This document shows positions 1 through 46,169 of a stretch of DNA of 46,169 nucleotides, piece after piece. How positions within the stretch are numbered: position 1 is the first letter of the stretch; each line of letters opens with the position of its first letter. The notes under the pieces were generated by a model. It ran no database searches. It was not told the origin of the DNA and saw only the letters and a program-made list of their open reading frames with translations. Both the position numbers and the translations under genes were made by a program. Source of the DNA: Hyphococcus sp. (GTDB lineage: Bacteria > Pseudomonadota > Alphaproteobacteria > Caulobacterales > Parvularculaceae); NCBI GenBank assembly GCA_021776295.1, contig JAJFGE010000036.1, positions 1 to 46,169 of the forward strand, given 5' to 3'.

Positions 1-760
1 TCAAAAGCCCGCCGCTATCGGGCGAAATCCGTTTGATCTTAACATCTTTTCCGTAGCGCGCGCGTAAAAAATCGCCGAGTTGAGCGGTTCCGTCGATGAG
101 CCCCAGCTCTTTGGCCCTTGGCGCGGTCCAGAACGCTCCGGTAAAGATCTCCTCATCCTCCGCCAGCTTGCCGGTGCGGCGCGATTGCACCAATTCGATA
201 AACTGCGCGTGCAGGTCGTTAAGGATATTTTTCAACCGAGCGATGTCTTCCGGGTCCTCCGGTTTGAACGGATCGAGCGTTGATTTGCTTTTCCCGGCGG
301 TGTGCACACGGCGCTCAACGCCGAGCTTTTCAATCGCTTGCTGAAAGCCAAAACCGCTCGCGATCACCCCGATGGAGCCGACAATCGAGCTTTCATCAGC
401 GTAGATTTCATCACCGGCGATGGCCATAATATAGCCGCCAGACGCGCCCACATCTTCAATGAAAGCAAGCACCGGAACCGCCTTTTCCTGTGCCAGCCGG
501 CGGATCATGCTGAAGATAAGCCGCGATTGCACTGGCGAGCCGCCCGGCGAATTGATAGCCAGCGCCACCGCGCTCAGCTTGCCGGGCTTGAACGCCGCGT
601 CAATCGACTTCTCAAGGCGCTGCAGGGAAAGGCCCTTGCGTCCCGGCCCGGCAGCGCCGATGACGCCGCCAAGCTCAATCACAGTTACGAGAGGCCCGCC
701 AGCGCCGATAAACGGGAGCGCGCGCCATAATTTTATCAGGGGATTTTGATTTTCAGACAT
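1..760 (-). CDS. S49 family signal peptide peptidase (SppA-like), 3' end outside window
   Basis: A membrane-associated serine protease of the SppA/S49 type, which degrades cleaved signal peptides or trims membrane proteins. The ATG at 760 opens a frame of 253 codons that runs off the left edge without an in-frame stop, so the C-terminus is missing; the TGA visible at the very edge is out of frame. The S49 core is clear. The block NSPGGSPVQSR (about residues 70-80) is followed by GASGGY with the probable nucleophile Ser107, and AGKSKS carries the candidate general-base lysine (Lys157 or Lys159; the 52-residue spacing known for Bacillus SppA favours Lys159). No strong N-terminal membrane helix is visible, so it resembles the short SppA or SohB-like forms. 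It is divergent from the polyprenyl synthase gene, with 168 bp between. The family call is firm; the substrate is unknown. Confidence 0.88.
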   Translation of the reverse strand, partial: MSENQNPLIKLWRALPFIGAGGPLVTVIELGGVIGAAGPGRKGLSLQRLEKSIDAAFKPGKLSAVALAINSPGGSPVQSRLIFSMIRRLAQEKAVPVLAFIEDVGASGGYIMAIAGDEIYADESSIVGSIGVIASGFGFQQAIEKLGVERRVHTAGKSKSTLDPFKPEDPEDIARLKNILNDLHAQFIELVQSRRTGKLAEDEEIFTGAFWTAPRAKELGLIDGTAQLGDFLRARYGKDVKIKRISPDSGGLL

Positions 761-928
761 CCGCTGGAGTTAGGCGCCCAAGGCCCCGGGTTCAATCAGA
801 AATCTTCCCATTTAAGCATAATCTGGCGCTAAAAAGCCGCTGCCCGGTTGTCCCTGTCAAGCTTGACCGCCAGACGCCGCGCCTCCAAGTTGCGGGGACG
901 TTGAATTTCAAGCGCGAGGACGCACCCC

Positions 929-1981
929 TTGTCTGTCACTTTGTCTGTCACACTGGCGGCAACCGCAGAACCCAGGACGGCGCTGGACAGCCCCTCAACA
1001 TTTAAGGCGGCGGTGGCGTCTTTGCGCGCCCTGCTGGCCGATGATCTGGAGGCGGTGAACCGGCAAATCCTTGAGCGTATGGATTCGCCCGTTGATCTGA
1101 TCCCCGACCTCGCCGGGCATCTCATCAATTCAGGCGGCAAGCGCATCCGGCCGATGCTGACGCTTGCGACTGCGCGATTGTTTAGTTTTGACGGTGACGA
1201 ACACATTAAGCTCGCCGCCGCCGTCGAGCTTATTCATGGCGCGACGCTGTTGCATGACGACGTGGTCGACGCCTCCTCTCTGCGCCGCGGCGCGGAAACC
1301 GCAAACACCATCTGGGGCAATAAGGAAAGCGTGCTTGTTGGCGACTTTATTTTTTCGCGCGCTTTTGAGCTGATGGTCGCCGCCAAAAATCTTGGCGTGT
1401 TGCAGGTTCTGTCACGCGCTTCCGGTGTTATCGCCGAAGGCGAAGTCTTACAGTTGGCGACGCAAAAAAATGTCGGCACGACATTCGAGATGTATCTTGC
1501 CGTGGTCGAGGCGAAAACGGCGGCTTTGTTTGCGGGCGCCACGCAATCGGGCGCGTTGATCGCCGACGCGAGCGAAGCCCCGGAAGCCGCGCTCAAAAGC
1601 TATGGCCGCAATCTCGGCGTCGCCTATCAGCTAATTGACGATGCGCTCGACTATGCAGGGTTTGAAGCCGATCTCGGCAAGACCATTGGCGATGATTTCC
1701 GCGAAGGCAAGATGACACTGCCGGTGGTCTATGCGGTGGCGCGCGCCAAACCGGACGAAAAGAGTTTCTGGCGCCGGGTGATTGCCGAAGGCCGCCAGGA
1801 GGCGGGCGATTTCGAGCGCGCTTGCGCGTTCATGCTGCGCGATGACGCCCTCGTCGATACCGTCGCCTGTGCCCGGCGCTTTGCTGACCACGCGATGGCC
1901 GACCTCCTCAAGGCGCCGGAAAACCAGTATTCAGCAGCGCTGGCCGAGCTGGTCATAACCTCGGTGTCGCGCGCGTCCTAA
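929..1981 (+). CDS. Long-chain polyprenyl diphosphate synthase (probably decaprenyl, ubiquinone side chain)
   Basis: A trans-isoprenyl diphosphate synthase that condenses IPP onto an allylic primer to make the ubiquinone side chain. Both Asp-rich motifs are present: LLHDDVVD near residue 110 and YQLIDDALD near residue 235. NSGGKRIRP, upstream of the first, binds IPP. The residue five positions before the first DDxxD is Ala, a small residue that in this family allows long products, so a C40-C50 enzyme is likelier than GGPP synthase. The 350-aa length is slightly above the usual 320-340. The start is a TTG at 929, eight bases after GAGGA at 916-920. The first 24 bases are a tandem 12-bp repeat, so a second in-frame TTG lies at 941. 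The gene ends 1 bp before a terminator-like mosaic repeat. Confidence 0.9.
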   Translation: MSVTLSVTLAATAEPRTALDSPSTFKAAVASLRALLADDLEAVNRQILERMDSPVDLIPDLAGHLINSGGKRIRPMLTLATARLFSFDGDEHIKLAAAVELIHGATLLHDDVVDASSLRRGAETANTIWGNKESVLVGDFIFSRAFELMVAAKNLGVLQVLSRASGVIAEGEVLQLATQKNVGTTFEMYLAVVEAKTAALFAGATQSGALIADASEAPEAALKSYGRNLGVAYQLIDDALDYAGFEADLGKTIGDDFREGKMTLPVVYAVARAKPDEKSFWRRVIAEGRQEAGDFERACAFMLRDDALVDTVACARRFADHAMADLLKAPENQYSAALAELVITSVSRAS

Positions 1982-1982
1982 C

Positions 1983-2036
1983 CTTGAGCATTTCCGCTCT
2001 TCCTTAAATAGCGCAAATGCTCAAGTTCTTTGTTTT
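1983..2036 (+). terminator. Hairpin terminator of the polyprenyl synthase gene
   Basis: A 16-bp stem (1983-1998 with 2010-2025, one mismatch) with an 11-nt loop is followed by the T-rich stretch TTCTTTGTTTT. It begins immediately after the stop codon and forms the first part of the mosaic repeat at 1983-2083. The facing minus-strand gene ends at 2088. Confidence 0.75.
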
Positions 2037-2083
2037 GCGCCCTCCTCTATCCGAGAACCGGGCCCCACTTTTCGGGAAGTGCT
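1983..2083 (+). repeat. RIME-like intergenic mosaic element
   Basis: The intergenic sequence has the layout of alphaproteobacterial intergenic mosaic elements: a long palindrome containing GAGCATTTCC, a TTCTTTGTTTTGCGC linker, and an end segment with GAACCGG and CCACTTTTCGGGAAGTGCT. From memory this matches repeats common in Rhizobiales (RIME or Bru-RS type). It fills the gap between two convergent genes almost exactly. Confidence 0.6.
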
Positions 2084-2087
2084 ACAA

Positions 2088-3203
2088 TTACTCGGCAGCC
2101 TGACGCACGGCGGTCGCCTGCGAGGCCGCGGCTGGCGCGCGCTTGCCGGATGTTAGCAAACCCGCCCTCAGCGCCGAGATATGAATATAGGCCGCGCCCA
2201 TCAAAAACAGCGCGCACAATAACGCGACCGCAAGCCATTGCCCGCCCGGAGACAGCGTCAGCATGAATATCGCCACCGCTGTGCTGAACGTGGTCAGCGC
2301 CATGTAAAGAACGGCGATTTTGGTGTGTGAAAAACCCTGCCGCAAAAGCAACTGATAGAGATGCTCGCGATGGCCGGTGAGAATATTCTGTCCACGGATC
2401 AAGCGGTGCGTTAACGTCCAGACGACATCGAATATAAACGGCAAAAAAATCACCGGCACTAGCATCGCACTGGCATGCCCGGCGGTTGCATTGGCCGCGT
2501 ATATGCCGAGCGCCGCGATCAGAAAGCTCAGCGCCTGGCTGCCGCTGTCGCCCATAAACAAGCGCCCCTTGCCAAGGTTCGCCGGCAAAAACGCAAAACA
2601 CGCAATCGCCAGCAAAATCGCCAGCACCGCCGCTACCGCTGCGCCGGTCAACAGCGCGATAACCGAGAAGGCAACCAGACCGGTCAGCGCGCTGCCGGCG
2701 GCGATGCCGTTGACGCCGTCCATAAAGTTGAACGTATTCATAAACCCGACGATCCAGATGATGGTCAGCCCAGTCCCCCAAAGCCCGAGCGGGACCTCGC
2801 CAACAAAAGGTATCGGCGCAACCTGTAAGGGTCCTAAAACCCAGGTAAAAAGCCCCGCGGCGACAACTTGCCCGCAAAATTTTACCAGCGGCGACAGCGC
2901 CCATTTATCGTCGGCCAATCCGATACAAAACGCCAGCACCGAAATCCCCGCGAGTTTCACCGCGACAAAAATCGCCTCACCCGATCCTGAAAATGCGGCA
3001 AGAATAAAAACGCCCGCGATCCAGCCGCCAAAAATACCGATGCCGCCGGCGCGCGAGGTGACGCGCACATGGCTGGAGCGTCCGTTCGGATTATCAGGCA
3101 AAAATTTCGCGTACATCGAAATACGGCTCACCGCCAGCGTGGTGAGATAAACCACCAATGCTGCAATGCTGATCACCAGCGGACTGTCGGTGAAACTCGC
3201 CAT
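2088..3203 (-). CDS. WecA/MraY-family undecaprenyl-phosphate sugar-1-phosphate transferase
   Basis: A polytopic membrane enzyme of glycosyltransferase family 4. It transfers a sugar-1-phosphate, typically GlcNAc-1-P, from the UDP-sugar to undecaprenyl phosphate and so starts O-antigen, capsule or exopolysaccharide synthesis. Visible signatures are LADDKWALSP (metal and lipid-phosphate binding), the NTFNFMDGVNG loop, FMGDSGS, and the cytoplasmic histidine motif HREHLYQLL. About ten hydrophobic segments span 371 residues, as expected for WecA/TagO relatives; the sequence lacks the usual context of an MraY in a murein cluster. It is the last gene of a minus-strand run 55 bp behind ispE and ends against the mosaic repeat. 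The polymer it serves cannot be told from the sequence. Confidence 0.85.
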   Translation of the reverse strand: MASFTDSPLVISIAALVVYLTTLAVSRISMYAKFLPDNPNGRSSHVRVTSRAGGIGIFGGWIAGVFILAAFSGSGEAIFVAVKLAGISVLAFCIGLADDKWALSPLVKFCGQVVAAGLFTWVLGPLQVAPIPFVGEVPLGLWGTGLTIIWIVGFMNTFNFMDGVNGIAAGSALTGLVAFSVIALLTGAAVAAVLAILLAIACFAFLPANLGKGRLFMGDSGSQALSFLIAALGIYAANATAGHASAMLVPVIFLPFIFDVVWTLTHRLIRGQNILTGHREHLYQLLLRQGFSHTKIAVLYMALTTFSTAVAIFMLTLSPGGQWLAVALLCALFLMGAAYIHISALRAGLLTSGKRAPAAASQATAVRQAAE

Positions 3204-3258
3204 TGTTTTTTTCTCGCACCCTTATGCTCGCAACGGACAAGCCGCCGCACACGCTACC

Positions 3259-4125
3259 CTAGCGGAGGATAAGCGGCGAGGCCATCGCCCACCACCCCTC
3301 ATCATGCGCCTCTGCCCGCGCGCGCTCAGCATCGGCGGCGGCGGCAAAAAGCGCAAAACATGTCGCCCCCGAGCCCGACATCCGTGCGGCAAGTGCGCCG
3401 CGGCACTGACCCAGCCGCTTGATGATGTCGGCAATTTTAGGCGCGCATGCAATTGCCGCCGGCTGCAGGTCGTTGCGCGTTGCGTCCATCAGCTGCGTGA
3501 GCGCATCATAGGACGCCGCGCCAAGCGCTGGCGCAGTGGGGTCTGCAGGCGCCGGATTTGCCGCATCAAACGCCTGAAACACCGGGCCGGTTGGGATTTC
3601 TACGCCCGGATTAACCAGGCACGCACAAAGCGGCGGCAAAGCCGGGCCGGGCGACACAGCTTCACCAGCGCCGGCAACTAATACCGGAGCGCCCGCAAGA
3701 CAGGCCGGAACATCCGCACCCAGACGAAACGCCAGTTGCGCCAACGCATCATCGGCAATTTCAATGTTCCAGAGTGTTATCAGCGCGCGCAACGCAGCCG
3801 CCGCATCCGCCGACCCGCCGCCAATCCCCGCGGCCGTGGGTAAGTTTTTTTCAAGCCGGATCGCCGCGCCCTGGCTCACACCGCAAGCTTCACGCAACAA
3901 ATCAGCGGCCTTCAAGACTAAATTATCCCGGGGTGCCATATCGGCGAGCGCGCCCGCGGCGGGGCCAGAAGTTGTTAAAGAAATATCGCGTGCAGCTTCA
4001 ACCGTGATCGCATCGCCGTCTTCGGTGAACACGAAAAAGCTGGCAAGCGCGTGACGGCCATCGCGCCGGAGCGGGCCGACATGGAGATACAGGTTAAGCT
4101 TCGCCGGCGCCGTCTCGCGGATCAT
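3259..4125 (-). CDS. ispE: 4-diphosphocytidyl-2-C-methyl-D-erythritol kinase
   Basis: A GHMP-family kinase that phosphorylates the 2-hydroxyl of CDP-methylerythritol in the non-mevalonate (MEP) isoprenoid pathway. The N-terminal PAKLNLYLHV carries the substrate-binding lysine, and LPTAAGIGGGSADAAAAL near residues 95-110 is the ATP-binding GHMP loop with the catalytic Asp. The C-terminal RMSGSGATCFALF is the third GHMP motif. At 288 aa it is the normal size. Its ATG overlaps the TGA of the upstream TPR gene (ATGA), which implies translational coupling. It feeds IPP to the polyprenyl synthase and undecaprenyl-dependent enzymes encoded nearby. Confidence 0.95.
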   Translation of the reverse strand: MIRETAPAKLNLYLHVGPLRRDGRHALASFFVFTEDGDAITVEAARDISLTTSGPAAGALADMAPRDNLVLKAADLLREACGVSQGAAIRLEKNLPTAAGIGGGSADAAAALRALITLWNIEIADDALAQLAFRLGADVPACLAGAPVLVAGAGEAVSPGPALPPLCACLVNPGVEIPTGPVFQAFDAANPAPADPTAPALGAASYDALTQLMDATRNDLQPAAIACAPKIADIIKRLGQCRGALAARMSGSGATCFALFAAAADAERARAEAHDEGWWAMASPLILR

Positions 4126-5849
4126 TCGCCGCCGCCATCAAGGCCGACGTCAAGTTTTTTCTCAACCGCCGCCCTTAACGCATCATCCGGCTCCAGCTCC
4201 AGCACCCGCCGCCACTGATAGCGCGCCTCTATCTTTCGCCCGAGGCGCCAGTAAACATCACCGAGATGATCGGTAACCGTTGGATCACCTGGCTCAAGTG
4301 ACGCCGCCTGTTCCAGATGGCCCACCGCCACTTCATAGTGGCCGCGCTGATAATTGGCCCAGCCGAGACTGTCGATAATGGCCCCGGAATTCGGATCCAG
4401 CACGACAGCTTTTTCAATTAAATCAAAAGCTTCATCAAGATTTTCACCACGCTCAGCCCATGAATAGCCAAGATAGTTGAGCGCGATCGCCTCCTCCGGC
4501 GCGAGCGCAACCGCGCGCTTCAAATCCGCTTCCGCCCGCAGCCAATCATCAATCGCCATGAGCGAGACGGCGCGCGAAAGATATAATCGCCAGGCGTCGC
4601 TCTGCGGCTCGGCGGGAAGCTCCGCCAACACAGCATCAAGGATTTTCACCGCATTGCGATGCTCACCATTCGCCGCCACTATGCCCGACAGCGCAAGGCG
4701 CACATCATAAGAATTTTTCTCACGCCGCGCTGCTTTACGCAACATCGACACTGCCTCAGCGCCCCGATCCAGCGTATTCAAAGCGCCAGCAATTTCAATG
4801 CGTGTCTGCTGGTAATAAGGCGAGGACGGACTAATTTTCGACAACATCGCAATAGCTTTTTCATTCTCGCCATAAACATTTAAAATCGAGCCGGCTAGGC
4901 GACGCGCGCCGTCAAAGGCCGGATCAAGATAGAGCGCCAGCTGCGCAAAGGCGAGCGGCATGTTGTAATTGGCGTCGCCAACTTTAAAGCCCGCCTCTTG
5001 CGCCGCTGCGCGTTGCGACACGGTCTGCTGAAGGATGCCATTGGCGAGTGCATAAAACGCAACCGCCACGCCCTGCGCCGGCGATGTTGCCGCAACGGGC
5101 GGCGGGGGCTTTCCGGCATCAAGACGGGCAAGCCCGGCGCGCGCTGGAATGCGCGCCAGCCCCGGCGTTTCCGCCATCAGCTCATAAAATTCGCGCGCCG
5201 CTGCTTGATCATCGGCCCGCTCCAGAAAACCACCATAAACAGCAACCTCAACCGGGCCGCCAAAGCTCATCACCGCCAGCTGATAAGCCGCCCGGGCCTG
5301 ATCTAACTGTCCGGCTTGTTCCGAAAGAAACGCCTGTTGCAGTGGATAAAAGCCCTTAAATTCACCGCCGGCATTTTCCCGCAGCGACGCCAGCGCCGCT
5401 TCCGCTCCGCCCGACGGCTCCGCCAGCCAGGCGCGAACGATATTGACGGTTGGGACCATATAGCCGGCGACATCCGCATCGAGAAACGCCGCGCGCGCCT
5501 TAATGTAGTCGTTATGTTTGATCGCATGGGCGGCAAGCACCATTGCGGCAAGCCCGTCATCGCCAGCGTCTTCAAGCGCGGCCAGCCGCACCGCCAGGGG
5601 TTTGGCGGCGTCGATATTGCCGGCCGCCAGTTGAAAAAAGAACGCATCGCGCAAAATCTGCGGCGCGCCCGGCGCTTCGGCTTGCGCGGCCGCAAAGGCT
5701 TGCGCTGCGGCGCCAACATCATTGGTTCGCGCCGCCAGCCTGGCGGAGAGATAATCCCCGACCGTTGATTCCTGGTGCGATGCGGTGACACAACCGGTCA
5801 TAAAAATCACCGCGGAAAGGGCGAGCAGTCTATACAATTTAATACGCAA
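4122..5849 (-). CDS. Tetratricopeptide-repeat lipoprotein
   Basis: A predicted outer-membrane or periplasmic lipoprotein made almost entirely of TPR helices. The N-terminus has a basic start, a hydrophobic stretch and a lipobox ending in FMTGC, so lipidation at about Cys20 is likely. TPR units are clearest in the C-terminal third: LNYLGYSWAERGENLDEAF, then IDSLGWANYQRGHYEVAVG, then VTDHLGDVYWRLGRKIEAR, each with the Gly/Ala/Tyr pattern. At 575 aa it matches the widespread alphaproteobacterial TPR proteins encoded beside ETF-QO and ispE. It probably acts as an assembly scaffold; no enzyme motif is present. It starts 11 bp after ETF-QO and overlaps ispE by 4 bp, so the three are one transcript. 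Confidence 0.8.
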   Translation of the reverse strand: MRIKLYRLLALSAVIFMTGCVTASHQESTVGDYLSARLAARTNDVGAAAQAFAAAQAEAPGAPQILRDAFFFQLAAGNIDAAKPLAVRLAALEDAGDDGLAAMVLAAHAIKHNDYIKARAAFLDADVAGYMVPTVNIVRAWLAEPSGGAEAALASLRENAGGEFKGFYPLQQAFLSEQAGQLDQARAAYQLAVMSFGGPVEVAVYGGFLERADDQAAAREFYELMAETPGLARIPARAGLARLDAGKPPPPVAATSPAQGVAVAFYALANGILQQTVSQRAAAQEAGFKVGDANYNMPLAFAQLALYLDPAFDGARRLAGSILNVYGENEKAIAMLSKISPSSPYYQQTRIEIAGALNTLDRGAEAVSMLRKAARREKNSYDVRLALSGIVAANGEHRNAVKILDAVLAELPAEPQSDAWRLYLSRAVSLMAIDDWLRAEADLKRAVALAPEEAIALNYLGYSWAERGENLDEAFDLIEKAVVLDPNSGAIIDSLGWANYQRGHYEVAVGHLEQAASLEPGDPTVTDHLGDVYWRLGRKIEARYQWRRVLELEPDDALRAAVEKKLDVGLDGGGE

Positions 5850-5860
5850 ACGGATAATCC

Positions 5861-7540
5861 TTACATATTTGGATAGTTGGGACCGCCGCTGCCTTCCGGC
5901 GTTGTCCAGACGATGTTTTGCGACGGGTCTTTAATGTCGCAGGTTTTGCAATGGACGCAATTCTGCGCGTTAATCTGGAATTTCGGATCGCCGCCGCCAT
6001 CTTCAATCACCACCTCATAAACGCCCGCCGGGCAATAACGCTGCGCGGGCTCAGCATAGACCGGCAGATTAACGTCGATTGGGATTGACGGATCCTTAAG
6101 CTTGAGGTGCGCGGGCTGGTCTTCTTCATGATTTGTCGCGGAAAACGCCACATTTGTGAGCCGGTCAAAGGTAATCTTGCCGTCGGGCTTTGGATAATCA
6201 AGCGGCGCGTGGCGTTCCGCAGGTTCAGTGGCCTGCGCGTCGGTTTTGCCGTGGCCCAGCGTGCCGAAGATGGAAAATCCGGGAATAATCGTATTGCTCC
6301 ATAAATCAAAACCGGCAAGGGCGATGCCGCCTATGAGGGTGCCAAACCGCGACCAGAGCGGCTTGGCGTTGCGCGCGTTTTTCAGTTCCGCCTTAACGTC
6401 TGACGCGTCATAGGCGTCGCCATAGGCCGTCAGCTCATCGCCTTCGCGGCCCTCGCCGACAGCAACAAAGGCGGCTTCCGCCGCCATCATGCCGGTCAGC
6501 ATCGCGTTATGATTGCCCTTGATGCGCGGCAAATTAACAAACCCGGCCGAGCATCCGATCAGCGCGCCGCCAGGGAATATCAATTTCGGAACCGACTGAT
6601 AGCCGCCTTCGGTAATCGCGCGGGCTCCATAAGCGATGCGCTTGCCGCCCCCGAGCAACTCAGCGAGTTCCGGATGGGTTTTAAATTTTTGAAATTCCCC
6701 ATACGGATTAAGGTAGGGATTTTTGTAATTCAAATGAACCACAAACCCAAGCGCGATGGTGTTGTCGCTATAGTGATAACAAAACGACCCGCCGCCAACA
6801 TCATTTTTAAGCGGCCAGCCAAATGTGTGCTGGACATGGCCGGGGCGTGATTTCTCCGGCGCTATCTCCCACAGTTCCTTCAGGCCAATACCAAACTTTT
6901 GCGGTTCACTATCCGCATCAAGACTAAATTTCGTAATCAGTTGCTTGGCGAGCGACCCGCGCACGCCCTCGCCGATCAGAACATATTTGCCGACCAGTTC
7001 CATACCGGGCTCATAGCTGTCTTTTTTCTCACCGTCCCGGCCGATCCCCATCTCGCCGACAACAACGCCGCGCACCGAACCATCCTCGCGATAGAGCAGC
7101 TGCGAGGCCGCCATGCCAGGGTAGATTTCAACCCCCAGCTCTTCGGCCTGTTCCGCCAGCCAGCGGCAGACAGTGCCCATCGAGACAATGTAGCAGCCAT
7201 GGTTTTTGACCATCGGCGGCATCGCGAAGACCGGCAGCGGCAGCGCGCCTGACGGGCCCAGCACTTTGAAACTTTCAGACCTAACGGGCGTATCAATCGG
7301 CGATCCCATATTGCGCCAATCAGGCAACAGCCGGTCAAGCCCCGACGGGTCGAGCACCGCGCCGGAGAGGATATGGGCGCCGACCTCAGAGCCCTTTTCG
7401 ACGACAACGACGTTGATATCGCCGCCCTTTTCCGACGCCAGCTGCTTCAGGCGGATCGCCGCGGACAGGCCCGCAGGGCCCGCGCCGACAATAACAATAT
7501 CGAATTCCATGGCTTCGCGCGTCACAGCTTCTGTATCCAT
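5861..7540 (-). CDS. Electron transfer flavoprotein-ubiquinone oxidoreductase
   Basis: ETF-QO passes electrons from reduced electron-transfer flavoprotein (from acyl-CoA and amino-acid dehydrogenases) to ubiquinone at the inner membrane. An N-terminal FAD site, DIVIVGAGPAGLSAAIRL (residues about 14-31), begins the flavoprotein fold. The C-terminal [4Fe-4S] domain has RYCPAGVYEV followed by NCVHCKTCDIKDP, supplying four cysteines. The protein ends in the family-typical GPNYPNM, and 559 aa is full length. It is the first gene of a run with the TPR lipoprotein, ispE and a WecA-like transferase. The start at 7540 lies 68 bp from a possible start of the divergent lysoplasmalogenase gene. Confidence 0.95.
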   Translation of the reverse strand: MDTEAVTREAMEFDIVIVGAGPAGLSAAIRLKQLASEKGGDINVVVVEKGSEVGAHILSGAVLDPSGLDRLLPDWRNMGSPIDTPVRSESFKVLGPSGALPLPVFAMPPMVKNHGCYIVSMGTVCRWLAEQAEELGVEIYPGMAASQLLYREDGSVRGVVVGEMGIGRDGEKKDSYEPGMELVGKYVLIGEGVRGSLAKQLITKFSLDADSEPQKFGIGLKELWEIAPEKSRPGHVQHTFGWPLKNDVGGGSFCYHYSDNTIALGFVVHLNYKNPYLNPYGEFQKFKTHPELAELLGGGKRIAYGARAITEGGYQSVPKLIFPGGALIGCSAGFVNLPRIKGNHNAMLTGMMAAEAAFVAVGEGREGDELTAYGDAYDASDVKAELKNARNAKPLWSRFGTLIGGIALAGFDLWSNTIIPGFSIFGTLGHGKTDAQATEPAERHAPLDYPKPDGKITFDRLTNVAFSATNHEEDQPAHLKLKDPSIPIDVNLPVYAEPAQRYCPAGVYEVVIEDGGGDPKFQINAQNCVHCKTCDIKDPSQNIVWTTPEGSGGPNYPNM

Positions 7541-7668
7541 CTGGCGTCTTCTTCCCTTCGGGCAGCTAGTTTAGAGGAGCGTTTTGGCAAATACCGTAGA
7601 AAAAAGCCATGATAAGCGGCGCCGTTGATAGACGCTGCGTCATACGAGGCTTGGAGATTGGCGTTTTC

Positions 7669-8313
7669 ATGACAAGCGGTTTGATCCTTGGCTTTGGCGC
7701 AGCCTGCGTCACGGTCCTGTTATTTGCCGAATATCGCGCCCGCGACTGGCTTGGATGGCTCGCAAAGCCTGCCGCCTCGGCGGCTTTTGTCGCGCTGGCG
7801 CTCGCCAGTGGAGGGCTGGGAAGCGTCTATGGCAAGCTGATTTTGACCGGCCTCGCCTTTTGCATGCTCGGCGATATCTTGCTGATTGCAAAAGGCCGGC
7901 GGCTTTTCCTGGCCGGCATGGGCGCTTTCGTCCTTGGCCATCTGGCTTATGCTTGCGCCTTTGCGGCGATCTGGGCCGGGTTTGACGGTTTGTCGATCAT
8001 CGCGGGTTTTGCGATAGCACTGGCGATTGGCGTTACTTTGCGGCGGCTTTGGCCGTATCTCGGGGCGTTTCGCGCGCCTGTCGCCGGTTATTGCTTGATT
8101 ATCGGCGTGATGACGGCGATGAGCCTTGCCACAACCTCGCCGAGCGGCGGCGCGCCCTATTGGCTGGCGGCGGCCGGCGCCATCGGCTTTGCCGCATCCG
8201 ACATCGCTGTCGCCCGGGACCAGTATGTGAAGCCGGCATTTATCAACCGCCTATGGGGGCTGCCGCTTTATTACGCGGCGCAAATGATGCTGGCGGCTTC
8301 TGTTTCCCTTTAA
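7669..8313 (+). CDS. YhhN-family membrane protein (lysoplasmalogenase type)
   Basis: An integral membrane protein of the YhhN/TMEM86 family, some members of which hydrolyse the vinyl-ether bond of lysoplasmalogens. About eight hydrophobic helices fill the sequence. Family marks include WLAKPAASAAF, the GDILLI segment, and FLAGMGAFVLGHLAYACAF with the conserved Gly-His. Asp residues at the ends of helices (SDIAVARD) match the presumed active-site cluster. The ATG at 7669 is chosen because the frame upstream, from an ATG at 7609, is hydrophilic; GGAG at 7653-7656 is a somewhat distant SD. The family is firm, but enzymatic activity in this organism is inferred. Confidence 0.8.
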   Translation: MTSGLILGFGAACVTVLLFAEYRARDWLGWLAKPAASAAFVALALASGGLGSVYGKLILTGLAFCMLGDILLIAKGRRLFLAGMGAFVLGHLAYACAFAAIWAGFDGLSIIAGFAIALAIGVTLRRLWPYLGAFRAPVAGYCLIIGVMTAMSLATTSPSGGAPYWLAAAGAIGFAASDIAVARDQYVKPAFINRLWGLPLYYAAQMMLAASVSL

Positions 8314-8337
8314 AGTCCTGCTAGACTGGCAAGCGCA

Positions 8338-9150
8338 ATGGACAATTCCGAACCACAATTAGCGGATCAAGATGCGGCCATCGCGCTGCTGCGCTGGTAT
8401 GCAGATATGGGCGTTGACGAGGCGGTGGCCGCCGCGCCCGCCGACCTTCGCCGTTGGGGCGCCAAGCCCGCACCGCGCCAGCGCGCCGCCGCGCCAGCAA
8501 CATCAACGCCAGTGTTCAAACCCTCTGAGGCGGCGCTTCCGGCTGATGAGGCGGTTGCGGCAGCGCAAAAAATCGCCGCTGGCTGCAATGGTTTTGAAGC
8601 TCTTGAGGCGGCCGTTAAGGCGTTCGAAGGCTGCCCCCTAAAAGCCGGCGCCCACAACACAGTGTTTGCGGATGGAACGCCGGGCGCCGACCTGTTGGTG
8701 ATCGGCGAGGCGCCAGGGCGCGATGAGGACCGTATCGGTAAGCCATTTGTCGGCCGTGCGGGCCAGCTTCTGGACCGCATGCTCGCCGCCATTGATCGTG
8801 ACCGAGCCCAGAACACACTGATTTCCAACGTGATTTATTGGCGCCCGCCCGGCAACCGCACGCCGAGCCAGACCGAGACCGCCATTTGCCGGCCGTTTGT
8901 CGATCGGCTGATCGAGCTGACCGCGCCCAAAGCGGTGTTGCTGGCCGGCGGCGCGCCGATGCAGGCGCTACTGGGCGTTACCGGCATCATGCGCGCCCGC
9001 GGCGTGTGGCGCGAGATTGAAACCGCGAGCGGCGCGCGCTACCCGGCTTTGCCGATTTTTCATCCGGCTTTTCTGTTGCGCCAGCCGGCAAACAAGCGTC
9101 TCGCCTGGGCCGATCTTCTGACGCTGCAAAAACGGTTAATGGAAGATTAA
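8338..9150 (+). CDS. Uracil-DNA glycosylase, family 4-like
   Basis: A DNA-repair glycosylase that removes uracil arising from cytosine deamination. The core has motif 1 as GEAPGRDEDRIGKPFVG and the WRPPGNRTPS segment, and motif 2 as HPAFLLRQP near the C-terminus. Length is 270 aa with a low-complexity, Ala/Pro-rich N-terminal region of about 85 residues. Classical family 4 enzymes hold a [4Fe-4S] cluster on four cysteines. Here only GCPL and ICRPF keep theirs: the first CxxC position is Phe and the third cysteine before RPPGN is Trp, so a normal cluster looks unlikely. From memory, other alphaproteobacterial homologues share this loss. The gene starts 24 bp after the lysoplasmalogenase gene and is probably cotranscribed. 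Confidence 0.88.
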   Translation: MDNSEPQLADQDAAIALLRWYADMGVDEAVAAAPADLRRWGAKPAPRQRAAAPATSTPVFKPSEAALPADEAVAAAQKIAAGCNGFEALEAAVKAFEGCPLKAGAHNTVFADGTPGADLLVIGEAPGRDEDRIGKPFVGRAGQLLDRMLAAIDRDRAQNTLISNVIYWRPPGNRTPSQTETAICRPFVDRLIELTAPKAVLLAGGAPMQALLGVTGIMRARGVWREIETASGARYPALPIFHPAFLLRQPANKRLAWADLLTLQKRLMED

Positions 9151-9290
9151 CCTGAATTAATGCAGCTTTCTTGTTGGGAATTTATAAAAGCGGGGTCTGC
9201 TAAAATAAGCCAGAAATAGTGGTCATATGAATCATGACCAGCCATCGCTTTTGAATTGCGCCCGCATCAGGGCCAGCACCGGGAATATAT

Positions 9291-11051
9291 ATGTTTCGAC
9301 TTTGCGCCATCGCGCTGACGCTTTTGTTTTGCCTGCCGGGTTTGAGTTTTGCTGCAACGCCAATACCCCTCGCCGAACAAACAGCATTACTAGACACCGG
9401 GACGGCGCCTTCTCTGCGTGTTCTGTCTGATAGCGATGCGGCGCTTTACCGCGAAATTTTCGCCCTGCAAGAACGCGGTCGCTGGACGGCGGCGGACAAA
9501 AAAATTGCCGCGCTCGATGACAAAATCCTGCTCGGCTATGTGCAGTTTCAACGCTATATGCACCCGACCGCTTACCGCTCGAAATATCGCGAGCTTAAGC
9601 GCTGGATGGCGTATTATGCGGATCACCCGGAAGCCAATAAAATTTATCGCCTTGCCCGCAAGCGCCGGCCGAAAGGCGCATCCTCGCCGGCGCGCCCAAT
9701 TCCGCGCAAATGGCGCGAGAACGAAGCCCCGGTGATCGACCCCGCGCTAGAGGCCGATTACGCAAAAAAAAGCCGCCCGCGCCTGCGCCGTATTGAGGGC
9801 CGGGTGCGTTACCTGTCCAACCGCAACCGCGCCCTGCAAGCCTTAAAAGAAATCGACAAGCATCTTTCCCGACGCGTCATCACCGAGCGCCAATATGACC
9901 GCATGCGCTCATGGGTTGCCGCCAGCCTTTATTATCAAGGCTATGTTGGCCGCGCCCGCGACATTGCCGGACAATCTGCACGGCGCAATGGCGACAGCGC
10001 GGTTCTGTCTTACTGGATTGCCGGGCTGATCGCATTCCGCGACGGCGAGCTTGAAACCGCACAAGAATTTTTCTCGGCGATGGCAGCTGTTCCGTATCAG
10101 GATGATAACCTTCGCGCCGCAGCCGGCTTTTGGGCGGCGCGCACGTCTCTGGCGACCGGCGCGCTTGCCGATGTGGCGCCAAACCTGACGATTGCAGCCG
10201 CCTATCCGTTCACATTTTATGGCCAGCTCGCTCAAGCTCAGCTTGGGCTCAATTATCACTATGAGTGGGATGCGCCGGTTGTGACCGAAGATGGCCTGGC
10301 GAAGCTTCTGGAGGCGGCGCCGCGCGTCAAACGCGCCATCGCATTGAAGCAAGCCGGTCGCGACATTGACGCCAATACGGAATTGCGCTGGGCCAATGGC
10401 GTCATCCCGCCGGAGCTTGATTATGACCTCCTCGCCGTCGCCACAGCGCTGGAGCTTGCCGCCGCACAAATCGATATTGCATTGACGGGCGAGGGAAAAT
10501 ATCTCGAAGCTGGGCTGTATCCGATACCCGACTATGCGCCGCAAAGCGGATTTAAAATCGACCGCGCATTGCTTTATGCGCTGATGCGGCAGGAATCCAA
10601 ATTCAAGGTTGAAGCGACCAGCCGGGTCGGCGCGCGCGGGTTGATGCAATTGATGCCGCGCACGGCAAGTTACGTCGCCAAGGATCGCTCCTTGCGCTAC
10701 CGCAAGGGCCGCAAGCGACTTTACGACCCCGCCTATAATCTCGAGCTAGGCCAAAGCTATGTCGGCTATCTCATCGACGGCGCCGCTGACGGCGACCTCT
10801 TCCATCTCGCCGCCGCCTATAATGGCGGGCCGGGGAATTTGCGCCGCTGGAAACGCAAGATGAAAATCGAAGACCCGCTGCTCTTTATCGAGAGCATACC
10901 CAATCGCGAGAGCCGCGACTTCGTCGAAAAAGTGCTCACCAATGTATGGATCTATCGCGCCAGGCTGGGCCAGCCTGCACCGTCGCGCGATAAAGTCGCT
11001 GCCGGCAAGTTGCCGCTCTATGAGGCGCTTGACCAAATCGCTGGCGAGTAG
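9291..11051 (+). CDS. Soluble lytic murein transglycosylase
   Basis: A periplasmic enzyme that cleaves the MurNAc-GlcNAc bond of peptidoglycan and forms 1,6-anhydroMurNAc. A Sec signal peptide ends at about LSFA before residue 22. A long alpha-helical superhelical (doughnut) domain covers about residues 40-410. The SLT catalytic domain follows: YALMRQESKF with catalytic Glu435, then GARGLMQLMP, and AAYNGGPGNLRRW. At 586 aa it is close to Slt70. It stands alone, convergent with the Tad operon, and may serve general wall turnover or make room for envelope machines. Confidence 0.92.
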   Translation: MFRLCAIALTLLFCLPGLSFAATPIPLAEQTALLDTGTAPSLRVLSDSDAALYREIFALQERGRWTAADKKIAALDDKILLGYVQFQRYMHPTAYRSKYRELKRWMAYYADHPEANKIYRLARKRRPKGASSPARPIPRKWRENEAPVIDPALEADYAKKSRPRLRRIEGRVRYLSNRNRALQALKEIDKHLSRRVITERQYDRMRSWVAASLYYQGYVGRARDIAGQSARRNGDSAVLSYWIAGLIAFRDGELETAQEFFSAMAAVPYQDDNLRAAAGFWAARTSLATGALADVAPNLTIAAAYPFTFYGQLAQAQLGLNYHYEWDAPVVTEDGLAKLLEAAPRVKRAIALKQAGRDIDANTELRWANGVIPPELDYDLLAVATALELAAAQIDIALTGEGKYLEAGLYPIPDYAPQSGFKIDRALLYALMRQESKFKVEATSRVGARGLMQLMPRTASYVAKDRSLRYRKGRKRLYDPAYNLELGQSYVGYLIDGAADGDLFHLAAAYNGGPGNLRRWKRKMKIEDPLLFIESIPNRESRDFVEKVLTNVWIYRARLGQPAPSRDKVAAGKLPLYEALDQIAGE

Positions 11052-11161
11052 ACGGCTGGCGCTTATCGTCTATTGAGATTTCCTACCTTGCGTTGACGCC
11101 GCCAGGCCCGGCATTTGTAGTCAGAAAAAACGCCTGGCCCTGCATGATAGCGCATTGCGCG

Positions 11162-12136
11162 CTAAGTCATGCTCATAACCTGCATGATCGCTGGGCCGAG
11201 GATAACTGCAAACAACACCGGCAGGAAAAAGCCGATCATCGGCACCGTGAGTTTTGGCGGCAGCGCGGCGGCCTTTTTCTCAGCCTCCTGCATGCGCAAC
11301 TCGCGGCTTTCCACCGCCATAACGCGCAAGGCCTGGCCCAGCGGCGTTCCGTATTTCTCCGACTGAATGAGCGCGGTCACTACGCCCTTCACAGAGTCGA
11401 GGCCGGTGCGTTCAACAAGGTTTACATAAGCTTGCTTGCGTTCTTGCAGATAGGAGAGCTCCGCCGTCGTCAGGCCAAGCTCTTCGGACAGCTCCGAACA
11501 GCTGGCGCCGACTTCTTCGCCGACTTTTTGAAATGCCGCCTCGACCGACATCCCCGCCTCCACACAGATCAGCAACAGATCAAGCGCATCAGGCCAGTGA
11601 AGCTGGATGGTCTGTTGGCGTTTTTTGACCGCATTCGAAATATATATGCTTGGCAGATAAAAACCCATGCCGAACCCACCCACCGTCGTCAACAGACGCC
11701 CGAAGCTCCCTAACTCAAACCCGTCGAGGACATAAACATAAATGCCAACGACTAGAGCCATGACAAACGGCAAACTCAGCCGCGCGGCCATAAAGGTGAA
11801 CACCGGGCCCTGGCCGCGAAAACCCGCCATCATCAATTTTTTACGGGCGGCGTTCTCGTCAAAAACCTCAAGCAATTTGAGACTTTCAACAACTTCCTTG
11901 ACCATGCCTTGCGGTGATGCGTTGCGAAGTCGCGGGTTATTCTTCTTGGCCAGAGATTCACGTTGGCGCTCGCGCAACATGTCACGATGTACGCCAACCG
12001 ATTTCATCCGCTCGCGTAGTTTATCTTTATAAAGCAGCGGCTCTAAAATGGTGAAAATCGTCCCAATCGCCGCCAACGACACCAGGAGGGCGATTTGAAA
12101 ATTACGATCAGTTACAGCTTCAACAATAGCGTCCAT
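11162..12136 (-). CDS. tadC: Tad pilus inner-membrane platform protein TadC
   Basis: A type II secretion F-domain (GspF-like) inner-membrane protein that, with TadB, forms the platform on which the CpaF ATPase assembles Flp pili. It has an N-terminal helix (about residues 15-35), paired helices in the middle (about 115-155) and a C-terminal helix pair. The cytoplasmic F domain contains LHWPDALDLLLICVEAGMSV, typical of this family, and 324 aa is standard. It is the last gene of the locus, 10 bp after tadB. No tadD or minor-pilin genes follow; the next gene is the convergent transglycosylase. Confidence 0.93.
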   Translation of the reverse strand: MDAIVEAVTDRNFQIALLVSLAAIGTIFTILEPLLYKDKLRERMKSVGVHRDMLRERQRESLAKKNNPRLRNASPQGMVKEVVESLKLLEVFDENAARKKLMMAGFRGQGPVFTFMAARLSLPFVMALVVGIYVYVLDGFELGSFGRLLTTVGGFGMGFYLPSIYISNAVKKRQQTIQLHWPDALDLLLICVEAGMSVEAAFQKVGEEVGASCSELSEELGLTTAELSYLQERKQAYVNLVERTGLDSVKGVVTALIQSEKYGTPLGQALRVMAVESRELRMQEAEKKAAALPPKLTVPMIGFFLPVLFAVILGPAIMQVMSMT

Positions 12137-12146
12137 CGGGCTCTTT

Positions 12147-13139
12147 CTAGACCTTAATAGAAATCATTTTTTTCATCACCATGATACCCGTCAACATCCA
12201 CATGCCGGCGCCGATCAAAATGAAATTACCCATGCGGGTTGTGAATAGCGGATCGAGATAGTCGGGCGAGGCGACCTTAACCGCGCCCATAACCAGAAAC
12301 GGCAACGAGCCGATAATGTAGGCCGATGCCTTTGCCTCAGAGGACAGCGCTTTAATCTTGCCTTCCATCAATTTGCGCGAGCGCAAGACGTTGGAAAGAT
12401 TGCCCAACGCTTCAGCCAGGTTACCGCCGGTTGTTTGCTGGATCAAAAGAACGATGCCGAAGAAATTGACTTCTTGGACGGGCATGCGTTCATGCATGCG
12501 CCCCAGCGCCTGCTCCAGCGTCATGCCAATCCGCAGCGCCTCGGTGAGCATGTGAAATTCGTCATTGACCGGACGCGGCGCTTCACGGGCAATGATCTTC
12601 AAGCATTCATTGACGGGCAAGCCGGACTTCACGCCGCGGACGATAACATCAATGGCGCCAGAGAACTCTTTGATAAATTTCTTCTGCCGCCGGGTGCGCA
12701 AGAAATTCAGCGTCCAGCGAGGAAATCCAAGCCCGCCAATAACAAACAAAAGCCCAGTAATCCAAAGTTGCTGACCGGAGACAAGGCCAACAAATACAAA
12801 TGCCAGCGCACAGATGGCCGATATCATATAAAAATTCTTCGGCGTCATATCGAGCCCGGCCTGCTCAAGCATCTGGCTTAGTGTTGCGCGTTGTTTCTTT
12901 TTCAGGTTTTTAGTTTTGTCGTCGAGCGCCGCCAGCGACTCGGTGAGTTTTTTACGCCGCTCTTTATTCTGGGCTTCTGAATTGCCTTGCGTTCCAGCGC
13001 GCAGACTGCCTCTACCGGTATTCAGCGCAGCGACGCGCTTATTGGATTTATCTTTTTGCGTCGGCGCCAAAAGCACAAAAGCAAGTGCTGTAAAGCAAAC
13101 GACGCCGAGCCCGATGACTATAAGAACCTGCTGATCCAT
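12147..13139 (-). CDS. tadB: Tad pilus inner-membrane platform protein TadB
   Basis: The second GspF-type platform protein of the Tad pilus machine, interacting with TadC and the CpaF motor. An N-terminal helix near residues 5-25 is followed by a basic linker rich in Lys/Arg, a helix pair near 105-145, the F domain with FSGAIDVIVRGVKSGLPV, and two C-terminal helices. At 330 aa it is typical. It starts 5 bp after the cpaF stop, so the two are tightly coupled. Confidence 0.93.
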   Translation of the reverse strand: MDQQVLIVIGLGVVCFTALAFVLLAPTQKDKSNKRVAALNTGRGSLRAGTQGNSEAQNKERRKKLTESLAALDDKTKNLKKKQRATLSQMLEQAGLDMTPKNFYMISAICALAFVFVGLVSGQQLWITGLLFVIGGLGFPRWTLNFLRTRRQKKFIKEFSGAIDVIVRGVKSGLPVNECLKIIAREAPRPVNDEFHMLTEALRIGMTLEQALGRMHERMPVQEVNFFGIVLLIQQTTGGNLAEALGNLSNVLRSRKLMEGKIKALSSEAKASAYIIGSLPFLVMGAVKVASPDYLDPLFTTRMGNFILIGAGMWMLTGIMVMKKMISIKV

Positions 13140-13144
13140 CAGCG

Positions 13145-14629
13145 TTACTCCGCCGCCGCATCAAGAGCCGCGGCCAACTCTGCTTCTCTGCCATAGTAGC
13201 GCGCGCGATCCCAGAATGCCGGGCGCGCAATACCAGTTGACCGATGACAGCCGAGAATGGCGCCGTTTTCATCTTCGCCAGCATCCATATCATAGACAAA
13301 CAGATCCTGCGTAATGATCGTATCGCCCTCAGTCCCCAGAACTTCTGTAATATGCGTGATGCGACGCGAACCATCACGCAAGCGCGCCGCCTGGATGACG
13401 ATGTCGATGGAGCCGACAATCATTTCACGAATAGTTTTTGACGGCAGGTTGTAGCCGCCCATGGTGATCATCGATTCAATACGCTGCAACCCCTCGCGCG
13501 GAGAGTTGGCGTGAAGCGTTCCCATCGAGCCGTCATGGCCGGTGTTCATCGCCTGCAACAAGTCAAAGGCTTCCGGTCCGCGAACCTCGCCGACGATGAT
13601 CCGCTCAGGACGCATCCGCAGACAGTTCTTGACCAAATCGCGCATGGTCACCTCGCCCTGGCCCTCAAGGTTGGGCGGGCGCGTTTCAAGGCGCACGACA
13701 TGCGGTTGCTGCAATTGCAGCTCCGCAGCGTCTTCCGCGGTAATGATACGCTCATCATTCTCGATAAAGCCGGTCATGCAGTTCAACAGCGTAGTTTTGC
13801 CAGAGCCCGTACCTCCTGAAATCAGCGTATTGATCCGGCAGGCGCCGATTATTTCGAGCACTTTTGCGCCTTCTGGCGTAATGGATCCAAAATTTATTAG
13901 ATCGGCCATCCGCAGCTTGTCTTTTTTAAACTTACGAATGGTCAGCGCAGCGCCGTCAATCGCCAATGGCGGCGCGATAACATTAACCCGCGATCCATCA
14001 GGCAACCGCGCATCGCATATCGGGCTGGCTTCATCGACGCGGCGGCCAACTTGGCTAACGATCCGCTGACAGATGTTCATCAGCTGTGCATTGTCGCGGA
14101 AGCGCACATTGGTCAGCTGAATTTTGCCGCCGACCTCGATAAAGACGCGATTGGCGCCATTGACCATGATGTCGGCGATATCATCGCGCGCCAATAGCGG
14201 TTCGAGCGGCCCATATCCGAGAACATCATTGCAAATATCTTGCAATAGCGATTCTTGCTCGGCAATCGACATCTGGACATTTTTGATCGAGATGATCTCG
14301 TTGACGATGTCGCGGATCTCTTCTCCCGCCGTTTCGGTATCGAGCTGTGAAAGTTGTGACAGGTCAATCGTATCGATCAGCGCGTTGAAGATCGTGGTTT
14401 TTGTCTGAAAATACTCGTCTGAGCGACCGCCAATTTCCACCGGCTGCGCTTCTGCGGCGCTGTCATTGGACGGTTTGATTACACGCGGCGGCGCTGGCGG
14501 CGGCGCATCTTTATTCGCCGATGCAGCAGAAGCTGGCGCCGGTTTTTGCGCTGCGACGGGCTTGCGTTTCGCGGCAGGCTTTGCCGGCGCTGCTGGCGCG
14601 TTAACAGGAGCGTTTCTACGTCCGAACAT
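13145..14629 (-). CDS. cpaF: Tad pilus assembly ATPase CpaF (TadA)
   Basis: A hexameric secretion ATPase (VirB11/GspE superfamily) that powers Flp pilus extension. The first 70 residues are Ala/Pro/Lys-rich and disordered. The catalytic domain has the Walker A SGGTGSGKTTLL near residues 266-277, the Asp box, and IIVGEVRGPEAFDLLQAM (Walker B) followed by NTGHDGSMGTLHANSP (His box). Length 494 aa. It lies 8 bp after cpaE and 5 bp before tadB, inside the pilus operon. Confidence 0.95.
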   Translation of the reverse strand: MFGRRNAPVNAPAAPAKPAAKRKPVAAQKPAPASAASANKDAPPPAPPRVIKPSNDSAAEAQPVEIGGRSDEYFQTKTTIFNALIDTIDLSQLSQLDTETAGEEIRDIVNEIISIKNVQMSIAEQESLLQDICNDVLGYGPLEPLLARDDIADIMVNGANRVFIEVGGKIQLTNVRFRDNAQLMNICQRIVSQVGRRVDEASPICDARLPDGSRVNVIAPPLAIDGAALTIRKFKKDKLRMADLINFGSITPEGAKVLEIIGACRINTLISGGTGSGKTTLLNCMTGFIENDERIITAEDAAELQLQQPHVVRLETRPPNLEGQGEVTMRDLVKNCLRMRPERIIVGEVRGPEAFDLLQAMNTGHDGSMGTLHANSPREGLQRIESMITMGGYNLPSKTIREMIVGSIDIVIQAARLRDGSRRITHITEVLGTEGDTIITQDLFVYDMDAGEDENGAILGCHRSTGIARPAFWDRARYYGREAELAAALDAAAE

Positions 14630-14637
14630 ACCCTAGA

Positions 14638-16425
14638 TTACCGTTTCTTTTGAAAGAGACCCGACAGGCTGAATTTTGGCTTCGCAATGTTGGCGTCGCT
14701 GCGGCCGATCAAATGCGCAGACAATTCACGAATAGCGCCGGCCGCTTTCGATTTTGGACTAACATCTATGATCGGCGCTGCATTGGTGGTCGCGGCGCCA
14801 AAAATCTGCGGCTCCCAGCTAAACACAGCGGCCGGTTTCAGACCGACATGCTCGACAAACTGATCAGGCTGAACTGCAGACATTTTCGGATCGAACTGAT
14901 TAATCACCAAAGTTGGCGGCGCATCATTGGGACGCGCGGCGCTCAAAATATCAACCAGTTGTTTGGTGTTGCGGAAGGAGGCGAGATCCGGCGTCGCGGT
15001 GATGACGATCTCATCGGCGGTCGTCAAAATCCGCTTCGACCAGCTGCACCAGACATGCGGAACATCAACCACCACCGTCGGAGCAGAGCCGCGCACCACA
15101 TCAAGCACAGTTTCATAGGCCTGATCGTCAACATCATAATCTCTGTCAAGCGCACTTGGCGCCGTAAACAGGCTCAAATGATCGGTATGCTTTTGCAGCA
15201 GACGGTCCAGCAAGACATCGTCGAGCCGCTCCGGCGAGCTTAGCGCCTCGAACAGACCGGCAGACGCCTCCTGGTCAAAGTCGAGGCTCGCCGTTCCGAA
15301 CGCCAGGTCAAGGTCGAGGATGATGGTATCGCTTTGATACTCCTCTGCTGAGCACCAGCCGACATTATGAGCGATGGTCGATGAACCCACTCCGCCGCGT
15401 GCGCCGACAAATGCCAGCGTGCGTCCGATCGGCGGCGCAGACGGATCGACATATAGATCGGCAATCGCCTTGATGATTTGAAGCGGCGAATGCGGCCGGA
15501 CAATATATTCGCTGATGCCTTGCGCAATAAGCTCACGATAAAGAATAATATCATTGACCTGGCCGATAATGACGACTTTGGTCGATGGATCGCATACTTC
15601 GGCAAGCTCGCCAAGCTGGGCGAAAATTTCAGCACCGGACGCCAGCGTTTCCAAAATAACCAGATTGGGAGTTGCCGCTGTTTGGAACTGGTCAACCGCT
15701 TTGGCCAGCCCGCCCATATGAATGGTGAGGTGCGCTTTAGAAAGACGGCGGTCAATTGCGGCCTGTTCGAGTAACGTCGTCATCGCCGGGGTTTCACAAA
15801 ATGCATGAATTGAAATGCGCGGCACCGGCCGGTGATCGACCTCAGGCTCCTCAAGCTCGGTAACGGCGGCGCCATACGCGCCGGCGTCCATCATCGCACC
15901 CTCTGCAGTAACAAGCGCGCCTGATGTATCAGCGCCGACAGTGTCGGCATCTGCCTCAGCCGGAGCGGGCGCTTCTGCAACCGCCGGTTCTTCGGCTATG
16001 TCGGCAGGTTCGGCGCCTGCATCAGCTGTCTCCGCATGCTGCGGCGCGCTATCGCCTACATTGCCTTCATATTCCTCGCTGACATCAAACGATGCATTGA
16101 TGTCCTCGTCCAGCATATCTTCATCGCCAAAATCTTCGTCAGACAGATCAAGATCGGCAAGATCGGCGTCATCAAAATCCGCTTCATCGAAGTCTTCTTC
16201 TCCAAGCGCTGCAAGTTCTTCGTCGGACAGATCTTCGTCAAGCCAACTTTCGTCGGACACCCCTTCCAGCCCATCATCATAGGGTGCAACGCCCGTTGCC
16301 GGCGCATCCTTATCGCCGCCAGCGCTCGGGCCGCCGTCAGCACCAAGAGAGGCGGCGCTATCGGCAACGCCCTGCTCCTCATCCTCGTGCTGATAGGCTG
16401 TTTCAGCTGCGTTTTTCATCGTCAT
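14638..16425 (-). CDS. cpaE: Tad pilus localisation ATPase CpaE (TadZ) with acidic N-terminal region
   Basis: A ParA/MinD-like ATPase that places the Tad pilus machine, at a cell pole in Caulobacter. The C-terminal half has a receiver-like region (about residues 205-325) and the ATPase domain beginning FVGARGGVGSSTIAHNVG near residue 338. As in other CpaE proteins the Walker A is atypical, with SS where MinD has KT. The N-terminal 200 residues are unusual: about residues 50-125 form a strongly acidic, repetitive tract of Asp/Glu/Leu units such as LSDEELAALGEEDFDEADF. This makes it 595 aa, longer than the roughly 520 aa of Caulobacter CpaE as remembered. The gene lies between cpaD and cpaF. 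Confidence 0.9.
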   Translation of the reverse strand: MTMKNAAETAYQHEDEEQGVADSAASLGADGGPSAGGDKDAPATGVAPYDDGLEGVSDESWLDEDLSDEELAALGEEDFDEADFDDADLADLDLSDEDFGDEDMLDEDINASFDVSEEYEGNVGDSAPQHAETADAGAEPADIAEEPAVAEAPAPAEADADTVGADTSGALVTAEGAMMDAGAYGAAVTELEEPEVDHRPVPRISIHAFCETPAMTTLLEQAAIDRRLSKAHLTIHMGGLAKAVDQFQTAATPNLVILETLASGAEIFAQLGELAEVCDPSTKVVIIGQVNDIILYRELIAQGISEYIVRPHSPLQIIKAIADLYVDPSAPPIGRTLAFVGARGGVGSSTIAHNVGWCSAEEYQSDTIILDLDLAFGTASLDFDQEASAGLFEALSSPERLDDVLLDRLLQKHTDHLSLFTAPSALDRDYDVDDQAYETVLDVVRGSAPTVVVDVPHVWCSWSKRILTTADEIVITATPDLASFRNTKQLVDILSAARPNDAPPTLVINQFDPKMSAVQPDQFVEHVGLKPAAVFSWEPQIFGAATTNAAPIIDVSPKSKAAGAIRELSAHLIGRSDANIAKPKFSLSGLFQKKR

Positions 16426-16461
16426 CTCCCTGCATATCCCCTTGGCGCCGTCATTCAGCTA

Positions 16462-17142
16462 CTATTCGGAGACTTCAGTGCTAATTTCTGAGTCGATATC
16501 GGAAACCTTAACCTCGCCTTCACGGTAAGCCTGAAAACCTCGCACTGCGACCGCAGCATCGCGCGGCGTGACGCCTGTCGGCGCAACAAGATCATGTGGA
16601 TCAGCAAGCAAAACCGCCAGATTATTCATTGATGAGCAGCCAAAGTTTTGCGACCGTAAATTCCTGTATTTCCGATTCATTTCGCCAGTCCAATCGCCGC
16701 ATACGCTAGGCGTTGCAACATAATGCGTATAGGAAGCAATTATTTGATTGCCATTCGCGTCGCCGCCCGATCGATAGGTCGCACCACTAAGCGCAGACCA
16801 CGGCACGCCAGCCTCGTTCAGCGCTTTGCGAATATCGGAAGCCATTTCTTGACCGTCAAAGTCCTGTCCCGTGCCCGACGGCGCCGTGATCGTCAGCGTC
16901 CCATGTCCATTACGCATATACGCATCAGCGAACGCCTGAAGCCGAGCCTTATCAACACTCGACAGGTCTGTTGTCGTCTCATCAGCGTCAATCGTCAGCG
17001 TCACAGTCTGGCTATCCACCGAGATTGGATGCTCCTCAGCAACCGTCATCGCATGCTGCTGTCCGTTAAAGGCGCTTGCACATGCACTCGCCGACAGCAC
17101 AATCATCGAGAGGAGCGTGTATTTACTTACTGAATTCAACAT
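16462..17142 (-). CDS. cpaD: CpaD-family Tad pilus assembly lipoprotein
   Basis: An outer-membrane lipoprotein needed for CpaC secretin assembly or stability in Tad systems. A signal peptide ends in the lipobox LSASAC, giving lipidation at about Cys21. The CpaD domain follows, with a conserved Cys pair (PSVCGDWTGEM and QNFGCSSMNNLAVLLADP) and a C-terminal DLVAPTGVTPRDAAVAV segment typical of the family. Length 226 aa. It begins 14 bp after cpaC. Confidence 0.9.
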   Translation of the reverse strand: MLNSVSKYTLLSMIVLSASACASAFNGQQHAMTVAEEHPISVDSQTVTLTIDADETTTDLSSVDKARLQAFADAYMRNGHGTLTITAPSGTGQDFDGQEMASDIRKALNEAGVPWSALSGATYRSGGDANGNQIIASYTHYVATPSVCGDWTGEMNRKYRNLRSQNFGCSSMNNLAVLLADPHDLVAPTGVTPRDAAVAVRGFQAYREGEVKVSDIDSEISTEVSE

Positions 17143-17156
17143 CGTCCGTAATCCTC

Positions 17157-18632
17157 TCAGTCTAAAATAAAGCCCATCGGCCCTTGCAGCGAAGCTTCCT
17201 TCACGCCGGCGCCGGCCAGCCCGTATGTCGACAACAACTTACCCATCAAGATTGACTCTGCATCTGACGCCACAACCACGCCTTCTGAAGGATCGCGCAA
17301 ATTAGACTCATGCGTCGCCTCAACGAGATAGGGCGTGACGATGATCACAAGTTCAGTTTCGTTGTTTTGATAATCACGGCTGCGGAACAATTGCCCCAGA
17401 ACCGGCACGTCCTTCATGCCCGGCACGCCGTCAATTGTTGAACGCATATCCTCTTGGAGAAGGCCCGCCAGGACCAGGCTGCCGCCGCTCGGCAACTCAA
17501 CCGTCGAATCCGCGCGGCGCACTGTCAGCCCCGGTATCGACAGACCAGCCGTGGTGACAAGATTGCCGTTGTTATCGACCGTCGTCAGGCCCGGAACAAA
17601 GAACGAGTTTTCTGTCGTCACTTCACTAACCTCAGTTGAAATATTGAGGTTGATCCGGCCTTTGCTAAGCACCAGCGGCGTAAAACCAAGACCGACGCCG
17701 AACTCCTTAAACTCGATCGATATGACGCCGTCATCTTGTCCAACCGGCACTGGAAACTCGCCGCCGGCAAGGAATTTCGCTGACTCGCCAGAAATCGATG
17801 TCAGCGTAGGCTCCGCCAGAATGCGCACCAGTCCTGTCGACTCAAATGCCTGCAAAGACGCGTCAATCCGCTCAAGATCGCCAATATTGGTATTGGTGCT
17901 GTTCAACCCCAACCCGCCGGTGGCGCCAACCGTATTGACATTGGAAAATGCCAGCGCCGCGTCGGAAAGGACAACCGATCCGCTTGTTGTAACGCCAAGC
18001 TGTTTGAGCACCTGCCGCTGCATCTCAACGATGCGCACCTTAAGCATGACCTGCTCAGGGTCGCGGATTTTTAGCAGATTGACCACCTTATCAGGATCGT
18101 CGACAAACCGGCCAGCGAGTGAATGGGCGTTTGCCGCCTCCGCTGCTGTTTGCACCGTGCCGCGTAGAATAACATTGTCATTAAGCGCATCAACTTCGAT
18201 ACGGCTGTTCGGCATGACCCGGCGTATCACCTCGGCAAGCGCATCCATGTCGCGCTCAACACGGATTTCCAGATTAAGAATCTGCCGACCGCGCGAATCA
18301 AAAAAGAAAGCATTTGTCTGACCGGTTGACAGCCCCAAAAGATAGACCCGGCGCGGCGAGCGAACAACCGCGTCGACGACAGTTGGCTGTGAGACCAAAA
18401 CATCAACGGCCGGCTGAGGCAAATCGACAATCGCCGCCTTGTTGAGCGGCAGAACTATGCTTTGCGAAACGTTGCTTACGCCGCCGCCATCAATGCGCAC
18501 GCTCTCCACGCCACGTTGCGCCGCCGCTGGCGACATCACGGCGGAAGCCGCGAACACGCCGGCCAGAGCTGCGATAATGATGCGCCCGGCATTTACATTT
18601 GCCACCCTGTAGGCGTTGGTTACGAATGTCAT
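17157..18632 (-). CDS. cpaC: Tad pilus outer-membrane secretin CpaC (RcpA)
   Basis: Forms the multimeric outer-membrane channel through which the Flp pilus emerges. An N-terminal signal segment ends around MSPAAAQ. The T2SS/T3SS pilus N-domain follows (about residues 55-125, with RRVYLLGLSTGQTNAFFFD), then a BON-like stretch and the secretin core with VPVLGQLFRSRDYQNNETEL near the C-terminus. Length 491 aa is normal. Order and spacing (25 bp after cpaB, 14 bp before cpaD) match Caulobacter cpa operons. A stand-alone copy of its N-domain is encoded at 21333. Confidence 0.95.
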   Translation of the reverse strand: MTFVTNAYRVANVNAGRIIIAALAGVFAASAVMSPAAAQRGVESVRIDGGGVSNVSQSIVLPLNKAAIVDLPQPAVDVLVSQPTVVDAVVRSPRRVYLLGLSTGQTNAFFFDSRGRQILNLEIRVERDMDALAEVIRRVMPNSRIEVDALNDNVILRGTVQTAAEAANAHSLAGRFVDDPDKVVNLLKIRDPEQVMLKVRIVEMQRQVLKQLGVTTSGSVVLSDAALAFSNVNTVGATGGLGLNSTNTNIGDLERIDASLQAFESTGLVRILAEPTLTSISGESAKFLAGGEFPVPVGQDDGVISIEFKEFGVGLGFTPLVLSKGRINLNISTEVSEVTTENSFFVPGLTTVDNNGNLVTTAGLSIPGLTVRRADSTVELPSGGSLVLAGLLQEDMRSTIDGVPGMKDVPVLGQLFRSRDYQNNETELVIIVTPYLVEATHESNLRDPSEGVVVASDAESILMGKLLSTYGLAGAGVKEASLQGPMGFILD

Positions 18633-18657
18633 CTAAAACCTCTACTCACCAATTACC

Positions 18658-19389
18658 TTAAGAACTGCCATAACGAATTATATTTACGTTCGATGATCGC
18701 CGGTTTTTTACAACCGCATCGCCTTCTGGCTTGAAGATACTGCGCAACACGACACTCATCGAACCACTCGCCCGCGCGGACGTGAACGCTTCCGCATCAT
18801 CCGGAGACAGTTCCAACGTTACATTCGAACCATCGATATAAGGAGTTTCAGTATTCTCCGAGTAAATCGTATTGACGGCGAGCACGCGAACCTCTTCGAA
18901 CAGCACTTGTGTTCTATCGTCATCTGTATTGAAGATGTCGACGCGATCACCTGGCAAAATAAACCCGCCCGACGCCGTTTCCGGTGTTACGCGCATGGTC
19001 ACCGCTCGCTGGCCCGGCGCAATGATTGCCGCCATCAGCCCTGATTGCCCTGCTTTAACGACTTTAGCATTCACCAGCGGTTCACCGGCCACAATCAATG
19101 ATCGCGCAACAGCTTCGGTCAACTCTTCGCGTTGTTCAGCATTGGTGTCAGTGATGAAACTCGGCTGAATTGCTTTTTTTGGCCACGCCAGCCAATTGGT
19201 GTCTTCTAAAGCCAGTCTTTCGCCACGCTGAATATCTCGGGTCGCCACCAACACACGAACGGTTTCTTCTTTCGTGCGTTCAACAATTTGAACGGCAGGA
19301 TTTTCAGAAGAATTCCCCATCATCAGAAAAAACGCGGCCGCGCCTGCAACAAGCGCTATACCGAGAATAGCTATACGACTTACATTCAT
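18658..19389 (-). CDS. cpaB: Tad pilus assembly protein CpaB (RcpC)
   Basis: A periplasmic partner of the CpaC secretin with an SAF domain. A single N-terminal membrane or signal segment (residues 5-25) precedes the SAF region VLVATRDIQRGERLALEDTN, and the RcpC/CpaB domain contains ILPGDRVDIFNT. At 243 aa it is slightly short for the family, losing part of the C-terminal tail. It sits 92 bp downstream of cpaA and 25 bp upstream of cpaC. Confidence 0.92.
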   Translation of the reverse strand: MNVSRIAILGIALVAGAAAFFLMMGNSSENPAVQIVERTKEETVRVLVATRDIQRGERLALEDTNWLAWPKKAIQPSFITDTNAEQREELTEAVARSLIVAGEPLVNAKVVKAGQSGLMAAIIAPGQRAVTMRVTPETASGGFILPGDRVDIFNTDDDRTQVLFEEVRVLAVNTIYSENTETPYIDGSNVTLELSPDDAEAFTSARASGSMSVVLRSIFKPEGDAVVKNRRSSNVNIIRYGSS

Positions 19390-19481
19390 CTCAAACCAAC
19401 CTGATTTTTACGCTACAGAGAAGCAGAAATAGGCAGCCCCATGGTGTGCGAAACTCCTCAATACTACGTTAACTGATCTTA

Positions 19482-19988
19482 TTAACCGCCGAACATCAAT
19501 TGAAAGAACGCTGTTTGTGAAAAACTAATAAATCCGCCCGCTGCAATCGCAACTGCATATGGCAATTCCTTTTTGCGCCCATGAAGTTCAATTAACCACG
19601 GCGCATGAGCGTAAACCGGTAAAATTGGAAGTTTACGGAAAAGCATCATGAAGATTGCTAAGGCCAGCCCCGCCAATGCAGTATATAAAAGAAAAACGTC
19701 AAGCGCAGTGGCGCCAATCCATGGCGCAACCGCTGCAAAAAGCTTTGCATCGCCGCCGCCGATAATTTTTCCCGCATAAAGCCCGAAACCAAGAGCCAGC
19801 GCGCCGGCGCCGATCAACAGGCCCTCAGCTATGACGCGCGGAGAGGCGCCAACAGCAACACCGGCGACTGGAAACGCGCAGATGAGGATAATGGAAACCC
19901 AGTTCGGGATTTTAAATTCGTAAATATCATTCGCGGCCGCGACTAACAGCGCTGCAGGAAATACTGCTAGCATAAGATAGGCTATCAC
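19482..19988 (-). CDS. cpaA: Prepilin peptidase CpaA (A24 family, TadV type)
   Basis: A membrane aspartyl protease that cleaves the Flp prepilin leader. The two catalytic aspartates are visible in AAANDIYEFKIPNW and GGGDAKLFAAV, within about five membrane helices. The GTG at 19988 is preferred because GGAGG (19995-19999) precedes it by 6 nt, giving 168 aa. The frame also extends to a GTG at 20027 with AGGGG very close, and an ATG at 19973 is possible. It follows the flp pilin gene across a terminator hairpin, so its expression depends on read-through or a separate promoter. Confidence 0.88.
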   Translation of the reverse strand: MIAYLMLAVFPAALLVAAANDIYEFKIPNWVSIILICAFPVAGVAVGASPRVIAEGLLIGAGALALGFGLYAGKIIGGGDAKLFAAVAPWIGATALDVFLLYTALAGLALAIFMMLFRKLPILPVYAHAPWLIELHGRKKELPYAVAIAAGGFISFSQTAFFQLMFGG

Positions 19989-20050
19989 CGGCGGCCTCCA
20001 CGTTTCACCACCGAGGAAACTAAGCACGTCCCCTTAATGTTCCGTTAGAC

Positions 20051-20086
20051 ACAAAAAGAAAAAGGAGGCCGCAAGGCCCCCTTTTT
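20051..20086 (-). terminator. Terminator downstream of the flp pilin gene
   Basis: On the minus strand a 12-bp stem (20075-20086 with 20059-20070, one G-U pair) with a TTGC loop is followed by a T-rich tail. It lies between flp and cpaA. Leaky termination here would give far more pilin than machinery mRNA. Confidence 0.8.
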
Positions 20087-20127
20087 GACATTTATATTCG
20101 TGCGGCATCGCCGCGCAAACAACGTGA

Positions 20128-20295
20128 CTACGGCTGCAATGCTGTATCGATGCTGCCAAAAGTATTGCTCAACGACGTGCCAACAGCACTAACTGCAGCG
20201 ATAATAGCAACAGCAATAAGCGCAGCAATCAAACCATATTCAATTGCGGTCGCACCGTCTTCATCAGCCTTAAAACGTTTAATCAGATCTTTCAT
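20128..20295 (-). CDS. flp: Flp-type major pilin
   Basis: The structural subunit of the Tad pilus, 55 codons. The protein begins with a short basic leader (MKDLIKRFKADEDG) followed by the hydrophobic segment ATAIEYGLIAALIAVAI. CpaA should cut after Gly14, with the Flp-conserved Glu at +5 and Tyr at +6 of the mature pilin, leaving a 41-residue subunit. The ATG at 20295 is preceded by AGGAG at normal spacing. It is the first gene of the locus and is closed by its own hairpin terminator. Confidence 0.95.
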   Translation of the reverse strand: MKDLIKRFKADEDGATAIEYGLIAALIAVAIIAAVSAVGTSLSNTFGSIDTALQP

Positions 20296-20425
20296 TTTTC
20301 GACTCCTGCTAACTCTACACTTGCACTGCTAAAAGATTTTTCCTTCAGCCGTTATATTTTATGTGTGATGCGTAAATGAATGATGAATTTTTCAAAGAAA
20401 ATTTGCTCTGTATACTAATGTTATA

Positions 20426-20440
20426 GTAAACAGGAATTAA
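20426..20440 (-). promoter_or_regulatory. Possible CtrA-like box upstream of flp
   Basis: The minus strand reads TTAATTCCTGTTTAC, which is TTAA-N7-TTAC, one base from the CtrA consensus TTAA-N7-TTAA. It lies about 130 bp upstream of the flp start, where Caulobacter pilus genes carry CtrA sites. One imperfect match in AT-rich DNA can arise by chance. Confidence 0.25.
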
Positions 20441-20442
20441 CT

Positions 20443-21168
20443 CTAATTAGTGAGTTCATTGAATCGACTCATGTCGTCGATAATCAGGCCAGGATAGTCC
20501 CGCCGGGCAACGCCCTCCTGGATTAGCATTGCGATTGCAGCAGCGGACACTGCCTCTTCAACGCCCGCCTCTTCCGCCAATGCGCGGTGCTTGGGCATAA
20601 GCGGCACGCGCCACAGACCGGATATTGCATCCCGCTCGACATATTGGAGGAGGACGGTCAGAACCCGTTGTTCTGGCGCCGCTTCAGCGGCCATATTGCG
20701 AAAACGGCGTGCGGCCAGCTCAATGGCAAAATGCGCCGCGATGTTGCGCATTAATGTAGGGCGCTGGCTCGCAAGTAGGAAAAACGGCTCTGCCTCGATG
20801 GCAATAACGACAAGATCGTCATCCGCAGTCACCGAGACTTGCTGGAACGCGTCGCTTGCGGTGCTCCCAAATGCAAGTTCCATGGCGAAAATAGCGCCCT
20901 CGCCAATCTCCTCGATCAACATGGCGCCGGTTTCGGGCTCGATGATCGAGACCTTCATACGTCCGGATATGACGGCAAAAAACTCGCTGCCATCGAACTG
21001 GCCTAAAGCATAGACCGTTTGCCCCGTATCATAGCGCCGAACATCAACATTTTCGCGAACGGCGCTTAAGATTTTGTCGGACAAGTCATGAAATAAAGGA
21101 AGCGCTGCAAGCGACTCCACAGGGTCGTCGCTCGGTGCAGATACGCTGATCGCCGTTGCTGACATCAT
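20443..21168 (-). CDS. Crp/Fnr-like transcriptional regulator
   Basis: A cyclic-nucleotide-binding-domain regulator with a C-terminal winged helix. The beta-roll covers about residues 20-135 and a helix-turn-helix region follows to 241. The phosphate-binding cassette reads GEGAIFAMELAF and lacks the conserved Arg-Ser/Thr pair of cAMP binders, so cAMP is unlikely to be the ligand. No Fnr-type N-terminal cysteines are present. An ATG at 21168 is chosen; a GTG at 21189 with AGGA five bases upstream is an alternative. It lies between the flp promoter region and a divergent pilus N-domain gene, so a role in pilus control is plausible but unproven. Confidence 0.75.
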   Translation of the reverse strand: MMSATAISVSAPSDDPVESLAALPLFHDLSDKILSAVRENVDVRRYDTGQTVYALGQFDGSEFFAVISGRMKVSIIEPETGAMLIEEIGEGAIFAMELAFGSTASDAFQQVSVTADDDLVVIAIEAEPFFLLASQRPTLMRNIAAHFAIELAARRFRNMAAEAAPEQRVLTVLLQYVERDAISGLWRVPLMPKHRALAEEAGVEEAVSAAAIAMLIQEGVARRDYPGLIIDDMSRFNELTN

Positions 21169-21332
21169 TGCTACTGAACTCTCCAACACAGCATTCCTAG
21201 CAAAACCGGTTTAAGGCGGGGTAAACCGGGACTGTTAAATATCCGCTGAAGCGCTTAATCTGTGAGGAATTTTTAATTAATCATTGACGGATCAGACCTA
21301 CTCTCCAACTCGAAAATCGAGAGGACAGGCCC

Positions 21333-21779
21333 ATGCGTGCATTATTTTCTGTTTTAGCAACACTGTTTGCGCTGACCACTAGCGCTCAAGCTGAGCAAGT
21401 GTGGCTAACGATGGATCAAGTGCATCCCTATAAGCTTGAAAGGCCTGCCTTAGATATTGCCGTCGGCAATCCGGCGGTTGCCGATGTCACTGTGCAAGAC
21501 AGTCAGAATCTATTGCTTTTCGGAAAGTCGCCTGGGCTGACAAACATCTATGTATTCGACGATGCTGGCGAAGTCATTGAAAATATAGTCATTCGTGTAC
21601 GGTCACAAAATTCAGACATGCTGACATTACATAAAGGCGTATTTCGCATCACGTATAACTGTACGTCAAATTGCGAGCCTGCAGTGACGGTCGGCGACGC
21701 GCCTGATCTGTTCGACGACATTTCTGCGCAGGTGAAAAAGAAGACTACCCAGGCCGAAAATGCTACAAAAGACAACTGA
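21333..21779 (+). CDS. Exported protein consisting of a secretin/pilus N-terminal domain
   Basis: A 148-aa periplasmic protein with a signal peptide ending TSAQA. The mature part matches the N-domain of CpaC-like secretins (T2SS/T3SS pilus N-domain): LDIAVGNPAVADVTVQDSQNLLLFGKSPGLTNIYVFD, split here into GNPAVADVTV and GKSPGLTNIYVF. There is no secretin barrel. The tail has a Cys pair (YNCTSNCEP) and a charged end. Its SD is GAGAGGA before the ATG. It is divergent from the Crp-like gene and next to the Tad locus; it may bind CpaC or CpaB, which is inference. Confidence 0.75.
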   Translation: MRALFSVLATLFALTTSAQAEQVWLTMDQVHPYKLERPALDIAVGNPAVADVTVQDSQNLLLFGKSPGLTNIYVFDDAGEVIENIVIRVRSQNSDMLTLHKGVFRITYNCTSNCEPAVTVGDAPDLFDDISAQVKKKTTQAENATKDN

Positions 21780-21810
21780 TTTAGGCCTTTAGCCAGTTTC
21801 CAAGAGTAGT

Positions 21811-22977
21811 TTATCTCCGCTCAATCTCTGACTCAAAGTGGAAAATCCTCGGACGCTCCTGCTGGCGTAGTTCCGCCCGACACCAAACATCGATTTCGCG
21901 CGCAGTGCGCTCATCCGGCTCAACCCCTTTTTTGAGAACGATATGTGCGATCAGACGGTCAACACCGTCGCCGCGCCGCCCGACGCTGATAGCGCAGTCA
22001 GCAATGCGCGCATGACCGCATAGCCGGACTGCAACATCAGCGGGAATAACATTGACCGCGCCAATCTGCACTGCACCGTCGCGCCTTCCAGCAAGATCAA
22101 AGGACCGCTCGTTTTTCCATTGCAAAAAGTCGGGCGCTTCAACCTCACGCTCCTCGTCGTCTGGCGCGAGCCGCATGAGACGTTCTTTGTCACAACGCCA
22201 GTGATCGAACAAAACAAATGGCTCGCCCGGCGCATCGCGCCACGCGATCAGGCCAGTTTCAGTAGAGCCATATAATTCCCTTAGAACGCCAAAACCGGCT
22301 TTGCGCATTTCCGCCGCAAGCTCCTGGGTCATCGGTTCGCCGAATGACACCGCCATCGTGTTATCGGGCGCGGCAAGCTCCTCGCGCATCATATATCGCC
22401 ACAAGGTAGGCGTCGCGACCAGAACATCGCCATAAGCCATTGTCTGCGTCAGCTCCTCCGGCGTCTTGCCGCGCGCATCAAGGCTTTCGATATGTTGCAG
22501 GTTCGGGGTTACTATCGTCAGTTCAAAGCCCAGCAAGCTATGCGGCGCAACAAACGATAACATCCGGCGGCGTCCATAAAGGATATTCGCCGCCGCCGCC
22601 GCATCCTGAAAGACATCCTCCGCTTTGTGCGCACGCGCCGCACACTGTTCGTTGCGGGCTGCGGATTTAAATGTAAACCGGGCGAGCTTTTGCGACACCG
22701 CAGACGAGATTGCCGCCGCCCAGTCGGCAATTGTTGTCGCCGGCTGGGGTTCAAGAAAATCTCGCTCCAGCCCAAAAAACTCCGCCGCGCGGCCTCCGCA
22801 GGCCTTTATTTCCTCCGCCGAAAGCGCAATGCCGCCTTCGCCAAGCGGCGTCTCGGCGGTCCAGGAAGCTATCGTTAGAAAATCAAAATGGCGATTGAAG
22901 CGGCGCGAGACCTCATCGGCCGCCGCGCCGCCGATCACCCGTGCGATTTGTTGTTCGGTTATGAGAAAGGGTTTCAC
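21811..22977 (-). CDS. Degenerate ANL-superfamily (AMP-ligase-like) protein in the pab operon
   Basis: A relative of acyl/aryl-CoA synthetases whose role is unknown. Motif A5 (ELYGSTETGLIAW) and the A8 region (DLAGRRDGAVQIGAVNV) are clear, and the C-terminal subdomain begins normally. Two catalytic elements look lost. The Gly-rich A3 loop appears only as FTFKSAARNEQ, and the chain ends at HFESEIERR just where the A10 NGK lysine should follow. At 388 aa it is about 100 residues short. The start is the GTG at 22977, whose GTGA overlaps the pabC stop; the longer frame to 23028 would overlap pabC by 55 bp. Fourth gene of pabB-pabA-pabC-ANL. It may be a pseudoenzyme, a binding protein or a decayed enzyme. 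Confidence 0.65.
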   Translation of the reverse strand: MKPFLITEQQIARVIGGAAADEVSRRFNRHFDFLTIASWTAETPLGEGGIALSAEEIKACGGRAAEFFGLERDFLEPQPATTIADWAAAISSAVSQKLARFTFKSAARNEQCAARAHKAEDVFQDAAAAANILYGRRRMLSFVAPHSLLGFELTIVTPNLQHIESLDARGKTPEELTQTMAYGDVLVATPTLWRYMMREELAAPDNTMAVSFGEPMTQELAAEMRKAGFGVLRELYGSTETGLIAWRDAPGEPFVLFDHWRCDKERLMRLAPDDEEREVEAPDFLQWKNERSFDLAGRRDGAVQIGAVNVIPADVAVRLCGHARIADCAISVGRRGDGVDRLIAHIVLKKGVEPDERTAREIDVWCRAELRQQERPRIFHFESEIERR

Positions 22978-23846
22978 GGGGCGGGCGCGCTCTCGGTTAG
23001 GCTGCGATGTAAACGATCTAGATACCATGACTTTAATTGATTGAAAATTTCCACCTGCAGCGATGTCGGTGCGGCGCCGCCATCTTTCAGCCGCGCCAGG
23101 CGAAGACCGATCAGGCTATTGGTCAAAAACGGCGCTCCGCGTTGCATAAGCGCAAGGTCAACCGGCGCTTCAGAGATGGCGATACCGGTTTCAGCAACAC
23201 TGTCCAACAACAAGCCGCGAACAATCCCGTTCAACACACCCTCGCTGCAAGGCGGGGTCAGGACATCGCCGTCCTCATTGATGACAAAAATATTGGCGCT
23301 CGAGGCGCAAGCGACACGGCCACGACCATTCAGCATGATCGCTTCACCCGCGCCCGCCGCTTCTGCTTCATTGCGGGCAAGAATATTGTCGAGATAATGC
23401 GTCGTTTTGTACCGCGAGGTTATGTTCTCCTCACAACGGACAGACCGGCTCAGCTTAACGATGATCGGGCTGTCTCCAGTTTTATTTGGCGCCCGCATAA
23501 GCGTGACAAGCAATGTCGGCGCTGCACGGCCCGAGGCCGGAAACAACAACCCCCGATCAGACCGCCCCCGCGTAAAAGTGATACGGGCTGAGGCTTTTTC
23601 ATCGCCAAGCCGATTTTTTTCGGCAAGCCCGGCAATAACATCACCGATATTGTCAGGGGCCGCCGCGTTGATCGACAGCGCGGCAAGACTGCTCTTCAAT
23701 CGCGCAATATGCGCATCCAAAAACGCCGCAACGCCGCCTTCAACCAATAGCGTCTCAAAAACACCGTCGCCGAGCAAAAAGCCACGATCCGCGATATCAA
23801 TCGCCATAGGGTTTTCTTTATAATCTCCGTTAAGCCAGAAAATCAT
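22974..23846 (-). CDS. pabC: Class IV aminotransferase, probable aminodeoxychorismate lyase
   Basis: A fold-type IV PLP enzyme. In this operon it most likely removes pyruvate from 4-amino-4-deoxychorismate to give p-aminobenzoate for folate. The PLP lysine lies in SRYKTTHYLDNILARNEA, and the N-terminal RGFLLGDGVFETLLV and SSANIFVINEDG segments are family marks. Branched-chain or D-amino-acid aminotransferase is the alternative, but pabA and pabB just upstream (13 bp after pabA) make PabC by far the best call. Length 290 aa. Confidence 0.85.
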   Translation of the reverse strand: MIFWLNGDYKENPMAIDIADRGFLLGDGVFETLLVEGGVAAFLDAHIARLKSSLAALSINAAAPDNIGDVIAGLAEKNRLGDEKASARITFTRGRSDRGLLFPASGRAAPTLLVTLMRAPNKTGDSPIIVKLSRSVRCEENITSRYKTTHYLDNILARNEAEAAGAGEAIMLNGRGRVACASSANIFVINEDGDVLTPPCSEGVLNGIVRGLLLDSVAETGIAISEAPVDLALMQRGAPFLTNSLIGLRLARLKDGGAAPTSLQVEIFNQLKSWYLDRLHRSLTESAPAP

Positions 23847-23859
23847 TGCCGATCTCGCC

Positions 23860-24423
23860 CTAACAATAGCCCAGAAAATTATTGACCATGACGCGCCCCT
23901 GCGGCGTCAACAAGGATTCGGGATGAAACTGCACACCAAACCATGGGCGTTCACCGTGAGCCACGGCCATAACCTCTCCCTCTTGGCTCCATGCGGTTTC
24001 TTCCAATTCTGAGCCAGGCGACAATAGCGACGTCAGGGAATGGTATCGCCCTGCCGGCGTCGGTGAGGCGACACCTTCAAAAATACCGCTCCCGGCATGG
24101 CGTATCATGCTGGCCTCCCCATGCAGCGGGTGTTTTGCACGCACGGTCCGCCCGCCAAAAGCCTCAACCAAACACTGATGACCGAGGCAAACGCCGAGAA
24201 ACGCCATATCCGCCGGCATCGCCTTAATCAGCTCCAGAGACACCCCCGCCTCGCCCGGCGTCTTCGGCCCCGGCGACACCACAATCGCGCGCGGCGCTAA
24301 CGCCAGACATTCGCCAGCCGTGATTGCATCATTACGGATGATTTTTGTTTGCGCGCCGCATTCACGGAAGTAGCGCGCCAGATTATGCACAAAGGAATCG
24401 TAATTATCGATGATCAAAATCAT
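23860..24423 (-). CDS. pabA: Aminodeoxychorismate synthase glutamine amidotransferase subunit
   Basis: A class I (triad) glutaminase that delivers ammonia to PabB. The catalytic Cys is in FLGVCLGHQCLVEAFGG near residue 79, and the His-Glu pair in GVQFHPESLLTPQG near the C-terminus. Length 187 aa is standard. Its ATG overlaps the pabB TGA (ATGA). The same fold serves anthranilate synthase (TrpG); the neighbouring PabB-type partner decides for PabA, although amphibolic use in both pathways is known in some bacteria. Confidence 0.92.
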   Translation of the reverse strand: MILIIDNYDSFVHNLARYFRECGAQTKIIRNDAITAGECLALAPRAIVVSPGPKTPGEAGVSLELIKAMPADMAFLGVCLGHQCLVEAFGGRTVRAKHPLHGEASMIRHAGSGIFEGVASPTPAGRYHSLTSLLSPGSELEETAWSQEGEVMAVAHGERPWFGVQFHPESLLTPQGRVMVNNFLGYC

Positions 24424-25760
24424 GATCGCGCTCGCGGCGACAACACATCCAATGCGCTCTTTGCTTTAATCAAGGTTTCTTCATATTCCGCCTGCGGATT
24501 AGATCGCAAGGTGACGCCGCCGCCGACCGGCGCAAATACAGCGGTCGCGGCCTCGTTTGTTATCAGTGTCCGAATTGCAACGGAAAAATCAGCGCCGCCA
24601 GCATCGTCGAAAAAGCCAATCGCGCCGCAATAAGGCCCGCGCCCAGCCTTCTCAACCCTGGCAATCGCGCCCATCGCCTCTATCTTTGGCGCGCCGGTTA
24701 TAGAGCCTGACGGAAAAAGTGCGCGGAAGACATCGCTCATCGAAACATCCGCGCGCAACACGCCGCTGATGCGCGAGACCAGATGGCGTACCTTTGTCAG
24801 CGTCATCAATGCGCAAATCGCCTCTTCTTCGATAGAGCCGTCAGCGCAGATTTTAGACAGATCATTGCGCATCAGATCGGCGATCATTATGTTCTCTGCG
24901 CGATCTTTTGGGTCGCTCATCAAGGCTTCAGCAAGCGCTGCATCCTCAGCTCTGTTGGCGGACCGCGCCCGCGTTCCTTTAACCGGCTCGACAACTATAC
25001 GCCGCCCACCCTTGCGCGGCTCGACTTTGAAAAACCGTTCCGGTGAATTCGACAGCACTGCACCGTCCGGATATTGTAAAATTGCGCCAAACTTAGCATC
25101 GCTCTGGCGCGCTACCGCCCGGTAGAGGTCAAACGGCGAGAATCCATTATCCCCTGTCGCCTGCAGGGTTTGAGCAATATTCACCTGATAAAAATCACCG
25201 CATTTTATTTTCTCGATCATCGATGCGACCGCCGCTTCATAGTCGCGCCGTGAGAAATCCGATGTTGGCGCTGGAAATTCAGGCAAGGCCGGCGCCGCAA
25301 CAGGTCCCGCGCCAAGTGCGTTTGCCAAATGATCGCATGCCGCTTCATCGCGCCCGACCACAAAGGCGCGCTGGTCTTCGTGCGAGAACACCACCGCCGC
25401 ATCATAAACGCCAAAGACTGCATCGGGGAGATCGTAGGGGCTGGCAGGTAGCGCAAGGTTTGGCTCAATGCTCTTCAACGCTTCATAGCCGACAAAACCG
25501 ACAAGGCCGCTATGAAACGGCGCATGCGTCGGCGCCGCGCGCGCATCCGCAGCGCGCTCATCGATGGCCGCCTGCACCTCAGTGAGCCAGGCGCCGCCTT
25601 CATTTGGCTCGGCCGCAATGATTTGCGTCGGGAACGCAACCAGCACCGACCAACCGCCGCGCGCAACGTCGCCAGCGCTTAGAAGATGCGCATGCGCCTC
25701 GCCCGCCAGCGGCGCAAACGCAGCATAAGGACATCGCCAATCGATTTCCGAACAGATCAT
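24420..25760 (-). CDS. pabB: Aminodeoxychorismate synthase component I
   Basis: A chorismate-utilising enzyme that aminates chorismate to 4-amino-4-deoxychorismate for folate synthesis. The catalytic domain shows KCGDFYQVNIAQ, EPVKGTRARS and GSITGAPKIEAM. The lysine in the PVKGT motif is the residue that distinguishes PabB from anthranilate synthase (Ala at that place). The start is set at the ATG at 25760, giving 446 aa beginning MICSEIDWRCPYAAF, which matches PabB N-termini. The frame stays open to 25916 but would then overlap the divergent transporter gene. It is the first gene of the pab operon. Confidence 0.92.
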   Translation of the reverse strand: MICSEIDWRCPYAAFAPLAGEAHAHLLSAGDVARGGWSVLVAFPTQIIAAEPNEGGAWLTEVQAAIDERAADARAAPTHAPFHSGLVGFVGYEALKSIEPNLALPASPYDLPDAVFGVYDAAVVFSHEDQRAFVVGRDEAACDHLANALGAGPVAAPALPEFPAPTSDFSRRDYEAAVASMIEKIKCGDFYQVNIAQTLQATGDNGFSPFDLYRAVARQSDAKFGAILQYPDGAVLSNSPERFFKVEPRKGGRRIVVEPVKGTRARSANRAEDAALAEALMSDPKDRAENIMIADLMRNDLSKICADGSIEEEAICALMTLTKVRHLVSRISGVLRADVSMSDVFRALFPSGSITGAPKIEAMGAIARVEKAGRGPYCGAIGFFDDAGGADFSVAIRTLITNEAATAVFAPVGGGVTLRSNPQAEYEETLIKAKSALDVLSPRARS

Positions 25761-25876
25761 GAGGCTAGTAGGTAATGCGCACGCACGGGGATGAAAAGTG
25801 AATTCCCGCACTTTCTTGACTGGCGGCGCTGCGCGAACCCCCTTATCGACAACCCCATGGCGACCTGGAGAGATAA

Positions 25877-26986
25877 ATGGCCGACACCGCCGAAAACGCA
25901 GGCATAGCGCACACATTTTACGGCCTCACTATCGCCGTCCTGATCGGCTTTGTCGCTTATATTGGTCGCGGCATTTTGATCCCGCTGGTAGTCGCCGGTT
26001 TCTTATGTTTCCTGATTTACACGCTTAAGGAAAATGTCCGCCGCGCGCCTTTGATTGGAAAATATATTCCCAATTGGTGCGGATTTCTGATCGCCTTCAT
26101 ACTGATTGGCGCGGGTGCGATGTTGTTTGTTGAAATAATAAAATCCAATGTCGAGACCTTGCTGGCCGAATGGCAAAATTACGAAGTGCGATTGATCGCA
26201 ATTTTTAACAGCGCCCTTGCCTATATCCGCTCTACAGATTTTCTCCCGCGCGAGGTTGTCGGTGGCGTTGAACAGTTACAGCAATCGGCAGTTAGTCTCA
26301 TTCGCCCGCTCCTGGCGCAGGTCGCTGGCAGCCTCAGCGGCCTGACTTCTAATTTCGTGACCTTCATCACGATATTTCTCTACCTTGTCTTTATGCTGAT
26401 AGAACGTGGGCGCATCTTCAAGAAGATCAACCTTCTCGGCGCTGACGCGCGCCAACGCCGCGTTATCAATGAAACCCTTGCTGATATCGCCGCCATGGTC
26501 CGGCAATATATTACTGTTAAGACCATGAGCAATTTAATCACCGCCAGCCTTAGCTATGTGATTATGCTGTTTATAGGCATTCAGTTTGCCGGGTTCTGGG
26601 CGCTATTGATTTTTGTGCTGAATTATATCCCGATCTTCGGCGCGGCCTCAGCCATGACCCTGCCGGTGATGCTGGCGCTGGTGCAACCTGATGGTGGCGG
26701 CCTGCGGCTTGCGGTGATTACATTGGCCAGCCTCATTAGTGTTGATCAACTGATGAGCAACGGGATTGAGCCACGCCTTGTCGGGCGGACTCTTAATTTA
26801 AGCCCGCTGGTTATCCTCTTTTCCTTAAGCGTATGGGGAACGCTTTGGGGTTTTGCCGGCCTGCTCCTCAGTGTACCGATTACAGTAACCGTGATGATTG
26901 TGTTAACGCAATTTACATCGACGCGGCCGATTGCCATCATGCTGTCCGATGACGGCAAGATATCCGACATCAAACATCCGGTTTAA
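25877..26986 (+). CDS. AI-2E family transporter (PerM/YdiK type)
   Basis: A polytopic inner-membrane protein of 369 aa from the AI-2E transporter family (PF01594). About seven helices are visible, with a coiled, amphipathic region between the third and fourth, and family segments FVLNYIPIFGAASA and RLVGRTLNLSPLVILFSL. Members include a Na+/H+ antiporter and the AI-2 exporter TqsA, so the cargo cannot be assigned. GGAGA lies a few bases before the ATG. Divergent from pabB; convergent with oxyR with only 17 bp between. Confidence 0.88.
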   Translation: MADTAENAGIAHTFYGLTIAVLIGFVAYIGRGILIPLVVAGFLCFLIYTLKENVRRAPLIGKYIPNWCGFLIAFILIGAGAMLFVEIIKSNVETLLAEWQNYEVRLIAIFNSALAYIRSTDFLPREVVGGVEQLQQSAVSLIRPLLAQVAGSLSGLTSNFVTFITIFLYLVFMLIERGRIFKKINLLGADARQRRVINETLADIAAMVRQYITVKTMSNLITASLSYVIMLFIGIQFAGFWALLIFVLNYIPIFGAASAMTLPVMLALVQPDGGGLRLAVITLASLISVDQLMSNGIEPRLVGRTLNLSPLVILFSLSVWGTLWGFAGLLLSVPITVTVMIVLTQFTSTRPIAIMLSDDGKISDIKHPV

Positions 26987-27003
26987 CGGCACGGCCATAC
27001 GCC

Positions 27004-27906
27004 TCACGCAGTGTTAAAAATTTCTTTGATAACATCGACAATCGCACGCGCTTCATCGCCGCGCCCGGACCCCTTGCGCCAGGCGAGGCCGATTTTTCGC
27101 GACGGCGCCGGTTTGGTGAACGCGATGGCGATGAGGCCCGCCGCCTCGGCCAGCCCTTGCTTGACTGCCATATCCGGCAACAATGTCGCGCCAAGGCCGG
27201 AGCGGGTCATCTGCGCCAGGGTGAACAGACTGGTGCCGTCAAAGCTCGCATTGCCGCCGCGCTCGGAAAGCTCGCACGCATCAAGCGCATGTTCGCGCAG
27301 ACAGTGCCCGTCCTCCAGCAATAACAGCGCGCAGTCTTTGAGGTCTTCCTTGGCAAGCTTGCGGCGTTTTGCAAAGCGATGTTCCCCATTGCAGGCAAAC
27401 CAGAACGGGTCGTCACCGATCTCAATAATCTCCGTACCCGGCAAATCATATGGCAGCGCCAGCAGCGCCGCATCAATCAGTCCCGCCGCCAGCCTTTCTG
27501 CAAGCGCCGCCGTCAGGTCTTCGCGCAAGAATAACTGCAGCTTCGGGTAGGCTTGGTGAAGGCGCGTGGCGACGCGCGGCAGAACAAACGGCGCCACCGT
27601 GGGAATGACGCCGAGATGAAACGCCCCCTCAAGCGGACGGCGCGCACTGGCGGCGCGCGCCAGATCTTCCGTCCCGGCAAGGATGCCCGGCGCCCGCGCA
27701 GCAACCTCCTCGCCCGCCGGCGTCAGCGCGAAAGCCCGGGTCGACCGGTCCACCAACTGCTGGCCGAGCAACGCCTCCATTTCCTTGACTGCCGACGACA
27801 AGGTCGACTGAGAAACAAAACATTCCTCAGCCGCCTTGGAAAACGACTGACGGCGTACCAGCGCCATAAAAAATTGTAATTGCCGTAGCGTCGGCAGCGG
27901 CGTCAT
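27004..27906 (-). CDS. oxyR: Hydrogen-peroxide sensor LysR-type regulator OxyR
   Basis: A LysR regulator that activates antioxidant genes when peroxide forms an internal disulfide. The N-terminal winged helix (LRQLQFFMALVRRQSFSKAA) is followed by the sensor domain. The redox pair is intact: DGHCLREHALDAC has the peroxidatic and resolving cysteines nine residues apart, as in Cys199/Cys208 of E. coli. The start at 27906 (MTPLPTLRQL) gives 300 aa; an ATG at 27936 adds ten residues. No catalase or peroxiredoxin gene is adjacent, so it probably acts in trans. Confidence 0.9.
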   Translation of the reverse strand: MTPLPTLRQLQFFMALVRRQSFSKAAEECFVSQSTLSSAVKEMEALLGQQLVDRSTRAFALTPAGEEVAARAPGILAGTEDLARAASARRPLEGAFHLGVIPTVAPFVLPRVATRLHQAYPKLQLFLREDLTAALAERLAAGLIDAALLALPYDLPGTEIIEIGDDPFWFACNGEHRFAKRRKLAKEDLKDCALLLLEDGHCLREHALDACELSERGGNASFDGTSLFTLAQMTRSGLGATLLPDMAVKQGLAEAAGLIAIAFTKPAPSRKIGLAWRKGSGRGDEARAIVDVIKEIFNTA

Positions 27907-28088
27907 CAGCGGCCTCTTTGGCGATCCAAGATGCAATCGAACTAGTCAATTCTATATAGTACATAAATCTGTTTAGTAAATTTAAAAATTCTGACCACAC
28001 CCCTCATCAAAAACCCTGCTGCGCTTAGGCTGGCGCTCGGCGTCACCGCCGCTTATGGTGGCCGCGTGTTTATATAGGATCCTGGCAT

Positions 28089-28667
28089 ATGTCTTTCAGT
28101 TCAAAAAATTTTAAAATGGCGCTCGGCATGGCTGCCTGCGCTGCAGCACTTTCAGCATCTACCGGCGCCCTGGCGCAAGCTAATCCGATCGAACATTGCC
28201 GCGAGACATCCAACGGCAAGAAACAGCGCATTGCCTGTTTGGAGGGAATAATTCTCGGCCTTATGGGGCAACCGTCTAAAAGGACGGTGCAAACTGAAAC
28301 CAACGAAAGCAGTCAATATACAAATGCAGATAGTAATACAGCTAACGCAACAGCTGGCCTAGGCGCTGAACAAGTACGGCAGCGGTTACTTAAAAATAAC
28401 AAGGCAGAACGGACAAAAAAACGAAAGAATGATAAAGCAGAACGGATTGCTTCGCGGATTGCGGATTTTGCAAAAACAGACGCCGGTTATTTAATTATAT
28501 TTCTGGAAAATGGTCAAATTTGGCGCCAACGCAAGTCTGATTCCGCCATCTTGCGCCTACGTCAGAATAAACAATACGATGTTGAAATTCGCAAAGGGCC
28601 TGTCAGTGGCTACCGCATGAAGGTTCCGGGTGCATATCAAACTATCGTCGTGGAACGGTTGAAATAA
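28089..28667 (+). CDS. Small exported protein, 'NGQIWR' family (copy 1)
   Basis: I do not recognise a named family. The 192-aa protein has a signal peptide ending at about GALAQA. A short Cys module follows (NPIEHCRETSNGKKQRIACLE), quoted here as HCRETSNGK and RIACLE, then a low-complexity Ser/Asn/Thr and Lys/Arg linker and a C-terminal domain of about 55 residues with FLENGQIWRQRKSD and GYRMKV, ending VVERLK. Two paralogues lie at 32455 and 33102. The gene faces a TonB-dependent receptor gene across a shared terminator, the same layout as at 33102/33926. A periplasmic or surface function linked to those receptors is inference. Confidence 0.75.
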   Translation: MSFSSKNFKMALGMAACAAALSASTGALAQANPIEHCRETSNGKKQRIACLEGIILGLMGQPSKRTVQTETNESSQYTNADSNTANATAGLGAEQVRQRLLKNNKAERTKKRKNDKAERIASRIADFAKTDAGYLIIFLENGQIWRQRKSDSAILRLRQNKQYDVEIRKGPVSGYRMKVPGAYQTIVVERLK

Positions 28668-28723
28668 TTGCATCGCTCTTTCCGATACATAGGTCAGTAT
28701 ACTCCCCAGGTCCATAACAATAG

Positions 28724-28752
28724 AAAAAGGGCGGCGTAAAACGCCGCCCTTT
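28724..28752. terminator. Bidirectional terminator between copy 1 and receptor 1
   Basis: A perfect 12-bp stem (28726-28737 with 28741-28752) with an AAA loop. Its core is GGGCGGCGT/ACGCCGCCC, with A-rich left and T-rich right flanks, so it can end both convergent genes. Confidence 0.9.
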
Positions 28753-28773
28753 CTATTGTTTATATTTTTGCGA

Positions 28774-31770
28774 CTAGAAGCGCAGACGAACGCCACCGTA
28801 AAAGGACCGGCCGATAACATCAAAGATTGCCGGGTCAGTATCAGTACCCGTTGCATTTCCAGCTAAGCTGCCGCCAACACCGGTTAGAATAATCGGCGGT
28901 TCGGCATCGGTAATATTGTTAATGCCAAAATACACTTCAGCCATACCGTCATTCAGAGTGACACGCGTCTGCATGTCGTGACGGATGTAATCGCCGACTT
29001 CAAAGTCGAAGATGTTGCCTGCAGGGTCATCGTCAAGAGACCCATTGCTGTTCCACTGAGTGTCCCATGAGAATTGGAACGGCCCGTTAGCGTAAACAAA
29101 GCCACCGAGCACCTCGTGGGTAAATGCGCCAACTTCGCCGCGGTCATCTTCAAACGCGCCGAAGATTTCCGACTCGTACTTACGAAGCCATGTGTAGTTC
29201 CCACGGAACGATAAGGTGCCCGCATCATCAAAGAACGGAATGGCTGAGGCCACGCTGTTCAGCGCATCGCTACCACCTAGGTCGATCGTATGAGCAACTG
29301 CGAAGTCGATACCAGCTGTTTTGAAGAAACCGGAATTGACCTGGCCAGTGTTGACCTCATCGAGTTCACCTTGCGTGGATGCTAGACCTTGATTGTCCCG
29401 CACAAGGAAGCCACAGAACTGATTACCTGCGAAATCACCCGACGAGTAGCACTGGTCCAGTGAGAACTGGCGTCCCGGCTGCCCGATGAATCCCGTGATG
29501 TCGATATTAAAGTAATCAACCGAGAAAACCGTATTGCCTGCCGCCCCGAAGTCGTGGGTGACGACCAAGCCAGCATTGTAAGACTGTCCAATCTCAGGAT
29601 CTAGATTCAGATTGCCGACACCGCTAAACCCGCCTGTACCTTGAATTTCATCCTGAGAAAGGACGAAATCGCCGGTCTGGGCAAAACGAACCTGAACTAG
29701 TGGGTCTTGCAAACAGGTCGTTACGATCGTCGCATCCGTTTGCGCGTTCAGATTGTTACAAGGATCGTTCACTGTGGCAAAGTTCTCGGTGCCGCCATTG
29801 AACAGTTCGCCAATATTTGGCGCCCGCACCGCGCGAGCATATTGGAAGCGAACACGAACATCTTGTACTGGAGACCATTGCGCGTTTCCAGAATAGGCAT
29901 GAGTACTGCCTATCGTCGAGTAATCTGAGTAACGATAGGCGCCGCCCACCGATAGACTTTCAAAGAACTCTTGATCCTTGATTAACGGGATATCAACCTC
30001 GCCAAAGAGCTCGAAAACGTTGAACGCGCCGCGGTTGCCCGAGATCGCATTACCAGAGGTCAAGCCTGCCTGTTGGAGGCCGTCGGGTTGGTTGTCAGAA
30101 AACTCACGACGCCATTCCAGGCCAGCCGCAAAGTTAATCTTACCAGCCGGCAGCTCAACGCCGGGCACTGGACCGGCTATAGACGCGCCAAACGTGGTCT
30201 GTTCGATGCGCGCATTGATAATGCCGACATGGCGTACAAAATCAGCCGCTTCGGGAGAAATTGCACCTTTGCCAAATATATCGATCGGCACACACCCTTT
30301 TGCACGAGCCACTTCATCAACGCACTGCGGCAAGCCAGTGACTATATCAATCTCAGCATCTAGCGCCTGGCGGAAAGCCAGAACGTTTACAGAAGCTTGC
30401 GTTTCCTGACTCCGACTTGTTCGACCGTAGTTAATAAAGGTTTCCCAAGAATAGTCATCGAGCAGCGTGCCCTCAAAACCCGTAACCACGCGGAAGGTTT
30501 GGCGCAGGGCTTCATTGCCCCGACCACCCAACTCGACAGTCCGGCGTTTGAAGCCAATACTGGTGTCGCCTACGGCAGTAGCAAGGTTAAACAAAGCCGT
30601 CGGAACAAACGGGTTGTTAATATCGACACCCTCCGAATCACCTTGTTCAAAAATGTCATCTGACTGGAGCGGTACCGGCTCAAATGCCGTCGATGTAAAC
30701 GAACTCCCATATGAACCCTCGATAAAGGCGTTCACTGAGAAATTGTCGCCATCGTAAATTTCGTAATCTGCAACTCCGTTCAGACCCCAGCGTTCGATTG
30801 GAACGATAATTGTCCGGAAAGGCTGACGGTTGAAACCATCGCCTAGGCCAGGACCATTAAAATTCCCACCATTTGTACTAAATGGCGTGCCGTCTGGATT
30901 GAAGCTTGACGCCGTACCTGCGCCCGCATCTTCAATAATGAAGCGACCCTGTGGAGGAAAGCTGGAGAAGAACGGCTCAACAACAGTCGTACAATCTGCA
31001 GGATTGCCCGTGAAGAGGCAGAAAGAGATATCATCGACTTGCGTATTCGGCCGGCTTGAAGACGCAATCCCCTGGTTGTTGACATATTCAGCTGAAAGAA
31101 CCGCATTGCCGCGGCCATCTCCGAAGTTACCCCCAACCGTTAACCGGAAAGAGTATTCTTCATTATCGCCGAATTCAAATGTTTCGCCGTATTGAGACGT
31201 GAATTGAACACCTTCGAAATCGTCTTTTAGAATAACGTTAACGACGCCAGCGAGAGCGTCAGAACCGTAGACTGATGATGCGCCACCAGTGACAACCTCG
31301 ATACGTTCAATCAGATCAACAGGAATCAAGTTGAAGTCGACAATTTGCGTGCCCGGCAGACCGGCGACAATCCGACGGCCATTTTGCATAACTAGCGTGC
31401 GACTAGAACCAAGGTTTCTTAGCTCCAAAGTGTTAATCCCACCAGACTGTAGTGTGAAATTCGAGTTGCCGGAAGTAATACCGGAAACACCGAAACTCGG
31501 CACTTGACGTAGAATTGAACTGAGGTTGGTTTCCCCAGAAAATGTCAACGCTTCCTGGCCGATCGTCGTAATCGCCGTTGGCGCGTCGAGGTTAGCGTCA
31601 CGCGCAATGCGCGAGCCTGTAACAATAATCGTATCGCGTGACACTGCCGCATCATCAACAGTGTCAGCCACTGTATCAACACCTTGAGCATAGGCCGGCG
31701 CAGTGATTGCGATTAACCCCGTCAAAATTGTCGAGCACAGTAAGCTCTTATTTAAAATAGACTTTCTCAT
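28774..31770 (-). CDS. TonB-dependent outer-membrane receptor 1
   Basis: A 22-stranded outer-membrane receptor that imports a large or scarce substrate using TonB energy. A signal peptide ends at APAYAQ. A TonB-box-like DTIIVTGSRIARD (about residues 47-60) leads into the plug domain, with LRNLGSSRTLVMQNGRRI and GGASSVYGSDALAGVVNVI. The barrel fills the rest to the terminal Phe in GGVRLRF. Length 998 aa. The form resembles large Caulobacter/Sphingomonas receptors; the substrate is unknown. It is preceded by a 33-codon leader ORF and a hairpin that hides its SD (31772-31803), and it is paired with the exported-protein gene at 28089. Receptor 2 is a diverged paralogue in the same arrangement. 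Confidence 0.93.
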   Translation of the reverse strand: MRKSILNKSLLCSTILTGLIAITAPAYAQGVDTVADTVDDAAVSRDTIIVTGSRIARDANLDAPTAITTIGQEALTFSGETNLSSILRQVPSFGVSGITSGNSNFTLQSGGINTLELRNLGSSRTLVMQNGRRIVAGLPGTQIVDFNLIPVDLIERIEVVTGGASSVYGSDALAGVVNVILKDDFEGVQFTSQYGETFEFGDNEEYSFRLTVGGNFGDGRGNAVLSAEYVNNQGIASSSRPNTQVDDISFCLFTGNPADCTTVVEPFFSSFPPQGRFIIEDAGAGTASSFNPDGTPFSTNGGNFNGPGLGDGFNRQPFRTIIVPIERWGLNGVADYEIYDGDNFSVNAFIEGSYGSSFTSTAFEPVPLQSDDIFEQGDSEGVDINNPFVPTALFNLATAVGDTSIGFKRRTVELGGRGNEALRQTFRVVTGFEGTLLDDYSWETFINYGRTSRSQETQASVNVLAFRQALDAEIDIVTGLPQCVDEVARAKGCVPIDIFGKGAISPEAADFVRHVGIINARIEQTTFGASIAGPVPGVELPAGKINFAAGLEWRREFSDNQPDGLQQAGLTSGNAISGNRGAFNVFELFGEVDIPLIKDQEFFESLSVGGAYRYSDYSTIGSTHAYSGNAQWSPVQDVRVRFQYARAVRAPNIGELFNGGTENFATVNDPCNNLNAQTDATIVTTCLQDPLVQVRFAQTGDFVLSQDEIQGTGGFSGVGNLNLDPEIGQSYNAGLVVTHDFGAAGNTVFSVDYFNIDITGFIGQPGRQFSLDQCYSSGDFAGNQFCGFLVRDNQGLASTQGELDEVNTGQVNSGFFKTAGIDFAVAHTIDLGGSDALNSVASAIPFFDDAGTLSFRGNYTWLRKYESEIFGAFEDDRGEVGAFTHEVLGGFVYANGPFQFSWDTQWNSNGSLDDDPAGNIFDFEVGDYIRHDMQTRVTLNDGMAEVYFGINNITDAEPPIILTGVGGSLAGNATGTDTDPAIFDVIGRSFYGGVRLRF

Positions 31771-31849
31771 TTACATCCCTCCGATTATGGGTGGAGGAAT
31801 GCACAATCAGCAAGCGCATACAGCGCCAGTCCATGGCAGACATACTCAT
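31748..31849 (-). CDS. Leader ORF upstream of receptor 1 (33 codons, overlapping)
   Basis: An ATG at 31849 is preceded by CGGAGGG with 5-nt spacing and opens 33 codons ending in TAA at 31748-31750. It overlaps the first 23 bases of receptor 1 in another frame. The peptide begins MSMSAMDWRCMRLL and contains NRRDVNEK near its end. The leader ORF before receptor 2 has the same length and shares M1, S4, M6, D7, R9, R12, L14, S18, S19 and the NRRDxNEK block. The last block is constrained by the receptor SD and start, but the first half is not, which favours real translation. Confidence 0.55.
   Translation of the reverse strand: MSMSAMDWRCMRLLIVHSSTHNRRDVNEKVYFK
31772..31803 (-). promoter_or_regulatory. 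Hairpin sequestering the receptor 1 Shine-Dalgarno
   Basis: On the mRNA, TGCATTCCTCC (31803-31793) pairs with GGAGGGATGTA (31782-31772) across a 10-nt loop. The paired right arm contains the whole SD of receptor 1, six bases before its ATG. The left arm lies inside the leader ORF, so a translating ribosome would open it. Confidence 0.6.
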
Positions 31850-32381
31850 TACGTCCCTCCGGTTCGGCGCGGGGCGCTTGTTCGACAGTCCTGCCTCCCG
31901 GCTTGATGTGCGCGTCACACATCACGGTAAACCGGCATTAGCAGAATATATCGGCGGAACAGCCCCCGCCTGGCGCGAAGCCAGCGGCGATAATTGAGCG
32001 GCGTCAACAAAAGATCGCCAGCGGCGGCTCTTTGAAGGCCGAGCGTGCCAAAATGGCAACAGCAGTCACTGACGCTGGCAACTATTTGGAAATCTTGGTT
32101 AATGGGAGGTTAATGGCGTAAAATGCTGCTGTGGTAGCAGGCGCCGTAGATAATCTAGCCAGACGAATACTCAATCATGCTTGTATCTTATGAAAAGACA
32201 AGCACCCATTCACGCTCCATGGGGAGAGCTGTGGCAGAAATACAGCCTATAGTCGTGAAGGAACCCTCGCGGTAAGCTCAGTCTAAAGCGTCAGGCCAAA
32301 AACGGTCAAACGGTTTCCGGCGCAGGCCTCTGCTTGGGCTATTTTACCGGCGGCCTTGCCTCAATAATCAGCTCGGTCGTA
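31850..32381. other. Divergent intergenic region between receptor 1 and copy 2
   Basis: About 530 bp without a convincing gene beyond the leader-ORF SD at 31855-31861, the receptor promoter-like block at 31979-32007 and, at its right edge, the promoter of the 32455 gene. Short plus-strand frames here (31791-31997) have no SD or family signature. Confidence 0.6.
31979..32007 (-). promoter_or_regulatory. Conserved promoter-like block upstream of receptor 1
   Basis: The minus strand carries TTGACG (32007-32002) and, 17 bases on, CTGGCT at the -10 place. The block TGTTGACGCCGCTC and the GCTTC after it are also found upstream of receptor 2 at nearly the same distance from the leader ORF. The -10 is weak; conservation between paralogues is the main support. 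Confidence 0.35.
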
Positions 32382-32410
32382 TTGACGCTTGAAGCCGCCC
32401 TGTATGTAAT
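32382..32410 (+). promoter_or_regulatory. Predicted sigma-70-type promoter for the copy 2-copy 3 pair
   Basis: TTGACG (32382-32387), a 17-bp spacer and TGTAAT (32405-32410) match vegetative -35/-10 elements. The predicted start is about 38 bp before the ATG at 32455. Confidence 0.5.
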
Positions 32411-32454
32411 CCCCGCCGCACCATCGAACACCCAACCAAGCCTGGAACAAAACT

Positions 32455-33063
32455 ATGAAAACCACCCTTGTCTCAGTTGTCGCCATACTGTCAGTCTTCG
32501 TCGGAGCCGCTGCTTTTGCACAATCATCTGAAGACCAGGCTATCCGTCAGGCAATAGCCTGCCGCGAAATTAATGATGATTTGGAGCGCCTACGGTGCCT
32601 CGACGCTGCGACGGAAAGCCTGTCCGCAATGCGGACTGCTCGTGAAGAGGCCGTCACGGAGCAAAAACAAAACGATCGAGAAAATTTTGGATTGGCCAGC
32701 GTTGGTCAGGCTAAAACAGACGACAGCAAAAACAATGACTCTACAGCCAAGCTCAGCGCCGTCGAAATCGAAGAAGACTTTGGCGCCGAGGCCATTCCGG
32801 ATGTTGTCCTGGAAAAAGAAGAAAAACGTTTGAAAAGTATTACCGCGAAAGTCACCAAAATTGACTTCAATCCATATGGCCAGGTGACGTTGACGCTCGA
32901 GAACGGGCAGATATGGCGCCAAGTCGATTCCGATGGTAAAAAGCTCCGTCTTCGCGGCAAAAATCGCACCTACACCGCCAGCGTCAAACGCGGCGCCGTG
33001 GGCAGTTACAGACTTACAATTAAAGAACTGAAGCGCTCCATCAGCGTACGCCGTATCAGGTAA
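32455..33063 (+). CDS. Small exported protein, 'NGQIWR' family (copy 2)
   Basis: A 202-aa secreted protein of unnamed family. The signal peptide ends at AAAFAQ. The Cys module here is ACREINDDLERLRCLDA, which resembles the 'C..I.DD..RL.C.D' pattern seen in several periplasmic proteins including VasI-like ones. A charged linker follows, with EIEEDFGAE and EKEEKRLKS. The C-terminal domain has TLENGQIWRQVDSDGKKL and VGSYRLTI, ending SVRRIR. It is the most standard of the three paralogues. It is followed 38 bp later by copy 3, so both probably form one transcript from the promoter at 32382. Confidence 0.75.
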   Translation: MKTTLVSVVAILSVFVGAAAFAQSSEDQAIRQAIACREINDDLERLRCLDAATESLSAMRTAREEAVTEQKQNDRENFGLASVGQAKTDDSKNNDSTAKLSAVEIEEDFGAEAIPDVVLEKEEKRLKSITAKVTKIDFNPYGQVTLTLENGQIWRQVDSDGKKLRLRGKNRTYTASVKRGAVGSYRLTIKELKRSISVRRIR

Positions 33064-33101
33064 GAATTAAGACAATTGATTTTCCAACCACAGAGGCGGT
33101 C

Positions 33102-33848
33102 ATGCCAAAATCAAAAAGATATATATCCATCGCCGGAGCCTTTTTCGGGCTTGCCACCAGTGCGGCCGCGAACAGTGTGATCAACCCGGTCGATTATTGC
33201 CGGGAAGCCACGAATGGCAAAAAAGACCACATCGCCTGCGTCGAAGCCGCCCTTACCGGCGTCCGGGCAATTTTGGCGACCTCTGGGACGGCGGCGCAAA
33301 ATACGCTCAATCCAATCGACCATTGCAGGCAAACTGCAGACGGCAAAGAAGAACGCATTGCCTGCATCGAGACAGCCATTGCCGGGTTGTTGGGCGTTGA
33401 CGCGCCAGTTGTAGCGGCGCCGGCAACACAATCAGACGCACTCCCCAGCGCGCAATTGGCTCCTCAAGCAGGTATGCGCGACACTACTGCAGAAGGTGCC
33501 GATGCGGATATTGAAGGCCAGCAGCTTGATGATAAAGCGCCCGTAGGTCTTGGGGCGGAGCAAATCACGCGACGCGTGAAGGCGGAAAAGCACAACAGCG
33601 AAAAACCAGACAAAAGAGACTTGTCGCTAGCCGCGGCGGTCGTGGAGTTCGCGACGACATCCGTTGGCGATACGTTGTTCATTCTCGATAACGGCCAGAT
33701 TTGGCGGAAGAGGCGATCCGAACGCCTGAGAGGCAGGCTTGTCGGCACGCGTGATTATTCGGTTAAAATCTCAAAGAGGGTCTTGGGCGGGTATCGTATG
33801 CGCATTAATGAATTGGGCGAATCGGTTGCCGTAGAGCGTGTGAAATAA
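33102..33848 (+). CDS. Small exported protein, 'NGQIWR' family (copy 3, duplicated Cys module)
   Basis: A 248-aa paralogue with a signal peptide ending near SAAA. The Cys module occurs twice, at residues 28-54 (DYCREATNGKKDHIACVEA) and 70-96 (DHCRQTADGKEERIACIET), an offset of 42 residues or 126 nt. The linker holds GLGAEQITRRV, shared with copy 1 (GLGAEQVRQRL). The C-terminal domain reads FILDNGQIWRKRRSE and GGYRMRINE, ending VAVERVK. Copies 1 and 3 are therefore closest to each other, and each faces a receptor gene across a bidirectional terminator. Function unknown. Confidence 0.75.
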   Translation: MPKSKRYISIAGAFFGLATSAAANSVINPVDYCREATNGKKDHIACVEAALTGVRAILATSGTAAQNTLNPIDHCRQTADGKEERIACIETAIAGLLGVDAPVVAAPATQSDALPSAQLAPQAGMRDTTAEGADADIEGQQLDDKAPVGLGAEQITRRVKAEKHNSEKPDKRDLSLAAAVVEFATTSVGDTLFILDNGQIWRKRRSERLRGRLVGTRDYSVKISKRVLGGYRMRINELGESVAVERVK

Positions 33849-33874
33849 TCCCAAGCAGCGTCATTTACTCAAAA

Positions 33875-33905
33875 AAAGCGGGACCCTGAGGTCCCGCTTT
33901 CAATT
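33875..33905. terminator. Bidirectional terminator between copy 3 and receptor 2
   Basis: A perfect 11-bp stem (33875-33885 with 33890-33900; core GCGGGACC/GGTCCCGC) with a CTGA loop. It is flanked by A-rich sequence on the left and T-rich on the right, so it can serve both convergent genes. Confidence 0.9.
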
Positions 33906-33925
33906 TTCAGTTTTATGTGCGCCGA

Positions 33926-36900
33926 CTAGAAGGAAGCGGTGGCGTTAACAAAAAACGACCGTTGAATTTGGTCATACCCAGACGACACGATGCGGCTGCC
34001 GCGTGTTGCATTGGATGCACCGCTTAACAATGGCGGTTCTTTGTCAAGTAGGTTGCTCACGCCAGCGGTCACACGAACGGTGTCAGTCACATCCTTGGTT
34101 AGGGATAAATCGACATACCAGCGCGATTCCGCCGTACAAACTGACCGGGTCAATTCTGGACCAATCAGGTTAGTGCTTGGCGAGAAGCTCGTGCACGATG
34201 ATTCAGCCGCGAGCGTCGCTGTTGATGCTCCTGTACCATCAAGATAGCGAGCATTCCCCAGCAATTGCCAACCGTTCCAGGTTAATGCCGCAGTTGAGTT
34301 CAATCGCTTCTTGGGAACACCGAAGTCACCCAGCAAGCTATCCGCCGGATCATCTATAAATATCTTTTCAGAACGCTTTGTTTGAATCGTAAGTGCGTTA
34401 CTGAAAAGCAGATCCACGGGCGAGTCGCCAATAACACCAAGTTCTTTTGCAAATCGGACGTTGATATCAACACCCTGCGATTTTTCCTCACCAATATTGA
34501 CGAATGACGCGTCTACGCCACCGACAAAGTCGATGGTCGAAAGAACACCGCGCCGCGGAAACACTCTGTCGCAAAATGGGCTTGTAAGGCCTGGCTCATC
34601 CCCGAAACATCGAGACAGAATTGTTTCTGGCGCGATCGATCGCACCGTATCTTCGATCTTGATGTCGAAGAATGCAACAGAGATATCAATATCAAAACTA
34701 TCGGAGATTGGCGGGCTCAATAATAGAGTAGCCGTATAGGATCTCGACGTTTCTGGATCAAGATCGTCGACCGCTCCTCCGACACGCACCGGAATAGTTG
34801 TTCCAGCTAGCAAGCCGAGAGACGTAGGATCTGCGCCATTTAGAATACAATTGTCGATTACAGTCTGTGATCGAGTATCCAGTGCGGGAACAAAAACCCC
34901 GCCGACGTTTGCGTTGTCAGGCACCGCACATGGATCAGAGTCGGAACCGGTGGAGCTGAATTGATTCCCCAGGAACTGTTCCCGCAGATTCGGAGCCCGG
35001 AACGATGTACCATAGGAACCGCTAATCGTTGTCCAGTCGTTTACACGCCAACTAGCTCGGGCGCGATAAGTTTCCTTGCTGCCAAAATTTGATTCATCCG
35101 TGAACCTGATCGCACCCTCAATATCGACGTTATCTAAAACAGGGATCAGCACTTCGCCATAGAAGTCGTAGATTGTGCGAGCTCCGCGTGTATTTCCTTC
35201 CGTCGCTTGGTTTTCACCCGCATTGAGCGCCTTTGATCCTAGTATTTCAGTTTGCGAATCAATGCGGTCCTTACGCCATTCCCCGCCGAGCGCGACAGCA
35301 ACATTTTTTTCGGACCACGGCCACGCCATAAGATCGCCACTCACGTAACCGGAAACGAGGCCCTGCTCGACAACCGTTCTATTAAGGCGGTCGGCGATCA
35401 GGAATTCAGCCTCTTCGTCTGTCAATCTCCCATCAACACCACCTTCAAAAATACCCGGTGCAAAGAAGTTGACGACCACACAATCACGCGGCTTTTCAAA
35501 GCCAGCGCCAGCCGCCGGGTTCAAGAGCCCGCAAGTCAGTTGGCCACTTGCATCAAAACGAAGGGTCGCTTGGGATAATTCAAGCGCCGACGAGTCCAAT
35601 ACAGCCTGGGAAACAAAGCCCACATTGCGGTCATATGATGCAAAGACATCGTAACCCCAACTGTGTTGCGAGAGCCAATTGTCGCCGCCAAAATCGCCAC
35701 GAATACCCCCAACAAACCTAGACTGGTTGAGCTCGGCGTCAAAAATTTGCGGCAATTGATCGAGCGACACGATTGGCGCAATGAGAAAGAATCCATCAGC
35801 ACTATTGAATGGATTCAATGGATTGTCGAATAATTGCAGGCTTCCATCCGGATTAACCAACAGATTACCGTTTGCATCCTCCATCGGAATATCTATTGCA
35901 ACGCCAGGGAATACTTGCTCCGGCACTTTCTGATCTTCCGTCGTTCGTGTGGAGAACAACCCCTCGAAATATAGCTCTGCGGTTCCGCCAACCAAATCGC
36001 TGACATCATAAGACCCCATTCCCATAAACGAGTACCGCTCCAGGCCAGACACAAGATGGGACGCCTGGATTTCATCTTCCTCAGAGAAAAACGGTATAAA
36101 CGGAAAACGACATCCGAGATCCACTTGCTCGACAACATCGCAGCCGGGTTGTAGCGACCCCGTAAAGTTTTCTCCTAATACCTGGGGCAGCGCTCTTGAA
36201 TCGCTGAAATTCGGTATGCCAATATTAGTAGACCCTGGCGTATAGAACGTTCCGAGAAGATCACCCGTCGCAATCGGAGCCCGAAGTGTCACGATGACAT
36301 TGTCGAACAATCCCTGCTGGCAAAATGATTGTATTTCACCATTTTCCGCTTCCTGAATACTGCGTGAACATGGAATGCGTGAACCAAGGGTTACCGGGTT
36401 TTGTTGAAAATACTCAACCCCGAAAACAAAGTTCGCGCGGTCTGTGCTAGCACCAGCGATAAAACCTACTTGTTTCACTTCGCCGCCGCCTGCTTCGGGA
36501 AATGTAAAGTTGGAGGAGATTTCCAATCCTTCAAAGTCATCGCGAAGCTTTAGGTCAACAACACCAGCAACTGCGTCGGCGCCGTAAACTGACGATGCGC
36601 CTTCAGTTACGATCGTGATGTTATCAATCAACGAAAAGGGAATAAGGTTTAAATCTGCCTGTGGCGGGCCGCCGCGAACACCACCAGGCCCAAGCCGACG
36701 ACCATTGAGCAGCACGAGTGTGCGTTCGGGATCAAGACCGCGTAAACCGATATTCGCTGAGCCAACGCCACCCGGTGGTGGCGGTTCAGTCGCGTTACTT
36801 GCGCCGGCGCTGGTAAATATATCAAGGTTATTTTGTTGACCGTTGGCGACCGTCGATCGCTGTAACAGATCCGAAATTCCCGTTATACCAACCTCTCGCG

Positions 36901-37141
36901 CCGCACTAACGTCTAAGTTTTGCAGCGGCGCCGCACTAGAATAAGAATCCCGCGCAATGCGCGACCCAGTAACAACAATGCGATCACCTTCATTGGCGAC
37001 AACGGAATCATCATCGGCTTGTATGGTTTCAACCGCTTGCGCAAAGGCTGGCCCGGAAAACACTCCCAAACCAGCAACTGCAAACACGCCAGTAAAGACC
37101 GTAGAGCGCAGTAGTGTTTTATCCAGAATTGATTTTCTCAT
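33926..37141 (-). CDS. TonB-dependent outer-membrane receptor 2
   Basis: A large TonB-dependent receptor, 1071 aa. Its first residues (MRKSILDKTLLRSTV) are nearly those of receptor 1. The signal peptide ends at GPAFAQ, and a TonB-box-like DRIVVTGSRIARD precedes the plug domain with LRGLDPERTLVLLNGRRLGPGG (quoted here as GLDPERTLVLLNGRRL) and GASSVYGADAVAGVVDLKL. Barrel strands run to the terminal Phe of NATASF. It lacks a recognisable siderophore or vitamin signature, so the substrate is open. The gene carries the same leader ORF and SD-hiding hairpin as receptor 1, and is paired with copies 2 and 3 of the exported family. Confidence 0.93.
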   Translation of the reverse strand: MRKSILDKTLLRSTVFTGVFAVAGLGVFSGPAFAQAVETIQADDDSVVANEGDRIVVTGSRIARDSYSSAAPLQNLDVSAAREVGITGISDLLQRSTVANGQQNNLDIFTSAGASNATEPPPPGGVGSANIGLRGLDPERTLVLLNGRRLGPGGVRGGPPQADLNLIPFSLIDNITIVTEGASSVYGADAVAGVVDLKLRDDFEGLEISSNFTFPEAGGGEVKQVGFIAGASTDRANFVFGVEYFQQNPVTLGSRIPCSRSIQEAENGEIQSFCQQGLFDNVIVTLRAPIATGDLLGTFYTPGSTNIGIPNFSDSRALPQVLGENFTGSLQPGCDVVEQVDLGCRFPFIPFFSEEDEIQASHLVSGLERYSFMGMGSYDVSDLVGGTAELYFEGLFSTRTTEDQKVPEQVFPGVAIDIPMEDANGNLLVNPDGSLQLFDNPLNPFNSADGFFLIAPIVSLDQLPQIFDAELNQSRFVGGIRGDFGGDNWLSQHSWGYDVFASYDRNVGFVSQAVLDSSALELSQATLRFDASGQLTCGLLNPAAGAGFEKPRDCVVVNFFAPGIFEGGVDGRLTDEEAEFLIADRLNRTVVEQGLVSGYVSGDLMAWPWSEKNVAVALGGEWRKDRIDSQTEILGSKALNAGENQATEGNTRGARTIYDFYGEVLIPVLDNVDIEGAIRFTDESNFGSKETYRARASWRVNDWTTISGSYGTSFRAPNLREQFLGNQFSSTGSDSDPCAVPDNANVGGVFVPALDTRSQTVIDNCILNGADPTSLGLLAGTTIPVRVGGAVDDLDPETSRSYTATLLLSPPISDSFDIDISVAFFDIKIEDTVRSIAPETILSRCFGDEPGLTSPFCDRVFPRRGVLSTIDFVGGVDASFVNIGEEKSQGVDINVRFAKELGVIGDSPVDLLFSNALTIQTKRSEKIFIDDPADSLLGDFGVPKKRLNSTAALTWNGWQLLGNARYLDGTGASTATLAAESSCTSFSPSTNLIGPELTRSVCTAESRWYVDLSLTKDVTDTVRVTAGVSNLLDKEPPLLSGASNATRGSRIVSSGYDQIQRSFFVNATASF

Positions 37142-37220
37142 TGGTATCCCTCCGATTAAGTTTGGAGGAATATTGGTTCAGCGGGCGCAGCAAACGCCTG
37201 TCCATAATGGACTTAATCAT
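37119..37220 (-). CDS. Leader ORF upstream of receptor 2 (33 codons, overlapping)
   Basis: An ATG at 37220 follows CGGAGGG with 6-nt spacing and opens exactly 33 codons, with TAA at 37119-37121, overlapping the first 23 bases of receptor 2 in another frame. The peptide begins MIKSIMDRRLLRPL and contains NRRDTNEK. Length, position of start and stop relative to the receptor, and the MxxSxMDxRxxRxL pattern are the same as in the leader ORF of receptor 1. Confidence 0.55.
   Translation of the reverse strand: MIKSIMDRRLLRPLNQYSSKLNRRDTNEKINSG
37145..37172 (-). promoter_or_regulatory. Hairpin sequestering the receptor 2 Shine-Dalgarno
   Basis: On the mRNA, TATTCCTCC (37172-37164) pairs with GGAGGGATA (37153-37145) across a 10-nt loop; the right arm is the SD of receptor 2. 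The outermost pair is U-A here and C-G in the receptor 1 hairpin, a compensatory change. The left arm could also pair with the identical GGAGGGATA of the leader ORF's own SD (37232-37224). Confidence 0.6.
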
Positions 37221-37233
37221 TAATATCCCTCCG

Positions 37234-37606
37234 GTCCGTACGTGCCGCGCAACCAAAACATCCAACTAACGGCGCTTTTTCACACTGGAGTAAAAGCAAT
37301 GGGAAAAAGTACATGCCGGAAGAGCGACCCACACTTAACCTGAAGCTAATGGCAACCTTCGAGCAGCGTCAACATTGTTAATGCACGCTTCATCGCAGCG
37401 CATTGCACATGTACCATATTAGCAACATGAACCAGCCCTTTGTTTGCAATTGCGAAAGTGTTTTAAATAATTGGTAAATGTTTTGTTGTTTCGCACCGCA
37501 ACAGAGGTATTGATTTAGCTGTATCATCCATCTTTGATATGACTTTTAGCGTGTTTGTTCCTGTTATCGTCAGTTATTGTTCCTTAGAGCTAGTTTGGAC
37601 GGGTTT
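37234..37606. other. Divergent intergenic region between receptor 2 and the hydrolase
   Basis: About 370 bp that become AT-rich from 37380 onward. Besides the receptor promoter-like block I see no gene, terminator or clear promoter for the hydrolase. Confidence 0.6.
37344..37372 (-). promoter_or_regulatory. Conserved promoter-like block upstream of receptor 2
   Basis: TTGACG (37372-37367) and, 17 bases on, TTAGCT (37349-37344) on the minus strand. The block TGTTGACGCTGCTC and the downstream GCTTC match the equivalent block of receptor 1, 147 versus 153 bp from the leader ATG. Confidence 0.35.
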
Positions 37607-38470
37607 GTGATTATACAACATTGCGTGAGGCGCATTACCATTGGGAATACGCTTTCGATGAGTGTTCGCCGCTATGCCGGCGGCGCGAGAACGCCGGTCC
37701 TGTGCATTCCGGGCCTGACCCGCAACACCAGCGATTTTGATGATCTCGCGCCAAAGATTGCCGCTACTGGCCGCGACGTTATTACGGTCAGTCTGCGCGG
37801 GCGCGGGCGCTCAGACTGGGACACGGACTATCTCAACTACCACCCGGAAACTTACCGCGATGATGTTCTGACAGTCCTCGACGAACTTGGCGTCCCCTCG
37901 GCGATTTTTGTCGGCACTTCGCTTGGTGGAATTGTCACGATGGCGACCCACGCATCTTCACCGGAGCGGGTTAAGGCCGCGGTGCTCAACGATATCGGCC
38001 CGGAACTGGCGCCGGAGGGGATTGCCCGCATCGCCGGTTATGTCGGCGCGGGCGCCGGCGCCGGTCCGGCAGCCTCGCTTGAAGAGGCCGCGGCGCGCAT
38101 CCGGGCGATTAACGAGGTTGCTTTCCCGGATGCGAGCGACGCTGAATGGCTGGTGTTCGCCCGGCGCACCTTTCATGAGACCGCAACCGGCGAGTGGGTG
38201 TTAGATTACGATCCCAATATCGCCCGCGCGCTTATGGAGCTCGGCCCGGCGCCGGATCTATGGCCGGCGTTTGAAAGCCTTAAAGCAATCTCGACCCTTG
38301 TGCTTCGCGGCGGCTTAAGCGATTTGCTGTCGCCGGAAATCGTCGGAAAAATGCGCGCCATCCATTCGGCGTTCGACTATGTGGAAGTTCCACGCATCGG
38401 CCATGCACCGATGATGACCGAGCCGGTCGCCTGGGCGGCGCTTGATAAGTTCCTTATGGGGATTGACTAA
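37607..38470 (+). CDS. Alpha/beta hydrolase
   Basis: A soluble hydrolase of the alpha/beta fold, 287 aa from the chosen start. The oxyanion segment CIPGLTRNTSDF, the nucleophile elbow VGTSLGG (Ser near residue 105), and the C-terminal RIGHAPMM with the catalytic His are visible; the acid residue is probably the Asp in GGLSDLLS. Related sequences are annotated as esterases, 3-oxoadipate enol-lactonase-like or dehalogenase-like, so no substrate is named. The GTG at 37607 is preferred over the TTG at 37577; an ATG at 37658 is also possible. Its TAA lies in the first bases of the palindromic repeat at 38467. Confidence 0.82.
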   Translation: MIIQHCVRRITIGNTLSMSVRRYAGGARTPVLCIPGLTRNTSDFDDLAPKIAATGRDVITVSLRGRGRSDWDTDYLNYHPETYRDDVLTVLDELGVPSAIFVGTSLGGIVTMATHASSPERVKAAVLNDIGPELAPEGIARIAGYVGAGAGAGPAASLEEAAARIRAINEVAFPDASDAEWLVFARRTFHETATGEWVLDYDPNIARALMELGPAPDLWPAFESLKAISTLVLRGGLSDLLSPEIVGKMRAIHSAFDYVEVPRIGHAPMMTEPVAWAALDKFLMGID

Positions 38471-38516
38471 AGTATCAGGCGATTAACAGGAATCGCCTGA
38501 TACTTTAGATTCTTTG
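38467..38516 (+). terminator. Terminator hairpin of the alpha/beta hydrolase
   Basis: A perfect 18-bp stem (38467-38484 with 38491-38508) with a 6-nt AACAGG loop, followed by ATTCTTTG. The hydrolase stop codon (38468-38470) is inside the left arm. It is the first hairpin of the repeat at 38467-38574. Confidence 0.85.
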
Positions 38517-38574
38517 TCGCGCACCGGCCCGCGCGCGAAGGCGCGCTAACTATAAATTGACCGTCTTCGCGGTC
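38467..38574 (+). repeat. Structured palindromic repeat, copy A
   Basis: Three successive hairpins: the 18-bp terminator stem, GCGCGC-GAAG-GCGCGC (38531-38546) and GACCG-TCTTCG-CGGTC (38559-38574). The linker ATTCTTTGTCGCGCACCGG is close to that of copy B at 45744-45866. The stems of the two copies differ by paired changes. The sequence on to 38650 is non-coding and includes CATCCTGAGCAAAGTCGAA, a motif that recurs in many bacterial intergenic repeats. Confidence 0.75.
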
Positions 38575-38651
38575 GGAGGCGAAAAACCGGCCTCATCCTG
38601 AGCAAAGTCGAAGTGCCCACTCTTTCACCCGGCGCTCTAAGCTGGGCCACG

Positions 38652-39392
38652 CTAACCGGCGGCGCCATGAATACCGCATTCAGTTTTCGCCGATCCGCGC
38701 CAGCGCCCGGCACGCACATCCTCGCCGGCGGCAACCGGATGAGTGCATGGCCAGCAACCGATCGACGGATAGTCTTGCGCGACCAGCGGATGCGCCGGCA
38801 AATCGGTCGCCGCAACATAATCGGCGACATCGTCGCTCGACCAGCGGATCAACGGATTGACCTTGATATGCGCGCCGCCAGCCTCAAACGCCGGCAGGTT
38901 GATGCGGCCCGCGCCATGAAACTGTTTGCGTCCGGTAATCCAGGCGTCAAAACCGTCCAGCGCGGCGGCTAGCGGCTCGACCTTGCGCAAGGTGCAACAG
39001 GCGTCCGCATCGCGTTTCCACAAACCCCCATCGCCGTCATGGGTTTCAACATCTTCCGCCTTCGGACGAATATCGCGAATGTCCGTAAGGCCAAGCTGAT
39101 TGGCGAGCTTGCGGCGATAGCTGAGCGTTTGCGCGAAATGTTTGCCGGTCTCGAGAAAAATCACCGGAATCGATTTGTCGATTTCTGACACAAGATGCAA
39201 CAGCGCTGCTGATTCCGCGCCAAAGGACGACACCAGCGCGATGCGCCCCGGGAACTCTGTCTCAATCGCGTGACGCAATATCTCTTGCGCATCCGAACAG
39301 GAATATTGCATCGCCAGCCTGCGCGCGTGCAAGTCGCGTTCAGTTTCCGGACGGGTTTCGGCCGGCGCCAGCGTTGCTAAGTTTATATTCAT
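38652..39392 (-). CDS. cysH: Assimilatory adenylyl-/phosphoadenylyl-sulfate reductase, [4Fe-4S] type
   Basis: Reduces activated sulfate (APS, possibly PAPS) to sulfite with thioredoxin. SSFGAESAALLH is the PP-loop, ACCTLRKVEPL and IGCWPCTHPV give the CC/CxxC cysteines of an Fe-S cluster, and RWRGSAKTECGIH holds the catalytic Cys. The cluster cysteines are the mark of APS-type reductases, so APS is the likelier substrate. Length 246 aa. Last gene of the sulfur operon, 13 bp after DUF934. Confidence 0.93.
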   Translation of the reverse strand: MNINLATLAPAETRPETERDLHARRLAMQYSCSDAQEILRHAIETEFPGRIALVSSFGAESAALLHLVSEIDKSIPVIFLETGKHFAQTLSYRRKLANQLGLTDIRDIRPKAEDVETHDGDGGLWKRDADACCTLRKVEPLAAALDGFDAWITGRKQFHGAGRINLPAFEAGGAHIKVNPLIRWSSDDVADYVAATDLPAHPLVAQDYPSIGCWPCTHPVAAGEDVRAGRWRGSAKTECGIHGAAG

Positions 39393-39405
39393 CTAACAAA
39401 ATCCA

Positions 39406-39870
39406 TTATGCTGCGGCGGGGCGATCAAGACGGCGCCGCCAAACCGGCTCGGCGCGGTCAGCGGCGGGCTGGTAGGCGAAGGAGAATTCCGCCAGCGCCG
39501 CCGTCGCGGCGGCCGCATCCTCGCCGGTAAATTCAAACGCATCAAAGCCGCAGCGCGCCATGAACAGCGCCTGATCGCGCAACACATCGCCGCGCGCTCT
39601 AATCTCACCAGTATACCCAAACCGTTCGCGCAATAGCCGCGCCTGCGAATAGGCGCGCCCGTCCTTGAAAGTCGGGAACTTTAAAATAATAATCCCGAAG
39701 CTGGAGAGATCTTCGGCAAAGTGTTCAACGCCGATATCATTTTCGATGACCAGCGCCGTCGCGTCTGCATGTGCCTGCGGATTATCGCACCAGTCTTCGA
39801 GACTGACTTCTTGCAACGGTTCTTCCAGTGCCGGCGCAAAGTCGGATCCAAATAATTTAAGCAGCGGCAT
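39406..39870 (-). CDS. DUF934 protein of the sulfite-reduction operon
   Basis: A 154-aa protein of the DUF934 family, regularly found next to sulfite reductase genes and thought to help that step; its biochemical role is unknown. Recognisable segments are FGIIILKFPTFKDGRAYSQA and RARGDVLRDQALFMARCGFD. The ATG at 39870 is chosen because GGAGG precedes it and it overlaps the cysI stop by 14 bp. The frame is open to 40134, but the extra 88 residues would lie antisense-like over cysI. Confidence 0.85.
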   Translation of the reverse strand: MPLLKLFGSDFAPALEEPLQEVSLEDWCDNPQAHADATALVIENDIGVEHFAEDLSSFGIIILKFPTFKDGRAYSQARLLRERFGYTGEIRARGDVLRDQALFMARCGFDAFEFTGEDAAAATAALAEFSFAYQPAADRAEPVWRRRLDRPAAA

Positions 39871-41512
39871 AAAGCGCCTCCTTGAAGGGGTCTGCGCCGA
39901 GGCGCCGGTAAGTATCGATAAATCGTTCATTGTCCAGACGGTTTTCACGGTAGTAATCGACCAGTCTTTCAACCGCGCCCACAGCATCGCCGGATGAAAG
40001 TCCACGGCCGACAATCTCGCCGAGCGAGGCGTCTTCGGCGCCCGAACCGCCAAGCGTGATCTGGTAGAATTCCTCGCCCTTTTTATCGACGCCCAGAATG
40101 CCGATATGGCCAACATGGTGATGGCCGCAGGCATTGATGCAGCCGGAAATTTTTATTTTTAACTCGCCAATATCTTCCTGCTGCTCAAGGTCTGCAAACC
40201 GCTCTGAAATGCGCTGTGCGATGGGGATCGAGCGGGTGTTGGCAAGCGTGCAATAGTCAAGGCCGGGGCAAGCGATGATGTCGCTGACGAGGCGAATATT
40301 GGGGGTCGCCAGTTCTTGCGCCGCAAGCGCTTGCCACACCGCGTAGAGGTCATCCTTTTTGACATGCGGCAGCACCAGATTTTGCTCATGCGTGGCGCGG
40401 ATTTCATCTTGCGAATATTGCGCCGCTAAATCTGCTACCGCCTCCATCTGCACGTCGGAAATGTCGCCGGGAATGCCGCCAACCGGCTTCAGCGAGATAT
40501 TGACGATGGCGTAACCGGGCGCTTTATGGGCGAGCGTATTCACCCGAAGCCAGCGGGCAAACGCAGCGTCGTCCTTACGTTTTTGCTCCAGTGCCGCGCT
40601 CTCAGCCGACAGGTCTTCAAAATTCGGCGGCGCAAAATAAGTGCGGATACGATCAATTTCTTCTGCTGGAAGATCAATTTCTGACTTGCGGATCGCCGCC
40701 CATTCCGCTTCTACCAAATCGGTGAATTTTTGCACGCCGCCGGCATTCACTAAAATTTTGATACGCGCTTTATAGAGATTGTCGCGACGGCCTTCGAGAT
40801 TATAAACCCGCAGCACCGCCTCCAGATAAGACAGCAAATTCTTCTTCGGTAAAAATTCGCGGATGGTGTGGCCGACATAGGGCGTGCGTCCGAGCCCGCC
40901 GCCGACAATGACTTCAAAGCCAATCTCGCCGGCGTCATTTTTATGAATGCGCAAGCCAATATCATGCAGCCGGATTGCAGCGCGATCACTTTGCGATGCG
41001 GTGACGGCGATCTTGAACTTGCGCGGCAGGAATGTGAATTCCGGATGAAACGTCGACCACTGGCGGATAACCTCACACCAGATGCGCGGGTCCTCGACCT
41101 CGTCAGCCGCAGCGCCGGCAAATTGATCCGATGTCACATTGCGGATGCAATTGCCCGAGGTCTGGATGGCGTGCATTTCAACTTCAGCCAGATCATCGAG
41201 AATATCCGGCACATCAACCAGCGCCGGCCAGTTATATTGAATGTTCTGGCGGGTGGTGAAATGGCCGTAGCCTTTGTCGTATTTACGCGCGACATGAGCC
41301 AGCTTGCGCATCTGCCGTGACGACAGTGTGCCATAGGGAATGGCGACGCGCAGCATATAGGCGTGAAGCTGGAGATAGAGCCCGTTCATCAACCGCAAAG
41401 GCTTGAACTGATCTTCGCTCAGCTCGCCGGAAAGCCGACGCTCAACTTGTCCGCGAAATTGCGCAACCCGTTCGCCAACCAGCGTCGCGTCAAACTCGTC
41501 ATAACGATACAT
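39857..41512 (-). CDS. cysI: Sulfite reductase hemoprotein (siroheme, [4Fe-4S])
   Basis: Catalyses the six-electron reduction of sulfite to sulfide. The siroheme-[4Fe-4S] ligands appear as ACPGLDYC (C-x5-C) and SGCINACGHHHVGHIG (C-x3-C) near residues 425-475. The N-terminal half has GYGHFTTRQNIQYNWP and the TSGNCIRNVTSD segment common to nitrite and sulfite reductases. Context with cysG, cysH and DUF934 decides for sulfite. Length 551 aa. Its ATG overlaps the GST stop by one base (TGATG). Confidence 0.93.
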   Translation of the reverse strand: MYRYDEFDATLVGERVAQFRGQVERRLSGELSEDQFKPLRLMNGLYLQLHAYMLRVAIPYGTLSSRQMRKLAHVARKYDKGYGHFTTRQNIQYNWPALVDVPDILDDLAEVEMHAIQTSGNCIRNVTSDQFAGAAADEVEDPRIWCEVIRQWSTFHPEFTFLPRKFKIAVTASQSDRAAIRLHDIGLRIHKNDAGEIGFEVIVGGGLGRTPYVGHTIREFLPKKNLLSYLEAVLRVYNLEGRRDNLYKARIKILVNAGGVQKFTDLVEAEWAAIRKSEIDLPAEEIDRIRTYFAPPNFEDLSAESAALEQKRKDDAAFARWLRVNTLAHKAPGYAIVNISLKPVGGIPGDISDVQMEAVADLAAQYSQDEIRATHEQNLVLPHVKKDDLYAVWQALAAQELATPNIRLVSDIIACPGLDYCTLANTRSIPIAQRISERFADLEQQEDIGELKIKISGCINACGHHHVGHIGILGVDKKGEEFYQITLGGSGAEDASLGEIVGRGLSSGDAVGAVERLVDYYRENRLDNERFIDTYRRLGADPFKEALYAAA

Positions 41513-42129
41513 CAGCCGGCCTCCGGGACAGGGTCAATCGACAGCGCTTTTTCAACCCGTGCAATCCAGGCCCGCACCGAAGGAAAGCCGGAAAGGTCGA
41601 ACCCGCCCCCATCGGCAAGGCGCGTATAGGCGACGAGGGCAATGTCGGCGAGGGTCAGGCTGTCGCCTGCGAGATAGTCCGTATCCTGAACGGTGCACTC
41701 CATCAGCCCGAGCGCTGCTTCGCCGCGCGGCAGCCACTCAGCGTCGATTTTTTCATCCGTATGGCCAAGATAGGCTTTGCGGAAACGCCGCCCGGCAATA
41801 TAGGGCTCATGTGAATTTTGCTCCCAGAACAACCATTTAAACACGCATGCCCGCTCATACGGATCACTGGGCAGCAAAGCGCCGTTATGGGCTTCGACCA
41901 GATAGACCATAATCGCATTGGACTGCGTCAGGATACGCCCGTCGGCGAGCACTGCTGTCGGGACCTGTCCAAACGGATTGATCGCCAGGAATTCATCAGT
42001 ACGGGTCTCGCCCTTTAAAATATCAAGCGCGACCCAGTCATAATCGAGCCCAAGGTAGTCGGCTGTCCATTTTGTCTTTAGACAATTGCCGCTGATCGGG
42101 TCGCCATAGAGTTTAAGCCTGTCGCTCAT
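41512..42129 (-). CDS. Glutathione S-transferase family protein
   Basis: A GST-fold protein of 205 aa. The thioredoxin-like N-domain has LYGDPISGNCLKTKW, with Ser or Cys as possible thiol-activating residues, and the cis-Pro segment INPFGQVPTAVL. The helical C-domain has the N-capping motif YLAGDSLTLADIALVAY. The ATG at 42129 overlaps the stop of the DUF2849 gene (ATGA). Its place inside an assimilatory sulfate-reduction operon suggests a thiol-related job, such as handling sulfite or a glutathione intermediate, which is inference. Confidence 0.88.
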   Translation of the reverse strand: MSDRLKLYGDPISGNCLKTKWTADYLGLDYDWVALDILKGETRTDEFLAINPFGQVPTAVLADGRILTQSNAIMVYLVEAHNGALLPSDPYERACVFKWLFWEQNSHEPYIAGRRFRKAYLGHTDEKIDAEWLPRGEAALGLMECTVQDTDYLAGDSLTLADIALVAYTRLADGGGFDLSGFPSVRAWIARVEKALSIDPVPEAG

Positions 42130-42413
42130 GCGCAGCACTCCGCCTGCAGACCGAGGTCGCCGCGCACGGTCGGGCCGGCACCGCGAATGGTCTCGCGGAT
42201 GATGGCGCGACCGGACGGCGTGCCGTCTGCGGTGACATCGATAATGTAGGCGTCGGTAATTTCCCGGACCCGCAACTGCGCGGCGCCAAGCACCGGGGCG
42301 ATGTCGTCATCGTCAAACCGCGCCGCCTCACTGCGTTGCGTCGTCCACTGATCATCGTCACGGAGATAAACCACCGCGCCGTCGTTGAGACGGTTTCCTG
42401 TAATCGCTTTCAT
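42126..42413 (-). CDS. DUF2849 protein of the sulfite-reduction operon
   Basis: A 95-aa protein of the DUF2849 family, small proteins found almost only between cysG and cysI in alphaproteobacteria. The N-terminal NRLNDGAVVYLRDDDQW is typical. It starts by ATGA overlap with the cysG stop and ends by ATGA overlap with the GST gene, so it is translated as part of the operon. Function unknown; a helper of siroheme insertion or sulfite reductase is plausible. Confidence 0.82.
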   Translation of the reverse strand: MKAITGNRLNDGAVVYLRDDDQWTTQRSEAARFDDDDIAPVLGAAQLRVREITDAYIIDVTADGTPSGRAIIRETIRGAGPTVRGDLGLQAECCA

Positions 42414-43810
42414 GCAACCCTCCTTTGTTCTGCGGCCAACTCCAACAATGTTTCGCCAGCGGCGAGCGCTGCAACCTCGCCAATAACCACCAACGCAGGG
42501 CCGGTGATGTGACCCGTCTCAATCAGTGCACTGATGTCGCCAAGTGCGCCTTTGATGATTTTCTGATTGGCGCGGGCGCCATTTTCAATGATCGCTGCCG
42601 GGGTCGCGGGGCCGCGCCCATGGGCGATCAGTTGGCTTGAAATTTTCTCCGCGGTCGTAACGCCCATATAGACAACAAGCGTATTTTTAAGCGCGGCAAG
42701 AGCGGCCCAATCAAGATCGGGCTCGGTACCGTCCTTGGCGTGGCCGGTGACGAAGGTCACGGCCTGGGCGTAGTCGCGATGAGTAAGCGCCATGCCGGCG
42801 GCGGCGGCGCAGCCAGTTGCGGCGGTGATCCCCGGGGTTACAAACACCCCAACCCCGGCGGCGCGCATTGCCTCAAGCTCTTCTCCGCCGCGCCCGAAGA
42901 TGAACGGATCGCCGCCTTTCAGGCGAACGACATTTTTACCTTCGCGGGCCAGCGTGATCATGGTTTTTTCAATTTCCGCCTGTGGGACAGCATGGGCGGC
43001 TTTTGCCTTGCCGACATAAAGCCGCTCCGCATCGCGCCGCGCCAATGATAATATTTCGTCGCTGACAAGGCGGTCGTATAAGATGACGTCGGCGTCTTGT
43101 AACAGCCTCAGCGCCTTGATGGTCAAAAGGTCAGGATCGCCGGGGCCAGCGCCGACAATATGCACAACGCCTTCTTGCTCAGCTTGCGGACGATTAACAA
43201 TTTCAAGCATCGCCTCATGGGCGGCGCACTCATCGCCCTTCAGCACCAGCGCCGCAATCGGGCCGTTGAAAAACGCCTCCCAGAAACCGCGCCGGCGAGC
43301 CTCGTCCAGTTTCGCCTTGACGGCGCTGCGATAGCGCCCGGCGAATTCGGCCAGCGCGCCGGCTTTTGCTGGCAACAGCGCTTCAATGTCGGCGCGCAAT
43401 CTTTTGACCAGAACCGGCGCCGCGCCATCGGACGAGACCGCAATAGTGAGGCGTCCGCGATCAATGATGGACGGGGTGGTAAAATCACAAAGCTCCGGGC
43501 GGTCCACAACATTGATGAGGACGCCAGCGGTGCGGGCGATACCGGCCCAGCGCTCAGCTTCGGCCGCATCATCAATCGCGACAAAAACCAGCGCCGCGCC
43601 AGCCAGATCCGCGCGCACCGGCGCCGTCTCAATCAGCCGGGCGCTGTCGATAAGTTCATTGCGGGTCGCGGCCTCAATCTGCGGCCAGATCACCAACGGC
43701 TCAGCGCCGGCGGCAATAACCAGCCGCGCCTTGCCCAGGGCCGCTGCGCCGCCGCCGATGATAACAGTTTTACAGGTATTAAGGTCGATAAAGGCTGGAA
43801 ATCTGTTCAT
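42410..43810 (-). CDS. cysG: Siroheme synthase CysG (trifunctional)
   Basis: Makes siroheme for sulfite reductase from uroporphyrinogen III. The N-terminal half is the NAD-dependent precorrin-2 dehydrogenase/ferrochelatase, with VIIGGGAAALGKARLV (Rossmann loop) and INVVDRPELCDF. The C-terminal half is the SAM-dependent methyltransferase, with HIVGAGPGDPDLLTIKALRL, VRLKGGDPFIFGRGGEE and TPGITAATGCAAAAG. Length 466 aa is full size. It is first in the operon and divergent from a LysR regulator; the four AGRTTTTCTR repeats lie in between. Confidence 0.94.
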   Translation of the reverse strand: MNRFPAFIDLNTCKTVIIGGGAAALGKARLVIAAGAEPLVIWPQIEAATRNELIDSARLIETAPVRADLAGAALVFVAIDDAAEAERWAGIARTAGVLINVVDRPELCDFTTPSIIDRGRLTIAVSSDGAAPVLVKRLRADIEALLPAKAGALAEFAGRYRSAVKAKLDEARRRGFWEAFFNGPIAALVLKGDECAAHEAMLEIVNRPQAEQEGVVHIVGAGPGDPDLLTIKALRLLQDADVILYDRLVSDEILSLARRDAERLYVGKAKAAHAVPQAEIEKTMITLAREGKNVVRLKGGDPFIFGRGGEELEAMRAAGVGVFVTPGITAATGCAAAAGMALTHRDYAQAVTFVTGHAKDGTEPDLDWAALAALKNTLVVYMGVTTAEKISSQLIAHGRGPATPAAIIENGARANQKIIKGALGDISALIETGHITGPALVVIGEVAALAAGETLLELAAEQRRVA

Positions 43811-43813
43811 GAT

Positions 43814-43974
43814 AGATTTTCTAATGCTATTATTACCAGGACCCTGTTCCTAGGCCGTGTAGGCAAAGCTAGTTTTGCAACAGCAAGGCCTCAACCGATT
43901 ATTTTTTAGGGCTTTGATAGGTTTTCTGAAACAGCCCATAAAAGCCTAGGTTTTCTAGGGTTTTAGATTTTCTG
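43814..43974. promoter_or_regulatory. Four AGRTTTTCTR repeats in the cysG/lysR divergent region
   Basis: The motif occurs at 43814-43823, 43919-43928, 43948-43957 and 43965-43974, all in the same orientation, within 260 bp of non-coding DNA. The last three are clustered. Repeats of this kind between a LysR gene and its divergent target are candidate operator sites; the first lies in the cysG 5' untranslated region. Confidence 0.45.
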
Positions 43975-44069
43975 ATATAAATTCACTTCCTTGTGATTGT
44001 GGAATATATTTATTGTATATAGGGTAGCTATTGTAAATACCCGGCTTGGAAATCGGAAATGAGGCTGAA

Positions 44070-45005
44070 ATGAAGAAAATACCTCCCCTTAACGCTTTGC
44101 GCGTCTTCGAAGCGGCGGCTCGCCACTTAAGTTTTACTAAGGCTGCGGAGGAGCTGCATGTGACACCCGGCGCGGTGAGTCAGCAGATTAAGGCGCTTGA
44201 AGATTTTCTACAGACGCCAGTGTTTCGCCGCGAAAAGCGCTCGCTGCTGTTGACCGATGAGGCCCAGGCGAGCTTGCCGGTGTTGCGCGAAGGCTTCGAC
44301 AAGCTGGCGGAAGCTGGAAAAATTCTCGCGGCCAAGTCTGACACTGGCCGTCTGACCGTCTCGGTGGCGCCGTCCTTTGCATCGAAATGGCTGGTCCCGC
44401 GGCTCGACCGGTTTCAGAGTGATCATCCGGAAATTGACGTTTGGGTGTCGGCGGACATGGATGTGGTTGATTTCGCAGTTCACGATGTCGATCTCGCGAT
44501 CCGTTATGGCAGCGGGCATTATCCGGGGCTGATCGTCGATCACCTGATGGCTGAAAAAATTGTCCCGGTCTGCAGCCCGCATCTGCTGACCGGCGACAAT
44601 CCGCTAAAGGCGCCGGAGGGCCTTACCGCGCACACGCTGCTGCATGATTCCAGCACTGATAAGGATGAAAGCTGTCCAACCTGGCCGATGTGGCTGAAGG
44701 CCGCAGGAGTGTGCCACAAGCAAGGCGACCGTGGTCTGAAATTCAACCAGTCAAGCCTGGTGATTGAGGCGGCGGTTGCCGGCAAAGGCGTGGCGCTGGC
44801 CAAGGCGGCGCTGGCCCTGGCTGACCTTGAAGCCGGGCGGCTGGTCATCCCGTTCGACATGACGACGCCGACGGAGTTTGCCTATTACATCGTTCATCCA
44901 CCGTCCAAAACGTCTTCGCCGACGGTCAAAGCATTTGCCGCGTGGCTTAAAAATGAAGCTGTGACGAGTATTGATGCGAGCGGCGTACAGGAAGCTGCCG
45001 CATAA
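44070..45005 (+). CDS. LysR-type regulator, GcvA-like, probable regulator of the cys operon
   Basis: A DNA-binding activator or repressor of 311 aa. The N-terminal helix-turn-helix is LNALRVFEAAARHLSFTKAA with LHVTPGAVSQQIKALE, typical of the GcvA branch, and the effector domain includes DVDLAIRYGSGHYPGL. The ATG at 44070 follows a GAGG SD; the frame extends to a TTG at 44046. Divergence from cysG suggests it controls sulfate reduction, but it is not CysB-like in its N-terminus, so the effector is uncertain. Confidence 0.85.
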   Translation: MKKIPPLNALRVFEAAARHLSFTKAAEELHVTPGAVSQQIKALEDFLQTPVFRREKRSLLLTDEAQASLPVLREGFDKLAEAGKILAAKSDTGRLTVSVAPSFASKWLVPRLDRFQSDHPEIDVWVSADMDVVDFAVHDVDLAIRYGSGHYPGLIVDHLMAEKIVPVCSPHLLTGDNPLKAPEGLTAHTLLHDSSTDKDESCPTWPMWLKAAGVCHKQGDRGLKFNQSSLVIEAAVAGKGVALAKAALALADLEAGRLVIPFDMTTPTEFAYYIVHPPSKTSSPTVKAFAAWLKNEAVTSIDASGVQEAAA

Positions 45006-45016
45006 GCTCGGGCTAC

Positions 45017-45110
45017 ACCAAAAAAAGATGCGCCCGCGCTTGATTGGGGGGGAAGTCAAGCGCAGGCGCTGATAAGCGGTTTCGGGGGGGGAGGAGAAAA
45101 CAACCGCTTT
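45017..45110 (-). ncRNA. Candidate small RNA with C-rich anti-SD loops
   Basis: The minus strand contains two stem-loops and a terminator. Stem 1 (AAGCGGTT/AACCGCTT, 45109-45102 with 45081-45074) holds a loop with CTCCTCCCCCCCC. Stem 2 (8 bp plus 5 bp around a C-A mismatch, 45069-45056 with 45043-45030) holds a CTTCCCCCCCAA loop and is followed by a seven-T run (45026-45020). C-rich loops able to pair with Shine-Dalgarno sequences are the mark of alphaproteobacterial alpha-r14/NfeR- and GsrN-type RNAs. I found no convincing promoter, so it may instead be the 3' UTR and terminator of the scaffold gene ending at 45220. Confidence 0.4.
45021..45069 (-). terminator. Rho-independent terminator, minus strand
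   Basis: The second hairpin described for the candidate small RNA, GCGCC and GCGCTTGA arms with a C7 loop, followed by ATCTTTTTTT. It can also end transcription of the scaffold-protein gene to its right. Confidence 0.75.
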
Positions 45111-45219
45111 CGTAATAGCAAGTGGCGTTTGCGGCGCGCTTTTCAAGCGTAGAAACTTTACCTTTTACTCAGACTGCGCCGAAAAGCGATCAAGAAAGCG
45201 TGATCTATTTCTATGCGGG

Positions 45220-45669
45220 CTATGTTGCCGCAACCGCTTTTTTGCCGCTTAACTGGTCAAGACAATCGCAAATCGCTTCAAACACCAGCAAGGTCGAGGC
45301 GTGGCGTTGCGGGTAGTTGCGAATGGTTTCCAAGAGCGCCAGATCGCGCCAGCGCGCACCCGATGGCGGCGGCCCGTCCTCCTTCAGCATCGCGCGCATT
45401 TGATCGCGCAATTGGTAGAGTTCGTCGACGGATGCGCCGGCAATATTGCGCGCAACGATGGAAGCGGCGGCCTGACCAAGAGCGCAAGCGCGCGCCGCCA
45501 TGCCGAATTCGGCGACGGCGGCGTCCTTAAGCGTTAAATCGACCTCAATTTCCGAGCCACAGATGCGGCTTACTTTTTTCGCCGAAGCGTCCGGCGCGGC
45601 GAGCCGGCGCGCCAACGGGATCGCCGCCGCCGCGTCCAGTATGCCGCCGGAATAAAGATCGCTGATCAT
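45220..45669 (-). CDS. Iron-sulfur cluster assembly scaffold protein (IscU/NifU N-domain like)
   Basis: A 149-aa U-type scaffold for Fe-S cluster assembly. The conserved cysteines are in SRICGSEIEVDL and ARACALGQAAASI, and a third potential ligand in FEAICDCLDQL near the C-terminus. The PQRHASTLLVFEAI block is shared by alphaproteobacterial homologues that are often annotated as NifU-like. The ATG at 45669 (MISDLYSGGIL) is chosen over a GTG at 45693. It stands alone, without isc or suf genes. Confidence 0.82.
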   Translation of the reverse strand: MISDLYSGGILDAAAAIPLARRLAAPDASAKKVSRICGSEIEVDLTLKDAAVAEFGMAARACALGQAAASIVARNIAGASVDELYQLRDQMRAMLKEDGPPPSGARWRDLALLETIRNYPQRHASTLLVFEAICDCLDQLSGKKAVAAT

Positions 45670-45743
45670 GGTCACAACATGGGCAGTAGACACGACGAAG
45701 GCAATATTGGTTCTTAGTCACGGGGGATCGGCTGCACGACAGC

Positions 45744-45866
45744 GGCGCCTTCGCGCGCGGACCGCGAAGGCGTCAGGTAATTATCTGCGCCCCTTCGGGC
45801 GCGGGCCGGCGCGCAACAAAGAATCTGGACCATCGGGCGATTCCTATTAATCGCCCGATGGTCTAG
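45744..45866 (-). repeat. Structured palindromic repeat, copy B
   Basis: Reading leftwards: an 18-bp stem with one mismatch (45866-45849 with 45842-45825, AATAGG loop), the linker ATTCTTTGTTGCGCGCCGG, then GCGCCC-GAAG-GGGCGC (45802-45787), then a third hairpin of about 12 bp (45774-45744). Order, linker and loop sequences match copy A, with paired changes in the stems. The TAG of the membrane-protein gene (45863-45865) lies in the first arm. Confidence 0.75.
45814..45866 (-). terminator. Terminator hairpin of the truncated membrane-protein gene
   Basis: The first hairpin of repeat copy B plus the T-rich ATTCTTTGTT tail (45823-45814 on the minus strand), placed directly at the stop codon of the gene to its right. 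Confidence 0.75.
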
Positions 45867-46169
45867 AACATGACGCCCGTTACCGGCAACATTGTGAGCC
45901 ACAGCACGCAAGCAACAATCAACATACCGCCGCCAGCAAGGCGCCCTGACAATGGCGAACGTATCTGACTGCCGGTCATGCTCCGCAGTCCCACAGATGG
46001 AAACAACAGATACAGGCCGGCCTTTGCCACCCACAACCATCCGAGCATTGTGAACAGGGCAAAGCCACCTTCATATATTCTGTGAAATCCAACGATAAGC
46101 AGCCCTGGCCACAGGTGCAGCAACGCGTTTGTTATGACGCCGGCTTGTCCCTTTTCAGCCAGGCCAGAG
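45863..46169 (-). CDS. Membrane protein of unknown family, 5' end outside window
   Basis: The frame stays open through the right edge, so the N-terminus is missing; 101 residues are visible. Three hydrophobic segments are seen: ALLHLWPGLLIVGF, FALFTMLGWLWVAKAGLYLLF and a C-terminal MLIVACVLWLTMLPVTGVMF, split here by position at about visible residues 15-28, 36-56 and 82-101. A TTG at 46123 could start a shorter form, but the open frame upstream makes a longer gene likelier. The stop codon lies in repeat copy B. I do not recognise the family. Confidence 0.6.
   Translation of the reverse strand, partial: SGLAEKGQAGVITNALLHLWPGLLIVGFHRIYEGGFALFTMLGWLWVAKAGLYLLFPSVGLRSMTGSQIRSPLSGRLAGGGMLIVACVLWLTMLPVTGVMF

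Follow-up and report, generated by a model that had tools for sequence, protein, structure and literature searches.

A candidate two-cistron translation leader with alternative Shine-Dalgarno pairing before TonB-dependent receptor genes of Hyphococcus

What might a short leader frame do when it runs into the gene of a TonB-dependent receptor and carries a complement of that gene's own Shine-Dalgarno sequence (SD)? The window, by which we mean the whole 46,169-nt stretch of Hyphococcus sp. DNA analyzed here, holds two such arrangements, which the initial annotation likened to the attenuators of erm genes. Erm translational attenuators combine a leader ORF with exclusive folds that hide or free the ribosome-binding site (RBS) downstream, and engineered bicistronic design cassettes place a leader cistron before a second cistron so that translation of the two is coupled. 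The leaders described here share predicted exclusive folds with the Erm attenuators and differ in having no conserved stalling peptide; compared with the engineered cassettes they are natural, and they carry an explicit arm able to mask either RBS. We hold it to be an even question whether they are two-cistron translation leaders as a whole, in which receptor translation would be coupled to the leader by RNA unfolding, the arm could mask either RBS, and the leader would descend from an earlier receptor.

Tandem leaders in the window

The elements of both loci are given below, with SD1 standing for the SD of the leader and SD2 for that of the receptor.

37411..37426, minus strand: operator-like inverted repeat (GTTGCTAATATGGTAC) 5' of receptor 2, common to 12 receptor loci, 53-54 nt before TTGAC
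37343..37372, minus strand: promoter-like TTGACG (37372-37367) and TAGCTT (37348-37343) of receptor 2, 18-nt gap, spacing the same in nine loci compared
37227..37232, minus strand: SD1 of leader 2 (GGAGGG), an RBS read from the sequence
37119..37220, minus strand: leader ORF 2, 33 codons and stop, 23-nt overlap with receptor 2
37164..37174, minus strand: anti-SD arm of leader 2, with SD1 (37232-37222, 11 bp) or SD2 (37153-37145, 9 bp) as partner
37148..37153, minus strand: SD2 of receptor 2 (GGAGGG)
33926..37141, minus strand: receptor 2, TonB-dependent receptor of 1071 aa, PF00593 and PF07715 (Plug and barrel domains)
32045..32060, minus strand: operator-like inverted repeat (GTTGCCATTTTGGCAC) 5' of receptor 1
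31978..32007, minus strand: promoter-like TTGACG and TGGCTT of receptor 1, 18-nt gap
31855..31860, minus strand: SD1 of leader 1 (GGAGGG)
31748..31849, minus strand: leader ORF 1, 33 codons and stop, 23-nt overlap with receptor 1
31793..31803, minus strand: anti-SD arm of leader 1, with SD2 (31782-31772, 11 bp) or, with a mismatch, SD1 as partner
31777..31782, minus strand: SD2 of receptor 1 (GGAGGG)
28774..31770, minus strand: receptor 1, TonB-dependent receptor of 998 aa, PF00593 and PF07715 (Plug and barrel domains)

A TCCTCC arm facing the receptor SD across 10 nt had been described for both mRNAs, and it is present at both, with letters and coordinates correct. At receptor 2 the arm 37172-37164 (TATTCCTCC) pairs with 37153-37145 (GGAGGGATA) around the loop 37163-37154, forming 9 bp with an outer U-A pair. 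At receptor 1, 31801-31793 pairs with 31782-31774, the outer pair is C-G, and the stem extends by two further pairs (to 31803/31772) for 11 bp in all; each of the two stems includes one or two G-U pairs. The left arm lies inside the leader ORF in both cases (37220-37119 and 31849-31748), as had been stated. So do the two exclusive folds proposed for receptor 2 exist on paper: with SD1 the arm forms an uninterrupted 11-bp helix containing one G-U (37232-37222 with 37174-37164). The difference in the outer pair was also read correctly, although as evidence of compensatory change a single pair between two paralogues is weak.

The pattern TCCTCCN7ATCGGAGG has two exact matches in the 3.08-Mb genome, both at the window receptors, and the next best places carry two mismatches. 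When the 23 listed Plug-domain receptors of this genome were ranked (with starts picked by script, a few of them doubtful, such as L094 and L107), receptor 1 headed both lists, that for SD opening energy (13.0 kcal/mol, with 7.4 for the runner-up) and that for complementarity to its own SD. Receptor 2 was eighth in opening energy (4.6) and fifth in SD complementarity, and so, taken alone, is not exceptional in its own genome. Only receptors 1 and 2 among the 23 have the tandem leader. A permissive scan of the same genome for short SD-led upstream frames also returned L112 (20 codons) and L101 (13 codons from TTG); L112 (G000:C126) is a receptor whose frame overlaps its start and lies outside this leader family. 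Separately, a long near-perfect palindrome, TCCTCCC...GGGAGGA, is located about 100 nt or less from the start of another receptor (L106, 5' of the receptor at G000:C115:43009), and it may be a dispersed repeat.

Leader loci of the genus and their predicted folds

Receptor 1 upstream DNA was compared with 100 genomes, its own included, and matched in five, all of the same genus (its own, G006, G019, G026 and G011); within its own genome this DNA also matched receptor 2, less strongly. This gives six leader loci, four of them outside the window, which represent only about four independent lineages. Every one of the six has GGAGGG twice, 76-80 nt apart, with a start codon after each (TTG for the leader in G019 and G026), and SD1 is kept 5-6 nt from the leader start throughout. 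In the order receptor 1, receptor 2, G006, G019, G026 and G011, which is used for all series below, the leaders have 33, 33, 30, 26, 26 and 26 codons and overlap the receptor by 23, 23, 14, 4, 4 and 0 nt, so that at all six the leader stops close to the receptor start or beyond it (overlaps 0-23 nt), as coupling would require. A comparable open frame arises in 42-66% of shuffled spacers, depending on the locus, and by itself is thus weak evidence; judged from the sequences, the retained unit of SD1 and start in six of six is the stronger evidence.

Wider searches were carried out with several models. A profile of three leader peptides run against 398 genomes gave 44 places, namely the three known leaders, G011 and 40 weak matches (E 0.003-0.1). 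A pattern of tandem RBSs with ATG starts, which is blind to TTG leaders, occurred at 12 places spread over 11 of 100 genomes (one in the control); four of these are known loci, and the other eight were judged from short sequence only. Across the class, the pattern of an arm between two RBSs was found at 11 places in 7 of 385 genomes (two in the window, nine in six other genomes; three matches in the reversed control). Model R1 returned 20 places in 16 of 62 genomes, of which six were known, three were accepted for a TonB-receptor N-terminus next to them, and 11 were discarded because none was seen in the adjoining stretch viewed. The peptide profile, upstream DNA and model R1 searches found the leader in one genus only. 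In a contig scan, a Halieaceae MAG yielded a single distant relative of receptor 2.

Pairing was scored over 13 positions numbered outward from the loop. With SD2 the arm pairs at 12, 9, 10, 8, 8 and 12 positions, and with SD1 at 10, 11, 10, 11, 10 and 11. By this comparison of bases the two-fold design is common to the six loci and its SD1 side is the better kept, and the combination proposed by the initial annotation (SD sequestration, arm within the leader ORF, two exclusive folds) recurs, as modeled, in six loci of five genomes. The covariance check suggested there had a mixed outcome. Two-sided changes occur in the arm:SD1 helix at positions 9 (C-G, U-A), 11 (U-A, A-U) and 12 (C-G, U-A), and in the arm:SD2 helix at position 9 only, but several pairs are broken. 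In the arm:SD1 helix these are position 8 in receptor 1 and G006, 6 in G019 and G026, 3 in G011, 11 in G026 and 12 in three of the six loci; in the arm:SD2 helix, position 9 is broken in G006, G019 and G026. The outer compensatory pair was accordingly dropped as proof of the SD2 hairpin, being C/A and unpaired in three of the four further homologues, or three of six loci. A leader kept after loss of SD complementarity had been named as evidence against the hairpin, and G011, in which TCCTCC is absent, appears to be such a case; yet a different hairpin would mask the same SD there. Folding predicts UUUACAUUUC/GGGAUGUAAA plus three inner pairs (10+3 bp), which overturned our reading of G011 as a hairpin loss.

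Exchange of arms and SDs between loci revealed no general preference for the own partner. The arm of receptor 1 pairs better with SD1 of G011 or G019 (-18.3) than with its own (-13.9), and the arm of receptor 2 better with SD2 of receptor 1 (-15.3) than with its own (-13.8); only in the pairing of the receptor 2 arm with SD1 was the own partner clearly best (-16.0). When each spacer was shuffled 2000 times with its dinucleotides preserved, summed SD1 and SD2 pairing had p values of 0.0135, 0.008, 0.0265, 0.001, 0.0105 and 0.0265, and the single best site 0.0065, 0.014, 0.0875, 0.0005, 0.0155 and 0.0325, values that are not independent since the six sequences are related.

These results bear on a serious rival, in which the leader is a functionless remnant of receptor exchange that persists because the region is young, and pairing between arm and SD is a by-product. 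The confinement of the leader to one genus in the searches run, the ease with which an open frame arises by chance and the outcome of the swaps all agree with it. It accounts less well for an SD1 and start kept at fixed distance in all six loci, for an arm kept or rebuilt in all six (in G011 through the different hairpin) and for the low shuffle p values, and duplication of an RBS does not in itself yield an RBS complement. On balance we consider a remnant without regulation doubtful. The tandem conserved GGA-rich elements would also suit a trans-acting small RNA or RNA-binding protein acting at the repeated CGGAGGGAU element, with the leader secondary. There is precedent in Caulobacter, where the small RNA RusT represses several TonB-dependent receptors, according to an excerpt of PMC11005374. 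Such a regulator alone would leave the complementarity of the arm to both sites unexplained, and we think it quite improbable.

Partition-function folding was used to predict the accessibility of SD2. In free RNA its probability of being unpaired is 0.00, 0.00, 0.01, 0.47, 0.17 and 0.17, so that SD2 is shut at the first three loci, about half accessible at G019 and largely shut at G026 and G011. With the arm covered by a ribosome the values are 0.80, 0.52, 0.54, 0.60, 0.29 and 0.61, and with a ribosome at the leader start only they are 0.00, 0.00, 0.00, 0.16, 0.17 and 0.17. The predictions are thus in keeping with the proposal that a ribosome moving through the leader melts the hairpin, SD2 openness rising in six of six, and that one stalled earlier does not, openness not being raised when the leader start is occupied. 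Coupling requires that the second RBS be closed by a structure which translation of the first frame would open, and such closure is predicted in five of six loci at 0.17 or below, with G019 at 0.47. Also predicted are mutually exclusive folds that either conceal or expose this RBS, as in erm leaders.

The competing helix depends on context. In RNA that ends just after the arm, 115 nt of upstream sequence gives an arm:SD1 helix of 8.9-11 expected bp in six of six; with 40 nt it is gone in receptor 1 and G006 and about halved in receptor 2 and G011, and with 10 nt it is restored in all but receptor 1. In isolated 134-nt folds SD1 is the partner of the arm at receptor 2, G019 and G026, and in pieces with other ends SD2 is the partner at receptor 2 and G026 has a mixture, so the balance between SD1 and SD2 is delicate. 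Among six leaderless relatives of the family, the SD of L142 is also masked (8.6 kcal/mol).

Leader peptides, promoter and receptor exchange

An erm-type attenuator, in which a nutrient-related stall in the leader decides between arm:SD1 and arm:SD2, would use the same three-segment logic (SD1, arm, SD2). These nutrient receptors adjoin sulphur-assimilation genes, and among the 33 codons of leader 1 are four for Met and one for Cys. Leader 2, however, has two Met and no Cys, and no run of regulatory codons is present in the leaders of the six loci. The peptides differ between loci and the frame over SD2 is shifted in G011; this divergence and frame change rule out the leader peptide as a conserved unit. 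In G019 and G026, CCUCC is kept despite a codon frame unlike that of receptor 1, which places the constraint there on RNA and not on peptide. Near-alike leader-promoter regions stand before unlike receptors, making a receptor-specific signal unlikely; together with the unconserved peptide, this lowers the likelihood of an erm-type stall. Attenuation through a specific peptide or codon run, the likeness drawn by the initial annotation, is thus unsupported, and we rate it improbable.

Substitution counts in the leaders are too small to gauge coding constraint. Receptor 1 and G006 differ by three nonsynonymous and four synonymous changes (pN/pS 0.19), and G019 and G026 by four and three (pN/pS 0.48). 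The latter compares with 0.09 over 771 nt of the G019/G026 receptor, a difference that favors the remnant. None of the six leader peptides contains DUF2946-type CXXC or RAPP motifs or an acidic residue within the first five codons, and no NCBIfam model matched the two window leaders at E up to 1.

Upstream, the operator-like inverted repeat stands 53-54 nt before TTGAC, followed after an 18-nt gap by TAGC(T/G)T or a close variant. Among 398 genomes of the order, eight have this pattern, at 11 places in total, and all eight belong to this genus (reversed control 0); the receptor 1 promoter is one -10 base off the genus pattern, which brings the loci counted to 12. The inverted repeat itself, GTTGCCA-NNNN-GGNAC, is genus-specific and found before TonB receptors (12 loci; the window copies, L133 and L139-L143). 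Proteins with Pfam TonB-receptor domains follow at 10 of the 12 pattern loci; at G011 there is a 95-aa fragment resembling receptors 1 and 2, and at G001:C37 the contig ends after 22 codons, so that locus is assigned by N-terminus only. A metabolite riboswitch acting through SD masking would be in line with SD sequestration and a conserved 5' region. The conserved upstream blocks, however, read as operator and promoter, and no Rfam family matched at gathering score across the window; a riboswitch seems to us extremely improbable.

The leader is present at six of the 12 pattern loci and absent at six (three in G001, two in G013, one in G027), and no SD-led frame reaches the receptor start in these six leaderless relatives. 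Three leaderless loci have a short 5' region with the sole RBS 191-223 nt after the operator; in leader loci SD1 follows at 194-201 nt and SD2 at 273-279 nt, so that the sole RBS lies near SD1, not SD2. G013:C1 and G027 have a single RBS and no leader at the same syntenic site with the same promoter, and such forms again speak for a remnant. In L141, L142 and L143, paralogous receptor loci with this promoter, the receptor RBS follows the operator at about 312 nt, and the three share a CTACCGGAGGGGCCGGCGGCG block without a start codon.

Receptors begin with M(R/K)(N/S)S..M(G/A)RLL(R/C) at five of the six leaderless loci, and the receptor 2 leader begins with MIKSIMDRRLLR. In residue shuffles against 11 receptor N-termini of the group, similarity was significant for the leaders of receptor 2 (p 0.0006) and G011 (p 0.0022), marginal for receptor 1 (0.057) and G006 (0.081), and not significant for G019 (0.22), five leaders having been tested. 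The leader probably goes back to an earlier receptor at this exchange locus, of which the RBS and first codons were kept.

The surroundings of the locus are conserved. One flank in the window comprises cysG, a 208-aa ORF, cysI, DUF934, cysH, an alpha/beta hydrolase and a LysR gene, and the other LysR, an AI-2E transporter and an anthranilate-synthase-like gene. On plasmids, the closest counterparts of the CysI encoded here are alphaproteobacterial, at 64-66% identity, in line with an alphaproteobacterial source. All six leader loci adjoin sulphur-assimilation genes; members of both flank sets occur on both receptor sides in G006, G026, G013 and G027, and in G011 and G019, where the contig covers one side only, flank genes are present on that side. 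Identity between flanking proteins is 46-97%, in most cases above 58%, the exception being a second, paralogous LysR match at 30%. The full-length receptors (receptor 1, receptor 2, G006, G013 and G027) are 25-39% identical to one another, and the G011 fragment is 36-58% identical to them. The G026 and G019 receptors, which have a carboxypeptidase-like domain, are 97% identical to each other over 258 aa and gave no match to any of these. TonB receptors swapped between conserved flanks are thus observed in several species of the genus (window 28774-37141 and L155-L159). Three plus-strand genes of the window (28089-28667, 32455-33063 and 33102-33848) encode products of 192-248 aa that match no Pfam family and are similar to proteins from genes next to the receptors of related loci, a possible receptor companion family. 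Between receptor 1 and G006, 10-12 of 12 bases agree per step from -132 to the receptor ATG and 3-9 of 12 beyond, and in ungapped comparison of receptor 1 with G011 agreement is best from SD2 onward. Recombination at the leader-receptor junction would leave such a pattern.

Coupling by unfolding and related systems

Translational coupling by RNA unfolding fits best with the predicted folds. On nascent RNA the arm could pair first with SD1; after SD2 synthesis its shift into the local SD2 hairpin is predicted at four of the six loci, with a mixture at one and the arm still on SD1 at another. With SD2 masked, the receptor would be poorly translated unless a ribosome coming from SD1 crosses the arm and thereby frees SD2. 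Should SD1 stay empty at first, the arm could close the leader instead. Under this scheme the output of receptor would track initiation at the leader, in other words the supply of ribosomes on nascent RNA, and not a ligand sensed through the peptide. Reinitiation may contribute where the stop touches the start (G019, G026 and G011); for an overlap of 23 nt, as at the window receptors, coupling by reinitiation is weak or none, according to the portion of PMC12548453 consulted.

A related reading, possible but one we lean against, is that of a natural translation insulator at the exchange site. The stub of the old receptor would serve as a standard leader cistron, the pair of near-identical RBSs with their common complementary arm would tie translation of each newcomer to the leader and not to its own 5' sequence, and the choice of RBS by the arm would set output by ribosome supply.

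Coupling by unfolding is itself established, as described in part of PMC12548453, where an upstream frame likewise reaches the downstream start and opens a structure that masks the RBS; here the upstream frame is a leader of 26-33 codons and the arm can also mask the leader RBS. In mgtQ-mgtB of Salmonella a short ORF also precedes a transporter gene and alternative stem-loops mask or free the transporter RBS, but excerpts of PMC8092293 describe four segments and a need for acidic codons that destabilize the ribosome, whereas the present leaders consist of three segments, including two nearly identical RBSs, and lack codons of that kind. The duf1127-1 uORF of Sinorhizobium meliloti, in the passages available from PMC12218461, is likewise alphaproteobacterial and has an RBS that pairs with C-rich codons of the uORF; it works by premature transcription termination, unlike the coupling proposed here. 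CruR-bfrG of Bordetella pertussis is a further uORF controlling a TonB-dependent transporter gene, but extracts of PMC9426467 describe an exported protein with copper-sensing and arrest motifs, a 162-bp gap and Rho termination, with no translational coupling. A tandem-RBS leader before TonB receptors was not found among the literature matches listed, a scope mostly outside subscription journals.

If the proposed coupling is true, these leaders would be a natural counterpart of the two-cistron cassettes of engineers, and a scar of gene exchange would have been turned into an element of translational control. Coupling would further account for the ability of one site to accept widely differing outer-membrane receptors without loss of their expression.
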